NCBI RefSeq assembly: GCF_900112175.1
Contig: NZ_FOYT01000002.1
Location: forward strand, 62,001-126,000
Source of the DNA: Halogeometricum rufum
Lineage (GTDB): Archaea > Halobacteriota > Halobacteria > Halobacteriales > Haloferacaceae
Reading direction: 5' to 3'
Length of the DNA: 64,000 nucleotides
Position numbers and translations under genes: made by a program. A model generated the notes under the pieces. That model saw only the letters and a list, made by a program, of their open reading frames with translations, was not told the origin of the DNA and searched no databases. How positions within the stretch are numbered: the stretch's first letter is position 1; each line of letters starts with the position of its first letter. This document shows, one piece after another, positions 1 to 64,000 of this stretch.

Positions 1-774
1 ACTTCCACTATCTTGCTTGTGGCATTCCAGCAGAAGATCGTCATCCCAGTCTCGCCACGTTCTCCCGGGTTTGGACTGCTTCACTCGCTCAAGATTCTCT
101 TCCGAAAGCTCTCGGGCAGTATGGAGCCAATCGTTTGGGTGATGCTCGCCATCTGCCTTAATTTTCGGAAGGTGACCGATAGCCTCCTTTACGGTAGGAT
201 AGTCACTCTCATCTGTAATCGGGGGGGTGCCGAGATCTAACCGTCCCTCCTTAGAACCGGTCACGACCCATCTACGACGTTTCTGAGGGATACCGTACTC
301 TGGGCAGTAGACACGTTTGTCGTCCCTGGGATTTAGGTTGTAACCGAGATTCTGAACCTTATCTATGAACTGTTCGTAGACTTCGGCTCGCCTCACCTCA
401 TATACGTTCTCCATCACGACGAAGTCGGGATCTACCACCTCAATGATCGCAGCGAGGTGAGAGAGGAGACCATACATCGCATGATCACTGCTCTCTTTTC
501 CGTGGTTTAATGGAGAAAACGGCTGACAAGGTGCACAAGCTGCGATGAGCGTCGCATCTGCGTCGTCGTCCAGATACTCTCCGATGAGAGTAGGCTCATC
601 ACGAGCAACTTTGGCTAAGTTTTTGTGGACGAACTCTGCGTCGTTGTTCTCCTCGTAGGCGTATTCGCAGTCCTCGTCGTTATCAAAACCCGCCTCGACC
701 GAGATACCTGCGGCTTCGAGCCCGTTGGTGAGGCCCCCAGCGCCACAGAACAAGTCGACGGCGGATACCTTCAT
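1..774 (-). CDS. C5-cytosine DNA methyltransferase M1 (partial, runs off left edge)
   Basis: First 258 codons of a DNA (cytosine-5) methyltransferase that transfers a methyl group from SAM to cytosine in DNA. The frame is open from the ATG at 774 to base 1. Visible motifs are SAM-binding motif I (VDLFCGAGG, residues 6-14), the catalytic Pro-Cys loop (CAPCQPFS, catalytic Cys83), ENV motif VI (E122-N123) and QKRRR motif VIII. The target-recognition region and motifs IX/X are beyond the edge, so specificity and completeness cannot be judged. It is a clear paralogue of the methyltransferase at 3585-4637: both carry DCEYAYEENNDAEFV and TWRDWD. Together with the glycosylase and GHKL ATPase on the same strand it looks like part of a restriction or epigenetic defence cluster. 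Confidence 0.93.
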   Translation of the reverse strand, partial: MKVSAVDLFCGAGGLTNGLEAAGISVEAGFDNDEDCEYAYEENNDAEFVHKNLAKVARDEPTLIGEYLDDDADATLIAACAPCQPFSPLNHGKESSDHAMYGLLSHLAAIIEVVDPDFVVMENVYEVRRAEVYEQFIDKVQNLGYNLNPRDDKRVYCPEYGIPQKRRRWVVTGSKEGRLDLGTPPITDESDYPTVKEAIGHLPKIKADGEHHPNDWLHTARELSEENLERVKQSKPGRTWRDWDDDLLLECHKQDSGS

Positions 775-804
775 CTTTTCACGCGGAAAGTGTTCGAGGT
801 GAGG

Positions 805-810
805 GATAAA
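805..810 (-). promoter_or_regulatory. Likely TATA box of methyltransferase M1
   Basis: Reads TTTATC on the minus strand, about 31-36 bases before the ATG at 774, which would give a very short or absent leader as is usual in haloarchaea. It is in the only AT-rich patch of the 125-bp gap before the glycosylase gene. Confidence 0.45.
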
Positions 811-899
811 CTATTCGTATTCGGAAGTCTCTGTCGGGCGTCATCGGCGGACGAGGTCTTCGGTCGAATTGATGGATCTAGAGAACAGAGGTTGATTCA

Positions 900-1544
900 C
901 TAACCATCAACTCCGGCGTACTGTGTCTCGTAGTAGTCACAGAACCTGTTCGCGAAGCACTCAGGACACTTCGGTGTCGGAGTACAGACGGCCGCCCCGA
1001 GATCCAAGAGAGCAAGGTTATACGTCCTCGCTTGCTCAGGTGGGAGGACCTTGTCTGCAAATTCGAGTTGTTCCCGCTTCGTGTCTGGCCAATCGTCGCC
1101 GAACACTCGGCCGTACACTCTGTCGACGTTCCGGTCGAGTATCGGTACCTGTCGATCGAGTGCAAAACACACCGTCGCGTTGGCGACGTAGTCGCCGACG
1201 CGAGTTAACTCCGTGAGTTCGTCCGCATCACGAGGCAGAGAGTCGTAAGACGTAGCAATTTCGTCTAATGCCTCTACCCGCATGTTGTAGAAGCCGAGTG
1301 GTTCGATGACTTCGACGAGCGATTCGACGTCCGAACAGCGGATCGCGTCTAACGATGGGAACTCGGACAAGAATCGCGGGTAGACTCGCGCGACGTTCGC
1401 TGCAGGCGTCTGTGTGAGGAAGAACTCTGCGACGAACACTTCGTAGAGTGAAGCGTCTAGGTCTCTCCACGGGAACTGACGGAGGTTGTCCTCGGCCCAA
1501 TCGAGGAGACCGGCTCTGAACGGTTCGATACGCGACTCGTCCAC
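900..1544 (-). CDS. Mig-like DNA glycosylase (G:T mismatch) of the HhH-GPD family
   Basis: A 214-residue endonuclease III/MutY-fold glycosylase. It has the helix-hairpin-helix (TRVGDYVANA, residues 114-123), catalytic aspartate D137 in PILDRNVDRV, MutY-like E40 in AEFFLTQT, and an iron-sulfur cluster loop C187-x5-C193-x2-C196-x5-C202. At the position of the AP-lyase lysine of Nth (K120) and of the serine of MutY it has Tyr119. From established knowledge, that tyrosine is the hallmark of Mig.Mth, a thymine-DNA mismatch glycosylase encoded beside an m5C methyltransferase in Methanothermobacter. MutY's C-terminal MutT-like domain is absent. Inference: it repairs G:T mismatches left when 5-methylcytosine made by the neighbouring methyltransferases deaminates. 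An adenine glycosylase is the alternative. Confidence 0.85.
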   Translation of the reverse strand: MDESRIEPFRAGLLDWAEDNLRQFPWRDLDASLYEVFVAEFFLTQTPAANVARVYPRFLSEFPSLDAIRCSDVESLVEVIEPLGFYNMRVEALDEIATSYDSLPRDADELTELTRVGDYVANATVCFALDRQVPILDRNVDRVYGRVFGDDWPDTKREQLEFADKVLPPEQARTYNLALLDLGAAVCTPTPKCPECFANRFCDYYETQYAGVDG

Positions 1545-1570
1545 GATAAGGGACGTTGGTTCCCTATTGG

Positions 1571-1579
1571 TACAAATAG
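1571..1579 (-). promoter_or_regulatory. Likely TATA box of the Mig-like glycosylase gene
   Basis: Minus-strand CTATTTGTA centred about 30 bases before the ATG at 1544. It lies in the 53-bp gap after the stop of the GHKL ATPase gene, so the glycosylase may be made from its own leaderless transcript. Confidence 0.45.
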
Positions 1580-1597
1580 TTCGGCGTGAGGTGAACG

Positions 1598-3598
1598 TCA
1601 GTCGAACACGTTACCGTCGTCGATCTGATCCAAGAGACGGGAGACGCGCCCGGCGCGAGAGTCGTCCGAGATACGTGCCTCGTAGGTGTCTGCAGTCTCC
1701 TCTAGGAGGTCGTGGTACTTCCTCACGACGATACCTTGTCTCTTGAGCATCCCCTCCAAGTCGTTCCACGCGTCGGTGTCCGGAACGACGAAGACGATGT
1801 TCGTCGACTGTGCGTCCCGGTCTCGTTCTTCGATTTCGACGTCGAGTGCCCGTTGGAACGTGCCGACGAGTTCGAGGAGTCCAGTTCCCGCAGGCTCGGT
1901 CGGATGGCGAAGCGAGACCAGTGTGAACCCTACTGCGGTCCGGACGCATCGAACTCCGGATCCGTCGTCGCCGGTCACCTCCCGCAACCGCCTCTGAACA
2001 CCTCGTCGGATGTCCGCGCTTACTGGCGTCTCTTCCCAAGAGGGGTCGAGTAACCAAGGATGTTCCACGAGGTGCCCGTGCATCTCGTCGTCTACGCCCC
2101 CCTCTTCGACGCGAGATAGGAACGCGTCTACTGCCTCCTTTCGATGGGAGAGCATCTGGTGGTGCTGCGACGAATCGACGTCGTCCAAATCCGAGAGGAC
2201 GCGAGATACGGTGCGTTCGTCGCTCTCACTCAGGTCGTCTATCCCCTCGAGCTTGTCTCTGTACTTCATGTTCTCGAAGGCCAGCACGCCGTACTTGAAG
2301 AGCTCTCGCCGGTCCGATTCGTCTTCGAGCGACATACGGCCGATCTTGCCGAGGAGACTCTGAGCGCGGTCGCGCTGGTCGGGGTCGAGACTCTCGTACC
2401 ACATGTCGATCGCACCGATCTTACGGGCTTCTCGAGACTCCTGTTCGTTCCGGAGGTCGTTCCACTTCCCGGCGATGTGACTTAGTTCGACTCGCAGGAA
2501 GTCGAGGAGATCCTGGTACCGTGGGTCCTCCTTGACGACGTCCTCTCGGTTCGACGTCGCGATGTCGTCCTCGTCGTCGTAGTCGAGGAAGTCCGCGTGT
2601 ATCTCGCCGACGAGGTACTTCGTGAACATCCGGCTATCGTTGACGCTCTCCAAGAGGTCTGGCTTCGCCATCCGGCCGCGGACCATCAAGGAGACCTTGT
2701 TGAGGTCGTCCGCGTCGGTGTTCTGTCCGGGGTAGTCTTCGACGAGGTCGTTCGGCTTCTCTACGGTACCGATCCAGCCAGAGATCTCGTATCCGTTCTC
2801 GGTCTCGCCACCTCTCTCCTCGTGATGTTCGAGCTTGGAGTCCCGGCAGTACTCACGGTAGTGGTGGTCACCGAACGTCCAGAGGAACTGGACTTTGTGG
2901 AAGTAGTCGCGGTCCGTCACGGTCACCTCCTCGCCGTTGATACGGACCGTGAAGTCGTACTCTGAACCGAGGATACTGAACCGTCGGGCGAGTCGTTTCC
3001 GTAGTGCGTGCTCGGTCGTGTGGATACGCTTCGTGAGGTCAGAGAGGACGAGCTTCGTCCCCTCTCGCAATCCGGGCGGAAAGTCGTCTAGCGGCCTCGG
3101 GACGTACTGCCGTTGTGGTGCACCCGACGAAGACTCTTCTTCGCCGATGGCGCGTTCGATCTCGCTCAGCTCCAGTCGGAAGGCGTTTCGGTCACCGTCT
3201 TTCGCGGTGTAGACGTCGACAGTCTCCGCCACCGAGAGCAGAGAGAGCTTACCGATGCCCTTTCGGCCCATGACCGGCCGTCCGTGTTCGGGAGTCCGGT
3301 TCGGTCGTTCCTCGTCACGTCGTCGTCGGTACCCGACCCTGAGGTACCGCTCGTTCACGTCACCTGCGTCCATCCCGTGCCCGTCATCGACGATTTCGAT
3401 ACGACCGTCGTCGGGGTAGATGTCGACGTCGACGTTCTCCGCGTCGGCGTCCCACGCGTTCGCGACTGCCTCGGATAACACCGCGGGGACGTTACTGTAG
3501 AGGTTCAGGCCTAGGTGGTTCAGCACGTTGAGGCTGAGGGACATCTTGTAGGGCGAGTCGTCGTCCCGTTCGGAGCCGTCGATATCAGGCTGCGACAT
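1598..3598 (-). CDS. GHKL ATPase, MORC/MutL-like, restriction-associated
   Basis: 666 residues. The N-terminal third is a GHKL (gyrase/Hsp90/histidine kinase/MutL) ATPase: motif I LSEAVANAWDADA (E43, N47, D50), motif II DDGHGM (71-76) and the glycine lid GRKGIGK (111-117). The middle is charged and helical. Near residue 535 is an EHPWLLDPSWE motif like that heading the nuclease-like C-terminal domain of Shedu/DUF4263-type proteins, but I see no intact PD-(D/E)xK signature after it. Relatives described as prokaryotic MORC/paraMORC proteins occur in restriction-modification clusters. The ATG at 3598 was chosen because upstream codons lie inside the methyltransferase gene; the two genes overlap by 14 bp, indicating translational coupling. 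The role as DNA remodeller or restriction subunit is inference. Confidence 0.85.
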   Translation of the reverse strand: MSQPDIDGSERDDDSPYKMSLSLNVLNHLGLNLYSNVPAVLSEAVANAWDADAENVDVDIYPDDGRIEIVDDGHGMDAGDVNERYLRVGYRRRRDEERPNRTPEHGRPVMGRKGIGKLSLLSVAETVDVYTAKDGDRNAFRLELSEIERAIGEEESSSGAPQRQYVPRPLDDFPPGLREGTKLVLSDLTKRIHTTEHALRKRLARRFSILGSEYDFTVRINGEEVTVTDRDYFHKVQFLWTFGDHHYREYCRDSKLEHHEERGGETENGYEISGWIGTVEKPNDLVEDYPGQNTDADDLNKVSLMVRGRMAKPDLLESVNDSRMFTKYLVGEIHADFLDYDDEDDIATSNREDVVKEDPRYQDLLDFLRVELSHIAGKWNDLRNEQESREARKIGAIDMWYESLDPDQRDRAQSLLGKIGRMSLEDESDRRELFKYGVLAFENMKYRDKLEGIDDLSESDERTVSRVLSDLDDVDSSQHHQMLSHRKEAVDAFLSRVEEGGVDDEMHGHLVEHPWLLDPSWEETPVSADIRRGVQRRLREVTGDDGSGVRCVRTAVGFTLVSLRHPTEPAGTGLLELVGTFQRALDVEIEERDRDAQSTNIVFVVPDTDAWNDLEGMLKRQGIVVRKYHDLLEETADTYEARISDDSRAGRVSRLLDQIDDGNVFD

Positions 3599-4637
3599 CG
3601 TGCACCTCCAGATGGTCTGCGATACTGCGTCCGATCGCCTCGCCGAGTCGAACGGGGACGGCGTTGCCGACCATCCGTCCGACCTTCTTGAACTCCACTT
3701 CTTCGCCTTCCTCGACGAAGGCGTAATCCTCCGGGAACGTCTGTAGCATCGCCCCCTCACGAAGCGAGATGGCTCGATCTTCCTCAGGATGTCCGAACCG
3801 GCCGCTACCGTAGTTGTAGAACTGAGTCGTCATCGTAGGGGCTGGGGCGTCCCACTCCATTCGTCCGTACACAGAGTCGAACGAGCGTCCGCTCTCCTTC
3901 CGGTGGCAGTCGAGGAGCAATTCTTGATCCCAGTCTCGCCACGTCCCTCCCGGGAGCGACTGTCTGATTCGTTTGAGGTTTCGCTCTACGAGCGTCCGCG
4001 ACTTGTGAAGGTGGTCCTCGGCATGTTCCTCGCCCGCTTCGAGAGGTGGTAAGTCCCCGATCACCTCGCGGACCGTCGGGTAGTCGGAAGGATCGTGCGT
4101 AGGATCTATCAACGAGATGTCGCCGAGTTTCGAGGCTAGTAGGACGACACGGTGGCGTCGTTGTGGGATACCGTAGTCAGGACAGCTGACCTTGTCGAAC
4201 CAGATCTGGTACCCCTCCCTGAACAAGGTGTTCACGAAGTCGGAGTAGACCGATTCGTTCCTCACCTCGGCTACGTTCTCCATCGTGACGACTTCGGGTT
4301 GGACGTCTTCGACGAGGGCTCCGAAGCTCTCGAGGAGCCCGTAGTCGTCGCGGACCGACGTGTCCGTCCCGTTGTTCAAGTTCGAGAACGGCTGGCAGGG
4401 TGCACAACCAGCGAGTACCTTCGTAGCCCCATCCGGATATAGTTCTGACAGATCCGATGCTTCGAGTTCAGATACGTCTTCGTCGACGAACTCGGCGTCG
4501 TTGTTCTCCTCGTAGGCGTACTCACAGTCGAGATTGATCTCGATACCGGCGGCGACTGGTATCCCTGCCCGTTCGAGACCGTGGGTCAGACCCCCGACAC
4601 CACAGAAGAGATCGACTGCGGCCACGTCGGGACTCAT
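3585..4637 (-). CDS. C5-cytosine DNA methyltransferase M2
   Basis: Complete 350-residue m5C methyltransferase: motif I VDLFCGVGG (8-16), catalytic CAPCQPFS (Cys81), TMENV (118-122), PQRRHR (158-163), a target-recognition region from about 200 to 290, and C-terminal GRMVGNAVP (motif IX/X). Length is typical for a stand-alone Dcm-type enzyme. The ATG at 4637 is preferred over an upstream in-frame start because GGAGG (4647-4651 on the minus strand) sits nine bases before it and a TATA box lies further up. It overlaps the GHKL ATPase gene by 14 bp. Having two related methyltransferases in one cluster is typical of systems that methylate the two strands of an asymmetric site, which is inference here. 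Confidence 0.93.
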   Translation of the reverse strand: MSPDVAAVDLFCGVGGLTHGLERAGIPVAAGIEINLDCEYAYEENNDAEFVDEDVSELEASDLSELYPDGATKVLAGCAPCQPFSNLNNGTDTSVRDDYGLLESFGALVEDVQPEVVTMENVAEVRNESVYSDFVNTLFREGYQIWFDKVSCPDYGIPQRRHRVVLLASKLGDISLIDPTHDPSDYPTVREVIGDLPPLEAGEEHAEDHLHKSRTLVERNLKRIRQSLPGGTWRDWDQELLLDCHRKESGRSFDSVYGRMEWDAPAPTMTTQFYNYGSGRFGHPEEDRAISLREGAMLQTFPEDYAFVEEGEEVEFKKVGRMVGNAVPVRLGEAIGRSIADHLEVHDVAA

Positions 4638-4683
4638 CGACAGATCCCTCCAGAATGCATCGTATGGGCCATATTCATAGGTA

Positions 4684-4689
4684 CTTATA
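4684..4689 (-). promoter_or_regulatory. TATA box upstream of methyltransferase M2
   Basis: Minus-strand TATAAG about 50 bases before the ATG at 4637. With start of transcription about 25 bases downstream this leaves a short leader containing the GGAGG ribosome-binding site at 4647-4651, so M2 and the GHKL ATPase can be expressed apart from the upstream DUF262 gene. Confidence 0.5.
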
Positions 4690-6472
4690 CCACGTTCGTC
4701 TCGGCTGCAGAGTCGACCCAGTGTTCGATACACTCCTCCACGAGCCTCTCGTGACGCTCTTTGAGGCGTTTCGGCGTCCAACTGTCGAGTTCGGACAGCT
4801 CGTTCGTTATCGCGAAGTCACTCTTCTTCTCGAAGTACTCTCGGTACTTCTTGGGGAAGGGCCGGTTACTCGCCTTGTAGTTCTTGCGACCGTCCAAGAG
4901 CACGAGGTTCCCCAGACGGTTCGTCCACTTCTCGCGTTCCAGCTCGTCACTGAACCGCTGCGTCCAGTACCCACTATTCGGGTTCTGTGGGAGGATGTGT
5001 TCGACGTTGATGTTCTGGCCGTACTGGATCTTGACGTTACGGTTGTCGAACCGCTCCATGTCGAGTCGCATCAGGATGTACTTCGGCCACTGATAGTTCC
5101 CCTTCCGGTAGAAGTTACGGAGGTTGAGCGCCTCTCTGAAGTCCTCTCTGTCGTCACGGAGGCCGTCTACGAGGTGAGTGGAGTCGAGGGCTTCTCTCGG
5201 ACCGTCGGCCGACTCGATGTCTCTGAGGATGCTGTAGATTCGTGAGTAGCGGTCACTACTCGACGCGCCGGTCAACCAATCGACCGTGAGCCGCCGTTCG
5301 AGGTGGCGGACGAACTCGAAGAGGAGGCCTTCGTCGTCGAACTGTTTGTCGAACTCGATCAGGGCGACGACCCACTCGTCGGAGGGGTAGAAATCCCGCA
5401 TCACCGAGACGAGGTTCGCGTAGTAGACGTTCTTGTGCTCGTCGTCCGCGTGAAGTTCGGCGTCGTAGACTCGCTCGCGGTGTACGTCGAATACCTGTCC
5501 GAGTTCGTCGACGAAGTCTCGTCCACGATAACTCGGATCCTTCGTGAAGACCTCGCTGAACTCGTCGTAGATCGACTTTCGAGACTTGTCCTTCACCAAG
5601 ATATGGCGCATGTAGCCGATGAACCGTTCGAGTCCCTCGTTGCCGACCTCCTCTTCCATGTCTTCCCACTTCCGCTGGTACTCGTCGCGGTCAGATTCGG
5701 GGATCTGGCTTAGGTTCTCGCTCTTAAGCAGGTCGGCGTTGTTAAGGGGCATCCCCCGGGCGTTCGTGACGTTGAACAGGCGGAACGCAGAACTCAGCGA
5801 GTCGGTCATGATTCGGACCATTACGACACGCTGTGGGATGAACGCGGCTAACGAGGTCAGGTCGTTCCCCTCGTTCACCCACTCTTGGAGCCGTTCGTCG
5901 AAGGTAGAGACCGCTTGGAGGATGTTCTGCTGGGGTTCCGTATCACCGTCTGCGGGGTCGGCAGGTTCGAGCGTCGCACCGCGCTCTAGCACGTTCTTCT
6001 CGAAGAAAGACTGGTCACGGTCGCGGATTCGGAGCCTGACCGATCCTTCTTGTCCCTTGGCGAAGTCTTCTTCCTCTTGGACGAATCGATCCAGCGAGGT
6101 CGCCCAGCCTCGATGTTCGAGTCTATCCCTGAGGACACAGAGCAAGATAGCCACAGAAGTGAGCCGTTGTTGACCGTCGATCACGTCGAACCTATCGCCG
6201 GTCGACCCTCCTCGGTTCAAGATGATGCTCCCCAAGAAGTACGGTTCGTAGGCCTCGGTGCGCGACTTGTCGAGTTTTCGGTTCGAGTTCAACAGGTCGC
6301 CATGTATCTCGGCGTTCGACTCGTATGCGTCAGTCAAGTCGTCGACGAGATCGACGAAGTTCTCCTCTGTCCACGAGAAGGGGCGTTGGAACTTGGGGAT
6401 CTGGTAGAGGTAATCTTCTCCATACAATTTGTGGACGAACTCTTCCTCGGCGTCGATCTGACTTCCGCTCAC
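4685..6472 (-). CDS. DUF262-DUF1524 (GmrSD/SspE-type) nuclease-NTPase
   Basis: About 595 residues with the two halves of GmrSD-type proteins. The N-terminal DUF262 (ParB/Srx-like) has IPKFQRPFSW (25-34) and DVIDGQQRLTSV (96-107). The C-terminal DUF1524 HNH-like nuclease has EHILPQ (His492) and RLGNLVLLD followed by N531 and N536. In characterised relatives (GmrSD, SspE, BrxU) DUF262 senses DNA modification and uses nucleotide while DUF1524 nicks DNA. Start: GTG at 6472 lies about 28 bases after a TATA box; a TTG at 6490 would add six residues. The stop is 47 bp before M2. Placed with two m5C methyltransferases, it is probably an effector that reads methylation status (inference). Confidence 0.88.
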   Translation of the reverse strand: MSGSQIDAEEEFVHKLYGEDYLYQIPKFQRPFSWTEENFVDLVDDLTDAYESNAEIHGDLLNSNRKLDKSRTEAYEPYFLGSIILNRGGSTGDRFDVIDGQQRLTSVAILLCVLRDRLEHRGWATSLDRFVQEEEDFAKGQEGSVRLRIRDRDQSFFEKNVLERGATLEPADPADGDTEPQQNILQAVSTFDERLQEWVNEGNDLTSLAAFIPQRVVMVRIMTDSLSSAFRLFNVTNARGMPLNNADLLKSENLSQIPESDRDEYQRKWEDMEEEVGNEGLERFIGYMRHILVKDKSRKSIYDEFSEVFTKDPSYRGRDFVDELGQVFDVHRERVYDAELHADDEHKNVYYANLVSVMRDFYPSDEWVVALIEFDKQFDDEGLLFEFVRHLERRLTVDWLTGASSSDRYSRIYSILRDIESADGPREALDSTHLVDGLRDDREDFREALNLRNFYRKGNYQWPKYILMRLDMERFDNRNVKIQYGQNINVEHILPQNPNSGYWTQRFSDELEREKWTNRLGNLVLLDGRKNYKASNRPFPKKYREYFEKKSDFAITNELSELDSWTPKRLKERHERLVEECIEHWVDSAAETNVV

Positions 6473-6494
6473 GATGAATGTGAGTGTCAAGTAT

Positions 6495-6506
6495 GGCTAA
6501 TAGTCC
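6495..6506 (-). promoter_or_regulatory. TATA region of the DUF262-DUF1524 gene
   Basis: Minus-strand GGACTATTAGCC, centred 28 bases before the GTG at 6472. It supports that start as leaderless. It forms the left half of the divergent control region 6473-6782 between the two defence gene groups. Confidence 0.45.
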
Positions 6507-6745
6507 TTTCGAGAGCTTGATGGTTCTAAGAGACCAACAGTAGCCTTATTTCGCCATCTCGACAAGTATGTCTACTACTCCTACGTTCGAGATACGAACC
6601 TCTGAGGGACGTGTGGACTACTCCGACTACTACGAAGGTAGGGAGAGAAGTGAGGACGATAAGAAAAGAATCAACCTCGGAGATTCTAACGTAGACTATA
6701 CCGGTTCCGGTCCATCGCCTACTGTCGGTTGATTTTTCGACCCAC

Positions 6746-6756
6746 AAATATATACT
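6746..6756 (+). promoter_or_regulatory. TATA box of the second GHKL operon
   Basis: AAATATATACT, the strongest TATA match in the divergent region 6473-6782, which otherwise shows no convincing gene. Transcription from it would begin near 6778, about 145 bases before the ATPase start at 6923 and just before a GTG at 6783. Confidence 0.5.
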
Positions 6757-6782
6757 ATACCGAACCAATCGAAAGGCAAATT

Positions 6783-6926
6783 GTGACAGACGATGGTAAT
6801 CCATATTGGAGACGACGTTTTCCGAATGACGTCGTGTTTCGCGCTTCTAGATGTCCACTCCTGTCAATTGGCAGCACACAGAGGTTGACTGTAGGCCGCT
6901 TTAGTATCGCGAGAACTGACCGATGA
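6783..6926 (+). CDS. Candidate 47-codon leader ORF overlapping the GHKL ATPase start
   Basis: Opens with GTG a few bases after the start expected from the TATA box at 6746-6756, and its TGA (6924-6926) overlaps the ATG of the next gene (6923) in an ATGA arrangement. The product (begins VTDDGNPYWRRRFPND) is basic and unlike the acidic proteins around it, so it may act only through translational coupling. The open frame actually begins further up, at a TTG inside the promoter. I have no homology evidence, and it could be chance. Confidence 0.3.
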   Translation: MTDDGNPYWRRRFPNDVVFRASRCPLLSIGSTQRLTVGRFSIARTDR

Positions 6927-8941
6927 GTCTCGGATGGAAGTTCAGCCGGGCCTCTACCGAGGATGGCCGGTCGGGAGGGGATCCAGCGGCGTACGCCTTC
7001 GAGAACGATCTTGAGGACTTCGTCCGAGAGACCCTCCAGAACGCGAACGACGCCGGCCCAGAGAACGAAGACGAGCCGGTGAGCGTTACTTACCACCTGA
7101 AGGAGTACTCTGGTTCAGACCTCCAAGACCTCTTCGCTGCGGTTGATTGGAGTGAGGAGATTGACGGTGACTCGGAGACCGAAGAGTACCTCAAAGATCA
7201 CCTTCAGACGGTCGCGGACTCTGGACAAGATGATGCCCTCGCCCGTCTTCTAGATGAGTTAGAAGATGACGGTAGTCTGCTGATGGTGACGGTCGCAGAC
7301 ACGAACACACACGGGCTCTTCGGTGCGGAAGGTGGTAGTGGACCCTTCTCTGCGTTAGTCCTTGATGACCTAGTCACCGAGAACAAGGAATCCGGCGCTG
7401 GCGGAAGCTACGGACTAGGCAAGGCCGTTCTCTGGAGTTGGTCTGGGCTCTCAACCGTACTCTTCACTTCCCACCCAAGAGACTGCAATGGCAACGAGCC
7501 ACCACGTCTCATAGCTCGAACCCAACTTCCGTCCCACGAGATTGACGACGACCAGTATCGCTACCTAGGCAGGGGGTTCTTTGGATACTTAGACGAGAGC
7601 GAACGGGACGTGCGAATCGACTCAGACGGAGAGACAAGGTACAAGTGGGGGAAGAACCCAGGCCGACCACTCTCGGCATGGGGTGACGAAGCCGAGAGTA
7701 TAGTTAATCAGATTGGGGTTCCCACACCACAGAGGGAGGGAACTAGTGTTTCCGTACTGGGATTCTGCCCGCCTGGATCCGATAATCAGCCGAACGTTGA
7801 AGACCTAGCGGACGACATCGCCCAAGAGGCCTCAAAGTGGTTCTGGCCTGCCATGCTCCGCGGTTCATTGGAGGTCAACATCGAGACTGATTCGGATACT
7901 CGTGTGGTAGACACCACAGAGTGCGAAGAAGTGATCCCGTTCGTCGAGTGTATTCGGAGTAGAGAGTCAACGGTGGACGTCTTGGACAAACCAGGCGACA
8001 TCGCAGTCACCTCACCGACGTTCGAGATCCCGGACAAGAAACCTGGAGAGACTGAAGAGGAAGAGGATCCAGCGACCGAAGATGGTCCAATCAACGTCTA
8101 TGCACGGCTCGCCGACCCGGAGCGTGACCTCGGCCTGAAGAATCGCGTCGCGCTCGTCCGAGGGCCGGGGATGGTCGTCAAGTACTACAATCGAAACCGG
8201 ATCGTCTACGGCGACCGCACATTCCACGGGGTCGTCCTGGCTGGAAACGCACGGACATGGAACGGTGAATCGACCCAGGCAGACCGAGATATCGAAGACT
8301 TGCTCACGGCTGCTGAACCCCCGACTCACAAAAATTGGGAGAAGACCCGAAACCTCCTTGAGAAGTACGCCGAAGACGACGCAACTTCTTGCATCAACAA
8401 CCTTCAGAGGAATTTGATCACTGAGGCATTGAAATCTTTGGTCCAGGTTTCGCGAGAGGGAGGAGAGTTCGTCGCTGCAGGACTGGCAGAACGGTTATCT
8501 CTCCCCGAAGCCGGAGCAGAAGGGGGGTCTGGTAGCGGTGGTGGCGGTGGTGGCGGTAGTGGCGGAGGTGGTGGAGGTGGCGGCGGCGGTGGTTCTCCGA
8601 CTGTCACAGGTGATCGTAGTGTCACCTTCGACCACAACGAGGGCCGTTGGTCGTTCGAGGGAGACATCAACGTCGGTGTCCATCCTCACGGGATCTGGGA
8701 ACTCAGAGTCACGATCCAACAGCTTAGTGAGGAGGGGAACGTTATCGATCAAATACCTGTCGGAGTCGTGAGTTGTGGGAACGACGACGTATACGTTGAC
8801 GACACGGGATCCGAAGCACTCCTGAGGGCACCTACGCACGTAGACACGATCAAGTTCATTGGCCGAACAGTCGTTGACCGAGAGCGGCTACAGACACGGC
8901 TGAACATCAACGCTACCGTTCAAGAGGTGGACGAGTCGTGA
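6923..8941 (+). CDS. GHKL ATPase of a three-gene defence-like operon, with poly-glycine linker
   Basis: 672 residues. N-terminal GHKL ATPase: RETLQNANDA (E36, N40, D43), VADTNTHGL (D126, G131) and the lid GGSYGLGK (160-167). A conserved-looking middle contains VALVRGPGMVVKYY and AAEPPTHKNW, consistent with an S5-like second half of the ATPase module. Residues about 533-557 are almost pure glycine/serine and connect to a C-terminal beta-rich domain of about 110 residues. It differs from the GHKL protein at 1598-3598 in motif spelling and architecture, so they are not recent duplicates. The GTGA overlap with the next gene and the two-base gap after that make this a three-gene operon. Defence function is inferred from company and family. 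Confidence 0.8.
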   Translation: MSLGWKFSRASTEDGRSGGDPAAYAFENDLEDFVRETLQNANDAGPENEDEPVSVTYHLKEYSGSDLQDLFAAVDWSEEIDGDSETEEYLKDHLQTVADSGQDDALARLLDELEDDGSLLMVTVADTNTHGLFGAEGGSGPFSALVLDDLVTENKESGAGGSYGLGKAVLWSWSGLSTVLFTSHPRDCNGNEPPRLIARTQLPSHEIDDDQYRYLGRGFFGYLDESERDVRIDSDGETRYKWGKNPGRPLSAWGDEAESIVNQIGVPTPQREGTSVSVLGFCPPGSDNQPNVEDLADDIAQEASKWFWPAMLRGSLEVNIETDSDTRVVDTTECEEVIPFVECIRSRESTVDVLDKPGDIAVTSPTFEIPDKKPGETEEEEDPATEDGPINVYARLADPERDLGLKNRVALVRGPGMVVKYYNRNRIVYGDRTFHGVVLAGNARTWNGESTQADRDIEDLLTAAEPPTHKNWEKTRNLLEKYAEDDATSCINNLQRNLITEALKSLVQVSREGGEFVAAGLAERLSLPEAGAEGGSGSGGGGGGGSGGGGGGGGGGGSPTVTGDRSVTFDHNEGRWSFEGDINVGVHPHGIWELRVTIQQLSEEGNVIDQIPVGVVSCGNDDVYVDDTGSEALLRAPTHVDTIKFIGRTVVDRERLQTRLNINATVQEVDES

Positions 8942-9990
8942 GCGACTCGGAGGGCGCGTCTGGTGACTCTGTGGCCGATCTCTCTAGCTTCGACTTCTCG
9001 GGGCTTGAGACGCGTTCAGGGAACCTTAGAGCCTCTAAACTCCCCCACGCGCACGACCCAGAGGGGCTGCAGTGGGAACTCGTTGGGAACGAAACATCCG
9101 AAGGCGAGTCGTTAGCACTGGACGTAGAATCTCGCGGCCGGCTCGTCGGTCGAAACTGGGACGAGTTGGAGTTGAACTTCGAAGTGACGGTCACCGACGA
9201 CCTCTACGATACTGTAGTTCCCTCTGACGAAGATGGATCACACGCAATCCTGGGTATCGTATACTTCTGTCGTTCCACAATCCTTCGCGATGTTAGTGAG
9301 ACCGTGACGGTGGACGGTGCAGACACGTACGAACTCTCTGTTACGCTGCAGAAGGAGGACCTTCGTGATTCGGTCGTCCTGAACCCAGCCCTCGCTCGCT
9401 CTGACTCCACAGGGACAGACGAGAACTACGCGACAAACGAGGGTCATAGGATGGCAGAAGGAGATCTCTGGACCATCGAGCTCGACCACGTCGGGTCTCT
9501 GGGGAGCCTCCTCCAACCACGCGAGAAGAAATTTAGCGAGGACGACGACTTCCCAGACGAGGATCACCTCGTATTCGTCGACTTCGAACGGAACCCTCCA
9601 CGGATCTTCGTCAACTCTGATCACGAGCGGATCGTAGCTTGTCTCAATTCGGATAGCAACCAGGGGTGGGAGGCTAGTGCCCGTGAGGTACTCTACAACC
9701 ACATCGAGTCGCAGATTTGGCCACAGCTCATCCTCGAAGCGGCCGCTGGTATCTCTGACGACGGAGATGTGCCCGAAGAGGAGTGGAAACGAGCCGTGAT
9801 AGAGAAGTTCAGAGAGCCGTTGTACGGTGAGGAGATAGACTACGAAGACGCAGTCACGAATCTACGGGAGGATACAAGTTCCCCTGAACGAGTAAGGAGA
9901 CTGATTCAGGATATTGATGACGCCGTCCAGACGAAGACTAACCCCCCGAGCGATGCGATGTCCCTGCTCAACCTGATTGATCGGAGGTAA
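8938..9990 (+). CDS. Hypothetical protein, second gene of the GHKL operon
   Basis: 350 acidic residues starting at a GTG that overlaps the ATPase stop (GTGA), so translation is coupled. The first half looks beta-rich (alternating hydrophobic strands, for example LELNFEVTVTDDLYDTVV), much like the C-terminal domain of the preceding ATPase. The second half is helical with conserved-looking aromatics (ESQIWPQLILEAA). I do not recognise a family or catalytic motif. It probably forms a complex with the ATPase, judging only from coupling and shared fold impression. Confidence 0.7.
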   Translation: MSDSEGASGDSVADLSSFDFSGLETRSGNLRASKLPHAHDPEGLQWELVGNETSEGESLALDVESRGRLVGRNWDELELNFEVTVTDDLYDTVVPSDEDGSHAILGIVYFCRSTILRDVSETVTVDGADTYELSVTLQKEDLRDSVVLNPALARSDSTGTDENYATNEGHRMAEGDLWTIELDHVGSLGSLLQPREKKFSEDDDFPDEDHLVFVDFERNPPRIFVNSDHERIVACLNSDSNQGWEASAREVLYNHIESQIWPQLILEAAAGISDDGDVPEEEWKRAVIEKFREPLYGEEIDYEDAVTNLREDTSSPERVRRLIQDIDDAVQTKTNPPSDAMSLLNLIDRR

Positions 9991-9992
9991 CC

Positions 9993-10682
9993 ATGGCGGA
10001 ACAACTTAAACGACTCACACCGGAAGGCCACTACCGCGTCAAAAAGCACCTGAAGGAAGGAGAGCACGTTTCAAAGCTCCCAGACGATATTGAGGAGAAT
10101 GTCGTCGAAATTCCGAATCTAGAAGCGGATCTTGACGGTCTAGAGGACGATTTGGAAGCAGCAATAGCTGAAGGCGACGTCGTATCGGGACGGTCGCGTG
10201 GAACCACTATTGACGCCCACGCGGCCCCACAGGTCCATCAGCGGATAGATATCGACCGTCGAGACGCGGCTATCGATGGACTCTGGCATTGGCTCTGTGT
10301 TTTCCGGTTCCGGGAGTTCGTCTACGACCGGTGGGACACAGGTGGAAACATCGTTGAGAAGTTCCTGGCCGGCGGGACGAATATCTACTCCAACGCTATC
10401 CATCGGCTCTGGTGGGGTGCCGAGTTGACACACGAAGGAGACGACTACAGCCGTACACGCACCCTGTTCAGCCAAGGCGAACTCGCGAACGACATATTGG
10501 ACCGTCGTTTCGCCCGATGCGAGTCTGCAGCTCAAGTCGTAACTGACGAACTAGATGGTGAGCCGTCATCCCGAATTAGTAAGACGACGAGGAACTTGCG
10601 GAACGAGTTGTCTCTTTACACACTTGAACTCATGTCCGAAGAGGGAATCGCTAGACTGGTAGACGAAGTAGAGGAAGGATAG
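9993..10682 (+). CDS. Hypothetical protein, third gene of the GHKL operon (possibly DUF6339-like)
   Basis: 229 residues beginning two bases after the previous stop. A helical core contains WHWLCVFRFREFVYDRW and, about 35 residues on, IHRLWWGAELTHEGDDYSRT. From memory this Trp-rich pattern resembles the DUF6339 family, which occurs beside GHKL ATPases in bacterial defence loci; that assignment is tentative. No nuclease motif is evident. As the last gene of a tightly coupled operon it is likely a structural or effector partner. Confidence 0.65.
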   Translation: MAEQLKRLTPEGHYRVKKHLKEGEHVSKLPDDIEENVVEIPNLEADLDGLEDDLEAAIAEGDVVSGRSRGTTIDAHAAPQVHQRIDIDRRDAAIDGLWHWLCVFRFREFVYDRWDTGGNIVEKFLAGGTNIYSNAIHRLWWGAELTHEGDDYSRTRTLFSQGELANDILDRRFARCESAAQVVTDELDGEPSSRISKTTRNLRNELSLYTLELMSEEGIARLVDEVEEG

Positions 10683-10684
10683 GT

Positions 10685-11092
10685 CTACTCTCCCCTGAGC
10701 ACGCGGTCAGACCAATAGGGAGTATCTCCCAAATTGCGCTTGAGGTCATCACGGCACTCGTCTTCGCTATGAGTGTCTCAAGCCGTCCCAACCGAGCAGC
10801 ATCGGGTTCTCTTCGCTTTCTCCGGTGCCAGAATCACCAACGATAACGTTGCCGGATCACGTTTGACTAAAGATACCAGTAAGGGCGCGGAAACGTCCCG
10901 AGATGTCTTCACGTCAACTTGTAGCCAAAGACCTCAAAGTCGTGCTCAGAGCTTCTCTGTAGGTTGAATCGACGGATGGGCTCCTTGTTCTTCCACTCCC
11001 ACATCTCCACAGGCGAGTATTCGCGACAGAACTCGTGGAATGGGAACTCCCCGAGGTTACCGATTCGCTTCACATCCAAATCGTCTGCACCT
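10685..11092 (-). pseudogene. Decayed gene fragment with frameshifts and a stop
   Basis: Three minus-strand segments in different frames read as one acidic protein tail of roughly 130 residues: ADDLDVKRIGNLGEFPFHEF through FEVFGYKLT (down to 10912), then EDISGRFRALTGIFSQ and GNVIVGDSGTGESEENPM, ending with DDLKRNLGDTPYWSDRV and TAG at 10685-10687. The breaks are a frameshift near 10911, an in-frame TGA at 10857-10859 and a frameshift near 10770. Upstream of 11092 the frame is closed by TAA and no further homologous reading is evident. I do not recognise the parent family. A pseudogene of this kind is typical of a mobile island edge. Confidence 0.55.
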
Positions 11093-11198
11093 TAGATGAC
11101 TGCTATTGGTGGGCCCGCTCACGATCAATCTCGCTGGTGGTAAACCGATATATTGACAGAATGTCAGATACTCTGAATATGAACTTTCGTACTCACGT

Positions 11199-11293
11199 GT
11201 AACCGCCTGTTACGCACCGTTTCCCCGCTAACAAGGAAGATCTAGCGAACTCCCTATCAAAAAGTCCCGAATTACGCTGTAACACTCTGTTAC
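11199..11293. repeat. Two GTAAC-N5-GTTAC palindromes exactly 80 bp apart
   Basis: Identical five-base arms and identical five-base spacing at 11199-11213 and 11279-11293; the second extends to TGTAAC-N5-GTTACA. They lie in noncoding DNA between the decayed gene and the integrase operon. Such paired palindromes are typical of operator or recombination-accessory sites, but nothing ties them to a specific protein. Confidence 0.45.
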
Positions 11294-11882
11294 ATCCTGC
11301 TCAGATGCCTGAACGTTGCTTAACTCCTCTACAGTTGTTGCCGGAGGAGCAGTAGATTCAAAATCCGATATTGATGTTGCTTCCGCTTCGGGTTCCACAC
11401 CGTGCTTAGTGTGAATATTCCTACTCTCAATCTAGAGAGGCTCACTAGAATTCCGTTGTCGGAACCAATCCCGGCTTGACGATGAGCGTATTCCCCGCGG
11501 TTACACACCTCCATTGGCGTTCCATTCTATAGAAGCAGACCCTCTCCCTTCACAGGTACTGAGAACTCTTCCGACTTAGCCCAATCAATTGGTCCGAGTC
11601 GTGGCATTCATGCCTTTTCTGGAAGCACGATTCCCATCCTATTACGGCTCGATGGCACCCGAATCCCGTCTATTGCCTCTGGATGCAGGGATCGCGACTA
11701 GAATTGGTGACGAACATTGAAAGTGGCAACTGCAATTGGCGTAGTCTGCACAAAGACCACTCAAAAACTCGGGAAGAATGCAGTATCGTTAACGCAGTTG
11801 TGCCCAGTCTCTGGATACTGTTCTTTCGGTGTCCCAAATTGTTGAACACCAATTCACCAATCCCCAATTCTAATTGGCCCTC
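11294..11882. other. AT-rich noncoding stretch, no gene seen
   Basis: About 590 bases with only short, non-acidic open frames on both strands. I see no IS termini, tRNA or extended repeats. Base composition is clearly lower in GC than the chromosome after 15870. It may be decayed sequence of the mobile island. Confidence 0.5.
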
Positions 11883-11888
11883 TAAATA
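11883..11888 (+). promoter_or_regulatory. TATA box of the integrase operon
   Basis: TAAATA centred 26 bases before the ATG at 11912. It implies a leaderless transcript for the first gene of the operon, whose downstream genes mostly overlap. Confidence 0.6.
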
Positions 11889-11911
11889 CTCAATTCGGCT
11901 CTCTCACGGCG

Positions 11912-12121
11912 ATGACGTCGAACACGTCAAGAGCATTCGCAGGTCGGCTGCCAGTCGACAAAGCAGAGCTCTTCGAAGCAGCGATCGAAGAATCAGACAA
12001 TACGAAATCAGAAATGGTGCGACGTGCGATTCAGTACTACATTAGTAAGAATCCCGATCGCATCGAGGTACTCTATCCAAACGATTCTCTGGAGCGGTTC
12101 ACGCTGGAGTTGATGGATTGA
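11912..12121 (+). CDS. Small ribbon-helix-helix-like protein
   Basis: 69 residues with the pattern RLPVDKAELFEAAIEESDNT-KSEMVRRAIQYY, which fits a ribbon-helix-helix DNA-binding fold (a short strand followed by two helices). The leaderless start is supported by the TATA box 26 bases upstream. Its TGA overlaps the next ATG (TGATG). As the first gene before the integrase it may regulate the operon or act as a recombination directionality factor; that is inference. Confidence 0.65.
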   Translation: MTSNTSRAFAGRLPVDKAELFEAAIEESDNTKSEMVRRAIQYYISKNPDRIEVLYPNDSLERFTLELMD

Positions 12122-12351
12122 TGGCTGAAAACCGAGTGCCGAACATCATCTACAACGAGCCAGAGGGACGAGAAGCTCGTATCGCGCGAGATGCGAACGG
12201 GGTCGCGATCGGGGTCGCCCTATTCTTCACTCCAGGCGAACTCGCAGCCGTCGGTGTTGACCCGGCGAAAACGGATGTCGTGAGGCTGCGGTTCGTCGAC
12301 GGCGAAATCGACCTCATCCCAGCAGAAGCCAGAGAGTACACATCGGCATAG
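12121..12351 (+). CDS. Small hypothetical protein in the integrase operon
   Basis: 76 residues starting at the ATG that overlaps the preceding stop by one base. Alternating hydrophobic segments (VAIGVALFFTPGELAAVGVD, then VVRLRFVDGEIDLIP) suggest a compact beta fold like AbrB or SpoVT-type DNA-binding or antitoxin proteins. This is only a fold impression. Position between two DNA-binding proteins favours a regulatory role. Confidence 0.55.
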   Translation: MAENRVPNIIYNEPEGREARIARDANGVAIGVALFFTPGELAAVGVDPAKTDVVRLRFVDGEIDLIPAEAREYTSA

Positions 12352-12406
12352 CCGTTGCGAATTGAGGAAACGGTTATGTCAGATGTGTCCGTTGCCTACA
12401 TTAGAA

Positions 12407-12661
12407 ATGGATAATCCCCACGAAGACGGTGACGAACGGGACGACGAGGGGAAGTTCTCGACGAGATACGCTCCGGAGGATTTCCTCAGCGCACTAGACC
12501 GATTAGGTGGTTCAGGATCGACAAAGGAGATTGCAGACGAAGTGGGCTGTTCGAGACGGACAGCGAACTATCGCCTCTCTGACCTCGAAAACGAAGGGCG
12601 AGTCGACTCGCGCGAAGTTGGACGATCGATTCTGTGGCAGGTGAACGAAGATGGCGAATAG
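12407..12661 (+). CDS. Winged helix-turn-helix regulator
   Basis: 84 residues from the ATG at 12407 (MDNPHEDGD). After an acidic N-terminal tail comes a clear winged helix: FLSALDRLGGSGSTKEIADE, then VGCSRRTANYRLSDLENEG and RSILWQV as the wing. An upstream in-frame start at 12362 would add 15 basic residues and is less likely. The gene overlaps the next by 11 bp. Probably a transcription factor controlling the element's integrase genes. Confidence 0.7.
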   Translation: MDNPHEDGDERDDEGKFSTRYAPEDFLSALDRLGGSGSTKEIADEVGCSRRTANYRLSDLENEGRVDSREVGRSILWQVNEDGE

Positions 12662-13088
12662 CCGTCACGCAGCGACGTATCCGAGCGAGGAGCAGTATCA
12701 GCGGTGGCAAGACCGCGCGAACGAGATGGGGATGTCCACTTCGGAGTTCATCGAAGCGATGGTCGAGGCGGGGATGAAGAAGTTCACCGCCGCCGTCGAA
12801 CCCGACGAAACGAACCAAGAGCTCCGAGATCAGCGACGGGAACTGAAGGACGAACTCGACCACACGCGGAGTCGGGTTCGAGAACTGGAGGACATGGTCT
12901 ACCACGGAGAGCGCCGGACCATCAAACGCTACGTCGACGACAACCCGGGCGCGACGTACGACGAGATCATCCAGCACCTCATCGAGACCGTCCCGAGCCG
13001 AGTAACTACCCACCTCGGTGACCTCGAAGGAGACGAACTCCGGTACGAGGACGAAGGCTACTACCCGGCCACCGGAGACCGTTCCTGA
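12651..13088 (+). CDS. RHH and coiled-coil DNA-binding protein
   Basis: 145 residues in three parts: an N-terminal CopG-like segment (SEEQYQRWQDRANEMGMSTS, then EFIEAMVEAGMKKF), a charged coiled coil from about residue 55 to 85 (ELRDQRRELKDELDHTRSRV), and a C-terminal winged-helix-like segment (TYDEIIQHLIETVPSRVTTH). It overlaps the previous gene by 11 bp and ends in TGATG shared with the next. Likely an architectural or regulatory partner of the recombinase. Confidence 0.65.
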   Translation: MANSRHAATYPSEEQYQRWQDRANEMGMSTSEFIEAMVEAGMKKFTAAVEPDETNQELRDQRRELKDELDHTRSRVRELEDMVYHGERRTIKRYVDDNPGATYDEIIQHLIETVPSRVTTHLGDLEGDELRYEDEGYYPATGDRS

Positions 13089-13633
13089 TGGCCCGAGGTG
13101 ACACCGACACTTCTGACCGCGCTACCAACGAAATCGGAGAGCGAGATGTCGAATACTGGCTGGGCGTGTACAAGTCGATAGACGAGGTTCCGAGCCGATA
13201 TCGACTGGAGAGCTTCTCGTCCGAGTTCGCTGGGAAGGATACGTGGAGCGACTACTTGGACACTCGTGACGACCTCGCGGAGTCGACGAAGAAGAACTCG
13301 TGGTATCCGTGCGGCGACCGCTTCAAGAAGTTCATGCGGGAGGAAGTAGGGCGACACCACGCCCTCGCTCACCCGGACGACATCGAAGCGTATCTGAGCC
13401 ACATCAAAGACGGCGGCTACTCGATCAAGGTCACAGAGCGGTCCTCGAACACCGTCTACTACCAGCACCTCTCTCCGCTGAAGACGTTCTTCGCGTGGTT
13501 GGTCCACCACGTCGACTACCCGCACGTCTACAACCCCCTCCTACTGGCGGCCCACGCGGGAGGAGTCACGCGCGAGGTGTGGTACTGGCAGACCGAATAC
13601 AAACCCGGGTACGCGGAGCGACGAGATGAGTGA
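13088..13633 (+). CDS. Core-binding-domain protein, recombinase accessory
   Basis: 181 residues resembling the N-terminal SAM-like core-binding domain of tyrosine recombinases (STKKNSWYPCGDRFKKFMRE, HPDDIEAYLSHIKDGG, LSPLKTFFAWLVHHVDYPHV) but with no catalytic domain of its own. The next gene, which overlaps it by eight bases, carries its own core-binding and catalytic domains. It may be a paralogous half-recombinase that binds arm or core sites. Confidence 0.65.
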   Translation: MARGDTDTSDRATNEIGERDVEYWLGVYKSIDEVPSRYRLESFSSEFAGKDTWSDYLDTRDDLAESTKKNSWYPCGDRFKKFMREEVGRHHALAHPDDIEAYLSHIKDGGYSIKVTERSSNTVYYQHLSPLKTFFAWLVHHVDYPHVYNPLLLAAHAGGVTREVWYWQTEYKPGYAERRDE

Positions 13634-14732
13634 AAACCAAGCGACCCACGAAACGATAGCACAGGCGTTCGGTCGAACGACCGATCCGCTGGCAGAGTAC
13701 GACGGTCGATTCAAGCAGCTCGACGTAGACCCGTTCCAACTCTGGTTGGAGGAGCAGGTCTACACGAAGGATTACGCGAAGGGGACGGTCCAGGCGTTAG
13801 AGCGTCCGATCGATCAGTGGTGCGAGTTCATGGCCGAACGTCACGACCGCCACCCGGCAGTTCCGACGACGAGCCACGTCATGGACTTCGCTCACTACTA
13901 TCTGGAGGAGCGAGACAACTCGAAGAACACGGTCGGCGTGAAGTTGGGTACGCTCAGCCGAGTGTTCCGCTACTTCCAAAGCGAACCTGCATTCCCTCAT
14001 CCCACGGATTTCAATCCGTTCGACGCCGCGAAGGGAAAGATCGACCTGAACGGCGACGATCCGAAGGAACCGCGTCCCATCCCGCTGGAAGAACTTCGGA
14101 ATGTTCTGCAGAACGAGGTCAAGCATGTCCGTGATAGGGCGCTCATCGTCATGCAGTTCAAGCTCGGACTCCGGGCGTCAGAGACGGCGAACATCAAACT
14201 GAGCGAGATCCACATCGCCAACGCGGAACTGCAGGACCACTACGAAGAATTGGGCACGCACCCGGCGCTCGAAGGACGACCCAACGCGGTCTTCATCCCG
14301 CACGACCGAGAGCGGAACAAGTCCGAGCGGCCGCGCGTGCTGCCGCTTGACGACGAACTTCGTCGCGTGCTGCTCCAGTATCTGCTATGCAGGCCGGATA
14401 ACGGCGAGCCGTGGCTATTCCTCTCGAAATCGGGCGGTAAGAAGGTCGGCCACACGAATATCAACGACGTTTGGAAGAAGTACTTCCGACCGGAGTACGG
14501 ACCGAACGAGCGGTATCGCGGTGTGTCGTCGCACTACGGTCGTCACTACTTCACGACGTGGTTCAGCATCGAGCGAGAGTGGCCGCGTGACCTCATCAAG
14601 TATCTTCGAGGTGACCGGCAGAGTGGTGGGAAGATTCGGTCTACGCGAGACGCTATTGACTCGTACATTCATGCGTGGTACGAGGATATAGAAGATCGAT
14701 ATCGGGAGGATATCTATAAGCTTCGGATATAA
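13626..14732 (+). CDS. Tyrosine recombinase / integrase (XerC/D-like)
   Basis: 368 residues. N-terminal core-binding domain (about 30-125), then a catalytic domain with arginine I in LGLRASETANIKLSEI, the H-x-x-R box in SSHYGRHYFTTW, and the nucleophile tyrosine in DAIDSYIHAWY near the C-terminus. It cuts and rejoins DNA at att sites by a 3'-phosphotyrosyl intermediate. As the last gene of a chain of overlapping small DNA-binding genes, about 1.1 kb from the mutY junction, it is the likely agent of insertion of the island. Confidence 0.9.
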   Translation: MSENQATHETIAQAFGRTTDPLAEYDGRFKQLDVDPFQLWLEEQVYTKDYAKGTVQALERPIDQWCEFMAERHDRHPAVPTTSHVMDFAHYYLEERDNSKNTVGVKLGTLSRVFRYFQSEPAFPHPTDFNPFDAAKGKIDLNGDDPKEPRPIPLEELRNVLQNEVKHVRDRALIVMQFKLGLRASETANIKLSEIHIANAELQDHYEELGTHPALEGRPNAVFIPHDRERNKSERPRVLPLDDELRRVLLQYLLCRPDNGEPWLFLSKSGGKKVGHTNINDVWKKYFRPEYGPNERYRGVSSHYGRHYFTTWFSIEREWPRDLIKYLRGDRQSGGKIRSTRDAIDSYIHAWYEDIEDRYREDIYKLRI

Positions 14733-14808
14733 CAAATATGTAATTTGTATATGATATACTGTAGTGTTTCGGAGGAAGAAATTCAAGGCTCTATTTTGAG
14801 TGTGCATT

Positions 14809-15807
14809 ATGGCCAGTCAAACTGCTGCGATGGACAAACTCAATATAGTTTGTCCAGAGTGTTCAAATCAATTTGATAAGGGCACTATAGCTAGTATAGA
14901 TACTACAGATTACCAATCCTTCTCAAGTGATTTTTCATGTCCTAGATGTAACAAGTACATCCATCCTGAAGACGCACTACTCAAGTACTTTTCAGAGATT
15001 CCTACCTCTGAGATTCCGGGGCGACCCGTGAAAATCGGAGGATTCGCTAGTGTAGGGACTATTGAGCTAGACGTCGGTAAGACAAAAGAGATCCCTCTGA
15101 TTGGTGGGAAAGCGTTTGATATCGGCCTGAAATTACTTTCAGAAACAGATCAACCGCCAAATCAAACAATTAGGGACTTAGATGGCACGACAATACAATG
15201 GTTTCCTGGTCCACTGCTAATCGACGATGCAGTTATCGTAGACATTGCTCAATCGAACGATGGTGAGATTGCATTTATCACCTCTGAGCGTGAGAATTAT
15301 TCATCTACTATCACGGTGGCATATCACTACCATCTTTATCGTTCAACCATCCCACAGCCACCCTGGGTCACTCTACTTAGTGAAGCACTAGAAAGCTACC
15401 ATCGAGGACACGGCCTTGCTCTGTACACATTGCTCTTTTCGTCTTTCGAGAATCTCTTGGCGAGAGAGATTACTCGAACGCTTCGAGCAACGGGTTGGGT
15501 AGACAACCCGATCGACAATTTTCTTAAGAAATACTGGACTTGGGAGGAGCGGTGCAAAGGTGCGTTAAAAGTTATCACATCGAAACATTTCCCGACAGAA
15601 TACTCGAGTATATACAACGATCTCTGTCAGCTAAGAGAGACACGGAACGACGAGATAATCCATGTTGATTCTGAAGATTCCGTTGCAGAGATTGGAATTC
15701 AAGAACTGAGGAGCTCATTTGAAACAATTTTAGATGCGATGATGGCCATTCACACACTTTGCTATGAGAAACGCCAAGAATGCCTCTATCCACTTGGTCT
15801 TCCTTGA
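14809..15807 (+). CDS. Zinc-ribbon protein with HEPN-like RNase motif
   Basis: 332 residues in a markedly AT-rich gene unlike the chromosome in codon use. The N-terminus is a zinc ribbon (C15-x2-C18 and C44-x2-C47). The C-terminal half is all-helical and contains LRETRNDEIIH (R279, N280, H285), matching the R-x(4-6)-H motif of HEPN ribonucleases with the usual polar residue after Arg. The ATG at 14809 was chosen over a GTG nine bases earlier; MDKLNIV at 14830 is another option. It stands alone between the integrase and the mutY junction, a common place for cargo defence genes. An RNA-cleaving abortive-infection role is inference. Confidence 0.6.
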   Translation: MASQTAAMDKLNIVCPECSNQFDKGTIASIDTTDYQSFSSDFSCPRCNKYIHPEDALLKYFSEIPTSEIPGRPVKIGGFASVGTIELDVGKTKEIPLIGGKAFDIGLKLLSETDQPPNQTIRDLDGTTIQWFPGPLLIDDAVIVDIAQSNDGEIAFITSERENYSSTITVAYHYHLYRSTIPQPPWVTLLSEALESYHRGHGLALYTLLFSSFENLLAREITRTLRATGWVDNPIDNFLKKYWTWEERCKGALKVITSKHFPTEYSSIYNDLCQLRETRNDEIIHVDSEDSVAEIGIQELRSSFETILDAMMAIHTLCYEKRQECLYPLGLP

Positions 15808-15869
15808 TCGAGTGTCAATAAGATAGAACCATTTTGATGTGGAAGTGCGGTATAATACATTTCGCCCAT

Positions 15870-16322
15870 AACCGCGCCTTCGACGTTCCCGACGACGACG
15901 ACGCCTTCGAACGCGTCGCGCAGTTCCTCATGCCGCCCGGTGCGTCGCGCGTCTGGAACAACGCCGTCATGGAACTCGGCGGCGTCGCCTGTGGGAAGAC
16001 GCCTCGGTGCGACGAGGAGGGGTGCCCGTGGCGCGAGTGGTGTCACGCCTACCAGACCGGCGACTTCACCGCGCCCGACGTGCCGACGCAGCCGAGTTTC
16101 GAGGGGAGTCGACGGCAGTTCCGCGGGCGAATCGTTCGACTCCTCGGCGAACGCGAGGAGATGGAGATGGACGCGCTCGGTCACCGAATCCGCGTGGACT
16201 ACAGCCCGGACGGCGAGCACGGACGGGAGTGGCTTCGCGGCCTGTGTTCGGACCTGGTCGACGACGGACTGATCGAAGTCGACGAGACCGAAGACGGGGC
16301 GGTCGCTCGCCTTCGAAGGTAG
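15870..16322 (+). pseudogene. mutY: mutY remnant (C-terminal part), cut at the island junction
   Basis: From about 15870 the frame reads NRAFDVPDDDDAFERVAQF and on through VWNNAVMELGGVACGKTPRC, the iron-sulfur loop C-x5-C-x4-C-x5-C, and FTAPDVPTQPSFEGSRRQF to TAG at 16322. This is the C-terminal portion of the adenine glycosylase MutY. The N-terminal domain with the Glu/Asp catalytic pair and helix-hairpin-helix is missing: sequence before 15870 is AT-rich island DNA with no MutY similarity. The frame continues upstream to an ATG at 15837, so a short chimeric peptide could be made, but it could not be an active glycosylase. The 5' part is presumably at the far end of the island, outside the window. 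Confidence 0.85.
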
Positions 16323-16340
16323 TCGCGTGCGACCGCGCGC

Positions 16341-16724
16341 TCAGTCGTCTCGCAGGCGGGGATTCGGTCCGTCCGGAACCGCTTCGCCCCAGTCCTGCGC
16401 CCACTGGTCCAGTTCCGCCAGGGCGTCGACGAGTTCGTCTCCTTTCGCGGAGAGGGCGTAGTAGACTGCAACCGGCGCGTCCTCCTCCATCCGGCGGACG
16501 ACGACGTCGTTCTCGACCAGTTCGTCGAGCGCGTCCGAGAGCGTCTTCGAACGCGCCCCTGTCGCTCGCTTGAGTTCGTTGAATCGCCGCTCCCCCCCTT
16601 CGAGGGCGTAGACGACGTTCATTCGCCACGGCGTTCCGACCTGCTCGATGGCACGGACGACTGGACACGCCGACGCGTTCTGTGACTCGATCTCTCGCTG
16701 TCGGGAGTCGGTCTCGGCGGGCAT
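16341..16724 (-). CDS. HxlR-family transcriptional regulator
   Basis: 127 residues: CPVVRAIEQVGTPWRMNVVY, FNELKRATGARSKTLSDALD, then a wing with VAVYYALSAKGDELVDAL. This is the HxlR winged helix with the N-terminal cysteine (about residue 20) that in YodB/HypR/QorR-type members senses quinones, aldehydes or disulfide stress. The ATG at 16724 is two bases after the FMN-reductase stop, so it is the second gene of that operon and likely autoregulates it. Long upstream codons in the frame overlap the reductase and are discarded. Confidence 0.9.
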   Translation of the reverse strand: MPAETDSRQREIESQNASACPVVRAIEQVGTPWRMNVVYALEGGERRFNELKRATGARSKTLSDALDELVENDVVVRRMEEDAPVAVYYALSAKGDELVDALAELDQWAQDWGEAVPDGPNPRLRDD

Positions 16725-16726
16725 GG

Positions 16727-17311
16727 TCAGTCGGCCGCGGGTGCCGCGCGCTCGGTCGCGGTCTCGGGGTACGATTCGACGCCAGCGTACGCGACGAGCG
16801 ACGCTCCGAGCGTCTCGACGCGGTCGGCCAGTTCGTCGTCGGTCAGTCGACCGCCCTCGAAGGCGCCGTGTGCGTCGGGGAGTGCGACTTGGTGGGGCAG
16901 AACCCACGCGTCGAGTGCTCGGGCGACCGACCGGAGGTGTTCCAGCGCCGGCGTCGGGAACCCGCCGCCGGCGACGACGAGGAGGCCGACCGTCGTGTCC
17001 TCGAACTCTTCGAAGCGACAGTAGTCGAGTGCGGTCTTCACCACGGACGAGTACGACCCGTGGTACACGGGCGACCCCAGCACCACCCCGTCCGCGGCCC
17101 GGACGCGCCGACGGAGTTCCGCGGCGTCCCCGGCGTCGCTCCGGTCGGGGTCGAAGACCGGGAGGTCCAACGCGGCGAGGTCCACGAGGTCGGTCGTGGC
17201 GCCGTCGCGTTCGGCCGCTTCGAGGGCTCGTTCGAGTGCGCTGCGCGTGTGACTGCCGTCGCGCTGACTACCGCACAGTGCGACGATATGTTTGTCGTCT
17301 GCCAGCTTCAT
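16727..17311 (-). CDS. NADPH-dependent FMN reductase (flavodoxin-like)
   Basis: 194 residues with the flavodoxin-like reductase signature: IVALCGSQRDGSHTRSALER at the phosphate-binding loop, DGVVLGSPVYHGSYSSVVKT, and VGLLVVAGGGF. Such enzymes reduce FMN or quinones with NADPH. It is followed after two bases by the HxlR regulator, a pairing typical of quinone-stress operons. It closely resembles the gene at 24284-24865 (shared SPVYHGSYS and the GLL-VAGGGFP-ALEHLRSV pattern). Confidence 0.9.
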   Translation of the reverse strand: MKLADDKHIVALCGSQRDGSHTRSALERALEAAERDGATTDLVDLAALDLPVFDPDRSDAGDAAELRRRVRAADGVVLGSPVYHGSYSSVVKTALDYCRFEEFEDTTVGLLVVAGGGFPTPALEHLRSVARALDAWVLPHQVALPDAHGAFEGGRLTDDELADRVETLGASLVAYAGVESYPETATERAAPAAD

Positions 17312-17377
17312 CTGTCGTCGAAAACCACGTGCTAAGACCTGTTAAGCGCTCGGTGGAACGCGTTCCAGTAACGAACC

Positions 17378-18316
17378 TTACCTTTCGGCGGTCGTCTCCC
17401 GAACGACGTCGCACGACTCGGCGACGGTGAACGCCAGCGACTCGTCGGCGTCCGGAACCGCGACTTCGACGCGCGTGGGTTCGGTCTCTCGAACCGCGAC
17501 GGCGTCGGCGTCGACCACGAACCCGAGGTTCCACAGCGGCGTCGCTCGCAGGTCGACACCGGCCTCGTGTAGTCGGCCCGTAACCGCCGGACGCGTCAGG
17601 AGGACGACGCCGGCGGGGACGAAACTGTAGAAACTGCACCGGTGGCAATCGACGGCGACGACCGCGGGGTGGTCTCGGGCGAAGTACTCGTCGTACCGGT
17701 CGAGCTGTTCGATAACGCCGATACACGCCCCCTCCTCGTGGACCCGACCGGTCAACTCGCGGTCGACCCGGCCGGCGCAGAACGGGCAGACGCCGTCGAG
17801 CGCACACGACCAGACGAGTCTCGTTCGCCGGTCGAAGGCGGCGACTATCGCGTCGTCGTCGCGGTCGGCGATGCCGCCGGGGTCGAAGGGCCACTCCAGC
17901 GCTCGGTTCCCGCAGTCGGGACATCGAATCCGGGCGACGTAATCGGTGCCGTACTCGAAGGTCAACCGCCCCCCGCACGCCCGGCAATCGTCGTCGAGTT
18001 CGACCGGTCCGACGGTGACCTGCTCGTGGAAGACGCCGCTCTGAATCGCGTCGAGGACGCGGTGACCGGGGTACTGGAGTTCGTACCCCTCGTCCGTTTT
18101 CGCGACGAAGTGGTCTCGTAACTCCGAGAGGTGGTACGTGAAGCTCCCCGAGTCGCGTTCACCGACCGCCTTCCGAAGTTCGGCGAACGACAGCGTGAAC
18201 CCCGGAGCGTCCCACAGCGCGAGCAGTATCTCCAGTCTGAGGTCGTGGCTCAGGGTCATGAACGCCGCTTCGGCGTCGGTGGCAGCCCGAGACCTGTCAG
18301 ACGAGTCACCGGCCAT
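17378..18316 (-). CDS. ArsR-type winged-helix regulator with zinc-ribbon domains
   Basis: 312 residues. The N-terminal winged helix (MTLSHDLRLEILLALWDAPG, then KAVGERDSGSFTYHLSELRD) is of the ArsR/haloarchaeal HTH type. Two cysteine pairs follow (CRACGG/CPDCGN and CPFCAG/CHRCSF) that fit zinc-binding sensor or structural domains. The start at 18316 is set by TATAAA 25-30 bases upstream; the annotated-looking start at 18349 would include the promoter. It has its own promoter after the MFS gene, and may regulate that exporter. Confidence 0.8.
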   Translation of the reverse strand: MAGDSSDRSRAATDAEAAFMTLSHDLRLEILLALWDAPGFTLSFAELRKAVGERDSGSFTYHLSELRDHFVAKTDEGYELQYPGHRVLDAIQSGVFHEQVTVGPVELDDDCRACGGRLTFEYGTDYVARIRCPDCGNRALEWPFDPGGIADRDDDAIVAAFDRRTRLVWSCALDGVCPFCAGRVDRELTGRVHEEGACIGVIEQLDRYDEYFARDHPAVVAVDCHRCSFYSFVPAGVVLLTRPAVTGRLHEAGVDLRATPLWNLGFVVDADAVAVRETEPTRVEVAVPDADESLAFTVAESCDVVRETTAER

Positions 18317-18340
18317 GCGTGCTACACAGACACAATCGAG

Positions 18341-18346
18341 TATAAA
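18341..18346 (-). promoter_or_regulatory. TATA box of the ArsR-type regulator gene
   Basis: TTTATA on the minus strand (TATAAA on plus) 25-30 bases before the ATG at 18316; a leaderless promoter in the 42-bp gap after the MFS stop. Confidence 0.6.
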
Positions 18347-18358
18347 CATTGAGTTCCG

Positions 18359-19561
18359 TCAGGAGTCGAGCCAGAGGACGCCGAGTACCGCGGCGCCGAG
18401 GGCGGCCCCGACGCTGCCGCAGAGGAGCGTCCCCTGATAGCCGATAGCGCCGCCCAAGAGCGTGAACAGCGCCGGCCCGATGGCCTGGCTTATCCCGATT
18501 GTCGTCGTCTGCAGACTCATCACGCCGCCTCGGACGTGGTCGGGTGCCAGCGCACTGAGTCCGGCGAACAGCGTGGGCGTGACCAACCCGCTGCCGACAC
18601 CGAACACGAGCAGTGCTCCGACCAACGAGGGCGGTGTCGCTGCGAGCGCGACACCCAGGAAACCGACCGCGTACGCGGCGAAGCCGGCGGTGAGGAGCGT
18701 CGTCGTCGAGGCTCTGGCGGCCAGTCTGCCGTTCTGCGTCGAGACGACCGCGGTCGTCAACAGCACGGCGCTGGTGACGAGACCGACCGTGGTGGGGGCG
18801 AAACCGAACGCCGTCGAGAGGTAGAACGGAAGGGCGGTGTACAACCCGCCGAAGAGCAGGGTGAAGGAGGCGAACATGACGCCGTACAGGGCGGCCGCCC
18901 GGCAGGCCGGGACGAGACGAATCGCCTCCCGAACGTACCCTCGGTCGTCGTCGCCGGGCGGTGACGCGGGCTCGTCGAGTGCGACCAGTACCAGCCCAGC
19001 GACGGGGAGCGTGAGCGCGTACATGAGGAAGGGGGCGTTCCACGCGAACACGGCGAGGTAGCCGCCGACGACGGGGTACGCCGCGGTTCCGAGCGAGAGC
19101 ATGGCCGACGTGACGCCCATGACGGAGTCGTGTCGGCGACCGGTGTATCGGTCTCCGACCACCGTCATCGCGAGCGCCGAGAGGACGCTTCCGGCGGCGA
19201 ACCCCTGGAGGACGCGCAGGCCGAGCGCCACCGCGAAGTCGCTCGTGAAGGCGATGGCCGTGCCGGCGAGTCCGAAGACGGCGAGGGTCCCCGCGAGGAC
19301 GTAGCGCCGGCCGATTCGGTCGGCGAGCGCGCCGATGACGGGTGCGAGCAGGATACCCGGGAGCGCGTAGAGCGTGACGAACAGTCCGGCACGGGCGTCG
19401 GAGACGCCGAATACGGACTTGATCTCGGGGAGGGCCGAACTGATCAGCGGCACGTCCATAGGCGTCATCAGCGTGGCCGCGAGGACGGCGAGCAGGACCG
19501 GCGAGCGCCACGGAACGCCGCCCGACCGCTCGGCGTCCGTCGAAGTCTCGGTTGCTCCCAC
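18359..19561 (-). CDS. MFS transporter
   Basis: 400 residues with about 12 membrane helices and the MFS motif A between helices 2 and 3 (GALADRIGRRYVLAG). N-terminal segment is TLMTPMDVPLISSALPEIKS as in drug:proton antiporters of the DHA1 kind. GTG start at 19561, six bases after the doxX stop, so it is the second gene of a doxX-MFS operon. Likely exports an organic toxicant such as a quinone or drug; substrate unknown. Confidence 0.85.
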   Translation of the reverse strand: MGATETSTDAERSGGVPWRSPVLLAVLAATLMTPMDVPLISSALPEIKSVFGVSDARAGLFVTLYALPGILLAPVIGALADRIGRRYVLAGTLAVFGLAGTAIAFTSDFAVALGLRVLQGFAAGSVLSALAMTVVGDRYTGRRHDSVMGVTSAMLSLGTAAYPVVGGYLAVFAWNAPFLMYALTLPVAGLVLVALDEPASPPGDDDRGYVREAIRLVPACRAAALYGVMFASFTLLFGGLYTALPFYLSTAFGFAPTTVGLVTSAVLLTTAVVSTQNGRLAARASTTTLLTAGFAAYAVGFLGVALAATPPSLVGALLVFGVGSGLVTPTLFAGLSALAPDHVRGGVMSLQTTTIGISQAIGPALFTLLGGAIGYQGTLLCGSVGAALGAAVLGVLWLDS

Positions 19562-19567
19562 GGGCCG

Positions 19568-19984
19568 TCAGAGCCCCATGCCGACCGCCAGCGGCCAGGA
19601 GACGGTCGAGAGCGCCAGGAAGACGAGCGCGCCCCCGACCAGGCCGACGTTCTTCAGGAAGTGTATCCGTTCGTTCTGTCGCTCCTGTCCCGTCACGGTC
19701 CAGAAGTCGTGCATGACGACCGTTATCGGGACGAGGAAGACGACGACTGCCAGCGCGCCGACTGCGGGGTAGACGCCGGTGAGTACCGCCGCCGCGCCGG
19801 CGACCAAGCCGAGACTGCCCAGCGGAACGGTGACCGACGCGAGCGGCGCACCCTTACTCTCGGCGTACGCGACCGACGATTCGAGGTCGAGCAGGTTGCC
19901 GAGTGCGAGGTATCCGACGACGAGTGCGAACAGTGCTCGACCGAGCAGGAACGCCGTTCCGGACAGCGTCGAGGAGAACGCCAT
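19568..19984 (-). CDS. DoxX family membrane protein
   Basis: 138 residues, four membrane segments, with the DoxX pattern (LLGRALFALVVGYLALGNLL, VPLGSLGLVAGAAAVLTGVY, MHDFWTV, FLKNVGLVGGALVFLAL). The ATG at 19984 is preceded by GGAGGGG at a proper distance, whereas the longer frame from 20122 runs through the promoter box. DoxX proteins work with thiol and superoxide defence (for example SodA-DoxX-SseA in mycobacteria), which matches the neighbouring SOD and DsbA genes. Confidence 0.85.
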   Translation of the reverse strand: MAFSSTLSGTAFLLGRALFALVVGYLALGNLLDLESSVAYAESKGAPLASVTVPLGSLGLVAGAAAVLTGVYPAVGALAVVVFLVPITVVMHDFWTVTGQERQNERIHFLKNVGLVGGALVFLALSTVSWPLAVGMGL

Positions 19985-20428
19985 CAGGAATCCCCTCCCG
20001 CGGGCCCACGGGTGGGAAGGTCGCCGTTCGTCTGTACGATTCTGACCGTCGCGTGTCGGACCTCGTTCGGTGACATCATCGCAGGAGGAGAGACGGACGT
20101 GTGACGAATATATTTCAGGCAACTTACACTATATCAGGTTTCCCGTGCGATACCGGGACCGACCCGGTTCGTGAAAGTGGAGGCTCTGGTTCGCTCTATC
20201 CGCTGCTCCGGAAGAACGTCCGAGCGGCAGGAACGCGGCCTGTTCTGTCGAGCGTTCGAACCATCTGGAACGGTCGTCCGGCCACCGACCCGAGAAATCG
20301 CGAACGTGGTGGTCGAGAAGTCTTTCGGAACGCCGACGCCGTCCAGTAGAATCGCGGTGTCGAATTCGACGGGCGTCTCCGACCGACGGTCCGGCGTCTG
20401 CTCCGCCGGCGCGTCGGTCACTTCGCGT
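19985..20428. other. Intergenic region between gst and doxX
   Basis: Holds the doxX leader with its GGAGGGG site, promoter box A at 20113-20145, and about 280 bases after the gst stop with no convincing gene. A 95-codon minus frame (20134-20421) runs through the promoter box and lacks any recognisable motif. Confidence 0.5.
20113..20145 (-). promoter_or_regulatory. Redox-cluster promoter box A (upstream of doxX-MFS)
   Basis: A 33-bp stretch beginning TTTCAGGCA and ending TCAGGTTTCCCG on the plus strand matches box B at 22279-22311 at most positions, including two CAGG direct repeats 19 bp apart. On the minus strand the doxX-proximal end runs straight into AATATATT, a good TATA box. This placement, activator-like just upstream of TATA, is the same for box B. 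Confidence 0.6.
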
Positions 20429-21397
20429 TCACGCCTCGTCGGTTCCGTCGTCTGCGAACGACTCGTCGCGTTCGTGCGGTGCGTTCCAGTCGTTCGCGGG
20501 CCCCACCGGGACGAACCCGGTCGGATTGATGTCGTCGTGGCTCCGGTAGTAGTGGGCTTTGACGTGGTCCGCGTTGCAGGTTTCGGCGACCCCCGGCGTC
20601 TGGTAGACGTCTCTGGCGTAGTCCCACAGGTGGTCGAAGTCGACCAGCCGACGAAGATTACACTTGAAGTGCGTGTGGTAGACGGCGTCGAATCGGTACA
20701 GCGTCGGGAAGAGGAACACGTCGGCGAGGGTGAGTCGGTCGCCGACGGCGTAGCGACGGGTCGCGAGGGTCTCGTCCCACCGTTCCATCGCGTCGAACAG
20801 GTCGCGAACGGCCGTCTCGTACGACGCCTGCGAGTCGGCGAACCCGGCGCGGTAGACGCCCGTGTTGATAGCGGCGTGGATGTCCTCGATAGCGTCGTCG
20901 ATACGCGCTCTCGCCGACGACGGGTAGAGGTCGAGCGACGCCGACGCGTACTCCTCGAACTCGGTGGCGAGCATGCGCGCGATAGCCGCAGACTCCTCGT
21001 GGACGATAGTGTCGGTCCGTCGGTCGTACAGGACGGGGACCGTCACCCGCCCCGTGTAGGTCGGGTCGGCCTCGCGGAACACCTCGTAGAGGGTGTCGTG
21101 GCCGTACAGCGAGTCCGGCGTACAGTTCGCTTTCTCGGGAGCGAACTCCCACCCTCGGTCGTCGCGGACGGGGTCCACCACGTCGACCGAGACGGCGTCT
21201 TCGAGTCCGAGGAGGCGTCGGACGAGTGCCGTCCGGTGCGCCCACGGGCAGGCGCGCGAGATGTAGAGGTGGTACCGACCCGCTTCGGCCGGGTACTCGG
21301 CGTCCCGCGAGTTCTCGACTCGGTCGTCGAAGGTGTCGTGGTCGTACCGGTCGCGGGCGGTGTCGGGTTCCCACGCACCGTCGTGGAGCAGGCCCAT
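20429..21397 (-). CDS. Glutathionyl-hydroquinone reductase-like GST (Xi class)
   Basis: 322 residues with the family hallmark YISRACPWAHRT (catalytic Cys50) in the thioredoxin-like N-terminal domain, then a helical C-terminal GST domain with VYHTHFKCNLRRLVDF. Members such as YqjG, PcpF and ECM4 reduce glutathionyl-hydroquinones. Haloarchaea generally use gamma-glutamylcysteine instead of glutathione, so the thiol partner is probably different here (inference). The ATG shares one base with the dsbA stop (TGATG), so the two are translated together under box B. Confidence 0.9.
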   Translation of the reverse strand: MGLLHDGAWEPDTARDRYDHDTFDDRVENSRDAEYPAEAGRYHLYISRACPWAHRTALVRRLLGLEDAVSVDVVDPVRDDRGWEFAPEKANCTPDSLYGHDTLYEVFREADPTYTGRVTVPVLYDRRTDTIVHEESAAIARMLATEFEEYASASLDLYPSSARARIDDAIEDIHAAINTGVYRAGFADSQASYETAVRDLFDAMERWDETLATRRYAVGDRLTLADVFLFPTLYRFDAVYHTHFKCNLRRLVDFDHLWDYARDVYQTPGVAETCNADHVKAHYYRSHDDINPTGFVPVGPANDWNAPHERDESFADDGTDEA

Positions 21398-22248
21398 CAG
21401 TCTCCACCCCCGTCGTTCGAGCGCCAGAAGAAGCCGTTGCCCCGTGATTCGCGGCGCACGGTTCCGTCGTCGACGAGAGACGCCAGCACTTGTCGCGCTT
21501 TGCCGTCGTCGAGTTCGTACACCGCCGCGACTTCGCGCGTCGCTACGGGGCCGTATTCGGCGACGAACCGTCGCATCGGTGGCGGCGACGACTGTTCCAG
21601 GGAGGGGTCGACGGCCCTCAGCGCGGTCGTCAGTTCCTCGAACGACCGGAAGCCCGCCGCGCGTCTCTCGCCGCCCGGCCCCCGGATGTGGTACGTCGGG
21701 AACGCCCGAACACCTGCGTCACGCGTCCGCGAGAGGTCGTCTTCGAACGCCGCTTGCGCAGTTCCGTCGTCCAGCGCCGTCGTGAACTCGTCGACGTCGA
21801 GGCCGACCGACTCTGCGAGTTCCACCTGCACCTCGCGGTCGTTGACGTTGCGCACCTCCGTCGTGTACGCCTCACGGAGTCGCCGCAGATACCGATGCGC
21901 CAGTTCGGTCTCCTGTCGTCGTGCGGCCGCGAACGCCTTGCTCGCGGGGTACGTCGACTGTGCGGGGTTCGTCTCGAATATCTCCGTATCGACCGGCATC
22001 CCGTGCTGTCGGGACGCTTCGACCCAGTGCGGGGCGACGTCACTGGGGTCTGTGATGTCGTTGGCCGCGTCGTGGAACGCACCGAAGTCCTCGACCAATC
22101 CGCCCAGGACGTATCTGATTCGTATCTGTTCGCCGAACGCGACACGAAGACGCCGGACGACGGGTTCGGACCCCCAGCACCACGTGCACATCGGGTCCGT
22201 GAACTGCGTTACCGTCGGCCGGTCTCCGTCCGTGTCTGTCGTCGACAT
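21397..22248 (-). CDS. DsbA/FrnE-family thiol oxidoreductase with C-terminal winged helix
   Basis: 283 residues. N-terminal thioredoxin fold with CTWC (C21, C24) after FTDPM, helical insertion, and the cis-proline loop AFPTYHI near residue 183. The last 65 residues (VAEYGPVATREVAAVYELDD, QVLASLVDDGTVRRE) form a winged-helix-like tail, unusual for DsbA but seen in haloarchaeal members. No signal peptide, so it acts in the cytoplasm. First gene of the dsbA-gst operon; promoter box B lies directly upstream. Confidence 0.88.
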   Translation of the reverse strand: MSTTDTDGDRPTVTQFTDPMCTWCWGSEPVVRRLRVAFGEQIRIRYVLGGLVEDFGAFHDAANDITDPSDVAPHWVEASRQHGMPVDTEIFETNPAQSTYPASKAFAAARRQETELAHRYLRRLREAYTTEVRNVNDREVQVELAESVGLDVDEFTTALDDGTAQAAFEDDLSRTRDAGVRAFPTYHIRGPGGERRAAGFRSFEELTTALRAVDPSLEQSSPPPMRRFVAEYGPVATREVAAVYELDDGKARQVLASLVDDGTVRRESRGNGFFWRSNDGGGD

Positions 22249-22278
22249 GTGGTCGGCTACAGTCCCCCGAGAAAAATG

Positions 22279-22311
22279 TTTCAGGCATACTACAGTAACT
22301 CAGGTGTCCCG
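22279..22311 (-). promoter_or_regulatory. Redox-cluster promoter box B (upstream of dsbA-gst)
   Basis: Copy of box A: begins TTTCAGGCA and ends TCAGGTGTCCCG, with the same two CAGG repeats 19 bp apart. The minus-strand centre carries TACTGTAGTA, an inverted repeat of TACT with a two-base spacer. The A/T-rich run immediately downstream toward dsbA sits about 27 bases before the ATG at 22248. It also lies upstream of the divergent SOD gene. Confidence 0.6.
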
Positions 22312-22551
22312 CGGGGAACCAGGATACGAAACGACACCGGCGTGGAGGACCACGCGTCGACGGGTCCTCACCGCCGAGACGCGTCGCCGGAATCCGGAAA
22401 CTGTCGGGAACGGGTCACCGTCTCGGACGTCGTCGGCGAGCGCCGCCGGACGGCCGCTCGAACCGGGTTCGGTAACTCTCCGATTCGCTACAATAATCGG
22501 CTTCAGGGAATCTTCATACCGCTTGTCGACCAACTGGAAGCCGTCGATACA

Positions 22552-23151
22552 ATGAGCTACGAACTCGACCCCCTGCCGTACGATTACGACGCACTCGAAC
22601 CGCACATCTCCGAACAGGTGCTCACGTGGCATCACGACACTCACCATCAGGGCTACGTGAACGGCTGGAACAGTGCGGAGGAGACGCTGGAGTCGAACCG
22701 CGAGGAGGGCGACTTCTCGTCGTCGGCCGGCGCGATTCGCAACGTCACGCACAACGGCTGCGGACACATCCTCCACGACCTCTTCTGGCAGAACATGTCG
22801 CCCGAAGGCGGTTCCGAACCCTCGGGTGACCTCGCCGACCGTATCGCCGAGGACTTCGGCTCCTACGAGGCGTGGAAGGGCGAGTTCGAGGCCGCCGCGG
22901 GCAACGCGAGCGGCTGGGCGCTCCTCGTCTACGACTCGTTCTCGAACCAGCTCCGCAACGTCGTGGTGGACAAGCACGACCAGGGCGCGCTCTGGGGCAC
23001 CCACCCCATCCTCGCACTGGACGTCTGGGAGCACTCGTACTACCACGACTACGGCCCCGCACGCGGCGACTTCGTCGACGCCTTCTTCGAGGTCGTCGAC
23101 TGGGACGAACCCAGCAGCCGCTACGAGCAGGCCGTCGAACTGTTCGAGTAA
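22552..23151 (+). CDS. sod: Superoxide dismutase (Mn/Fe)
   Basis: 199 residues. Metal ligands are recognisable: His27 in LTWHHDTHHQGYVNG, His in GCGHILHDLFW, and Asp/His in LDVWEHSYYHDYG. GASGWALL-type core (NASGWALLVYD) follows. It converts superoxide to hydrogen peroxide and oxygen in the cytoplasm. Mn versus Fe cannot be decided by eye; haloarchaeal enzymes are usually Mn. The long open frame upstream is a shadow of dsbA; the ATG at 22552 fits the family N-terminus MSYELDPLPYDYDALEP. Confidence 0.96.
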   Translation: MSYELDPLPYDYDALEPHISEQVLTWHHDTHHQGYVNGWNSAEETLESNREEGDFSSSAGAIRNVTHNGCGHILHDLFWQNMSPEGGSEPSGDLADRIAEDFGSYEAWKGEFEAAAGNASGWALLVYDSFSNQLRNVVVDKHDQGALWGTHPILALDVWEHSYYHDYGPARGDFVDAFFEVVDWDEPSSRYEQAVELFE

Positions 23152-23252
23152 GCGACGAGACGCTCCGTTTTCGCCGTGGGCTTCCGTCTCCGCCACCCTC
23201 CGGCACCGGCCCGGCGGAGACTTCTTGACGAACTGGTGAGTACGACAGGCCG

Positions 23253-23669
23253 ATGGTCGACGGAACGAGAATCGCGGACGTCGAAGCGGTCCCCGAAGTC
23301 GGCTCGTACCTGTTCACCGCCGAGGACGCGTTCACCAACGAGCGAGAACTCATCCTCGTGCCGTGCGAGCGAGACCCGGGCGTCGAGGCCTGGGTCAACG
23401 AGTGCACGCACGAGAACCAGCGGTTCGACAGGGGCGACGGCGCAGCCATGCGGGACGGGCAGATAATCTGCCCGAAGCACGGGTCGATGTTCGACGCCTG
23501 CTCGGGCGCGTGCGACAACGGCGAGGCCGCCGGAACGTCGCTGCCCGGCGTCGACGTCACTGTCGAGGACGGCGGCGTGTTCCTCACCGACGACAACTAC
23601 ACCTACCTCCACGACGGCGGCGTCGCAGACGACGACGGCCCGGACTCGACCTCTCACATCGGCTTCTGA
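23253..23669 (+). CDS. Rieske [2Fe-2S] protein
   Basis: 138 residues with both halves of the Rieske site: C-x-H in NECTHENQRFD and C-x2-H in ICPKHGSMFDACSG. No membrane anchor, so it resembles soluble Rieske ferredoxins that feed oxygenases or act in redox sensing. It lies between SOD and the DsrE-like gene and fits the redox theme. Electron partner unknown. Confidence 0.9.
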   Translation: MVDGTRIADVEAVPEVGSYLFTAEDAFTNERELILVPCERDPGVEAWVNECTHENQRFDRGDGAAMRDGQIICPKHGSMFDACSGACDNGEAAGTSLPGVDVTVEDGGVFLTDDNYTYLHDGGVADDDGPDSTSHIGF

Positions 23670-23853
23670 GCGAGCGAGTTCGACGCCTCGCGGCAACGTA
23701 CGTCGGGAGCCCCAGGAACACCAGCGGCAGTATCGTGAGCGCGTGGCTGAGGACGTTCACGAACGGCCCCTCCGAGAGGCCGTCCGGGACGAGTCTGCTC
23801 ACAGCGGCGGATTCGCCCGAGAGACGGGTGGCGCTGTCGCCCGACCCGGACGC

Positions 23854-24192
23854 TCACGGCACTTTCAGATAGGCGTAGCCGTCGTGCTGCAACCGGGTGA
23901 GTTCGTCGACGCCGGCGGGGACGGTATCGACGTTCGAGAGCAGTTTCGAGTGGGGGATGTCGCGGCCCGACAGCGAGTTGCGGCAGCCGAGACAGCGCAC
24001 GTCGCCGTCGAGCGAGCGGACCGCCCGCGAGAGCGGCGACCCCTCGACGAACAGGTGGACGGCGTCGCCGTTGGCGAGGAGGACGACGTCGTCCGTCTCG
24101 GCGGTGTCGTCGTCGAGGAGGTTGCGCACGTTCGCCAGCGCGTGTCGCCAGTCGCTCACGTCACCGCTCGACAGGTGGAAGACTGCGTTCAT
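23854..24192 (-). CDS. DsrE-family protein
   Basis: 112 residues beginning MNAVFHLSSGD with RHALANVRNLLDDD, VVLLANGDAVHLFVEGSPLS and VRCLGCRNSLSGRDI, the usual layout of DsrE/DsrF-like sulfur-relay proteins including a cysteine pair (CLGC). The ATG at 24192 fits the family; upstream codons are arginine-rich and atypical. Probably cytoplasmic; sulfur-transfer function is by family only. Confidence 0.8.
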   Translation of the reverse strand: MNAVFHLSSGDVSDWRHALANVRNLLDDDTAETDDVVLLANGDAVHLFVEGSPLSRAVRSLDGDVRCLGCRNSLSGRDIPHSKLLSNVDTVPAGVDELTRLQHDGYAYLKVP

Positions 24193-24283
24193 AGCGGCGC
24201 GACGGCGGCCACGTCCTTCAGCGTTCGTGCCGGGGGGTCGGCGGCGGCGACCACTTTTCACGTCTCCCGTCGACCGGACGCGT

Positions 24284-24865
24284 ATGGCACAGACGCACGT
24301 CGTCGCCGTCTGCGGGAGCCTCCGCGACCGGAGTTACACGAAACTGGCACTCGAACGCGCTCTCGACGGCGTCCGCGAGGCGGGGGGCACCGGCGAACTG
24401 CTCGACCTGCGGGCGTACGACCTGCCCGTCTTCGACGCCGACGAGGACGGACAGGGCGACAGCGCGGTCGTCGCCCGGCGAATCCGCGAGGCGGACGCGC
24501 TCGTCCTCGGGACGCCCGTCTACCACGGGTCGTACTCGGGCGTGCTGAAGAACGCGCTCGACCACTGCGGGTTCGACGAGTTCGACGGCAAGACGGTCGG
24601 CCTGCTCGCCGTCGCCGGCGGCGGCTTTCCGGTGACCGCGCTGGAACACCTCCGGTCGGTCTGCCGGGCGCTGAACGCGTGGGTCCTGCCCCATCAGGCC
24701 GCACTCCCGCACGTCTCCTCGCAGTTCGACGGCGAGGAACTCGCCGACGAGGGGTTAGAAAAGCGCGTGCACGTCCTCGGCCGCCGGGTGGTCGAGTACG
24801 CGCGCATCGAACCCGACCCGGCGACGTTCGAGGCGGGAGAGAACGTCGGAGCGGGAGGGAAGTAG
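24284..24865 (+). CDS. NADPH-dependent FMN reductase, second copy
   Basis: 193 residues with VVAVCGSLRDRSYTKLALER, DALVLGTPVYHGSYSGVLKN and GLLAVAGGGFPVTALEHLR, aligning almost throughout with the gene at 16727-17311. The ATG at 24284 fits the family start; the frame upstream is a shadow of the DsrE gene. No regulator is attached to this copy. Confidence 0.9.
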   Translation: MAQTHVVAVCGSLRDRSYTKLALERALDGVREAGGTGELLDLRAYDLPVFDADEDGQGDSAVVARRIREADALVLGTPVYHGSYSGVLKNALDHCGFDEFDGKTVGLLAVAGGGFPVTALEHLRSVCRALNAWVLPHQAALPHVSSQFDGEELADEGLEKRVHVLGRRVVEYARIEPDPATFEAGENVGAGGK

Positions 24866-24870
24866 TCCGC

Positions 24871-26061
24871 TCAGACGGACTGTTCGAGCGACAGGTCGAG
24901 GTCGAACGTGCACGTCTCGTTCGAGACGACGTTGCCCGCGTTGTACGGGAGCCGGTAGATGACCTCGACGTACTTCGAACCGCCCTGCGAGAGCGCGCTG
25001 GACCCGCCCGCCGCGCCCTTGATGCGGGTCGGCTTGCCCTGAACCATCAGGTCGCCGTCGTCGTCGGCGTCGAGTTCGGGGGCGTCCACGTCGGTGTCGA
25101 CGCGCACCTCCACGTCGAGAACGTCGGCGAGGGTCCGTTCCTTGCCGGGGTCGACGGTGACGTAGCGACTGCTGTCGCCGTCGAATCCGGGGCCGAAGGC
25201 GAACCCGGGCGTGAGGAGGACGCGGTCGTTGATGCCGTCGCTCGGCCCCATCCCGTTCACGTCGTGGAGGCCGTTGTAGACGACCTGTCCCCCGAAGGCG
25301 AACGCGCCGGACCGACGGCCGCTTCCGAGCGTGACTTCGATGGTCCCCTGCGTCCGACTCGCGGAGACGCCGGACGCCCGCGAGTTCGACAGCGCGTAGC
25401 CGTTCGGGTTGCCCCCGCTCCGACTCGGCTGGTCCCACCCGCTCGCCGTGAACGGCTGGTAGCTGACGCCGTTCTGGTTGGCGACCACCTGGAAGTCCGC
25501 GGTGCCGTCGTCGTCGGTGTCGAACAGGAGGGCGAGGTTGTCACCGCTGCTCGCCGCGCCGAGTTCCGCCGGCAGGTCGACGGTTATCTTCGTGCTGCCG
25601 TTGCTCAGCAGTTCGACCGCCGTCACGGCGTCGTCGACGCCGAAGTCCGAGAGGTCGTGGACGTTGTCGTGGGTGTCGTTGTCGAAGTAGCCCGTCACCT
25701 CGGAGGTGAACGTGTGCACGGCGCCGGTGTTCGGCGCGCCCGGGGCGTTGCGGACGTTCGTCACCGCGGCCGAGAGGTCACCGTCGGCGTCGCCGACGTT
25801 GTTCACCTTGAACGTCTCCTTGCCGCCCTCGCCGGGCATCAGGTCGCTCACGTTCACCGTCTTCGAGACGTTCGCCCCCAGCGTGAGGTCCATCTCGCCG
25901 GCCTGAATCGTGTTGTTCGCGCTCTCCTCCTCGTCGCTCATCAGCGCGTACGTCCCCGTGCTCACCGCGCCGGCGCTGAGGCCAACGCCGGCGATGCCGC
26001 CGAGAACCGTCCTGCGCGAGAGTTCGATACCACCGTCGTCGTCTGCGTCGTTTCCGAACAT
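24871..26061 (-). CDS. Exported TasA/CalY-like protein with RR signal peptide
   Basis: 396 residues. The N-terminus ELSRRTVLGGIAGVGLSAGA followed by STGTYALMSDEEESANNTI matches SipW-type signal peptides of TasA/CalY-like proteins, with a twin-arginine start. Then come repeated beta-rich segments (GEMDLTLGANVSKTVNV, DLMPGEGGKETFKVNNVGD). In bacteria such proteins build extracellular fibres or matrix. The ATG at 26061 was chosen because upstream codons are proline/arginine-rich. No SipW-like peptidase gene is visible here. Confidence 0.75.
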   Translation of the reverse strand: MFGNDADDDGGIELSRRTVLGGIAGVGLSAGAVSTGTYALMSDEEESANNTIQAGEMDLTLGANVSKTVNVSDLMPGEGGKETFKVNNVGDADGDLSAAVTNVRNAPGAPNTGAVHTFTSEVTGYFDNDTHDNVHDLSDFGVDDAVTAVELLSNGSTKITVDLPAELGAASSGDNLALLFDTDDDGTADFQVVANQNGVSYQPFTASGWDQPSRSGGNPNGYALSNSRASGVSASRTQGTIEVTLGSGRRSGAFAFGGQVVYNGLHDVNGMGPSDGINDRVLLTPGFAFGPGFDGDSSRYVTVDPGKERTLADVLDVEVRVDTDVDAPELDADDDGDLMVQGKPTRIKGAAGGSSALSQGGSKYVEVIYRLPYNAGNVVSNETCTFDLDLSLEQSV

Positions 26062-26328
26062 GGTGTTTCTGCGCGGCGACCGCACCCCACCGAGAGGCGG
26101 CCCGCCGCGCGACGGCTGAACAGTCGGGTACAATACACTTTGCTACCGACAGGATTACTCGGACGAAAGTCGCTGTTTAGCGAACTTAACCGCCGGTTCG
26201 GCGGTTCGCGGCGCGCGTATCGTCGGGATACCGGGGCCCCGACTGGTTTCGTACCGTTCGATTGGCGTCGGAGACAGTCCGGAGAGAATGAGCAACCGTT
26301 TTGACGTTCGCTCGCACCCGAACAGGAT

Positions 26329-26916
26329 ATGCACGCCATCACCAAGAGCGGGTGGGTGGAGGTCATCACGGGGTCGATGTTCTCCGGGAAGACGGAGGAA
26401 CTCCTCCGCCGCCTGCGACGCGCCGAAATCGCGGGGCAGGACGTGGCCGTCTTCAAACCCGCGCTCGACGACCGGTACGGCGAGACGACCGTCGGGTCGC
26501 ACGCCGGGAGCCAGTGGGACGCGCGGGTCGTCCCCGCCGAGGGCGAGGGCATCTGGACCATCGTCGAGGACCTGAACGGGCAGGACGTCGTCGCCATCGA
26601 CGAGGCGAACTTCTTCTCCGCGGACCTCGTGGACGTCTGCGAACACCTCGCCGCGGACGGCCGCCGCGTCCTCGTCTCCGGCACCGACCAGACGTTCCGC
26701 GGGGAGCCGTTCGAACCGCTTCCGCAACTGATGGCGACGGCCGAGTACGTGGACAAACTGCAGGCCATCTGCACCGTCTGCGGCGAACCGGCGAGTCGGA
26801 ACCAGCGACTCGTGGACGGCGACCCCGCGCACGCGGACGACGCGACGATCGTCGTCGGCGCCGAGGAGTCCTACGAGGCGCGATGTCGGAACTGTCATAC
26901 GCTCCGCCGCGACTGA
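26329..26916 (+). CDS. tdk: Thymidine kinase
   Basis: 195 residues of the type II thymidine kinase family: P-loop VITGSMFSGKTEELLRRL, DEANFF (Walker B-like catalytic region), SGTDQTFRGEPF (lasso) and a zinc site formed by CTVC and CRNC. It phosphorylates thymidine to dTMP with ATP in pyrimidine salvage. Followed 10 bases later by a membrane protein gene. Confidence 0.95.
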   Translation: MHAITKSGWVEVITGSMFSGKTEELLRRLRRAEIAGQDVAVFKPALDDRYGETTVGSHAGSQWDARVVPAEGEGIWTIVEDLNGQDVVAIDEANFFSADLVDVCEHLAADGRRVLVSGTDQTFRGEPFEPLPQLMATAEYVDKLQAICTVCGEPASRNQRLVDGDPAHADDATIVVGAEESYEARCRNCHTLRRD

Positions 26917-26926
26917 TGTACACGAC

Positions 26927-27529
26927 GTGACTACCTGGGTCGAGAATCCGGAGGGCGGGCGGGAACGCGGACCGCGCGGCGTCCTCCGGGCGTGGTTGGA
27001 AGTGCTCGTTCGCCCCCGCCGGTTCTTCAGAAACGGCGTCGCGCCCGGCGACCAGGCGCCCGGCCTCGTCTTCGCCGTCGCCGTCGCCGTCGCCTACACG
27101 ACGGGCCTGTTCGCGCTGGTCCCGTCGCGGATACCGACGCTCGCCGGCGGCCGGGCGCTCTCTGCGCTGGTCGGACTCGCCGCCGTCGCCCTCCTCCTCG
27201 CGCCCGCCGTCCTCCACCTCACCGCCGCGATGCAGACGGTGCTCTTGGTCCTCCTCGTCCGCGACAGGGGGGGAATCAGCGAGACGGTGCAAGTCGTCGC
27301 CTACGCCGCCGCGCCCTGCGTCGTCGCCGGGATTCCGAGCCCGGAACTCCGCGTCGTCTGCGCCGGTTACGGCACAGCCCTCCTCGTCGTCGGCCTGAGC
27401 GAACGGCACGGCGTGAGCGTCGCCCGCGCCGCCGTCGCCGGGGCGATTCCCGCGACGTTCCTCTTCGGCTACGTCTTCGGCGGGCTGGCGGCGTTGCAGA
27501 CGGTCGCACGCGGCCTCGGCCTCGTCTGA
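26927..27529 (+). CDS. YIP1-family membrane protein
   Basis: 200 residues starting at GTG 26927 (an ATG at 26916 gives only four codons). RAWLEVLVRPRRFFRNGVAP is the usual amphipathic start of YIP1-domain proteins, followed by about five membrane helices with the pattern VQVVAYAAAPCVVAGIP. Function unknown in archaea. Close downstream of tdk on the same strand. Confidence 0.75.
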   Translation: MTTWVENPEGGRERGPRGVLRAWLEVLVRPRRFFRNGVAPGDQAPGLVFAVAVAVAYTTGLFALVPSRIPTLAGGRALSALVGLAAVALLLAPAVLHLTAAMQTVLLVLLVRDRGGISETVQVVAYAAAPCVVAGIPSPELRVVCAGYGTALLVVGLSERHGVSVARAAVAGAIPATFLFGYVFGGLAALQTVARGLGLV

Positions 27530-27721
27530 ACCCGGACGGGCGCCGCTCCGAGCGGTGACCGACGCCCGTCCAACGAACGCCGTGCGCGTTCGTGTCTCTC
27601 GCCCGACAACAGGGGGTTCGGCGGCGAACGAGTCGGAAACGCGGAGGAACGCCGCCGCGACGCACGCGTTTCCGGGACGGATTCGACAAGGGTTTTAGTC
27701 CCGGGTCGTTTGTTGCACGCA

Positions 27722-29914
27722 ATGGATTGGATTACGCACGACGAAGACGTGTGGTTCGAGTTTCGGGGAGATTCCCCACATCAGCTGACGCCGGGGCGGT
27801 ACTACAAGGGTGAAGTCGATGGGTTCGCGGAGTTCGGTGTGTTCGTCGACCTCGCGCCGGGCGTGACGGGACTGCTGCACCGCAGCGAACTGGACCGTCG
27901 CCTCGAGAGCCTCGACTGGGACGCGGGCGACACCGTGTTCGTCCAGGTGAAGAACATCCGGGACAACGGAAACATCGACCTCGGCTGGTCCATCCGCCAG
28001 TCCGAACGCGAGTTCCGCGGCTCGAAGATTCACGACCCGGACGGCGAGGACGACGGCAAGCCCGTCGAGCAGTCCGACGACAGTTCCCCCGGTCCGGTGA
28101 AGAAGAAGCCGAAGGGGATGGCCACGAAGTCCAAAGAGCGCAACGGCGAGAGTCAGGAGAAAGCCGACGACGGGGCGACCGACGCCGACGCGCAGGAGAC
28201 GGACGACCAGACGGACCAGACGGAGGCAGAAGCGGACGCGACGCAGGCGGCAGAGACGGAAGACGAGACGCCGGACACCCCGGCGCGACACACGGACGAA
28301 CCGGGCTCGCCCGGCGCCGCGGAGGCCGAGACGGACGACGCCGACGCGACCGAGGAACGCGACGCGGACCGCTTCGAGCACGTCACCGTCGAGAGCCTCG
28401 GTGACCGCGTGGGCGACGAAGTCCGCATCGAGGGCGAAGTCGTCAGCACGCGACAGACCGGCGGCCCGACCATCTTCGAGATTCGCGACGAGACGGGCGT
28501 CGTCGACTGCGCCGCCTTCGTCGAGGCGGGCGTCCGCGCCTACCCCGACGTCGGCGAGGGCGACGTCGTTCGCCTCGACGGCGAGGTGGAGATGCGCCGC
28601 GACGAACTGCAGGTCGAGACGGAGGAACTCGTCGCTCTCGACGGTGACGAGGCGGACGCCGTCCTCCAGCGACTCGACGACGCGATGGCCGCGCGGGCCC
28701 GCCCCGAGTCGGTCGAACCGCTGGCCGACCACGCGCCCGTCGAGGCCGTGACCGAGCAACTGCGCGAGGCCGCCACGGTGGTTCGCCGCGCAATCCTCGA
28801 ATCGCGCCCCATCGTCGTCCGCCACCCGGCGACGGCCGACGGCTACGTCGCCGGCGCCGCCGTCGAACGCGCCGTGCTCCCCCGCATCCGCGAGGAACAC
28901 GAACGCGCAGACGCCGAGTACCACTACTTCACCCGCCGACCGCTCGACGACCCCGTCTACGGCATGGACGCGGCGACGAACGACGTGACGCGGATGCTGC
29001 AGGACAACCAGCGCCACGACGAGAAGCTCCCCCTCGTCCTCCTCCTGGGCGTCGGCGCGACCGCCGAATCGCTCGACGGACTCGGACTGCTCGACGTCTA
29101 CGGCGCCGAACGCGTCGTCGTCGACGCCGCAGTCGCCGACGAAGAGGTCGAAGCGCACGCCGACGCCGTCGTCAATCCCGGCCTCGCCGGCGCCGACGCC
29201 GCGGACCTCTCGACCGGTGCGCTGGGCGCGAACCTCGCCGCCGCCGTCGACGCGGGCGTCCGCGACGACATCGCGCACCTCCCCGCCGTGAGCTACTGGG
29301 AGGACACTCCCGAGGCGTACGTGACGCTGGCCGCCGACGCCGGCTACGACGCCGACCGGACGCGCGAACTCCGAGAGGCCATCGCGCTGGAGGCGTACTA
29401 CCAGTCCTACGAGGACAAGCGCGAACTCATCACGGACCTGCTGTTCGACGACGGCGTGTCGCCGGGCGCCCAACGCGCCGGCGGCGACGCCGTCGAGGGT
29501 AACCTCGCCGGCCACATCGCCGAGCAGTTCCGCATCAAGCTCGACACCGAAGTCGAGACGGCGCAGGCCAACCTCGACGTGCGCGAGGAGGGCGACGTGA
29601 CCGTCGCCGTCCTCGACGCCGACGCCTACACCCACCGCTACGACTTCCCGCCCACGTCGCTCCTCGTCGACGAACTCCACCGCCGCAACCGCGAGGGCGA
29701 CGAGTACGTCACCGTCGCCACCGCGATGGACGAACTGTTCGTCCGAGCGACGGACGACATCGACATCCGCGCCGTCGCCGCGGCGGCCCGCGAGGCCGTT
29801 CCCGAGGGTGGCGTCACCGCCATCGCCGTCCGCGACAACCGCATCGAGTTCCTGTCGGGCGCTCGCGACGCCGTCGCCGACGCCGTCGTCGACGCCACCG
29901 TCGACCAGTTCTAA
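27722..29914 (+). CDS. S1 / OB-fold / DHH-fold protein with degenerate active site (RecJ/Cdc45-like)
   Basis: 730 residues: an S1 RNA-binding domain (about 18-85, GRYYKGEVDGFAEFGVFVDL), a long acidic linker (95-210), an OB-fold (about 215-290, GDEVRIEGEVVSTRQTGGPT) and a DHH-phosphoesterase fold. Key DHH residues are missing: motif I reads VVRHPATADGYVAG, and the DHH triplet is replaced by DAA in RVVVDAAVADEEVEAHADAV, though the following VNPGLAG is kept. This suggests a nuclease-dead RecJ relative, as in Cdc45. An RNA- or replication-linked binding role is inference. ATG at 27722; a few upstream codons are possible. Confidence 0.82.
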   Translation: MDWITHDEDVWFEFRGDSPHQLTPGRYYKGEVDGFAEFGVFVDLAPGVTGLLHRSELDRRLESLDWDAGDTVFVQVKNIRDNGNIDLGWSIRQSEREFRGSKIHDPDGEDDGKPVEQSDDSSPGPVKKKPKGMATKSKERNGESQEKADDGATDADAQETDDQTDQTEAEADATQAAETEDETPDTPARHTDEPGSPGAAEAETDDADATEERDADRFEHVTVESLGDRVGDEVRIEGEVVSTRQTGGPTIFEIRDETGVVDCAAFVEAGVRAYPDVGEGDVVRLDGEVEMRRDELQVETEELVALDGDEADAVLQRLDDAMAARARPESVEPLADHAPVEAVTEQLREAATVVRRAILESRPIVVRHPATADGYVAGAAVERAVLPRIREEHERADAEYHYFTRRPLDDPVYGMDAATNDVTRMLQDNQRHDEKLPLVLLLGVGATAESLDGLGLLDVYGAERVVVDAAVADEEVEAHADAVVNPGLAGADAADLSTGALGANLAAAVDAGVRDDIAHLPAVSYWEDTPEAYVTLAADAGYDADRTRELREAIALEAYYQSYEDKRELITDLLFDDGVSPGAQRAGGDAVEGNLAGHIAEQFRIKLDTEVETAQANLDVREEGDVTVAVLDADAYTHRYDFPPTSLLVDELHRRNREGDEYVTVATAMDELFVRATDDIDIRAVAAAAREAVPEGGVTAIAVRDNRIEFLSGARDAVADAVVDATVDQF

Positions 29915-29964
29915 CGCGGTTCCGCCGCTTCTCGCGTCGTTCTCGCCGCGTCCGCTCGCATCGC

Positions 29965-30831
29965 TCAGCGCGTCGCTTCGCCGTCATCGTCGTGCCCCGG
30001 CGTGACCGGGTCGGACGCCTCTCGGTACATCTCGTACACCCGCTCGGCCCAGCGACGGGCGTCGCCGCCGTCGGTGTCCACGAACACCCGTAGCGCCCCC
30101 GTCTCGTCGTCGTAGCCGCCGACGCCGACGTGGTCGTCGAATATCGCCAGCCCGTACGGGAGCGCCCCTCTCGTCCTGAGACGGAGGTGGCCGCGTTCGA
30201 CGGCCGTCGCCGTCTCGCCGGAGAGCACGTGGTCTGCCACCGTCGGGACCGTGACGAACTCGGCGTCGCCCTCCTCGAACACGCCCTCGGCGAACGCGGG
30301 CGACCCCGGCGGCACGACGTGCGTCGTGTTGAACCCGCGGAACGTCGCGCTCGCGTCGAGGAGTTCGAGGAAGCGCGACACCGGTCCGTACGGGTCGTCG
30401 GGCGTCGCTTCGGTGACGGTGGCGTCGGCGAACGGTCCGACGACGAACTCCCGGTGCGTCTCGCAGATGCAGTCGAGGAGCGGAGCCAGACGCTCGGCCG
30501 CCCGCAGGTTCCGACCTAGTCGGAGCAGTTCGTCGGCGAACACCTCGCCCTTCCCCGTCAACGAGAACCGGCCGTCCCGCCGCACCGCGAGTCCGCGCTC
30601 CGTCAGCCACCGCGTCGTCCGGTGACTCGTCGCCCGCGAGACGCCGAGGCTGTCCTCTAACTCCCGCCTGTCGAGCGGCCGGCCGTACAGCGCCTCCAGC
30701 GCGGGGCCGTGCCGGACCACGTCGACGAGCGTGTCGGTGTCGAGTCTGTCCTCGTCGGTCAGTCGGTCACGCAGGAGGCGACGCTCGGCCGCGTACCGCA
30801 GTAGTTCGTCGAGTGCCGTCGTCTCCGGCAT
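29965..30831 (-). CDS. Winged-helix transcriptional regulator (FilR1-like)
   Basis: 288 residues from ATG 30831, preceded by GGAGG. The N-terminal winged helix (LYGRPLDRRELEDSLGVSRA, TSHRTTRWLTERGLAVRRD) is followed by a sensor-like domain (EFVVGPFADATVTEATPDDP, and HVLSGETATAVERGHLRLRT). This two-domain plan is common in haloarchaeal and methanogen regulators such as FilR1. Target unknown; it is divergent from the methyltransferase gene at 30968. Confidence 0.8.
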   Translation of the reverse strand: MPETTALDELLRYAAERRLLRDRLTDEDRLDTDTLVDVVRHGPALEALYGRPLDRRELEDSLGVSRATSHRTTRWLTERGLAVRRDGRFSLTGKGEVFADELLRLGRNLRAAERLAPLLDCICETHREFVVGPFADATVTEATPDDPYGPVSRFLELLDASATFRGFNTTHVVPPGSPAFAEGVFEEGDAEFVTVPTVADHVLSGETATAVERGHLRLRTRGALPYGLAIFDDHVGVGGYDDETGALRVFVDTDGGDARRWAERVYEMYREASDPVTPGHDDDGEATR

Positions 30832-30967
30832 CCTGTCGTCCTCCGTCGTCGTTCGTGTCACTACGTGGCACGTCGTGTTAACCGTTCGCACGGGGTGAGA
30901 CGACGTTCGCGCCGCGAAACGCGGCTCAGGAGGTGACTATAGCCCGAATCGCACCGTCCGAGTCGGT

Positions 30968-32083
30968 ATGAGTTCCCACGACTCTCCCGAACGAGACCGG
31001 ACGACGACCGACGCGGACCGAACTGAGCGACTGGTCGAACGCCTCGTCGACGACGCCGCGGCGTCGCTGGGGCTGTTCTCGACCTACCTCGGCGACAGAC
31101 TCGGCTACTACGACGCCCTCGCGGGCGCGTCCCCCGCGACGGCGGCGGACCTCGCGGCGGCGACGGGGACGGACGAACGCTACGCCCGCGAGTGGCTGGA
31201 ACACCAGACGGTACTCGAGATACTCGCCGTCGAGGACGCCGACGCGCCCGCGGCCGAGCGCCGGTTCTCGCTCCCGGCCGCGCACGCCGAGGTGGTCACC
31301 GACCCGGACAGCCCGCATCACGCCGTTCCGCTGGCGCAACTGGTCGCTGGCGCGGTGAAGCCGCTCGAACGCGTGGTCGAGGCGTACCGCACCGGGGCGG
31401 GCGTCCCGTTCGAGGAGTACGGACGCGACCTGCGCGAGGGGCAGGCGCGCATCAACCGGCCGACGTTCCGTTCGACGCTCGGAGCCGAGTGGATTCCGAC
31501 GATGCCGGACGTCGACGAACGACTGCGGCGCGACGGCGCGCGCGTCGCCGACGTCGGGTGCGGCTACGGGTGGTCGGCCATCGGACTCGCCGACGCGTAC
31601 GAGTCGGTTCGCGTGGACGGCTACGACGTGGACGAGGCGTCCGTCGAGGCCGCCCGGGAGACGGTCGCCGAGGCGGGCGTCGCCGACCGGGTGACGATTC
31701 ACCACCGGGACGTGACGGACACCGACATCCGGGGCGACTACGACCTCGTGACCGCGTTCGAGTGCGTCCACGACATGTCCGACCCGGTGGGGGCGTTGCG
31801 GACGATGCGCCGCCTCGCGGCCGAGGACGGAACCGTACTCGTCGTGGACGAACGCGTCGGCGAGACGTTCACAGAGACGGGCACCGACGTGGAACCGCTG
31901 ATGTACGGGTGGAGCGTCCTGCACTGCCTGCCGGTCGGCCGCGTCGAGGACCCGTCGGCGGCGACGGGGACGGTGATGCGGCCCGGCACGCTCCGCGAGT
32001 ACGCCGAGGCGGCGGGGTTCTCGGGGTTCGAGGTACTCCCGGTCGAAGACTTCTTCCTCCGCCTCTACCGGCTGACTCCCTGA
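30968..32083 (+). CDS. SAM-dependent methyltransferase with N-terminal winged helix
   Basis: 371 residues. N-terminal dimerisation/winged-helix region (AAASLGLFSTYLGDRLGYYD, AATGTDERYAREWLEHQTVL) as in Rv2258c-like enzymes, then a class I methyltransferase core: ARVADVGCGYGWSAIGLADA (motif I), DLVTAFECVHDMSDPVGALR and GTVLVVDERVGETFTE. Substrate is probably a small molecule; unknown. Divergent from the regulator at 29965-30831, which may control it. Confidence 0.85.
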   Translation: MSSHDSPERDRTTTDADRTERLVERLVDDAAASLGLFSTYLGDRLGYYDALAGASPATAADLAAATGTDERYAREWLEHQTVLEILAVEDADAPAAERRFSLPAAHAEVVTDPDSPHHAVPLAQLVAGAVKPLERVVEAYRTGAGVPFEEYGRDLREGQARINRPTFRSTLGAEWIPTMPDVDERLRRDGARVADVGCGYGWSAIGLADAYESVRVDGYDVDEASVEAARETVAEAGVADRVTIHHRDVTDTDIRGDYDLVTAFECVHDMSDPVGALRTMRRLAAEDGTVLVVDERVGETFTETGTDVEPLMYGWSVLHCLPVGRVEDPSAATGTVMRPGTLREYAEAAGFSGFEVLPVEDFFLRLYRLTP

Positions 32084-32195
32084 CCGTCCCCGGCGTCCGA
32101 GTCGTCTGCGCCGGCGCCACCCTCCGTCGGGGCGTCGGTTCCGCCGACGGCCGTCTCGCGGCGTCGTCGGCTCCTCGACCGACCGGTGAGCGACA

Positions 32196-32205
32196 CCCTT
32201 AACCC
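32196..32205 (+). promoter_or_regulatory. TATA box of the elp3 transcript
   Basis: CCCTTAACCC region centred 28 bases before an ATG at 32229. That ATG opens a 15-codon leader ORF, not elp3 itself, which implies a leaderless start on the leader ORF. Confidence 0.45.
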
Positions 32206-32228
32206 CGAAACGCCGCGATTGAGAGCCA

Positions 32229-32276
32229 ATGAGAACCCTCGCTCGAACGGCCGCCGCGGCGGTGATGCCGCCGTGA
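32229..32276 (+). CDS. 15-codon leader ORF overlapping the elp3 start
   Basis: Encodes MRTLARTAAAAVMPP. Its TGA (32274-32276) overlaps a GTG start (32273) in elp3 frame as GTGA. The ATG lies 28 bases after a TATA element, so it should be the first codon read on a leaderless transcript, and elp3 would be reached by termination-reinitiation. Peptide function is not implied. Confidence 0.45.
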   Translation: MRTLARTAAAAVMPP

Positions 32277-33946
32277 GCGCCGACACCGACCCCACGGAGA
32301 CGGACGACCCGACGGAGACGGAGGCGTTCCGTCGCACCTGCGAGACGCTCGTCGAGCGAATCCTCGACGGCGAGATAGAGCGCGACGACCTCGAATCCGC
32401 GAAACTCGACGCCTGCTCGGAGCACTCCTCGCCGAAGGTGCCGAAGAACGCCGACGTCCTCGAACACGCCCCCGACGGCCGCCGCGAGGAGGTCAAGTCG
32501 GTCGTCCAGCGCAAGCCCGTTCGGACGGCGTCGGGCGTCTCGCCCGTCGCCATCATGACCTCGCCGCACATGTGCCCGCACGGGAAGTGCCTCTACTGCC
32601 CCGGCGGTCCGGCCAGCGAGTTCTCCTCCTCGCAGTCGTACACGGGCCACGAACCCGCCGCCGCGCGCGGCGTCCAGAACGACTACGACCCGTACGGACA
32701 GGTGACGCTCCGTCTGGAGCAACTCCGGCACATCGGCCACCCCGTGGACAAGGTCGAACTGATTCTGATGGGCGGGACGATGACCGCGCGGAGCCACGAC
32801 TACCAGGAGTGGTTCGTCAAGCGCGCACTCGAAGCGATGAACGACTACGACCTCGACTCGGAACCGCGACCCGCCGAGGACCAGTCGTTCAAGCCCGACC
32901 CCGAGGACGTGGAGTTCCGGTATCTGGAGGACGTCATCGCGGAGAACGAGACGGCCGACGTGCGAAACATCGGGACGACGTTCGAGACGAAGCCCGACTG
33001 GTGCGACCCCGAGCAGATAGACCGGATGCTCGACCTGGGGGCGACGAAGGTGGAAGTCGGCGTCCAGACGACGTACGAGCGCATCAACCGCGAGATGCAC
33101 CGCGGGCACGGCGTGCAGGCGTCGCTGGACGCCAACCGCCGTCTCCGCGACTCGGCGTTCAAGGTGGGCTTCCACATGATGCCCGGCCAGCCCGGCATGT
33201 CGAAGGAGATGTGCGTCGAGGACTTCCGGCAACTGTTCGAGAACGCCGACTGGCGGCCGGACTACCTGAAGATATACCCCACGCTCGTCGTCCGCGACAC
33301 CATCACCTACGACATGTGGCGGCGCGACGAGTACGACCCGCTGGACAACGAGGAGGCCGCGGACGTCGTCGCCGAGGTGATGGGGATGATTCCGAAGTAC
33401 ACGCGCCTCCAACGCGTCCAGCGGGACATCCCGGCGGACTTCATCGACGCGGGCGTCTGGAAGTCGAACCTCCGCCAACTCGCCGAGCAACGCGCCGAGG
33501 AGAAGGGCATCGAGGTGAACGACATCCGCGCCCGCGAGGTGGGGATGAACGACGCCGACCCGGACCCCGAACGCGTCGAACTGCAGGTGGAGACGTACGA
33601 GGCGGCCGAGGGGACCGAACACTTCATCTCGTTCGAGGACCCCGCCGAGGACCTGCTGGTCGGCTTCTGTCGCCTCCGGTTCCCGCACGACCCGGTCCGG
33701 AGGGAGTTGGAAGACGCCGCCCTCGTCCGCGAACTCCACGTGTACGGCTCCGAAGTCGGACTGGGCGGCGACGGCGACTGGCAGCACAAGGGGTACGGCC
33801 GCCGCCTCCTCGGCCACGCCGAGGAGATGGCGCGCGACGCCGGCTACGACAAGGTGAGCGTCATCTCCGGTATCGGCGTCCGCGAGTACTACAAGCAGAA
33901 GTTGGGGTACCATCAGGACGGGCCGTACGTCTCGAAGCGGTTCTGA
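32273..33946 (+). CDS. elp3: Elp3 tRNA uridine-34 carboxymethyl/acetyltransferase
   Basis: 557 residues from GTG 32273. Radical SAM cluster motif CPHGKCLYC (C-x4-C-x2-C), TMTARSHDYQEWFVKRAL, VEVGVQTTYERINREMHRGH, and a C-terminal GNAT domain (HKGYGRRLLGHAEEMARDAG, GVREYYKQKLGYHQDGPYV). It modifies U34 of tRNA with acetyl-CoA and SAM. An alternative GTG at 32186 would add 29 poorly conserved-looking residues and would place the TATA element inside the gene, so 32273 is preferred. The last five codons lie in the first of three tandem 90-bp repeats. Confidence 0.95.
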   Translation: MSADTDPTETDDPTETEAFRRTCETLVERILDGEIERDDLESAKLDACSEHSSPKVPKNADVLEHAPDGRREEVKSVVQRKPVRTASGVSPVAIMTSPHMCPHGKCLYCPGGPASEFSSSQSYTGHEPAAARGVQNDYDPYGQVTLRLEQLRHIGHPVDKVELILMGGTMTARSHDYQEWFVKRALEAMNDYDLDSEPRPAEDQSFKPDPEDVEFRYLEDVIAENETADVRNIGTTFETKPDWCDPEQIDRMLDLGATKVEVGVQTTYERINREMHRGHGVQASLDANRRLRDSAFKVGFHMMPGQPGMSKEMCVEDFRQLFENADWRPDYLKIYPTLVVRDTITYDMWRRDEYDPLDNEEAADVVAEVMGMIPKYTRLQRVQRDIPADFIDAGVWKSNLRQLAEQRAEEKGIEVNDIRAREVGMNDADPDPERVELQVETYEAAEGTEHFISFEDPAEDLLVGFCRLRFPHDPVRRELEDAALVRELHVYGSEVGLGGDGDWQHKGYGRRLLGHAEEMARDAGYDKVSVISGIGVREYYKQKLGYHQDGPYVSKRF

Positions 33947-34192
33947 GGTGTGGCGGTTTTTTCCACCAGGTTTTGCGGGGGCGAGCGAAGCGAGCCCCCG
34001 GAAAAAGTGGGGGTGTAGGTCTCGAAGCGGTTCTGAGGTGTGGCGGTTTTTTCCACCAGGTTTTGCGGGGGCGAGCGAAGCGAGCCCCCGGAAAAAGTGG
34101 GGGTGTAGGTCTCGAAGCGGTTCTGAGGTGTGGCGGTTTTTTCCACCAGGTTTTGCGGGGGCGAGCGGAGCGAGCCCCCGGAAAAAGTGGGG
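33929..34192. repeat. Three tandem 90-bp repeats starting in the 3' end of elp3
   Basis: Copies start at 33929, 34019 and 34109; the third ends near 34192. Each starts with the final elp3 codons for VSKRF plus TGA and includes a stem-loop built on GGGGGC...GCCCCC with a GAGCGAAGC centre. Copies 1 and 2 are the same over the readable length; copy 3 differs by one base in the loop arm (GAGCGGAGC). The hairpin plus nearby T-run (GGTTTTTTCC) could act as terminator, so the array may be a triplicated terminator. Confidence 0.9.
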
Positions 34193-34281
34193 TCGGAGCA
34201 GGTTAGTCTCGCCGCGGGGTGGCGGTTCGACCGCCGCCGGCGAGTGCGACGACTTTTGAGGCTCGCCACGAATCCTCGGAC

Positions 34282-34644
34282 ATGGTCTCGCTTCGCGGTC
34301 CCGCTTGGGTGGGTGCCGCCGGGTTCGTCCTCGTCGCCGTCGGCCTCGGGTTCCTCCTCACGGGCGCGCCAATCGTCGGCATCGGCTTCTGCGCCCTCGC
34401 GGTCGGACTCGTCGCCGTCGCCGTCCGCGACGACGACGAGACGGACACCTCGACGCGCGCGGCGACGCCCGACGAACCGGCCGACGACGCCCTCGCGACG
34501 CTCCGGGAACGGTACGCTCGCGGGGACCTCTCGGACGCGCAGTTCGAGGCGAAACTGGAACGACTCCTCGAAGTCGAGACGCGTGAGGACCTCGAGGTGA
34601 GCGTCGAACGGCGGACCGAAGCAGTCGAAACAGAGCGCGAGTGA
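34282..34644 (+). CDS. Small membrane protein with SHOCT domain
   Basis: 120 residues: two membrane helices (VGAAGFVLVAVGLGFLLTG, IGFCALAVGLVAVAV), an acidic linker and a C-terminal SHOCT motif (ATLRERYARGDLSDAQFEAK). SHOCT domains are short oligomerisation modules common in haloarchaea. ATG at 34282 with a membrane segment right after it; upstream frame codons look noncoding. Confidence 0.8.
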   Translation: MVSLRGPAWVGAAGFVLVAVGLGFLLTGAPIVGIGFCALAVGLVAVAVRDDDETDTSTRAATPDEPADDALATLRERYARGDLSDAQFEAKLERLLEVETREDLEVSVERRTEAVETERE

Positions 34645-34771
34645 GTCCGCCGTTCCGACGGCAGACGTATCAGATTTGATTTCTCTCCGTCGGACTTATA
34701 CGTAACCGCCCCCGCCTCTACGACGATATGGGACGCGACGCGACTGCCGTGCGGTCCCGGGGGCGGTCCTG

Positions 34772-35968
34772 ATGCAGGTGGGGGAGTTCCTCGCGACGGC
34801 CCGGTCCTCGCTGGCGCAGGTGGCGACGACCGAGGCGCGTCTCGGCGCGACGGCGGTGCTCGTCGGCTCTGCCGTCACTGTCGCACTGTTGCTCGCACCG
34901 CGGGCGGTGACCCGCGCCGCCCGCGAGTTGGACGACCGGGTGCTGTCGGACCCGCGGATACCCGACTCGGTGTCCGAGGCGCGGTGGGTGCTCCCGCCGT
35001 CGGTGGTCGTGCGAACGCTCCAGACGGGCGTGTTCGTCGCCGCGACGCTGGCCGTCCTCGTCGTCTGGGGGCGCGAGGACCTCGCACTCGCGGCGACGGT
35101 GTTGCTCGCGAGTCTCGCGCCGGTCGCGGGGCGCGTCCTCCTGACGGCGGCGCTGTTCGTCGGCGCGTACGTCGGCATCGACGCCCTGGAGTCGTGGCTG
35201 ACGGCCTACGCCGCCGACTCGGACCGCATCAACGAACATCAGGAGGGCATCGTCTTCCGCGTCCTCCAGTTGGTCGTCCTCCTCGCGGTGGGACTGGCGA
35301 CCCTGACCGTCTGGGACGCCGAACTCGGCAGCCTCCTCGTCGGTGCCGGCTTCCTCGGAATCGTCGTCGGGATGGCCGCCAGACAGACGCTCGGGTCGCT
35401 CATCGCCGGGTTCGTCCTGATGTTCTCCCGACCGTTCGAGATAGGCGACTGGGTGGAGATAGACGGCGAGGAGGGCATCGTCTCGGACATCACCATCATC
35501 AACACCCGTCTGCGGAACTTCGACGGCGAGTCGGTGGTGTTCCCGAACGACCGCGTGACGAAGGCGACCATCACGAACCGGACGCGCCGGGACCAACTCC
35601 GCCTCACCGTGGAGGTCGGCGTCGACTACGAGACGGACCTCGACCTGGCCGTCGGCGTCGCGGAGGCGGCCGTCGAAGACCTGGGCGTCGTCGCGGACGT
35701 GCCGGCACCGAACGTCCTCCCGACGACGTTCGGCGACTCGGCGGTCGGGCTCACAGTTCGCTTCTGGATAAAGCACCCGTCCGCGCCTCGGCGCGCGAAG
35801 GCGAACGCGGCCGTCGTGCAGGCGATAAAGGAGGCGTTCGACGGCCGGGGAATCAAGATACCCTACCCGCAGCGAGAACTCGCGGGACGCGAGGAGGCCG
35901 GTGGGTTCGCCGTCCGCGACGGCGTCGAGAGCGAGGAGCCGCCGACGTCGGTCAGTACGACCGACTGA
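34772..35968 (+). CDS. MscS-family mechanosensitive channel
   Basis: 398 residues. About four membrane helices, then the MscS core: GFLGIVVGMAARQTLGSLIA (pore helix TM3), PFEIGDWVEIDGEEGIVSDI and RNFDGESVVFPNDRVTKATI (beta domain), and a C-terminal alpha/beta domain. It releases solutes on hypo-osmotic shock, important for a halophile. Start ATG 34772; the first helix is shorter than in large MscK-type channels. Confidence 0.92.
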   Translation: MQVGEFLATARSSLAQVATTEARLGATAVLVGSAVTVALLLAPRAVTRAARELDDRVLSDPRIPDSVSEARWVLPPSVVVRTLQTGVFVAATLAVLVVWGREDLALAATVLLASLAPVAGRVLLTAALFVGAYVGIDALESWLTAYAADSDRINEHQEGIVFRVLQLVVLLAVGLATLTVWDAELGSLLVGAGFLGIVVGMAARQTLGSLIAGFVLMFSRPFEIGDWVEIDGEEGIVSDITIINTRLRNFDGESVVFPNDRVTKATITNRTRRDQLRLTVEVGVDYETDLDLAVGVAEAAVEDLGVVADVPAPNVLPTTFGDSAVGLTVRFWIKHPSAPRRAKANAAVVQAIKEAFDGRGIKIPYPQRELAGREEAGGFAVRDGVESEEPPTSVSTTD

Positions 35969-36054
35969 GGGCGGCGGACTGGCGCGTCTCGGCCGACCAC
36001 CTTCCGACCGACGGGAGAGTCGACCCGACTCGCGGACCGTCGAGACGGCCGGCG

Positions 36055-36576
36055 TCACAGCGACTTCTGCATCGCGATGTGCGGGATGCCGGCGTCGTCG
36101 AACTCGTCGCCGAACGCGCTGTAGCCGAGCGACTCGTAGAACGGCTGGACGCGCCGCTGAGCGTTGAGCCGCACCCGCGAGAACCCCACCTCGCGGGCCT
36201 CGCGTTCGGCGGCGGCCATCACGCGGCGGCCCCAGCCTTCGCCGCGCCTGTCCTCGGCGACGACGACGCGTTCGACCTTGGCCGTCTCCTCGTCGTACGC
36301 GCGTATCCGCGCCGCGCCGACGACGGTGTCGTCGTCGTAGGCGACGAGGTGCGTCGCGTCGGCGTCCGGTTCGTCGTGCTCGTCCCACTCCAGTTCCTCG
36401 GCGACGCCCTGTTCCTCGACGAACACCTCGCGGCGAATCGAGAAGGCGTCGTCGCGTTCCGCCTCCGTCTCGGCGACGAACACGCCCGTTCGCGGCGACT
36501 CGGACGGGTCGTCCCCGTCCGTCGCGCCGGCCGCGGCGTTCTCGTCCGTCTCGCCGTCTTCGTTCCGGTCGGTCAC
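36055..36576 (-). CDS. GNAT-family N-acetyltransferase
   Basis: 173 residues: acidic N-terminal tail of about 30 residues, then FSIRREVFVEEQGVAEELEW (ElaA-like start), AKVERVVVAEDRRGEGWGRR (acetyl-CoA loop) and VQPFYESLGYSAFGDEF. Matches ElaA-like acetyltransferases. Substrate unknown. Convergent with mscS, and divergent from the membrane gene at 36658. Confidence 0.88.
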   Translation of the reverse strand: MTDRNEDGETDENAAAGATDGDDPSESPRTGVFVAETEAERDDAFSIRREVFVEEQGVAEELEWDEHDEPDADATHLVAYDDDTVVGAARIRAYDEETAKVERVVVAEDRRGEGWGRRVMAAAEREAREVGFSRVRLNAQRRVQPFYESLGYSAFGDEFDDAGIPHIAMQKSL

Positions 36577-36657
36577 GTCTCACCCAACGGCCCCCTCCCG
36601 ACTGAGCGTTTCGGCTTCGGGCAAAGACTCAACACTCGCTTCGACGAACGTGTCGGT

Positions 36658-37107
36658 ATGGCCTCGGGCACCCCGTCGACGACGATACAGTCGCTCGTTC
36701 TCGGGCGCGACCCCGAGCAGTCGGTGCGCCTCACCGCGGTGGCCGCGGGACTGTTCCTCGTCGTCTTCTTCCTGCACCTGCCGCCGAGACTCGTCGGGAG
36801 CCTCTCCGTCCCGTTCGGACTGTTCCTCCCCGCACTCGTCGCCATCTGCGTCCTCGTGGCCGCCGTCGGCGCGTTCCTGAACGACGGCCTCCTCGTCAGC
36901 GTCGCCCTCGCGAGCGGGCCGAGTCTCGGCTTCTACCTGCCGCTTGCGCTGTTCAGCCTCACGACGCCGCAGAACACCGTCGCCGAGAGCCTCGCGTTCG
37001 GAACCATCTTCGCCGTCGTCTGCGGCGCCGTCGGGTTCGTCGTCGGCGCGGGCGTCCGCCGACTCGCGCGGCGATTCGGGTGGGGGACGGCCGCGGACGG
37101 CACGTAG
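36658..37107 (+). CDS. Hypothetical membrane protein
   Basis: 149 residues with four membrane helices (AAGLFLVVFFLHLPPRLVG, LFLPALVAICVLVAAVGAFL, VSVALASGPSLGFYLPLALF, GTIFAVVCGAVGFVVGAGV). No family recognised. Start at ATG 36658 following GTCGGT; 59 bases before rqcH on the same strand. Confidence 0.7.
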   Translation: MASGTPSTTIQSLVLGRDPEQSVRLTAVAAGLFLVVFFLHLPPRLVGSLSVPFGLFLPALVAICVLVAAVGAFLNDGLLVSVALASGPSLGFYLPLALFSLTTPQNTVAESLAFGTIFAVVCGAVGFVVGAGVRRLARRFGWGTAADGT

Positions 37108-37166
37108 CCCGCCACGCGCGTCGCCCGAACGTGCGGCTTTTCAGCCGCGCCCGTGAATGCGGGGGT

Positions 37167-39278
37167 ATGGACCCGAAGCGGGAGTTGACGAGCGTCGACC
37201 TCTCGGCCCTCGTCACCGAGTTGAATCGGTACGAGGGGGCGAAGGTCGACAAGGCCTATCTCTACGGCGACGACCTGCTTCGCCTGCGGATGCGCGACTT
37301 CGACCGGGGTCGCGTCGAACTCATCGTCGAAGTCGGCGACGTGAAACGGGCGCACACGGCCAAACCGGAACACGTGCCGGACGCTCCCGGGCGGCCGCCG
37401 AACTTCGCGATGATGCTTCGGAACCGCCTCAGCGGAGCCGACTTCGCGGGCGTCGAGCAGTACGAGTTCGACCGCATCCTCTCGTTCGACTTCGAACGCG
37501 ACGACGAGGACACCACTATCGTCGTCGAGTTGTTCGGACAGGGCAACGTCGCCGTCCTCGACGAGACGGGCGAAGTCGTCCGCAGTCTGGAGACGGTGCG
37601 GCTGAAGTCCCGCACCGTCGCCCCCGGCGCGCAGTACGAGTTCCCCTCCTCCCGGCTCCATCCGTTCACGGTGAGTTACGAGGGGTTCAAGCGTCGCATG
37701 GAGGACTCCGACACCGACGTGGTGCGGACGCTGGCGACGCAGGTGAACCTCGGCGGCCTGTACGCCGAGGAGTTCTGCACCCGCGCGGGCGTCGAGAAGA
37801 CGATGGACATCGCCGACGCCGGCGACGAGGAGTTCCGCGCCGTCTACGACGCCATCCAGTCGTTCCACGAACGCCTCAAGTCGGGCGACTTCGACCCGCG
37901 CGTGTACGAGGAGGACGGCGCCGTCGTGGACGCGACGCCGTTCCCCCTCGAAGAACACGCGGCCGAGGGGCTGAACAGCGAGTCGCACGACTCGTTCAAC
38001 GACGCCCTCGACGAGTACTTCTACCGACTGGACCGCACCGCCGAGGACGAACCCGAGGAGGAACCGGGGTCGAACCGCCCGGACTTCGAGGCCGAGATAG
38101 AGAAGAAACAGCGCATCATCGAGCAACAGGAGGGCGCCATCGAGGGGTTCGAGCAACAGGCGCAGACGGAACGCGAACGCGCCGAACTGCTGTACGCCAA
38201 CTACGACCTGGTGGACGAGGTGCTGTCGACGGTTCGCTCGGCCCGCGAGGAGGACGTGCCGTGGGACGAAATCCGTCAGACGCTCGAAGACGGGGCCGAA
38301 CGCGGCATCCCCGCCGCCGAGGCAGTCGTCGACGTCGACGGCGCGGAGGGCACCGTCACCGTCGAACTCGACGGCACGCGCGTCGAAGTCGAGGTGGACA
38401 CCGGCGTCGAGAAGAACGCCGACAGGCTCTACACGGAGGCCAAGCGCGTCGAGGGGAAGAAGGAGGGCGCGCAGGCGGCCATCGAGGACACCCGCGAGGA
38501 ACTGGCCGAGGTGAAGGCCCGCCGCGACGCGTGGGAGGCCGACGACGACGAAGAGGAGGAAGACGAGGAGTCGGAACCCGAGGACGTCGACTGGCTCTCG
38601 CGTTCGTCCATCCCGCTCCGGACCGAAGAGCACTGGTACGAGCGGTTCCGCTGGTTCCGCACCTCCGACGGCTACCTCGTCATCGGCGGCCGCAACGCCG
38701 ACCAGAACGAGGAGATAGTCAAGAAGTACCTGAACAAACACGACCTGTTCTTCCACACGCAGGCGCACGGCGGCCCCGTCACCGTCGTGAAGGCGACGGG
38801 CCCCTCCGAACCGTCGCAGGCGGTGGAGTTCCCCGACTCGACGAAGCGGGAGGCGGCGCAGTTCGCCGTCTCGTACTCCTCGACGTGGAAGGAGGGCCGA
38901 TTCGAGGGCGAGGCGTACATGGTGACGCCCGACCAGGTGTCGAAGACGCCCGAGTCCGGCGAGTACATCGAGAAGGGGTCGTTCGTCGTCCGCGGCGACC
39001 GGACGTACTTCCGCGACGTGGCGGCGGAGGTTCTCGTCGGCGTCCAGTGCGAGGGCGAGACGCGCGTGCTGGGCGGCCCGCCGACGGCCATCGAGGGCCG
39101 CGTGGAGACGGCCGTCCGCCTGCAACCCGGCCGCTACGCGCAGAACGACGCCGCGAAGATGGTGTACCGCCGCTTCAAGGAGACGTTCGCCGACCAGTCG
39201 TTCGTCCGGAAGGTGGCCAGCCCGGACAAGATTCAGGAGTTCCTCCCCCCGGGCGGGAGCGAACTGCTGGACGACTGA
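37167..39278 (+). CDS. rqcH: RqcH (NEMF/Tae2/FbpA family) ribosome quality-control protein
   Basis: 703 residues. NFACT-N domain (LTSVDLSALVTELNRYEGAK, NFAMMLRNRLSGADFAGVEQ), helix-hairpin-helix region, a coiled coil around 315-360 and 430-470, and the NFACT-R domain (DGYLVIGGRNADQNEEIVKK, FFHTQAHGGPVTVVKA). In bacteria and eukaryotes this family binds the 60S/50S-peptidyl-tRNA complex and recruits tRNA for C-terminal tailing. ATG at 37167. Close to pelA (40967), suggesting a translation-rescue neighbourhood. Confidence 0.95.
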   Translation: MDPKRELTSVDLSALVTELNRYEGAKVDKAYLYGDDLLRLRMRDFDRGRVELIVEVGDVKRAHTAKPEHVPDAPGRPPNFAMMLRNRLSGADFAGVEQYEFDRILSFDFERDDEDTTIVVELFGQGNVAVLDETGEVVRSLETVRLKSRTVAPGAQYEFPSSRLHPFTVSYEGFKRRMEDSDTDVVRTLATQVNLGGLYAEEFCTRAGVEKTMDIADAGDEEFRAVYDAIQSFHERLKSGDFDPRVYEEDGAVVDATPFPLEEHAAEGLNSESHDSFNDALDEYFYRLDRTAEDEPEEEPGSNRPDFEAEIEKKQRIIEQQEGAIEGFEQQAQTERERAELLYANYDLVDEVLSTVRSAREEDVPWDEIRQTLEDGAERGIPAAEAVVDVDGAEGTVTVELDGTRVEVEVDTGVEKNADRLYTEAKRVEGKKEGAQAAIEDTREELAEVKARRDAWEADDDEEEEDEESEPEDVDWLSRSSIPLRTEEHWYERFRWFRTSDGYLVIGGRNADQNEEIVKKYLNKHDLFFHTQAHGGPVTVVKATGPSEPSQAVEFPDSTKREAAQFAVSYSSTWKEGRFEGEAYMVTPDQVSKTPESGEYIEKGSFVVRGDRTYFRDVAAEVLVGVQCEGETRVLGGPPTAIEGRVETAVRLQPGRYAQNDAAKMVYRRFKETFADQSFVRKVASPDKIQEFLPPGGSELLDD

Positions 39279-39463
39279 GAGATTCCGCCGTAGCGGACCT
39301 AATACTCAGTTATTCCGACTGTACGGGTCTATATTTATCTCTCGAACCGACGTATCTCTCCCCGAGCGCACACTCGGTCCTCACGACCGTCGAGACGGAT
39401 GCACGATAGCGGACGGCCACCTGGCCGACGCGAGTGCGGACGCGAGCGCGCTCGTGAAACAAC

Positions 39464-40180
39464 ATGATTAGCGATTCACTCAACTACCTACGAAACGACG
39501 AAGACTGGGTAAAGACGGTCCTCATCGGTGGCGTCCTCAGCCTCCTCAGCGTCCTCATCGTCCCCACGATTCTGGTCGCGGGGTATCTCGTCCGGGTCGT
39601 CCGCGCGACGATGCACGGCGACGAGCAACCGCCGGCGTTCGACGAATGGGGTGACTTGGCGGTAGACGGCCTGAAGGCCGCGGTCATCGCCATCGTCTAC
39701 GGGTTCGTCCCGACGCTCATCGCCGGCGTGCTGGTCGGCGGGGCCGTCTTCACCATCGTGATGGGCGACGCGGCGGGGTCGAGCGGACTGGCCGCTCTCG
39801 GCGGCCTCGGCATCCTCGTGGGCCTCCTCGTCTCGTTCGTCCTCGGCCTGCTGGCGGCGTACGTCATCCCGGCGGCCGTCGCGAACTTCGCGGAGACCGA
39901 CCAGATGGGCAAGGCGTTCTCGTTCGGCGACCTGCGCCCCATCCTCACCTCGGGTAAGTACTTCACGGCGTGGGTGAGCGGCTTCGCCGTCATCTTCGTC
40001 GGCGCGTTGGTCGCGGGCGTTCTGAACGCCATCCCGGTGCTCGGCCTCATCGCCGGCGGGTTCCTCGGCTTCTACGCCGCGGTGGCCGCGTACTACCTCA
40101 TCGGGACCGCGTGGGGCGAACTCCACGACATCGAGATGCGCGAGAGCGAGGACCGGCCCGACGAACAGGCCGCTATCTGA
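39464..40180 (+). CDS. DUF4013 membrane protein 1
   Basis: 238 residues; begins SDSLNYLRNDEDWVKTVLIG and has about six membrane helices with VRATMHGDEQPPAFDEWGDL in the first loop, the DUF4013 pattern. Function unknown. A TATA-like element (39329-39339) lies 125 bases upstream, so the leader may be about 100 bases. Tandem paralogue follows. Confidence 0.82.
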   Translation: MISDSLNYLRNDEDWVKTVLIGGVLSLLSVLIVPTILVAGYLVRVVRATMHGDEQPPAFDEWGDLAVDGLKAAVIAIVYGFVPTLIAGVLVGGAVFTIVMGDAAGSSGLAALGGLGILVGLLVSFVLGLLAAYVIPAAVANFAETDQMGKAFSFGDLRPILTSGKYFTAWVSGFAVIFVGALVAGVLNAIPVLGLIAGGFLGFYAAVAAYYLIGTAWGELHDIEMRESEDRPDEQAAI

Positions 40181-40235
40181 GCGGAACACGACTTTTGATA
40201 AAGAGTTAACTTATCGACGGGTGTCGATTCGGCCG

Positions 40236-40919
40236 ATGCTAGGTGACGCCCTGTCGTACCCGCGGAACAGTTCGGACTGGATACCGACGATTCTCATCGG
40301 TGGGCTGCTCAGCGTCCTCAGCGTCCTCGTCCTCCCGGTGTTCGTCGTGCAGGGCTACTCGCTCCGCGTCATGCGGAGTGCGGCGAAGGGCGAAGAGGCC
40401 GCCCCGTCGTTCACCGACTGGGGGGGCCTCGTCGTGGACGGACTCAAGCTATTCCTCGTCAGCCTCGTGTACGGCCTCCTCGTGTTCGTCCCGATGGCTC
40501 TCGTGGGCGTCGTCCTCGGATTCGGTTCCGCGCTCCTCTCCGACCCCACGACCGGTCCGAGCGCCGCGTTCGGGGTCGCCACGCTCCTCGGGTTCGCCGT
40601 CGTCGGCCTGTTCGGCCTCCTGGTCGGCTACTTCGCCCCCGCCGGGTACGCCAACTTCGCCGTCGAGGACTCCCTCGGGGCGGCGTTCGACGTCTCGACC
40701 ATCGTCGCGGCGGCGACGACGGGCGAGTACTTCAAGGCGTGGGTGTTGGCCATCGTCGTCGGTGTCGTCCTCGGTACCGTCGGCGCGGCACTCTCAGTCG
40801 TCCTCGTGGGTATCTTCGTCATCTTCTACGCGCAGGTCGTCACCTACTACCTGTTCGGCCGCGGGTTCGCCGAGGGTCTCGGGAAGAAGCGTCGCGGCGT
40901 GGTCGAGTCCGACTACTGA
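40236..40919 (+). CDS. DUF4013 membrane protein 2
   Basis: 227 residues from ATG 40236 ([20 protein letters not shown]), chosen because it aligns with the start of the upstream paralogue and lies about 25 bases after a TTAACTTATC element. GTG 40221 is an alternative. Six membrane helices and [20 protein letters not shown]. It is a tandem duplicate of the 39464 gene, well diverged. Confidence 0.82.
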
Positions 40920-40966
40920 ACGGACGGTATAGCAGCACCTTTCCCCGCCGGCCCCGCACGTCGGAT

Positions 40967-42034
40967 ATGCGCATTTCGAGTCGCGGACGCGGCGAGGAGG
41001 GCCGCGAACGCATCACGCTCGTCCCCGAGAACGTGGACGACCTCTGGCACCTCTCGCACGTCCTCGAGTCGGGCGATTTGGTCTCCGGCGACACCACTCG
41101 CCGCATCCAGCGAGACGACGACCAGATGCGGGACACGGGCGGCCAACGCGAACACATGCACGTCACAATCAGCGTCGGCGACGTGGAGTTCGCGCGTTTC
41201 GCCAACCGTCTCCGCGTCGGCGGCGAGATAGTCGGCTGTTCCCGCGAGGACCAACTCGGGCACCACCACACGCTGAACGTCGAAGAACACGACGAAGTGA
41301 CCATCGAGAAGCACTTCAAGCCGGACCAGATCGACCGCATCGAGGAGGCCGAGGAGGCCGCCGAGAACCCCGACGTGGTCATCGCCACCGTCGAGGAGGG
41401 CGAGGCACACATCCACACCGTCGCGCAGTACGGAACCGAGGAGCGCTTCTCGTTCACCGCGCCGACGGGGAAGGGCGAGTACGCCCGCCCGCGGTCGGAG
41501 TTGTTCGCGGAACTCGGGAAGGCCCTGTCGCGGATGGACGTCGACGCCATCATCCTCGCGGGACCGGGGTTCACGAAGCAGGACGCCCGCGACTACGTCG
41601 CGGAGAATCACCCCGACGTGGCCGAGAAGATGACCGTCGTGGACACCTCCAGCGTCGGCGACAGGGGCGTCCACGAGGTGCTGAAACGCGGCGCGGTGGA
41701 CGAGGTGCAGACGCAGACGCGCATCTCGAAGGAGGCTGACCTCATCGACGACCTGATGGAGGGCATCGCCACGGGCGAGAAGGTGGCCTACGGAATCGAG
41801 GCAGTCGCCGAAGCCGCCGAGTTCGGCGCGGTGGAGACGCTCCTCGTCCTCGACGAACGCCTGCGCGAGGAACGACAGGGGCAGGGCGACTGGGACGTGG
41901 ACGTGAACGAGGTCATCCAGAGCGTCGAACGGCAGGGCGGCGACGTCGCCGTCTTCTCCTCGGAGTTCGACCCCGGCCGCCAACTGAAGAACCTCGGCGG
42001 CATCGCGGCCATCCTCCGCTATCGGTTGCAGTGA
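40967..42034 (+). CDS. pelA: Pelota (Dom34) mRNA surveillance protein
   Basis: 355 residues with the three Pelota domains: Sm-like N-terminal ([20 protein letters not shown]), central eRF1-like without GGQ (as expected for Pelota; [20 protein letters not shown]), and C-terminal ([28 protein letters not shown]). With aEF1A/ABCE1 it splits stalled ribosomes. The long frame upstream of 40967 overlaps the DUF4013 gene and is discarded. Confidence 0.96.
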
Positions 42035-42128
42035 GGCGCGCCCGCTGTCGGCCCGCGCCACTCGTGCGGACGCCCGCCGCCTCGAACGTCGGCAGAACGC
42101 CTTTGCCCGGAGAGTGCCAACGTCTTGC

Positions 42129-42566
42129 ATGGAACGCGGTGCAGCGTCGGCGGCGATACGGCGGGTCGACCGGTACCTCGACCTGACGTTCTTCGCCGGG
42201 ATGGAGATATCGGCGCTCGTCGTGCCGACGCTGTGGATGCTTCTGGCCGCCCGGCCGGCGGAGGCGGTGTCGCTGTCGGCGATGACCGCCCTCTGCGTGA
42301 GTCCGTTCGCCGTCGCCGCCTTCCGCGGCGGATACGTCGGCGACGCGACGTGGCCGTCGCCGGGTCACTTCGGGACGATGCCCGCGCGCTCCGCGTACTA
42401 CAGTCTCGTCGTGGCCGGGGCGACGTATCTCGGCGTCGGGGCGCAACTCGTCTGGGGGTCGTTCGTCCCCGGCGTCCTCGTGCCCGCAGTCGTCTGCGCC
42501 GCCGCCCTCTCGGCGATGCCCCGCGTCCTGCGGACCACGGCCCGGGTGGCCCGCCTCTCGTTGTAG
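42129..42566 (+). CDS. Hypothetical membrane protein
   Basis: 145 residues, four membrane segments (FFAGMEISALVVPTLWMLLA, SLSAMTALCVSPFAVAAF, AYYSLVVAGATYLGVGAQLV, PGVLVPAVVCAAALSAM). No family recognised. ATG 42129, 94 bases after pelA. Confidence 0.65.
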   Translation: MERGAASAAIRRVDRYLDLTFFAGMEISALVVPTLWMLLAARPAEAVSLSAMTALCVSPFAVAAFRGGYVGDATWPSPGHFGTMPARSAYYSLVVAGATYLGVGAQLVWGSFVPGVLVPAVVCAAALSAMPRVLRTTARVARLSL

Positions 42567-42661
42567 TCCGCCGCATCGGCTGTGGAACGGGCGGCGACGC
42601 TCCGTCACACGCGCCGGCGGCGAGTCGTCTCACTCGCTCGACGCTACGTTCGCCAAGCGCC

Positions 42662-43660
42662 TCACTCCCCGGTCAGCGCCTCGCTCGCGGGCGCGAAGTC
42701 GAGGCTCGTCCCCAGTCCCTCCGCCGTCGCCTTCTCGTAGAGGAGGTACGCGCCGGCGACGGTTTCGATGCCGGTGCCACCGCTGTCGAAGACGGTAATC
42801 TCCTCGTCGTCCTCGCGGCCCGGCACCTCGCCGGCGACGATTTCGCCGAGTTCGGCGTAGACGTGGTCTTCGTCCACCACGCCCTCCTCGACGGCGTGGA
42901 GGAACGACCCGGCGTCCTGCATCGCGCGCGCCCGCAGGTCGGGAACGTACTTCGCGCGTTCGATGGTCGTCGTGTCGAGTTCGCGCTTGCCGGGGGTGTA
43001 CTGCCCCATCGCGGTGACGTGCGTGCCCGGTTCCAGTCGCTCGCCGTCGAAGACGGGGGCGGAGGCGTTCGTCGCCGTGACGACGACGTCCGCGCCCTCC
43101 ACCGCGGCGGCCGCCGAGGCGACGGCGGCAACGCTGGCGTCGAGTCGGCGGTCCATCTCCCCGGCGAACTCCTCGCGGTGTTCCTTCGTCGGAGAGTAGA
43201 CCCACACCGTCTCGACGTCGCGGACCGTCGCCGTCGCGCGGAGTTGTCCGCGGGCCTGTGCGCCGCTTCCGATGATGGCGACCGACGTCGCGTCCTCGCG
43301 CGCGAGTGCGTCGACGGCCACGGCGCCCGCGGCACCGGTCTTGAACGGGTTCATGCTCGCGCCGTCCACGAGTGCGAGCGGTTCTCCCGACTCCGCGTCG
43401 AACAGTGGAGTCATGAACCAGGCGTCACCCGCGCCGAATCCGGCGCTGTACGTGTAGCCGCCCATCGCCCCCGTGTCCGGGAGGACGGCGGCGTACGTGG
43501 TGAGAAAGCCCGGCGGGTCCTCGTTCGTGAGTTTCGTCCGCGGTTCGGCCTGCGCGCCCTCGCCTCGCTGTCTGTACCCCTCTCGCACGGCGTCGACGAA
43601 CTCCGCGGGAGTCGCCAGACCCGACACGTCGTCGCTCGTCAGAAACAGCGTCTCAGTCAT
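42662..43660 (-). CDS. Ornithine cyclodeaminase / mu-crystallin family enzyme
   Basis: 332 residues. Rossmann nucleotide-binding motif SVAIIGSGAQARGQLRATA, substrate-side ALVDGASMNPFKTGAAGAVA (with the conserved Lys), and FDSGGTGIETVAGAYLLYEK. The family includes ornithine cyclodeaminase, archaeal alanine dehydrogenase (AF1665) and ketimine reductases; specificity cannot be called from sequence. Stands alone with its own upstream region of 200 bases before the next minus gene. Confidence 0.9.
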   Translation of the reverse strand: MTETLFLTSDDVSGLATPAEFVDAVREGYRQRGEGAQAEPRTKLTNEDPPGFLTTYAAVLPDTGAMGGYTYSAGFGAGDAWFMTPLFDAESGEPLALVDGASMNPFKTGAAGAVAVDALAREDATSVAIIGSGAQARGQLRATATVRDVETVWVYSPTKEHREEFAGEMDRRLDASVAAVASAAAAVEGADVVVTATNASAPVFDGERLEPGTHVTAMGQYTPGKRELDTTTIERAKYVPDLRARAMQDAGSFLHAVEEGVVDEDHVYAELGEIVAGEVPGREDDEEITVFDSGGTGIETVAGAYLLYEKATAEGLGTSLDFAPASEALTGE

Positions 43661-43862
43661 GGGCGGCCCAACGCGGGCCAGCGTGATGAACGTGCGGGCG
43701 TCGGCGGTCCCGACGTGGTTCGTGCGACCGTCGGGCCGGGAAGCGTCGGTGCGAGAGCCACCCGAGGCGAGCGCCGGGGCTCACGCGAAGTGCGGTGTCG
43801 GAAGGAAGTTGGTCGAGAATCGATAGTCGCGGACGGGTCGTCGGTGTGACAGGGTCGGACGA

Positions 43863-44111
43863 CTAGTCCGCGTCGACGGGCGTCGCGGGGTTCGAGTTCG
43901 AGTTGGCCGAACTGTTCGTGTCGATGGGGCGTCGCGTCTGGGCGGGGACGGGCCCGTTGACGAACAGCGCGTGGCCGACGATGCAGGCGGCGACGCCCGC
44001 GGCGATTGGGACGGCCTGGGTGAGGCCGAATCCGGCGGTGGTCAGCGTTCCGGTGAGACCGAGGAGTGCCACAGGAATGAGGCCGAGAACGTAGTCGTAG
44101 TACCCTGTCAT
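43863..44111 (-). CDS. Small membrane protein, haloarchaeal
   Basis: 82 residues: MTGYYDYVLGLIPVALLGLT, one more hydrophobic segment (VPIAAGVAACIVGHALFVNG) and a polar Asn/Ser-rich tail. ATG 44111 is 30 bases after a TATA box (44141-44146), so it is leaderless; a frame from 44156 would include the promoter. Function unknown. Confidence 0.75.
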   Translation of the reverse strand: MTGYYDYVLGLIPVALLGLTGTLTTAGFGLTQAVPIAAGVAACIVGHALFVNGPVPAQTRRPIDTNSSANSNSNPATPVDAD

Positions 44112-44140
44112 AATACATGTATTACTACGAAGACAGGTGA

Positions 44141-44146
44141 TATAAT
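44141..44146 (-). promoter_or_regulatory. TATA box of the small membrane protein gene
   Basis: ATTATA on the minus strand, about 30 bases before the ATG at 44111, in an AT-rich gap (44112-44366) that also holds a short inverted repeat (AGTCTC/GAGACT). Confidence 0.55.
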
Positions 44147-44366
44147 TCTTTCCCATGCCTGACCCATACAGTCGTAGTCATACCCGGATGCTATTTCTAT
44201 AACTTATGATGTCGGAGCGGTATCACAGCATTTTTGAGTTAATTTTTCAGCCGTTTCTTTACAGATAGAAATACAGTCTCTCGGGCGGCAATTAGAGTCC
44301 GGTCGCGGAGACTCACAGACTGCCCACATCGGAGCGTTCAACTGTGCCGTCGTTCGACTCACCGAC

Positions 44367-45701
44367 GTGAACCGGAACGACCGTTCGATAGTTGCGCTCG
44401 TGATGCTCGCCCACGGGATGGTGCACACGTACGAACTGTCCATCCCCATCTTCGTCTCCATCTGGCTGACGGAGTTCGACGTCGTCAACCTCGGACTGAC
44501 GCAGTTGGAGGTGACGGCGGCGACGCTCGGGTTGGTCGTGACCGCCGGCTACGGGCTGTTCGGCCTCGGGGCGCTTCCGGGCGGCGTCCTCGTGGACCGC
44601 ATCGGGTCGCGGCGGCTCATCTCCGTCTGTCTGTTCGGCATGGCCGGGTCGTTCGTCCTCCTCGGTCTCTCGCCGAACCTGCTCGTCGTCACGCTGGCCC
44701 TGCTCTGCTGGGGGGCGGCCGCGAGCGTCTACCACCCGGCCGGCCTCGCCCTCATCTCGAAGGGCGTGGACGAACGCGGGACGGGCTTCGCCTACCACGG
44801 CATCGCCGGCAACGTCGGCATCGGCCTCGGCCCTCTCCTCACCGCCGTCCTCCTGATGTTCCTCGACTGGACGACGGTGGCGATGCTGCTGGCGCTTCCC
44901 GCCCTCGGCGCGGCCGCCTACGCGTTGCGCGCGCGGTTCGACGAGACGGCCGCCGTCGACGCGGGCTCCGGCGGGTCCTCGAAGGCCGACGCCGGCGTCG
45001 ACTCGTTCGCGGAGTTCGTCTCGGAGTCCAAGCGGTTGGTCGCGGGCGGCTTCGTCGTCGTCTTCCTCGTCGTGATGAGTTCGGGGCTCTACTACCGCGG
45101 CGTCCTGACGTTCCTCCCCGACCTGCTGTCCGAAATCGACCAGTTCGCGGCCGTCCCGCTGGCGACGCTTCTGCCGGCCGGCGTCTCGGACCTCCTGGGC
45201 GTCGAGGCCGGGTCGGGTCGGACGCTCCAGCCCGAGCGGTACTTCTACTCCGGCCTCCTGATGGTCGGCGTCCTCGGCCAGTACGCGGGCGGGAAGCTCA
45301 CCGACCGCGTCCCACTCGAGTGGGGACTCGTCGGCGCGTTCAGCGGGCTGGCCGTCCTCGCGGTGCTGTTCCTCCCCGTCGTGAACGCCGGCCTCGTTCC
45401 CCTCCTCGCCTTCGGCGCCGTCCTCGGCTTCTCCCTGTTCGTCATCCAGCCGTTCTATCAGGCCACCGTCGCCGAGTACACGCCCGCCGGGACCCGCGGC
45501 CTCTCCTACGGCTTCACCTACCTCGGCGTGTTCGGCGTCGGCGCCCTCGGCGGCGCTCTCGCCGGCGCAATCCTGACGTACGCGACGCCGGCGGTGCTGT
45601 TCACGACGCTCGCGGGCATCGCCGTCGCCGGCGCCCTGTTCGGCCTCTACCTCGCCCGCAAGCGCGAGTCGCCGTCGGCCGCCGAAGTGGCGTCGGACTG
45701 A
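44367..45701 (+). CDS. MFS transporter
   Basis: 444 residues with 12 membrane helices and MFS motif A (PGGVLVDRIGSRRLISVCLF); second half has GQYAGGKLTDRVPLEWG at the equivalent loop. The N-terminus ALVMLAHGMVHTYELSIPIF resembles fosmidomycin-resistance (FSR)-like members. GTG start at 44367, the only plausible one before the first helix. A loop insertion between halves is rich in Gly/Ser. Substrate unknown. Confidence 0.85.
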   Translation: MNRNDRSIVALVMLAHGMVHTYELSIPIFVSIWLTEFDVVNLGLTQLEVTAATLGLVVTAGYGLFGLGALPGGVLVDRIGSRRLISVCLFGMAGSFVLLGLSPNLLVVTLALLCWGAAASVYHPAGLALISKGVDERGTGFAYHGIAGNVGIGLGPLLTAVLLMFLDWTTVAMLLALPALGAAAYALRARFDETAAVDAGSGGSSKADAGVDSFAEFVSESKRLVAGGFVVVFLVVMSSGLYYRGVLTFLPDLLSEIDQFAAVPLATLLPAGVSDLLGVEAGSGRTLQPERYFYSGLLMVGVLGQYAGGKLTDRVPLEWGLVGAFSGLAVLAVLFLPVVNAGLVPLLAFGAVLGFSLFVIQPFYQATVAEYTPAGTRGLSYGFTYLGVFGVGALGGALAGAILTYATPAVLFTTLAGIAVAGALFGLYLARKRESPSAAEVASD

Positions 45702-45707
45702 CGCCCC

Positions 45708-47144
45708 TCACGACTGTCTCGGCCGCCCGTCCGACTCCGACTCGTCCGGCTCCGACCCGACCGCTCCGTGACCGCCGAGCAGTCGTTCCGTCCGCCCGAA
45801 CCCGAACCAGTAGGAGTTCACCGGCTCGGTCGACCCCGGTTCGGGGTCGGCGCGTCCGAGCAGTTCTCGCAGTCGGGACGCGACCGTCCCGATGGCGGTT
45901 CCGTCCGTGCCGTCGCGCCGTTCGAACGGGTACGCCACGTCCCGGCTGGCGTACCGGACTGCGTCCGACGCCGACCGGAGCGTCCGCGCGGCCCGCTTCC
46001 GGAGCGACTGCGTGGGCCACGGCAGTTCCGACCGGTGGACGTGTGCGAACCTCGAAGCGTCCTCGTGGTCGAGGTCCGCGAAGAGGTCGCGCAGCCACTG
46101 GAACGCGGCGAGGTGTTCCGACTCCGACTCGCGGCCGTCGAGCGTGAGCGAGCGGACGGTCCCCTCGGACACGGTGTAGACGGTCGGCGGCGCGGTCCCG
46201 TCTGCCGGTTCGACCACGGCGCCGACGGCGAACTCCCCGGACTCGTCCCGACTGGCTGCGACGAGCGTCCCGTTCGCCCGCTCCGGCGGACAGTCGCGGA
46301 CCAGCGGTATCAGCCCGACCTGCCACTTGTAGTTGTTCTTGTAGACGAGTTCGTGGACGACGGCGTCGGCGTCTTCCAACGTGAACGTCTCCTCCAGCGT
46401 CCGCCGCAACGTGTCGTAGTCCGAGTCGGCCCGGAGTCGGGCCCGCCACGCCTCGGCGTTCCGCAGCGGTCTGAACGAGTCGACCTTCGGGTAGCCGACT
46501 ATCTTCTCGATGTGCTCGGCGTTGAGCAGGATCGAGAACGCGTCGGCGTTACCGGTGAGGTCGAGCGGCTCCCACGGCGCTCCCCAACCGTCGCGGCGCA
46601 GCGGTCGGTTGATGCGAACCTCTCGACGCGGGTCGCCGTCCGTGCTGTAGTACCTGAGGCCGCCGTAGAACTGTTCGCCGTCGGAGAGTTCTATCAACAC
46701 GCGGTCGGCGTCGCGCAGGTGGTTCAGCCACGGCGACTCGGGCGAGCGTTTGATCTGGCGACTCTTCCACAGCACCGCCCGCGCCCTGTCGGGGAGGTCG
46801 TACACGAGGACGACGGCGTACGCGCCGCCGAGGACGAGTGCGAGTCCGAACAGCACCACCACGAGTTCGGACAGATCGGTCAACGCGGCACCCACCGCGG
46901 CTTCCTCGGCGAGCAGGTTCGTAATCGGCGCGGGGTCGCCGCCGGTGGCGAAGTAGACGGCGTCTATCAGCAGACTGGAGATGAGACTCCAGAGCAACAG
47001 CACGAAGCCGTCGACCTTCCGGTTGAGAAAGCCTCCCGAGAGGCTCAGGGCCATCGTCGTCGCGATGAACCCCGGTGCGACGAGCACGCTGGCGACGACG
47101 ACGGACTCGACGGTCGGCAACGATTGAAGCGGTGTCGGGTTCAC
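45708..47144 (-). CDS. Membrane protein with large cytoplasmic domain (DUF6338-like)
   Basis: 478 residues: three membrane helices in the first 120 residues (VVVASVLVAPGFIATTMALS, FVLLLWSLISSLLIDAVYF, LVVVLFGLALVLGGAYAVVL), then a domain with DADRVLIELSDGEQFYGGLR and REVRINRPL, which fits DUF6338-type proteins. The second half appears unrelated to known domains. Sixteen bases after the preceding minus gene, so likely co-transcribed. Confidence 0.65.
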   Translation of the reverse strand: MNPTPLQSLPTVESVVVASVLVAPGFIATTMALSLSGGFLNRKVDGFVLLLWSLISSLLIDAVYFATGGDPAPITNLLAEEAAVGAALTDLSELVVVLFGLALVLGGAYAVVLVYDLPDRARAVLWKSRQIKRSPESPWLNHLRDADRVLIELSDGEQFYGGLRYYSTDGDPRREVRINRPLRRDGWGAPWEPLDLTGNADAFSILLNAEHIEKIVGYPKVDSFRPLRNAEAWRARLRADSDYDTLRRTLEETFTLEDADAVVHELVYKNNYKWQVGLIPLVRDCPPERANGTLVAASRDESGEFAVGAVVEPADGTAPPTVYTVSEGTVRSLTLDGRESESEHLAAFQWLRDLFADLDHEDASRFAHVHRSELPWPTQSLRKRAARTLRSASDAVRYASRDVAYPFERRDGTDGTAIGTVASRLRELLGRADPEPGSTEPVNSYWFGFGRTERLLGGHGAVGSEPDESESDGRPRQS

Positions 47145-47160
47145 TTCTGGCTCCGTCGGC

Positions 47161-47739
47161 TCACTCGGCGGCTTCGTCCCCGTCGTCGGGGGTTAGCTGG
47201 ACGACCACGTCGGCGCGGTGACCGGCGGCGCCCGCCGACGCATCGCGTCTCGACCGACGTTCGTCTTCGGCGAGGACGTACGCGAGGCTGAACGACGGGC
47301 TCGGGTTCCCCTTCGACGTGCCCGGTTTCTCCTCTCCCTCGGCGACGTCCGGGTGCGACTCCTCGTCGCCGCGTTCGCCGGCGAACGTGACTCCGCCGGC
47401 GGCGGTGAGGTCCTCCTTCGGCCGCGGGTCGCCGCCGATGGTCCCGCCGCCGCCCTCGCCGCCGAACGAGGTGGTGTCGGCCGAGCCGAGGTGCTCCGGT
47501 GCCAGCGGCTCCCCGCCCTCCGTCCCACTCCGCCACTCGCCGCCGAGCGCGACGTAGTCGTCCAACCCGTCGTCCGCTTCGGCCGGGGAGACGAGTTGCG
47601 GGAGGAACCCGTGCTCCAGCACGTCGACGAGCGACGACTGGTCCCCTCGGATTCGAACCGTCAACACCGCTTCTCTCTCGGGGTCGAGGCTGTGCAGCGC
47701 GTCTTTGAGGTGTCTCCCTCCGTCCCAACTGTTCGTCAT
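47161..47739 (-). CDS. Hypothetical acidic protein
   Basis: 192 residues from ATG 47739; a second ATG at 47751 is also possible. First 60 residues look folded (LKDALHSLDPEREAVLTVRI, SLVDVLEHGFLPQLVSP); the rest is Gly/Glu/Pro-rich and probably disordered. No family recognised. Leads an apparent two-gene operon with the membrane gene at 45708-47144. Confidence 0.6.
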   Translation of the reverse strand: MTNSWDGGRHLKDALHSLDPEREAVLTVRIRGDQSSLVDVLEHGFLPQLVSPAEADDGLDDYVALGGEWRSGTEGGEPLAPEHLGSADTTSFGGEGGGGTIGGDPRPKEDLTAAGGVTFAGERGDEESHPDVAEGEEKPGTSKGNPSPSFSLAYVLAEDERRSRRDASAGAAGHRADVVVQLTPDDGDEAAE

Positions 47740-47843
47740 GGTACGACCCATAGAGAGACGCTAGCAGACGACATAACTGTTCACACGGCAACACGACCCG
47801 GAGGGACGAGCGAGCGCACAGAAGGAGACGGCGACGGCCGCGG

Positions 47844-48266
47844 TCAGCCGAGGAGTTTGAAGTAGAGCCAGCGCCACGCGACGAGGGCGAGGAGGCCCGT
47901 CGCGAGGATGACGGCGGCGAACGTCCACGCGAAACCGCCCTCGAACAGGGGCGACGCCCGGAGGCCGAGTCCGAGTAACCCGCCCGGAATCCACCCGCGA
48001 ATCGCCAGTGGGATGGCCGCCTTCGCCGTCTCCGCGGCGCCGGCGGAGTACGCGCCGATGAGGACGCCGAAGAGACCCCACCCGAGGAGGAACGGGACGA
48101 GCGTGAGGAGCCACCCCACCGGTTCCGCCGAGAGGTAGTCCACGCCGTTGTGGTTCACGACACCGATGGTGAGCACGAGCGCCAACGCGAGGAAGTCCCC
48201 CACGGCGAGTGGGAGGGCGTCGGCGTCGAGTCGTTGGTCGAGGAACGAACCGTTCGAGGTTCCCAT
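47844..48266 (-). CDS. DUF3054 membrane protein
   Basis: 140 residues, four membrane helices: AVGDFLALALVLTIGVVNH, GWLLTLVPFLLGWGLFGVLI, AIPLAIRGWIPGGLLGLGL, FAAVILATGLLALVAWRWLY. This matches the DUF3054 layout common in haloarchaea and actinobacteria. ATG 48266 fits MGTSNGSFLDQRLD; upstream residues are basic and unlikely. Confidence 0.8.
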   Translation of the reverse strand: MGTSNGSFLDQRLDADALPLAVGDFLALALVLTIGVVNHNGVDYLSAEPVGWLLTLVPFLLGWGLFGVLIGAYSAGAAETAKAAIPLAIRGWIPGGLLGLGLRASPLFEGGFAWTFAAVILATGLLALVAWRWLYFKLLG

Positions 48267-48440
48267 ATCTCTCACATCCGAACGCCCCCACATGACTCTC
48301 TCGCTTTCGGACGCGTCGGTCGACGCGGGTGCGAGCGGAACGCGCCGAGAGCGAGGCTGTCGGCGCGGTTCGAGGGACGCCCCCCGCCGCGGACGTGTCC
48401 GCGCCAAACTATTACGTCCCGTCCGTCCGTAGCGTCTCGC

Positions 48441-48665
48441 ATGGACCGCCCACGGAACGTCGGCGGCGCCGACCGCGTCCTCAGGGGCGTACTCGGCGTC
48501 TGGCTGAGCGTCGTCGCCGTCGCGGCGTATCTGGACGACCGGCGCGTCACCGCCCTCGTCTCCGCCGTCGCCGGCGCGGGACTGCTACAGAACGCGGCGA
48601 CCGGATTCTGCGGCTGCAACGCCGCGCTGGGTATCGACACCACGACGGACGCGGACGACGAGTGA
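48441..48665 (+). CDS. DUF2892 (YgaP-like) membrane protein
   Basis: 74 residues: NVGGADRVLRGVLGVWLSVV, a second hydrophobic stretch, and CGCNAALGIDT, the DUF2892 signature also found fused to rhodaneses. The two cysteines near the C-terminus are typical. ATG 48441 fits the family start MDRPRNVGG. Confidence 0.85.
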   Translation: MDRPRNVGGADRVLRGVLGVWLSVVAVAAYLDDRRVTALVSAVAGAGLLQNAATGFCGCNAALGIDTTTDADDE

Positions 48666-48701
48666 GGGCGACCCCGCGCCGCGTCCGGTGACTGCGAGTT
48701 C

Positions 48702-49310
48702 CTACTCCTCGTCGGCCGTCGCGGCCGGCACGCGGCCGACGACGACGTACTCGAATCCCTCGGAGACGATTCGGGCAGTCAGGCCGGCGCGTTCCAGCAC
48801 GTCGCAGAGTTCGTCGGCCGTCCAGAACTGCGAGTCGAACCCGACGGCGCGTTCGGCGAGGACGAGGCCGCGCCCGCGGAGCGTCCGCGGGCCGAACTCC
48901 TGAATCACGACGACGCCGCCGGGCGCGACGACGCGCGCCATCTCGCCCACCGCCTCCGCGGGGTCCGGGAGGTGGTGCAGGGCGTCCACGACGACGACGG
49001 CGTCCACGCTGTCGTCGCGGAGGGGGAGGGTCCGCGCGTCGGCGTGGACGGCGCCGAACCCGTCGGCCCGCGCGCGTTCGAGCATCCCCCGCGAGAAGTC
49101 GACGACCACCGGGTCGAGGCCCTCGCCGGCGAGTGCGCGCGCGGCGCGTCCGGTGCCCCCGGCCACGTCCAGCACCCGTTCGACCGGTCGGTGGGCGAAC
49201 GCGAGTCCCGCGCGGAGCGATTCGGCGTCCGCCGAGGGCATCGCGAGGTCGTAGAGCCCGGCGATGCGGTCGAAGAAGCGCACGTCACCGGGACCGTGGA
49301 GTCTCGACAT
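48702..49310 (-). CDS. UbiE-like SAM-dependent methyltransferase
   Basis: 202 residues: FFDRIAGLYDLAMPSADAES, VERVLDVAGGTGRAARALAG (motif I), VVVDALHHLPDPAEAVGEMA and GGVVVIQEFGPRTL. Matches menaquinone/ubiquinone-type C-methyltransferases. The ATG at 49310 fits; the longer frame overlaps the GNAT gene on the other strand. Substrate unknown. Confidence 0.88.
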   Translation of the reverse strand: MSRLHGPGDVRFFDRIAGLYDLAMPSADAESLRAGLAFAHRPVERVLDVAGGTGRAARALAGEGLDPVVVDFSRGMLERARADGFGAVHADARTLPLRDDSVDAVVVVDALHHLPDPAEAVGEMARVVAPGGVVVIQEFGPRTLRGRGLVLAERAVGFDSQFWTADELCDVLERAGLTARIVSEGFEYVVVGRVPAATADEE

Positions 49311-49376
49311 ACCCGGGCTACGGCGCCGAGGGTGAAGAACCGACGGACTCAACCCACCAGCCGTCGACGTTCGACC

Positions 49377-50003
49377 ATGCAGTTCGTCCTCCTCGGCTGG
49401 CCTGACGAGGGGCCGACGCTCCGTCTGGACTACCGGCGGTTCGCCTACGCCGGGAAGTTCGTCATGTCGAACACGGGCAAGGCCGTCGTCGTGGACCGGT
49501 GGGACACGCGGTCGGTCCCCTCGACGGAGTACGACACCGGCGTCGTCGCCGCCGTCGCGTTCAACGCCGACCGGACCGACGCCTCGACGCTGTGGATTCG
49601 CTACGTCACCGTCCGCGCCGACCGGAAGGGCGAGACGCTCGGTCCGCGACTCTGCGCGTTCCTCGCGAGGGCGGCCCGCGGCGCGGGCTACGAGACGCTG
49701 AAGATAGCCGTCAACAACCCGTTCGCCTACGAGGCCCTCCACAAGGCCGGGTTCGCCTGGACCGGTGAGACGACGGGGCTGGCCGAACTCGTCCTCGAAC
49801 GGCCGGCCGACGCCCCGGCGACGCGACACACGGCGACGTACCGGGCGGGACTCGACCGGTACCGCGACCGCGACCTCGGCGACCCCGAGTCCTCGTTCCT
49901 CGACTCGCGGGCGGGGGCGACGCCGCCGACCCTCGTCGCGGCGGCGCGACCGACCGCCGCGCTCTCGGCCGGTGACGGCCGTTCACTCTCGGATACGCCG
50001 TGA
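49377..50003 (+). CDS. GNAT-family acetyltransferase
   Basis: 208 residues: TLWIRYVTVRADRKGETLGP, RLCAFLARAARGAGYETLKI, and VNNPFAYEALHKAGFAWTGE, the acetyl-CoA-binding and C-terminal GNAT segments. The last 60 residues are low-complexity. ATG 49377, divergent from the methyltransferase at 49310 with only 66 bases between, so promoters overlap. Confidence 0.85.
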   Translation: MQFVLLGWPDEGPTLRLDYRRFAYAGKFVMSNTGKAVVVDRWDTRSVPSTEYDTGVVAAVAFNADRTDASTLWIRYVTVRADRKGETLGPRLCAFLARAARGAGYETLKIAVNNPFAYEALHKAGFAWTGETTGLAELVLERPADAPATRHTATYRAGLDRYRDRDLGDPESSFLDSRAGATPPTLVAAARPTAALSAGDGRSLSDTP

Positions 50004-50049
50004 GACGACCCCTCGCTTCGGCGTCGGGACGGGACGGCGAGAATCGGCG

Positions 50050-50457
50050 TCAGAGTTCGTGCTCGATGGCCCAGTGGTGGAGGTGCGCGAACACGGGAAA
50101 CAGCGACTCCGCCTTCGCCGTCGGCGTGTACTCCACGCGGGGCGGGACCTCGTCGTAGGCCTCGCGGTCGAGCAATCCGGCGTCCGTCAGTTCTCGCAAT
50201 CGCGTCGAGAGCGTGTTCGGCGCGATGTCGAGTTCGGTCTCCAGGTCGGTGAACCGGAGCGACCCCTCGGCGAACGCGAACGCGCTCAGAACCGCCATCG
50301 TGTGGGTCTTGCCGAGGAGGTCGAGGAGGTCCGCGACCGTTCGCCGGATGCGCTCCTGTTCGTCGGGAGCGAACGATTCGCGGAGCGCGGTGGCCTCCTC
50401 ACGCGACAGTCCGGCGCTCAAATCGGGCACGTCCGGCGGGTCGCTCGGTCCAGTCAT
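50050..50457 (-). CDS. HxlR-family transcriptional regulator
   Basis: 135 residues. KTHTMAVLSAFAFAEGSLRF, TDLETELDIAPNTLSTRLRE, VEYTPTAKAESLFPVFAHLH make the HxlR winged helix; the N-terminal cysteine used for redox sensing in YodB-type members is absent. ATG 50457 follows a TATA-like element by about 30 bases. Divergent from the NAD(P)-binding gene at 50575 with a palindromic operator between them. Confidence 0.9.
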   Translation of the reverse strand: MTGPSDPPDVPDLSAGLSREEATALRESFAPDEQERIRRTVADLLDLLGKTHTMAVLSAFAFAEGSLRFTDLETELDIAPNTLSTRLRELTDAGLLDREAYDEVPPRVEYTPTAKAESLFPVFAHLHHWAIEHEL

Positions 50458-50518
50458 AGATAGCTACTCCTACTCACTTGCCGATTTGTATCTTTGGTTC
50501 TCGACCGATACAGAGGCC

Positions 50519-50549
50519 AATACTTCGAAACTTCGAAGTTGCAAGTATT
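50519..50549. promoter_or_regulatory. Palindromic operator between hxlR and the NAD(P)-binding gene
   Basis: Outer arms AATACTT (50519-50525) and AAGTATT (50543-50549) are perfect inverted repeats; between them is TTCGAAACTTCGAA. The right arm is the AT-rich element 26-30 bases before the ATG at 50575, so protein binding here should block that promoter. HxlR regulators characteristically bind TACT...AGTA-type palindromes. Confidence 0.65.
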
Positions 50550-50574
50550 TCTCTTCCGAGACCCTGTCTCACGT

Positions 50575-51234
50575 ATGCGTATCGCAGTAATCGGCGCGAC
50601 CGGTCGAACCGGCGTCCCCCTCGTCGAACAGGCACTCGAACGCGGCCACGAGGTGGTCGCCTTCGTCCGGGACGAGGCGAAACTGCCGTCGGCGGTCCGG
50701 ACCGACGACCGGGTCACCGTCGTCGCGGGCGACGCCTACACCGGGGAGGGCGTCGGCCACGCTCTCGCCGGCGACGGCGACCCCGTCGACGCCGTCGTCA
50801 GCGTCCTCGGACAGACGTCCGCGGGGCCGGACGACCTCCTGACGGAAGCCGGCCGACACGTCGTCGCCGCGATGGAAGAACACGGCGTCGACCGGTTCGT
50901 GACGCTGGTCGGGGCGGGCGTCCGCGAGGAGGGCGAGTCGGTCAGTCTCGGCGGGCGGACGATGGGCGCGCTGCTGAAACTGATGGCGAGGTCGGTCCTC
51001 GACGACGCAAAGGAGCACGTCGAGATGGTGCGGGCGAGCGACACGCGCTGGACGGTCGTTCGCGGGCCGCGACTCACCGAGGGCGCTCACACGGGTCAGT
51101 TCCGACACGGGACGGACCTCTCGCTCGGCGTGCGCGCCGCCGCCGCGCGGGCGAACGTCGCCGACTTCGTCCTCGACTGCCTCGAAGAGGACCTGTACGT
51201 CCACGAGATGCCGAAGGTCGCGGACGACCGATGA
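50575..51234 (+). CDS. NAD(P)H-binding SDR-like protein (BVR-B/NmrA type)
   Basis: 219 residues: RIAVIGATGRTGVPLVEQAL at the dinucleotide-binding start, HEVVAFVRDEAKLPS, VDAVVSVLGQTSAG and DTRWTVVRGPRLTE. An atypical short-chain reductase of the flavin reductase/NmrA kind. Leaderless ATG 50575. Its TGA overlaps the 29-codon ORF (ATGA), which in turn overlaps the next NAD(P)-binding gene. Confidence 0.88.
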   Translation: MRIAVIGATGRTGVPLVEQALERGHEVVAFVRDEAKLPSAVRTDDRVTVVAGDAYTGEGVGHALAGDGDPVDAVVSVLGQTSAGPDDLLTEAGRHVVAAMEEHGVDRFVTLVGAGVREEGESVSLGGRTMGALLKLMARSVLDDAKEHVEMVRASDTRWTVVRGPRLTEGAHTGQFRHGTDLSLGVRAAAARANVADFVLDCLEEDLYVHEMPKVADDR

Positions 51235-51320
51235 GCGGCCAGCGCACCGACCTCGACCGTTTCTCCGTCCCGGTTCGGAGCGGGCTCGCAGTCGTCCTCG
51301 GCTCCCGGAGGAACCCGTGA
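51231..51320 (+). CDS. 29-codon bridging ORF coupling two NAD(P)-binding genes
   Basis: ATG at 51231 overlaps the upstream TGA (ATGA), and its own TGA (51318-51320) overlaps the downstream GTG (GTGA). The product begins MSGQRTDLDRFSVPVRSGLA. Perfect four-base overlaps at both ends are hard to explain by chance, but the peptide may serve only to carry ribosomes across. A GGAGG at 51306-51310 also precedes the downstream GTG. Confidence 0.5.
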   Translation: MSGQRTDLDRFSVPVRSGLAVVLGSRRNP

Positions 51321-52180
51321 CGGCGCCGGTCGTACTGGTCACCGGCGCGACCGGGACCGTCGGACCGCACGTGGTCGCCGCGCTGTCGGACCGGGCGGTC
51401 ACCGTCAGGAGCGCGGTTCGTGACCCCGAGGCGGTCCCGGACGAACTCGCGGCCGCCGGGACCGCGGTCGAGTTCGACTTCGCGAAGCCCGAGACGTGGG
51501 GCGCTGCGCTGGCGGACGTCGACGGCGTCTTCCTCGTGCGGCCACCGGCGGTGGACGAAGCGGACCTGAAGGCGTTCGTCGACGCCGTCGGACGCGTCGG
51601 CGTCGACCGCGTCGCCTACCTCTCGACGCTCGGCGCCGAGAAGAACGTCCTCGTCCCGCACCACAGAATCGAGAAGCGAATCGCGGCGACGGGCGTCGAC
51701 TACACGTTCTTGCGAGCGTCCTTCTTCGTGCAGAACCTCCTCGAAGTCCACCGGGCGGACGTCGTCGAACGCGACGAGATATTCGTGCCGGCCGGCCGGG
51801 GAGAGACCAGTTTTGTGGACGCACGGGACGTCGGCGAGGCGGCGGCAGTCGTCCTGACCGAGTCCGGCCACGCCGACCGAGCGTACGACCTCACCGGGCC
51901 CGAAGCGCTGGACTACGAGCAGGTCGCCGCCGTCTTCAGCGACGTTCTGGGTCGACCCATCACGTATCCGAACCCCTCCCTGTTGGCGTTCGCGAGGCGG
52001 ATGCGCCGGCGCGGAACGCCGCTCGGTTTCGTCGTCCTCACGTGCGGCATCTACACCACCGCACGACTCGGATTGGCCGACCGCGTGACCGACGACTGCC
52101 GACGGCTCCTCGGGCGACGCCCGCGGCGGATGCGGGCGTTCGTCGAAGACCACGCGGACGACTTCGCGCGGGACTCGTAG
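51317..52180 (+). CDS. NmrA-like NAD(P)-binding protein
   Basis: 287 residues: VLVTGATGTVGPHVVAALSD, VDGVFLVRPPAVDEADLKAF, VAYLSTLGAEKNVLVPHHRI, and SFVDARDVGEAAAVVLTESG, matching NmrA/azoreductase-like SDRs (YtfG/QorB type). GTG start at 51317, with GGAGG six bases before. Forms an HxlR-controlled quinone-reductase-like operon with the 50575 gene (inference). Confidence 0.88.
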   Translation: MTAPVVLVTGATGTVGPHVVAALSDRAVTVRSAVRDPEAVPDELAAAGTAVEFDFAKPETWGAALADVDGVFLVRPPAVDEADLKAFVDAVGRVGVDRVAYLSTLGAEKNVLVPHHRIEKRIAATGVDYTFLRASFFVQNLLEVHRADVVERDEIFVPAGRGETSFVDARDVGEAAAVVLTESGHADRAYDLTGPEALDYEQVAAVFSDVLGRPITYPNPSLLAFARRMRRRGTPLGFVVLTCGIYTTARLGLADRVTDDCRRLLGRRPRRMRAFVEDHADDFARDS

Positions 52181-52297
52181 CCGACCGAGCGACCACCGCA
52201 GCGAAGCGCCTCGGAACGCGCGGCGCGGCCGCCGATTCGGAGTCCGGAGTCGGCGGGACGACAACCGTTAATGCGACTGGCGGTCCAAGCGAGGGCA

Positions 52298-53278
52298 ATG
52301 GGTAACGCAGATTTACGCGCGCTCGCCGCGCTGTCGGACGTCTCGTTCGACGACGTCGCGGGGAGCGTCGTCGCCGTCGACGCGCACAACTGGCTGTACC
52401 GCTACCTCACGACGACAGTCAAGTTCACCCGCGAGGAGGTGTACACGACGGCGGCGGGCGAGGAGGTGGCGAACCTCGTCGGCATCGTGCAGGGGCTCCC
52501 GAAGTTCTTCGAACACGACCTCGTCCCGATATTCGTCTTCGACGGCGGCGTGACGGAGATGAAGGACGCCGAGGTGTCCGAACGACGGGCGCGACGAGAG
52601 AAGGCCGAAGAGCGGCGCGAGGAGGCATTAGAGCGCGGCGACGCGATGGAGGCGGCGCGACTGGAGGCGCAGACCCAGCGGCTCACCGACGTGATTCAGG
52701 AGACGAGTCGCGGCCTCCTCGAACGACTCGACGTGCCCGTGGTCGAGGCGCCCGCCGAAGGGGAGGCGCAGGCGTCGTACATGTCCGCGCGGGGCGACGT
52801 GGACTACGTCGGCAGCGAGGACTACGACACGCTCCTGTTCGGCGCGCCGTACACGCTCCGGCAACTCACCTCGAAGGGCGACCCCGAACTGATGGACCTC
52901 GAAGCCACCCTCGCGGACCTCGACGTGACGCGGGAGCAGTTGATAGACATCGCCATCCTCTGCGGGACGGACTTCAACGAGGGCATCTCCGGCGTCGGGC
53001 CGAAGACGGCGCTGAAGGAGGTCAAAGAGTACGGCGACCTGTGGGGCGTCCTCGAAGCGCGCGACGCCTACGTCGAGAACGCCGACCGGGTGCGCGAGTT
53101 GTTCGTCGACCCGCCGGTCACCGACGACTACGAGTTCGACACGGACCTCTCGCCGGACGTGGACGCCGCGCGCGCCTACGTCACCGAGGAGTGGGAGGTG
53201 CCGGCCGACGAGGTGGCCCGCGGCTTCGAGCGCATCGAGGAGTCCCTCGTCCAGACCGGCCTCGACCAGTGGACCTGA
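52298..53278 (+). CDS. fen: Flap endonuclease FEN1
   Basis: 326 residues: [20 protein letters not shown] (N domain), [49 protein letters not shown] and [20 protein letters not shown] (I domain and H3TH). It removes 5' flaps in Okazaki-fragment maturation and repair. The C-terminus VQTGLDQWT resembles a divergent PIP box for PCNA. ATG 52298 is about 30 bases after a TTAA element, leaderless; the in-frame ATG at 52271 overlaps it. Confidence 0.95.
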
Positions 53279-53320
53279 CCGGGTCCGGTCCGCGCCCGCG
53301 ACCGTCCGCCCGAGCGACAC

Positions 53321-53330
53321 GTTTGTAACG
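53321..53330 (+). promoter_or_regulatory. TATA-like element of the Tat-exported protein gene
   Basis: GTTTGTAACG centred about 26 bases before the ATG at 53351; only AT-rich stretch in this 72-bp gap. Confidence 0.4.
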
Positions 53331-53350
53331 CCCGACCCGGAAGTTCGGCT

Positions 53351-54682
53351 ATGGTCCCCGACCCCTCCCTCACGCGCAGGACCGTCCTCGGCGGCGCGGG
53401 CGCACTCCTCGGCGCGGCCGCCGTCGGAACCGGCCTGCTCGCGCCGACGTGGCTCCCCGACCCGGTGACGGACGCCGCCCTCGAACTGACTCCCGACCCG
53501 CCGGACCACCTCTGGCGGCCCGCGGTGACCGAGGCGCACGCCGACGACGCCGTCGCCCGCCTCGAAGCGGCGGTGACGGAGGCGCGGCGGTTGCGGGAGC
53601 GCGTCGACACCGCCGACGTCGACGACGACGTTGCGTTCTACCTCCGCGGCGGCGACCCCTCGGGCGGGTGGTTGGAGACGGCGAAGTCGGAGTCGGACCC
53701 GCACGAGCGACTGTTCGACGCGACGTACGGGATGCAGTTCGCCGGCGAAGTCGTCGGCGCGGCCAGGGTGGCCCTCGGCGAGGTGGACGCAGCGGCCATC
53801 GTCGAACGCGGCGACCGACTGCGGACGGCGGCGGACGACGTCCGCGACTCGCTCGGCGACTACCCCGTCTCCGACCCGGCCCGTGACCTCGGCCGCCTCT
53901 ACTACGTCGAGCGGGAACTCTCGCTCGCACGGCTCGACTCGCACCGCGACGGGACGTTCACCGGCGGCGTCGCCCCCGCCGAATCGTACGACGCGGGCGA
54001 CGTGGCGGGGACGGTGGGGTCGCACCTCCAAGCCGAACAGCGAATCGAGAACGCGCGACGCTACCGCGACCAGTACCGCGAGAATCTCGCCGACGACCCG
54101 CGGCCGTACCGGGAGTCGCTGGCGACGGCGCTCGACTCGCTGGTGGCCGAGATAGACGAATACCCGCGCCGTCACGAGTTCCAAGAGGCGCTCAGAGAAC
54201 GCGATATCGACCAGTCCACGCCGTACGGCGCGGCCCGGTGGGAACTGTTCACGCTGTGTTTCGACGGCGACTTCCGTTTCGGCTACGACGCCGACGGCTA
54301 CCGCTCGGGCCACCTCGTCCAGCGGACGACAGAGGCCGCGCGGGCGCTTCTCGCCCGTCGCGCCCACGAGTTCGCCCTGTCGAACCTCGGTGTCTCGCCG
54401 AACGACGACGGTTACGACTCCGGGCGCGCCCTCCGCGCGAAACGCCGGGCGATGCGGACGTTCCGCTCGGTCCGGGAGACGCACGACTCGCCGTTCGCGA
54501 GCGTCCTCGCCGCGGAGGCGGCCAGTCGGATTCGCGCGGGCCACGTCGGCGTCAGCATGGCCGACGGCGACCGGCCGGCGTGGCAACCGCGCGTCGAAGC
54601 GACGACGTACTACCTCGTCGGACGGGGGTCGCTGCGCGAACTCGGCGACGTGTTCGGTACCGTCGTCGCCGACGAACGGTGA
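53351..54682 (+). CDS. Tat-exported hypothetical protein
   Basis: 443 residues with a twin-arginine signal (TRRTVLGGAGALLGAAAVGT) and a long helical, acidic mature part. Repeating helical segments (AVARLEAAVTEARRLRERVD, GDRLRTAADDVRDSLGDYPV, AEQRIENARRYRDQYRENLA). No catalytic motif or known family recognised. Probably extracellular or membrane-attached. Confidence 0.7.
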   Translation: MVPDPSLTRRTVLGGAGALLGAAAVGTGLLAPTWLPDPVTDAALELTPDPPDHLWRPAVTEAHADDAVARLEAAVTEARRLRERVDTADVDDDVAFYLRGGDPSGGWLETAKSESDPHERLFDATYGMQFAGEVVGAARVALGEVDAAAIVERGDRLRTAADDVRDSLGDYPVSDPARDLGRLYYVERELSLARLDSHRDGTFTGGVAPAESYDAGDVAGTVGSHLQAEQRIENARRYRDQYRENLADDPRPYRESLATALDSLVAEIDEYPRRHEFQEALRERDIDQSTPYGAARWELFTLCFDGDFRFGYDADGYRSGHLVQRTTEAARALLARRAHEFALSNLGVSPNDDGYDSGRALRAKRRAMRTFRSVRETHDSPFASVLAAEAASRIRAGHVGVSMADGDRPAWQPRVEATTYYLVGRGSLRELGDVFGTVVADER

Positions 54683-54734
54683 GTCGGCCCGGGGCCGCCC
54701 CCAACGCTATCCGTCGCCGCTCCGTCTGACAACT

Positions 54735-55010
54735 GTGGAACACGACACTCGGTCGCTCGCCGGCCACCTCGCCGGGGTGGCAGTCGTCGTGGCGCTACCG
54801 ATGGCCCTCGAAGCGGCGCTCGACGCCGCCGTCTCCGGCGCGCGAGCGGGCGGCGGTGCGTTCCCGACGTGGTTGCCGGCGTTCGGAACCGTCGGACAGA
54901 CCGTCCTCACGTACAGTCTCGCCGTCTCCGCCGTCACGTACGTCTTCGTCCCGGCGGCCGTCTTCGCACTCGGCTACCGGTACGGACGCCGGCGGCCACG
55001 GGCGACGTAA
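54735..55010 (+). CDS. Small hypothetical membrane protein
   Basis: 91 residues from GTG 54735: HLAGVAVVVALPMALEAALD and SAVTYVFVPAAVFALGYRYG are membrane-like, separated by a Gly/Ala-rich loop. No ATG is available in the frame. It lies between a Tat-exported protein and a convergent aminotransferase. Codon composition is consistent with coding, but homology is unknown. Confidence 0.5.
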   Translation: MEHDTRSLAGHLAGVAVVVALPMALEAALDAAVSGARAGGGAFPTWLPAFGTVGQTVLTYSLAVSAVTYVFVPAAVFALGYRYGRRRPRAT

Positions 55011-55032
55011 ACGGGCTCTCGCCGCGCGCGAG

Positions 55033-56385
55033 TCAGGCACACTCGGCGACCGCTTCGCAGAACAGCGACGCGCCGAGCGCTATCTCGCGTTCGGTCACGT
55101 CCAACGGCGGCAGGATGCGAATCACGTCGTAGCCGCAGGCGAGGGTGAGCAGCCCCTTCGCGAGACAGGTCTCCTGCACCTCGTTACGGCGTTCCTTCGA
55201 GTCGAACTCGACGGCGAGCATGAGGCCCTTCCCGCGCACGTCGGTGACTGGCGCGAGGTCCGCGTCGCCGAGGAGTTCCTGGAACTGCCGGCCGCGTTCG
55301 ACGGCGTTGGCCATGAGGTCGTAGTCGTGGATGGCGTCGAGCGTGAGCGACCCCTGCAGGGAGGCGATGATGTCGCCCGCACCCCACGTCGACGAGATGC
55401 GCGACTTCTCCTCGGGGAACACGTCCCGGCGGGAGACGGTCGCACCGACGCGGAGCGCCTTCGCCGACGTGATGACGTCGGGTTCGATTGCGAAGTGGTC
55501 CGACCCCCACATCTCGCCCGTGCGGCCGACGCCCGACTGAATCTCGTCGGCGATGAGCGTGATGTCGTACTCGTCGACCAGCGCGGCCAGTTCGTCCATG
55601 AACGCGTCCGAGGGGATGCGGTAGCCGCCCTCGCCCTGAATCGGTTCGAGGACGACGTACGCCACGTCTTCGGGGTCGACGTTCCCCTTCTCGGGGTCCA
55701 GTTTCTGCCGGAGGCGGGAGACGGGCGACGACTCGTCGGGGAAGAAGCCGCACGAACAGGAGGCCGCCGAACAGGTCCGGTCGTCGCAGAAGGGCATGTC
55801 GACGACGCCCGATATCTCGGGGAAGTCGTGGCGGTAGACGGACTTCGAGCGGTTCAGCGACAGGGCGCCGAGCGTCCGCCCGTGGAACGCGCCCTCGAAC
55901 GTGACGCCGTACTTCGCGCCGTCGGACTCGTCGTAGGCGATTTTGATGGCGTTCTCCACCGCCTCAGCGCCGGAGTTCGACAGGAACACCGTGTCCATGC
56001 CGTAGTGCGACGTGGCGTCCACCAGACGCTCCATCAGGCCTGCCGGCCCGGGGAACTCGCTCTCGCCGGGGGGCGACCCGTGCGAGATGTAGAAGTCCTG
56101 TCCGGCGATTTTGAGCGGGTCCACCAGGTCGAACTCGCGGAGGCGGTCCAGTATCTTCGGGTTGTTGTAGCCCAACGGGGCGGCGGCGACGTGACTCGTG
56201 AAGTCCAGCAGGACGTTGCCGTCCACGTCGGTGCAGAACGGGCCCTCGGCGTCGGCGCTGACGTCCCACACGAAGTCGTACACGTACGTGCTCGGAGCGG
56301 CCGTCGAGCGGTGGTAGTCCACCCACTCGCGCGCCTTCTCGCCGGGGAGGGAGTCCACCTGCGGGGTGGCGGTGTCTCGGTCCAT
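55033..56385 (-). CDS. Class III (GABA/ornithine-type) aminotransferase
   Basis: 450 residues. Fold type I PLP enzyme: NSGAEAVENAIKIA (138-151), FEGAFHGRTLGALSLN, LIADEIQSGVGRTGEMWGSD (D280), PLP lysine K309 in TSAKALRVGAT. An insertion with four cysteines (C200, C205, C210, C212) follows MPFCDD, as in some archaeal 4-aminobutyrate aminotransferase relatives, and may bind a metal. Amino donor and acceptor cannot be specified. Confidence 0.9.
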   Translation of the reverse strand: MDRDTATPQVDSLPGEKAREWVDYHRSTAAPSTYVYDFVWDVSADAEGPFCTDVDGNVLLDFTSHVAAAPLGYNNPKILDRLREFDLVDPLKIAGQDFYISHGSPPGESEFPGPAGLMERLVDATSHYGMDTVFLSNSGAEAVENAIKIAYDESDGAKYGVTFEGAFHGRTLGALSLNRSKSVYRHDFPEISGVVDMPFCDDRTCSAASCSCGFFPDESSPVSRLRQKLDPEKGNVDPEDVAYVVLEPIQGEGGYRIPSDAFMDELAALVDEYDITLIADEIQSGVGRTGEMWGSDHFAIEPDVITSAKALRVGATVSRRDVFPEEKSRISSTWGAGDIIASLQGSLTLDAIHDYDLMANAVERGRQFQELLGDADLAPVTDVRGKGLMLAVEFDSKERRNEVQETCLAKGLLTLACGYDVIRILPPLDVTEREIALGASLFCEAVAECA

Positions 56386-56544
56386 GAACCCCCGTGTGTC
56401 TCTCCCGAGTTAAGAAGTTCGTTTGTTCGTGATAGACCACCGAGTCGGTGATTCGGTCGAGGCGTCGGGGTTCCGTCGGACGCGAACGCCGAGGCGATGC
56501 GCGACCTGCGCCGCGAGACGCCCGCTATCCGCGACGACCGACTG

Positions 56545-57849
56545 CTACACCACGCCGACGACGACGAACACGCCCGTGAGGACGCCGACGACGGCGAGGA
56601 GGCCCAGCGACCACGCCGTCACGGAGCGGGTGAACTGCCGCGGGCCGGCCAGTCCGAGCAGCACCTTCACGAGGACGCTCGACGCGGTGGCGAGGAGGAT
56701 GGCGACGGTGGCGGCCGTCGAACCGATGCTCCCGCTTCGGAAGAGGAGGACGGCCGTCGTCGTCGCGCCGGCGGAGGAGACGAACCCCGAGACGAACGAA
56801 CTGGCGTAGAGGCCGAGCGTCCCCAACCGACTCTGCGCCACCGTGCCGACGACGAGGATGAGGAGGAAGACGAAGCCGAAGGCGAGGGCGTTGCGGAGCG
56901 AGAACGGACTCTCCAGCGGGATGTCGACCTGTTCGCCCCAGTCGGCGGCGTACCACGCTGCGACGACGCCGCCGACGGCGAGACTGCCGAGGGGGAGGAC
57001 GACGCCGAGGAGAGCGGTGTTCGTCGCCGTGAAGGCGATGGCGATGCCGAGGTTCCGGACGGCCATCGCCACGTCCGCGAGGAGGACGGCGGCCACGCCG
57101 TAGCGGTAGGCGTCGGGATGTTGACGAACGTGGTCCAGCATCGTCCCGACGACGGCCGACGAGGAGGCCAGTCCGCCGAAGAAGCCCGTCACCGCGATGC
57201 CGCGGCCGCCGTACTGCTGGACGACGGCGTAGTTGACGATGCCGATGCCGGCGACGGTGACGACCATGAGCCACGCCACGCGGGGGCTGTCGATGGTGAC
57301 GCCGTACATGGTGTACGACTCCGCCGGGAGGAGGGGATAGGCGACGAACGCGAGGATGGCGAACTCGGCCGTCGAGCGGAGTTCCTCGCGGTCCAGTCGG
57401 CCGGCGAGCCCGTGGAGTTCGCGCTTCAGCACGAGCAGTAACGACGACACGACGGCGACAGTGACGCCCTGCAGGGTGTAACCGAGGGCGACGAGCGTTC
57501 CCACGCCGTAGGCGGCCATCAGCGACATCGACGTGGTGAGCGAGAGGCCGCTTCCCTCCTCCAGCATGCCGTTGACCGCGAGGAGGATGCCCTGCACCAC
57601 GACCAGCACCGCGCCGACGGCGAGGAGGGCGACGCCGAGTGCCGACTCGGTTGCGACGAGGGCGAACACCGCGGCGACGAGACTCGTGAGGCTGAACGTC
57701 CGGATGCCGGCCGACTTCTCGGACCACTCGCGCTCTAACCCGAGGAACATCCCGAGCAGAGCGGCGAGAATCAGCCGAACGACGTTGCTGGAGAGAGGGG
57801 CAGACACCACGTCGGTGCCCTGCAAGAGGAGGGCCGAGAGCGACGACAT
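56545..57849 (-). CDS. MgtC/SapB and DUF4010 membrane protein
   Basis: 434 residues. The N-terminal MgtC-like segment (LILAALLGMFLGLEREWSEK, SAGIRTFSLTSLVAAVFALV) is followed by a DUF4010 domain (SPRVAWLMVVTVAGIGIVNY, YGGRGIAVTGFFGGLASSSA). About 12 membrane helices. MgtC proteins are linked to magnesium and membrane-potential homeostasis in bacteria; function in archaea untested. Confidence 0.88.
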   Translation of the reverse strand: MSSLSALLLQGTDVVSAPLSSNVVRLILAALLGMFLGLEREWSEKSAGIRTFSLTSLVAAVFALVATESALGVALLAVGAVLVVVQGILLAVNGMLEEGSGLSLTTSMSLMAAYGVGTLVALGYTLQGVTVAVVSSLLLVLKRELHGLAGRLDREELRSTAEFAILAFVAYPLLPAESYTMYGVTIDSPRVAWLMVVTVAGIGIVNYAVVQQYGGRGIAVTGFFGGLASSSAVVGTMLDHVRQHPDAYRYGVAAVLLADVAMAVRNLGIAIAFTATNTALLGVVLPLGSLAVGGVVAAWYAADWGEQVDIPLESPFSLRNALAFGFVFLLILVVGTVAQSRLGTLGLYASSFVSGFVSSAGATTTAVLLFRSGSIGSTAATVAILLATASSVLVKVLLGLAGPRQFTRSVTAWSLGLLAVVGVLTGVFVVVGVV

Positions 57850-57953
57850 CCTTCCTCCGTTCGCCGCCCGCCGACTTTACTTCACTGGGCATCGCCGCGA
57901 AACGTGTTGGATTTCACGACAGACTTTTGCTGGTACGGGGTCCGTTCACGGAT

Positions 57954-59195
57954 ATGTCCCTCCTCCAGATGGAACGCTCACGGATGGGGTGGTGGAGCGT
58001 GGGCCTCGTCCTCGTCGCCGCCCTCGTCTACGTCTTCTACTCGTTCGTGGGGACGTTCGTCTTCGGCATCTTCATCTACTACGCCACGCGCCCCATCTAC
58101 CGCCGCCTCAAGCGGCGCATCCGTCCGCCCAGTCTGGCCGCCGCCGTCGCGCTCTTCGCACTCGCGCTCCCCGCCCTGACGCTCGTCGTCTACGCGCTCA
58201 CCATCGTCGTGAACGAACTGGTGAAACTCACGAGCAACGGCTTCTTCGACCTCTCGCAGTACCCCATCACGACCGAACAACTCTCCCGACTCGCGGACCC
58301 GAACACGCTGCTGTCGCTCGACCTCTCCGACGTCACCGGCGCGCAGTTGTCGCAGGTGCTCTCGTCCATCGGGTCGGCCGCCGATACGCTCGCGTTCTTC
58401 GGCATCGGCGCTGTCCACCTGTTCGTCATGATCGCGCTGGCGTTCTACCTCCTCCGCGACGACTACCGGTTCGCGCGGTGGTTCCGGTCGAACTTCTCCG
58501 ACGACCGCGGCGTGATGGAGGCGTACGTGACGGCCGTCGACCGCGACTTCAAGAACATCTTCTTCGGCAACATCCTCAACGCCGTCCTGACGGGGACCAT
58601 CGGCGTCATCGCCTACACGGCCCTGAACGTGGTCGCGCCCCCGGGCGTGGCCATCCCCGCAGCCGCACTCGTCGGACTGCTGGCCGGCGTCGCCAGTCTC
58701 GTGCCCGTCGTCGGGATGAAACTCGTCTACGTCCCCGTAGCGCTCTACCTCGCGGCCGTCTCGTACGTCTCGAACCCCGCGGCGTTCTGGTTCGTCATCG
58801 CGTTCGTGGCGCTCTCGTTCGTCGTCGTCGACACCATCCCCGACCTGGTGCTCCGCCCGTACGTCTCCGGCCGGAGTCTCCACGTCGGCGCGGTGATGAT
58901 CGCGTACACGTTCGGCCCCCTCCTGTTCGGGTGGTACGGCATCTTCTTCATGCCGATGATTCTGGTGCTCGTCGTCAACTTCGCGAAGTACGTCCTCCCC
59001 GAACTGGTCAGCGGTGCGCCGATTCGTCCCTACGCCGTCGACCCAGGGGCGGAGTACGAGGCGGAACTCGGAGAACGGTCCGTCGCCGCGGACGACGACG
59101 AGACGGCCGTCTCGCCGGACGACGATGCGCCGGACGCGCCCACGGACGCGTCCGAGACGTCGAACCCGCTAGACGACGGGTCGACGACCTCGTGA
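57954..59195 (+). CDS. AI-2E family transporter
   Basis: 413 residues, about eight membrane helices: GLVLVAALVYVFYSFVGTFV, YYATRPIYRRLKRRIRPPSL, FLLRDDYRF-type loop (LAFYLLRDDYRFARWF), and VPVVGMKLVYVPVALYLAAV. Family includes bacterial AI-2 exporters and Na+/H+ antiporters; substrate unknown. The C-terminal 60 residues are acidic. ATG 57954, leaderless with a TTTTGC element 27 bases upstream. Confidence 0.88.
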   Translation: MSLLQMERSRMGWWSVGLVLVAALVYVFYSFVGTFVFGIFIYYATRPIYRRLKRRIRPPSLAAAVALFALALPALTLVVYALTIVVNELVKLTSNGFFDLSQYPITTEQLSRLADPNTLLSLDLSDVTGAQLSQVLSSIGSAADTLAFFGIGAVHLFVMIALAFYLLRDDYRFARWFRSNFSDDRGVMEAYVTAVDRDFKNIFFGNILNAVLTGTIGVIAYTALNVVAPPGVAIPAAALVGLLAGVASLVPVVGMKLVYVPVALYLAAVSYVSNPAAFWFVIAFVALSFVVVDTIPDLVLRPYVSGRSLHVGAVMIAYTFGPLLFGWYGIFFMPMILVLVVNFAKYVLPELVSGAPIRPYAVDPGAEYEAELGERSVAADDDETAVSPDDDAPDAPTDASETSNPLDDGSTTS

Positions 59196-59228
59196 CAGGA
59201 ACGGCGGATACCGAGAACCAGTCGACGT

Positions 59229-59525
59229 TCAGACGCGGACGCCGCCGTACTCGATGTCGATGTAGTTCCCTTCCCACTCCTTTCGCGCCTTTATCTCCCT
59301 GCGACCCCGGCGCGTCAGCGTGTAGTAGTTCGTCCGTCTGTCACGTTGCCCCTTCTCGACGAGTCCCTTCTCCACGAGGGTGTCGAGGTTGGGGTACAGG
59401 CGCCCGTGGTGAATCTCCTTCTCGTAGTAGTCCTCGAGTTCCTCTTTGATTGCCAGTCCGTGGGGTTCGTCTAGCCCAGCGATGACGTACAGCAGATCAC
59501 GCTGGAATCCTGTCAAGTCGTACAT
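59229..59525 (-). CDS. PadR-family transcriptional regulator
   Basis: 98 residues: DLTGFQRDLLYVIAGLDEPH, GLAIKEELEDYYEKEIHHGR, LYPNLDTLVEKGLVEKGQRD, RRTNYYTLTRRGRREI. Typical PadR winged helix without the long C-terminal arm, as in many haloarchaeal members. ATG 59525; the longer frame upstream runs through an AT-rich promoter region with several TATA-like elements (59545-59575). Confidence 0.92.
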   Translation of the reverse strand: MYDLTGFQRDLLYVIAGLDEPHGLAIKEELEDYYEKEIHHGRLYPNLDTLVEKGLVEKGQRDRRTNYYTLTRRGRREIKARKEWEGNYIDIEYGGVRV

Positions 59526-59741
59526 TGGTAAATTCAATTCGTCCCTTATTGTCTGATTGAAATAAACATATCGGAGATGAACGGGTCTTCCCGACCCAAC
59601 GACGGCGTAATCGGAGAATTCCGACCGTCGAAAGCTGTAAATTCGTGAATACGTGTCGCCGTCGACCCGTCGCGTCGTTCGCGACGGCCACGGACCCGAC
59701 GAGAGTGATGCATCTCCGAGACGTGAGTTCCGGAAAAGGAA

Positions 59742-59824
59742 GCAAGCCACGCGAAAATCGCGTGGATGCTTGCCGCCCTGAATTGGTCCCCGCTGACGCT
59801 TCGGCCCTCCAAAGCGAAGCGTCA
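59742..59824. other. Two strong hairpins in a 373-bp intergenic region
   Basis: Hairpin 1 (59742-59773): arms GCAAGCCACGCGA / TCGCGTGGATGCTTGC with an AAA loop and a three-base bulge. Hairpin 2 (59794-59824): perfect 10-bp arms TGACGCTTCG / CGAAGCGTCA with an 11-base loop. They lie downstream of the minus gene ending at 59899 and upstream of the PadR promoter; a T-rich run follows hairpin 1 on the minus strand. Could be a terminator or a small structured RNA; the rest of 59526-59898 shows no gene. Confidence 0.55.
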
Positions 59825-59898
59825 CCTGCTACTTTTGGCTGGTTTCTCTTAAAGATATCGACGGACGTGGGAATTGCCTCTTGGGACGAGTCGCCGAG

Positions 59899-60045
59899 TC
59901 ACATGTGCTCTTCTTCCAGGACCCACCCCAGCGCGCGCTTGTAGTGGGTGAACAGTTCTCTGACGCCGCCGTGGCGCATCTCCTCGGACTCCAGTTCTTC
60001 GGCGAGGAACTCGTACTGCTCTCGTATCTCCTCTTCGGAGCGCAT
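59899..60045 (-). CDS. Small conserved-looking helical protein
   Basis: 48 residues beginning MRSEEEIREQYEFLAEELES and ending YKRALGWVLEEEHM; acidic and helical, coding-like. ATG 60045; upstream in-frame codons are arginine-rich and overlap the opposite-strand gene. Function unknown. Confidence 0.6.
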   Translation of the reverse strand: MRSEEEIREQYEFLAEELESEEMRHGGVRELFTHYKRALGWVLEEEHM

Positions 60046-60136
60046 GGTCGCCGTACGCGCTTCGGCCGCAAGGAACTGACGCCCGCGTCCGCCGCCGTGC
60101 GTCGGGCTTTTGTCCCGGGCCCGCCCACGTTCGCGC

Positions 60137-60847
60137 ATGGAGATTCGGGGTCGACGGCGGTGCAAGTCGTGCGGACAGGAGTGGTCGTACTACGACACCG
60201 GCGAAGTCGCGTGTCCCGCCTGCGGGAGCATGCAGAGCGTCGGCGTCGGCGGCCGCGCGCGCCACACCGACAGCGCGGACCCGTTGGACCTCTCGGAACA
60301 CCGGAACGCGGCCGAGGCGGGGTCGGTCGCCGACGCGGCGGAGGCGTTGAAGACCGACCTGCGGACGTACCTCCGGGCGCGCGGGTTCATCGACGGCGGC
60401 GAACTCCGCGACGTGGACGACACCTACCTCGCCGCCCGCGAACTGCTCCACGCGGTGGACGTCCTCGCGCGCCGGCGCGACCCCGACGAGGAGACGCGGT
60501 TGTACGTCCTGTCGCTCCTCCGGGGGGCGGACCGCGGCGAACGGCCCGCCCCCGACGAGGTGCCGCCCGCGATGACCGAGGCGCGCGGCCTCGCCTACGC
60601 GGAGTCGCTCGCGGCGTTCCGCCGCGACCTGTCGACGTGGCTCGACGACCACCCCGACCCCGAGGCGCGGACGACGCTCTCGACGCTCGGAGAACACGTC
60701 AAGCGCGTCGAGGCCCTGCAGGGCGACGTGTCCGTCCGACAGTCCGAGTCGCTCGTGCGGGCCGCACGCGAACTCACGGCGTACGTCCGAGACGACGACG
60801 AGTCCGCCCTCGCGGCGGCGCGGGACCGACTCTCGCGACTCGCCTGA
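60137..60847 (+). CDS. Zinc-ribbon (TFIIB-like) helical protein
   Basis: 236 residues: an N-terminal zinc ribbon (C-x2-C in CKSCGQ and CPACGS, about residues 9-32) followed by an all-helical acidic region (EALKTDLRTYLRARGFIDGG, LLHAVDVLARRRDPDEETRL). Such haloarchaeal proteins have no assigned role; nucleic-acid or ribosome association is plausible from the zinc ribbon only. ATG 60137. Confidence 0.75.
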   Translation: MEIRGRRRCKSCGQEWSYYDTGEVACPACGSMQSVGVGGRARHTDSADPLDLSEHRNAAEAGSVADAAEALKTDLRTYLRARGFIDGGELRDVDDTYLAARELLHAVDVLARRRDPDEETRLYVLSLLRGADRGERPAPDEVPPAMTEARGLAYAESLAAFRRDLSTWLDDHPDPEARTTLSTLGEHVKRVEALQGDVSVRQSESLVRAARELTAYVRDDDESALAAARDRLSRLA

Positions 60848-60888
60848 GGAGGAAAACGACTTTCACCGCCGGCGTCCCTTCACCGCCG

Positions 60889-61122
60889 ATGGCCGAGCGA
60901 TTCGACCAACACGCCGTCCGCCACCGGATGAAGCTTCTCACCGACGACGGCGACGTCACCCTGTACGAGAACCGCGACGCGGTGCCGTGTCCGGCCTGCG
61001 GCGACCCGTTCGACCGCATCCTCCTGACCGAACGGGCGTCGCACTCGTTCGACGTGGCCGACAACGCGCGGTTCTGCGTGACAGACGAGGACGACCGACT
61101 GGTCGTCTGCACGCACCGGTGA
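60889..61122 (+). CDS. Small zinc-binding protein
   Basis: 77 residues with CPACGDPFDRILLTERASHS and a C-terminal CVTDEDD...VVCTHR: four Cys/His that could bind zinc. Similar haloarchaeal proteins carry the label flagella cluster protein, for which the sequence offers no support. Directly follows the 60137 gene. Confidence 0.7.
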   Translation: MAERFDQHAVRHRMKLLTDDGDVTLYENRDAVPCPACGDPFDRILLTERASHSFDVADNARFCVTDEDDRLVVCTHR

Positions 61123-61165
61123 CGGAACGCGCTGCGAACCCGGCGCGCCGCGGGGACGGCGGGCG

Positions 61166-61657
61166 TCAGCGGTCGAGGAGAAAGCGCAGGAACGGTCGGT
61201 CCAGCGTGTCGGCGGGGAGCGTCCGGAACCATCCCACGTCGGCGACGTTCTCGTCGGCGAGGCCGGGGTCGTCGGTGAGCGTCCCGCGCACGGCGGCGTC
61301 GTAGACGGCGAACCGGAACGCCGTCGTCTCGCCGCCGTGCGCGAACGTCTGCCGCGTCACCGACCGGAGCGACCCGACCGTCGCCTCCAGTCCCGTCTCC
61401 TCGCGCACCTCGCGGACGAGCGCTTCTTCGCGGCTCTCGCCGTCTTCGACGCCGCCCCCGGGGAGCACCCACCGGTCTCGTTGGTGGACGAGGAGGACTT
61501 CGCCGTCCCGTTCGACGAGGGCGGCGACGCCCCAGTCCATCCCGGCGTCGATGCGGGCGGCGAGCGACTCGAACGACTCGCGGTCGAGTTCGCGTTCGCT
61601 CTCGCGGCGGACGACGCCCGCCGAGTCCGTCTCGAACCGCGCGGCATCGTCGCTCAC
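61166..61657 (-). CDS. Nudix hydrolase
   Basis: 163 residues with a complete Nudix box GGGVEDGESREEALVREVRE followed by ETGLEA (G-x5-E-x7-REUxEExGU). N-terminal 40 residues are helical and acidic. Hydrolyses a nucleoside diphosphate derivative linked to moiety X; substrate unknown. Ten bases after folD, so co-transcribed with it. Confidence 0.93.
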   Translation of the reverse strand: MSDDAARFETDSAGVVRRESERELDRESFESLAARIDAGMDWGVAALVERDGEVLLVHQRDRWVLPGGGVEDGESREEALVREVREETGLEATVGSLRSVTRQTFAHGGETTAFRFAVYDAAVRGTLTDDPGLADENVADVGWFRTLPADTLDRPFLRFLLDR

Positions 61658-61667
61658 GACGGGTCGG

Positions 61668-62561
61668 TCAGGGGAGTTCGACGTCGACGGCTTCGGCGTC
61701 GCCCGCGGCCTTCACCGTGTTCCAGAGGAGCATCGCGCGCGTCATCGGCCCGACGCCGCCGGGGACGGGCGTGATGGCCGACGCTTTCTCCTTCGCGCTC
61801 TCGAAGTCCACGTCGCCGACGAGTTCGTACCCCTTCTCGGTGTCCGCCTCGACGCGGTTGATGCCCACGTCGACGACGACGCAACCCTCCGACAGCATCT
61901 CGCCGTCTATCATCTCGGGGACGCCCGCGGCGGCGACGACGACGTCCGCGGCGCGCGTCTTCGCGGCGAGGTCCGTCGTCCGGGAGTGACACACCGTCAC
62001 CGTCGCGTTGCCCAGTTTCGACTTCTGAATCAGGAGGTTCGCCATCGGCTTGCCGACGATGTTCGACCGGCCGACGACGACGACGTCCGCGCCCTCCGTC
62101 TCCACGTCGGCCGCGGCGAGGAGTTTCTGGATGCCGTGGGGCGTGCAGGGCTTGAACCGCGGGTGGCCGGCGACGAGGCGGCCGACGTTCTCCGGGTGGA
62201 AGCCGTCGACGTCCTTCGCGGGGTCGATGCGGCGGAGTACCTCGCGTTCGTCCACGTGGTCGGGGAGGGGCATCTGCACGAGGATGCCGTGGACCGACGG
62301 GTCGGCGTTCAGGTCGTCGATGGTGGCGTACAGGTCGTCTGCGGGGGCCTCGGGGTCTATCTCGTAGTCGCGCGCCTCGATGCCGACTTCCTCGCAGTCG
62401 CTGTGCTTCATCGAGACGTACGTCTGACTCGCGGGGTCGTCGCTCATCAGGACGGTGGCGAGACACGGCGTCACGCCCGCGTCGGCGAGAGTGGCTATCC
62501 CGTCGGCGAGACCGGCGCGAATCTCGGCGGCGACGGCGTTACCGTCGATTATCTCGGTCAT
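61668..62561 (-). CDS. folD: Methylenetetrahydrofolate dehydrogenase/cyclohydrolase FolD
   Basis: 297 residues: ATVLMSDDPASQTYVSMKHS (catalytic Lys in YVSMKH), GILVQMPLPDHVDE, PAKDVDGFHPENVGRL, VVVGRSNIVGKPMANLLIQK, and ITPVPGGVGPMTRAMLL. Interconverts methylene-, methenyl- and formyl-tetrahydrofolate with NADP. In Haloferacales-type archaea this supports purine and one-carbon metabolism; glyA lies next to it here. Confidence 0.97.
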   Translation of the reverse strand: MTEIIDGNAVAAEIRAGLADGIATLADAGVTPCLATVLMSDDPASQTYVSMKHSDCEEVGIEARDYEIDPEAPADDLYATIDDLNADPSVHGILVQMPLPDHVDEREVLRRIDPAKDVDGFHPENVGRLVAGHPRFKPCTPHGIQKLLAAADVETEGADVVVVGRSNIVGKPMANLLIQKSKLGNATVTVCHSRTTDLAAKTRAADVVVAAAGVPEMIDGEMLSEGCVVVDVGINRVEADTEKGYELVGDVDFESAKEKASAITPVPGGVGPMTRAMLLWNTVKAAGDAEAVDVELP

Positions 62562-62664
62562 GTGTCGAACGCCGCGGTCGGCGCACTTCAATCACGCGGA
62601 TTCGTGCATACTTGTCCTCGCTTCCACCTCCCGATACCCATCCCCTTGCACAGAAGAGGTCGTC

Positions 62665-63396
62665 CTACGGACAGGACGTCGCCAACTCCGCGTTCGCCAC
62701 CGGGTCGCGCCCCTGGTAGACGACCACCGTCTCGGCGGTGTCGAGGTTCACGAGGACGACGCTGCCGCCGTAGCCGTGCGTCTGGTCGTGGCCGCGGACG
62801 ACGACGCAGGTGACGCCGTCGGGGACGGACATCGTCGCGGAGCGAGTGAACTCGCGCGTCCCGTGGGGGTGGCGCAGTTCCCGGCGGCCCAGTCGGTTCC
62901 CGTCGACGTCCTCGACCTGCCACCAGTTCGCGTAGCCGTCCTCGCCGTCGTCGTCGTGGATGAGCGTCACGTCGAAGCGGTACGTCCCGCCGTTCGCCTC
63001 GAACGCCACGTCCACGACGTTCGCCTCGCGCAGGTCGAGTTCCGTCCGGGGCGTCGTCGTCCCGGGCGTCCCCGTCTCCGTCGCGTTCGCCGTCGCCGTC
63101 CGAGGGGTCGTCTCGGAACCCGTCGGTTCCCCCGTCCGCGTCGCGTTCGCCGTCTCGCCGGGCGTTCCCGTCCCGTCCGGCGTCGCCGACTCGGTGGGGG
63201 CGCGCGTGGCCGTCGCCGTCGGCGTCTCGGTGGCCGTCGCGGTTCCGGCGCGCGCCGTCCGGTAGTCCGGACTCGGCGTCCCGCCGGCCTGTCCCGGGTC
63301 GTCGTCGTCCGTCCCGGGCGGCGGGGTGTCAGAACACCCCGACAGACCGAGGAGCGAGAGACCGAGAGCGGCGAGGACGCGTCTACGGGTGCGCAT
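62665..63396 (-). CDS. Tat lipoprotein, Thr/Pro-rich
   Basis: 243 residues. The N-terminus MRTRRRVLAALGLSLLGLSG plus Cys21 is a Tat signal with lipobox. Then a low-complexity Thr/Glu/Pro region of about 95 residues (probably a glycosylated stalk) and a beta-rich C-terminal domain (NGGTYRFDVTLIHDDDGEDG, YANWWQVEDVDGNRLGRREL). Likely anchored outside the cell. No family recognised. Confidence 0.85.
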   Translation of the reverse strand: MRTRRRVLAALGLSLLGLSGCSDTPPPGTDDDDPGQAGGTPSPDYRTARAGTATATETPTATATRAPTESATPDGTGTPGETANATRTGEPTGSETTPRTATANATETGTPGTTTPRTELDLREANVVDVAFEANGGTYRFDVTLIHDDDGEDGYANWWQVEDVDGNRLGRRELRHPHGTREFTRSATMSVPDGVTCVVVRGHDQTHGYGGSVVLVNLDTAETVVVYQGRDPVANAELATSCP

Positions 63397-63520
63397 ATCG
63401 CTAACGTCTCCCCCCGCCAGCAAAAGTCCGGCGTGCGTCGGATTCGCGACTGTTCCGTGCGTGAGCGCGGCCGATGCAGTACGGTGCGGTGAGCGCGGCC
63501 GATACGGTCCGTCCGACCGA

Positions 63521-64000
63521 CTACGGGTACAGCGGGTGTTCGTCGCAGAGTTCCTGCACCCGGTCTGCGACGGCGTCGACGGTCTCCTGATCGTCGTAGT
63601 CGTCGACGACGCGGACGATGAGTTCACCCACTTCGCGGGTCGCCTCCTCGTCGAACCCGCGCGTGGTCAACGCGGCCGTGCCCGCGCGGATACCGCTCGG
63701 GTTGAACGCCGACCGCGTCTCGCCGGGGACGGTGTTCGCGTTGAGGACGATACCCGCCTCCTCGAGGGCCGCCTCGACGTCCTTTCCGGTCGTGTCGGGG
63801 TGGGAGGGCCGCAGGTCCGCGAGGACGAGGTGGTTGTCGGTGCCGCCGGAGACGACTTCGACGCCCTCGTCTTCGAACGTCTCGGCGAGCGCGCGTGCGT
63901 TGGCGACGGTTCGCTCGGCGTACGTCTCGAACTCGGGTTCCAGCGCCTCCTTGAAGCCGACGGCCTTCCCCGCGATGTTGTGCATGAGGGGGCCGCCCTG
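63521..64000 (-). CDS. glyA: Serine hydroxymethyltransferase GlyA (3' end only, runs off right edge)
   Basis: C-terminal 159 codons ending at 63521. Begins QGGPLMHNIAGKAVGFKEAL, the conserved region after the PLP lysine, then VVSGGTDNHLVLADLRPSHP and ETRSAFNPSGIRAGTAALTT. Converts serine and tetrahydrofolate to glycine and methylene-THF, the substrate of FolD encoded next door. The PLP lysine itself lies outside the window. Confidence 0.96.
   Translation of the reverse strand, partial: QGGPLMHNIAGKAVGFKEALEPEFETYAERTVANARALAETFEDEGVEVVSGGTDNHLVLADLRPSHPDTTGKDVEAALEEAGIVLNANTVPGETRSAFNPSGIRAGTAALTTRGFDEEATREVGELIVRVVDDYDDQETVDAVADRVQELCDEHPLYP

What the first reader, a model, noticed from the sequence alone, without database searches (positions are those of the whole stretch)
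900..1544. Glycosylase carries Tyr119 at the Nth-lysine position, the mark of G:T-specific Mig enzymes
Seen: TRVGDYVANA aligns with LPGVGRKTAN of Nth, placing Tyr at the AP-lyase Lys and the MutY Ser position; D137 is kept. Known: Mig.Mth has this Tyr and removes T from G:T beside an m5C methyltransferase. Here two m5C methyltransferases flank the gene, so the prediction is consistent from two independent lines.
Basis: partly seen in the sequence, partly recalled or inferred. Interest (0 to 1): 0.65.

Follow-up and report, generated by a model that had tools for sequence, protein, structure and literature searches.

The report
Thymine glycosylase partnering m5C methyltransferases

Summary
The gene (900-1544, minus strand, 214 aa) is a real HhH-GPD glycosylase. 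Tyr119 does align with Mig.Mth Tyr126 and the Nth lysine. But Tyr is not a mark of Mig: all 29 haloarchaeal MutY compared, this genome's own MutY and Geobacillus MutY have it too.

The Mig assignment nevertheless stands on other evidence:
- Both published Mig/MutY discriminators are Mig-type: A48 (Mig A50; MutY V/L) and L177 (Mig L187; MutY Q/E/N).
- There is no MutY C-terminal domain.
- The protein lies outside a well-supported MutY clade, with Mig.Mth on its side of the tree.
- The AlphaFold model's best PDB match is Mig.Mth (1kea).

Of 79 other Mig-like genes, 70 have an m5C methyltransferase within 5 kb, against 0 of 29 housekeeping mutY. One homologue is fused to such a methyltransferase. 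Vsr, the usual bacterial repair partner, was found in 0 of 391 Halobacteria. Here the gene lies in an HgiDII/BbrUII-type restriction-modification locus flanked by two GHKL/DUF6339 (PDC-M33-like) modules; sister loci carry DISARM.

Best reading: a dedicated T:G repair companion of m5C methyltransferases, so a new member of a known kind. Activity is untested; a direct antiviral role is not excluded.

The parts
900..1544 (-). Mig-type HhH-GPD DNA glycosylase, 214 aa; E40, A48, Y119, D137, L177 and four cluster cysteines (C187, C193, C196, C202)
1188..1190 (-). codon of Tyr119 (Nth-lysine / Mig Tyr126 position)
1..774 (-). m5C methyltransferase MT1, 364 aa (its 3' end lies outside the window, at -320); best PADLOC profile DrmMII; 55% identical to MT2
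1598..3598 (-). BbrUII/HgiDII-family restriction enzyme with GHKL ATPase domain (ORF runs 1598-3760; likely start Met at 3598)
   Evidence: NF050001, 639.7 bits, cut-off 550; PADLOC REase_II
3585..4637 (-). m5C methyltransferase MT2 (ORF 3585-4781; likely start Met at 4637), the probable cognate modification enzyme of the restriction enzyme
   Evidence: PF00145 7.9e-50
4685..6490 (-). GmrSD-like (DUF262/DUF1524) type IV restriction protein
   Evidence: PF03235 and PF07510; PADLOC Orf5/HEC-06/SspE-like
6923..8941 (+). GHKL-like protein, PDC-M33A-like (right module)
   Evidence: PDLC04582 3.1e-20
8938..9990 (+). second protein of the M33-like module (no family match)
   Evidence: gene order; homologues of this slot recur in 23-24 loci
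9993..10682 (+). probable DUF6339 / PDC-M33C-like third gene of the right module
   Evidence: same gene order as the left copy (L008:8935-9666, PF19866); itself not scanned

Best explanation
A Mig-type monofunctional thymine/uracil-DNA glycosylase that works as the Vsr-equivalent companion of the m5C methyltransferases encoded beside it. The methyltransferases mark cytosines (for the HgiDII/BbrUII-type system probably within GTCGAC). Hydrolytic deamination of m5C gives T opposite G. The glycosylase flips out and removes that T (or U) by the E40/D137 mechanism; Tyr119 in place of Lys means no lyase step, so AP endonuclease, polymerase and ligase finish the repair. It thereby pays off the mutational cost of m5C-based restriction/defence in a clade where no Vsr was found. 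Shown here: family, residues, fold, linkage, absence of Vsr. Inferred: substrate, target sites, repair outcome.
For: Mig residue set E-A-Y-D-L shared with Mig.Mth; 29 haloarchaeal MutY read E-L-Y-D-N, Geobacillus E-V-Y-D-E, E. coli E-V-S-D-Q. A50V/L187Q turns Mig into an A/G enzyme (Fondufe-Mittendorf et al., as reported in PMC2714593). No C-terminal 8-oxoG domain: the protein ends 12 residues after the last cluster Cys. Outside the MutY clade (98/96); on one side of a branch with Mig.Mth (96/86; 81/66 with methanogens added). AlphaFold model (pLDDT 91) best matches 1kea: TM 0.89, rmsd 1.9 A, against at most 0.85 for MutY. PADLOC model PDLC03398 'Type II nicking endonuclease' 1.1e-26. m5C MTase within 5 kb of 70/79 Mig-like genes against 0/29 MutY. 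Natural MTase-glycosylase fusion L067. Mig.Mth itself on pFV1 near an m5C MTase and NgoPII-type REase. Vsr in 0 of 391 Halobacteria. The genome keeps its own full-length MutY.
Against: No activity data. Pairwise similarity does not separate Mig from MutY (99.4 against 100.4 bits), and NCBIfam's best (sub-threshold) model is mutY. Column 187 varies among linked relatives (L/F/Y/W/E/M) and column 50 includes G/S, so the two residues are not an absolute code; the reciprocal mutations in E. coli MutY gave no T/G activity (PMC2714593). Joint monophyly with Mig.Mth is only moderate in the wider tree. Six of 79 relatives have no MTase in reach. The locus is a defence island, so a defence role is possible.
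Confidence: 0.78

Rival explanations
1. A MutY-type adenine glycosylase (A:8-oxoG or A:G) or a decayed MutY duplicate that sits beside the methyltransferases by chance.
For: Nearly equal pairwise scores to MutY and Mig; mutY is the best NCBIfam model, though far below cut-off (144 of 286 bits); E40 and Tyr119 are shared with MutY.
Against: A48/L177 instead of V/L and Q/E/N; no C-terminal domain; excluded from a 98/96 MutY clade; own MutY present; linkage to MTases 70/79 against 0/29.
Confidence: 0.08
2. A defence effector: it excises a base from invading DNA (modified or deaminated pyrimidines, or bases in unmethylated sites), as Brig glycosylases or R.PabI do by other folds.
For: The gene sits inside M33-like, HgiDII-type RM and, in sister loci, DISARM loci; L060 and L090 keep it beside DISARM genes without a detected m5C MTase; base-excision immunity exists (PMC10273834, PMC13160076).
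Against: The constant partner across archaea, Thermus, Caldicellulosiruptor and pFV1 is the m5C MTase, with varying or no other defence genes; Brig3 is assigned to the uracil-DNA-glycosylase superfamily, not HhH-GPD; the characterised relative is a repair enzyme.
Confidence: 0.1
3. A generalist G:U/G:T or other-lesion BER glycosylase recruited into mobile islands without coupling to m5C sites.
For: Mig.MthI also takes U:G and weakly other mispairs (PMC2714593).
Against: Then linkage to m5C MTases specifically, including a fusion, would not be expected.
Confidence: 0.04

Closest known systems
Mig.MthI (Methanothermobacter plasmid pFV1; PDB 1kea), T:G/U:G glycosylase
   Same: HhH-GPD fold (TM 0.89), E42/A50/Y126/D144/L187 equivalents, short protein, [4Fe-4S] cysteines, encoded near an m5C MTase and REase on a mobile element
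   Different: About 28% identity; cluster spacing C-X5-C instead of C-X6-C; haloarchaeal; HgiDII/BbrUII-type RM and GHKL/DUF6339 modules instead of MthTI; activity untested
MutY / MUTYH
   Same: Same superfamily, Tyr at the Nth-Lys position in most MutY compared, catalytic Glu and Asp
   Different: No C-terminal 8-oxoG domain; A48/L177; outside the MutY clade; linked to m5C MTases
Vsr very-short-patch endonuclease
   Same: Same proposed role and gene position: corrects T:G from m5C deamination beside a cytosine MTase
   Different: Unrelated fold and chemistry (base excision instead of nicking); Vsr not found in 391 Halobacteria
MBD4 / TDG
   Same: T:G glycosylase function; MBD4 is HhH-GPD
   Different: MBD4 is only a weak match (about 4e-6) and lacks the Fe-S cluster (own knowledge); TDG has another fold (own knowledge)

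Membership tests
Mig (MutY-superfamily thymine/uracil-DNA glycosylase) | HhH-GPD core with [4Fe-4S] Cys motif and catalytic Asp | tested here: met
   D137; C187, C193, C196, C202 invariant in A1; 1kea top fold match
Mig (MutY-superfamily thymine/uracil-DNA glycosylase) | Ala50 and Leu187 in the base pocket (against Val and Gln/Glu of MutY) | tested here: met
   A48 and L177; criterion from PMC2714593
Mig (MutY-superfamily thymine/uracil-DNA glycosylase) | Tyr at the Nth-Lys position (no AP lyase) | tested here: met
   Y119, but not specific: also in MutY
Mig (MutY-superfamily thymine/uracil-DNA glycosylase) | Same clade as Mig.Mth, apart from MutY | tested here: met
   96/86; only 81/66 with wider sampling
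Mig (MutY-superfamily thymine/uracil-DNA glycosylase) | Linked to an m5C methyltransferase | tested here: met
   70/79 relatives within 5 kb against 0/29 MutY
Mig (MutY-superfamily thymine/uracil-DNA glycosylase) | T:G and U:G excision in vitro | not testable with these tools
   needs an assay
MutY | C-terminal NUDIX-like 8-oxoG recognition domain | tested here: not met
   Protein ends 12 aa after the cluster; 214 aa against 308-560-aa frames of haloarchaeal MutY
MutY | Val45/Gln182 (E. coli) adenine pocket and place in the MutY clade | tested here: not met
   A48/L177; excluded by a 98/96 branch
Nth (endonuclease III) | Catalytic Lys for AP lyase | tested here: not met
   Tyr119
HgiDII/BbrUII type II RM (neighbours) | REase over curated NF050001 cut-off, with m5C MTase overlapping its gene | tested here: met
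   639.7 against 550 bits; MT2 overlaps the REase start
HgiDII/BbrUII type II RM (neighbours) | Recognition of GTCGAC | not testable with these tools
   inferred from the family only (PMC5867850)

The most novel reading that the evidence does not exclude
Across Halobacteria a Mig-type glycosylase is a conserved working part of several distinct m5C-based immune systems (HgiDII-type RM, M33-like GHKL/DUF6339 islands, DISARM), where it is not only a repair tool but contributes directly to self/non-self discrimination or attack on viral DNA by base excision.
Probability: 0.1. Interest if true: 0.8.

Novelty: new member of a known kind. Interest (0 to 1): 0.5.

Why it matters
m5C methylation is mutagenic because its deamination product is an ordinary base. 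Bacteria such as E. [quoted passage not shown] A base-excision counterpart that travels with m5C methyltransferases across restriction, M33-like and DISARM loci would explain how these archaea afford m5C-based immunity. It also gives a clean genetic test (C-to-T mutation at the methylated motif) of whether immune systems carry their own mutation insurance. Such genes are now annotated 'hypothetical protein' in the nearest plasmid records.

Tried and rejected
Tyr119 as a Mig-specific mark: rejected, it is universal in the MutY sampled except E. coli. Pairwise PDB scores and NCBIfam as discriminators: uninformative, Mig and MutY tie. Chance neighbourhood: rejected with MutY controls (0/29). MutY identity: rejected on residues, domain, tree and fold. 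Phage collection: only weak matches of about 23-35% identity, no close relative. The single genome-contig scan gave 11 haloarchaea and one Hydrogenothermaceae MAG. PDC-M33 in the literature: no paper in the held library names it. Tests of MTase specificity were not attempted. Fisher p values are descriptive only because the loci are related by descent.

Full report
WHAT IS THERE. The gene lies at 900-1544 on the minus strand, 214 aa, start GTG. The start is conserved in the 68%-identical Haloferax prahovense homologue (MDESRV...). It matches HhH-GPD (2.4e-13). Downstream, 126 bp away, is m5C methyltransferase MT1 (window -320..774). Upstream are a BbrUII/HgiDII-family restriction enzyme (1598-3598; NF050001 639.7 bits, cut-off 550), a second m5C methyltransferase MT2 whose end overlaps it (3585-4637) and a GmrSD-like protein (4685-6490). 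MT1 and MT2 are 55% identical. They are two of only three PF00145 genes in the genome.

Tyr at the Nth-lysine position is not a mark of Mig. All 29 haloarchaeal MutY controls, this genome's own MutY (about 5 kb left of the window; LMGVGPYTANAV) and Geobacillus MutY have Tyr; E. coli MutY has Ser. Tyr therefore excludes Nth-type lyase chemistry, nothing more. Pairwise scores do not decide either: Geobacillus MutY 100.4 bits, Mig.Mth 99.4.

WHAT DOES DECIDE. (i) The two pocket residues shown to separate the enzymes: Mig A50/L187 against E. coli MutY V45/Q182, with A50V+L187Q turning Mig into an A/G enzyme (PMC2714593). The query has A48 and L177; haloarchaeal MutY have L and N, Geobacillus V and E. 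The converse mutations in E. coli MutY did not create T/G activity, so these residues are suggestive rather than sufficient. (ii) No C-terminal 8-oxoG domain. (iii) Trees: MutY form a 98/96 clade that excludes the query; query, Mig.Mth and relatives fall on one side of a branch (96/86, 81/66 in the wider sample). (iv) AlphaFold model, mean pLDDT 91: best PDB match 1kea, TM 0.89 and 1.9 A, against at most 0.85 and 2.4 A or more for MutY of E. coli, Geobacillus, mouse and human. (v) PADLOC already has a model that matches it, PDLC03398 'Type II nicking endonuclease', 1.1e-26.

CONTEXT TEST. I fetched 8-9 kb flanks of glycosylase homologues chosen by similarity to the query, from haloarchaea, other classes of the phylum and plasmids, with housekeeping MutY as controls. 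Excluding the window's own locus, an m5C methyltransferase lies within 5 kb of 70 of 79 Mig-like genes (44 of 49 in the first group of loci, haloarchaea plus three bacterial plasmids; 26 of 30 in other classes) and of 0 of 29 MutY (Fisher p about 1e-18, descriptive only because the loci are related by descent). In 56 of the 79 it is within 500 bp. Genes were classed by residues, not by neighbours. A separate haloarchaeal group with His at column 187 (8 genes), three Lys-type Nth-like genes and six other HhH proteins had none. L067 is a single 629-aa ORF in which an m5C methyltransferase is fused to a Mig-like domain (PF00145 residues 54-417, HhH-GPD 455-569). Mig.Mth on pFV1 also lies near an m5C MTase and REase, and plasmid relatives of Thermus and Caldicellulosiruptor lie beside m5C MTases.

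THE LARGER LOCUS. In 23-24 haloarchaeal loci of the query's clade the methyltransferase-glycosylase pair is flanked, often on both sides, by a three-gene module: a GHKL-like protein (PDC-M33A), a protein of about 350 aa, and a DUF6339 protein (PDC-M33C). No MutY control locus has it. The window shows the right copy (6923-10682); the left copy is at -4018..-334. Another Mig-like group stands in divergent pairs with an m5C MTase next to DISARM drmA/B/C. The glycosylase thus follows the methyltransferase from one immune system to another.

MECHANISM. Deaminated m5C is T opposite G. Vsr (PF03852) was found in none of 391 Halobacteria, including this genome, although the same search rings in E. coli and four other control genomes. 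The most economical reading is that Mig-type glycosylases are the haloarchaeal counterpart: a monofunctional T/U excision, completed by general BER. The likely mark here is in GTCGAC, by homology to HgiDII/BbrUII (PMC5867850); MT1's site is unknown. Substrate, motif and outcome are inferred.

NOVELTY. Mig.MthI established the kind, and PADLOC carries a profile that catches it. The 2023 survey of archaeal RM systems mentions Vsr but no glycosylase in its main text (PMC10609329), and the nearest plasmid relatives are annotated 'hypothetical protein'. The scale of the linkage, the fusion, the M33/DISARM settings and the absence of Vsr are what is worth reporting; I found no paper on them in the library searched, which is incomplete.

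Noticed in passing
window 6923-10682 and -4018..-334 (L008:5982-9666): Two copies of a GHKL + ~350 aa + DUF6339 module (PDC-M33-like) flank the RM/glycosylase genes; flanking copies of this module recur in over 20 haloarchaeal loci, often as twins.
   Followed up: partly
L067:9059-10945 (G100:C1): Single ORF fusing an m5C methyltransferase to a Mig-like glycosylase whose catalytic Glu position is Gln and column 50 is Pro.
   Followed up: partly
L070, L076, L080, L086, L089, L099: Mig-like glycosylase and m5C MTase divergent pair beside DISARM drmC/drmB/drmA.
   Followed up: partly
391 Halobacteria genomes: No Vsr (PF03852) match in any of them.
   Followed up: yes
L071, L073, L081, L082, L083, L088, L179: Second short MutY-like group with Ala or Val at column 50 but His at column 187 and no m5C MTase nearby; function unknown.
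   Followed up: no
L156, L157, L176: Relatives in other classes of the phylum with BbrUII-type ATPase and m5C MTase but Glu at column 187, as in Geobacillus MutY.
   Followed up: no
window 900-1544 (C187 to C193): Cluster motif is C-X5-C-X2-C-X5-C, one residue shorter than in Mig.Mth; 21 Mig-like genes show this spacing.
   Followed up: no
window -5083..-4466 (G000:C2:56917-57534): The housekeeping mutY of this genome lies at the edge of the same defence island.
   Followed up: no
window 13088-14732: Tyrosine-recombinase-like ORF pair just beyond the right module, suggesting a mobile island (read from sequence only).
   Followed up: no
L120:5062-5691 (Thermus plasmid pTthSNM7-6d): Unannotated Mig-like gene between an m5C MTase and an IS1634 transposase.
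   Followed up: no
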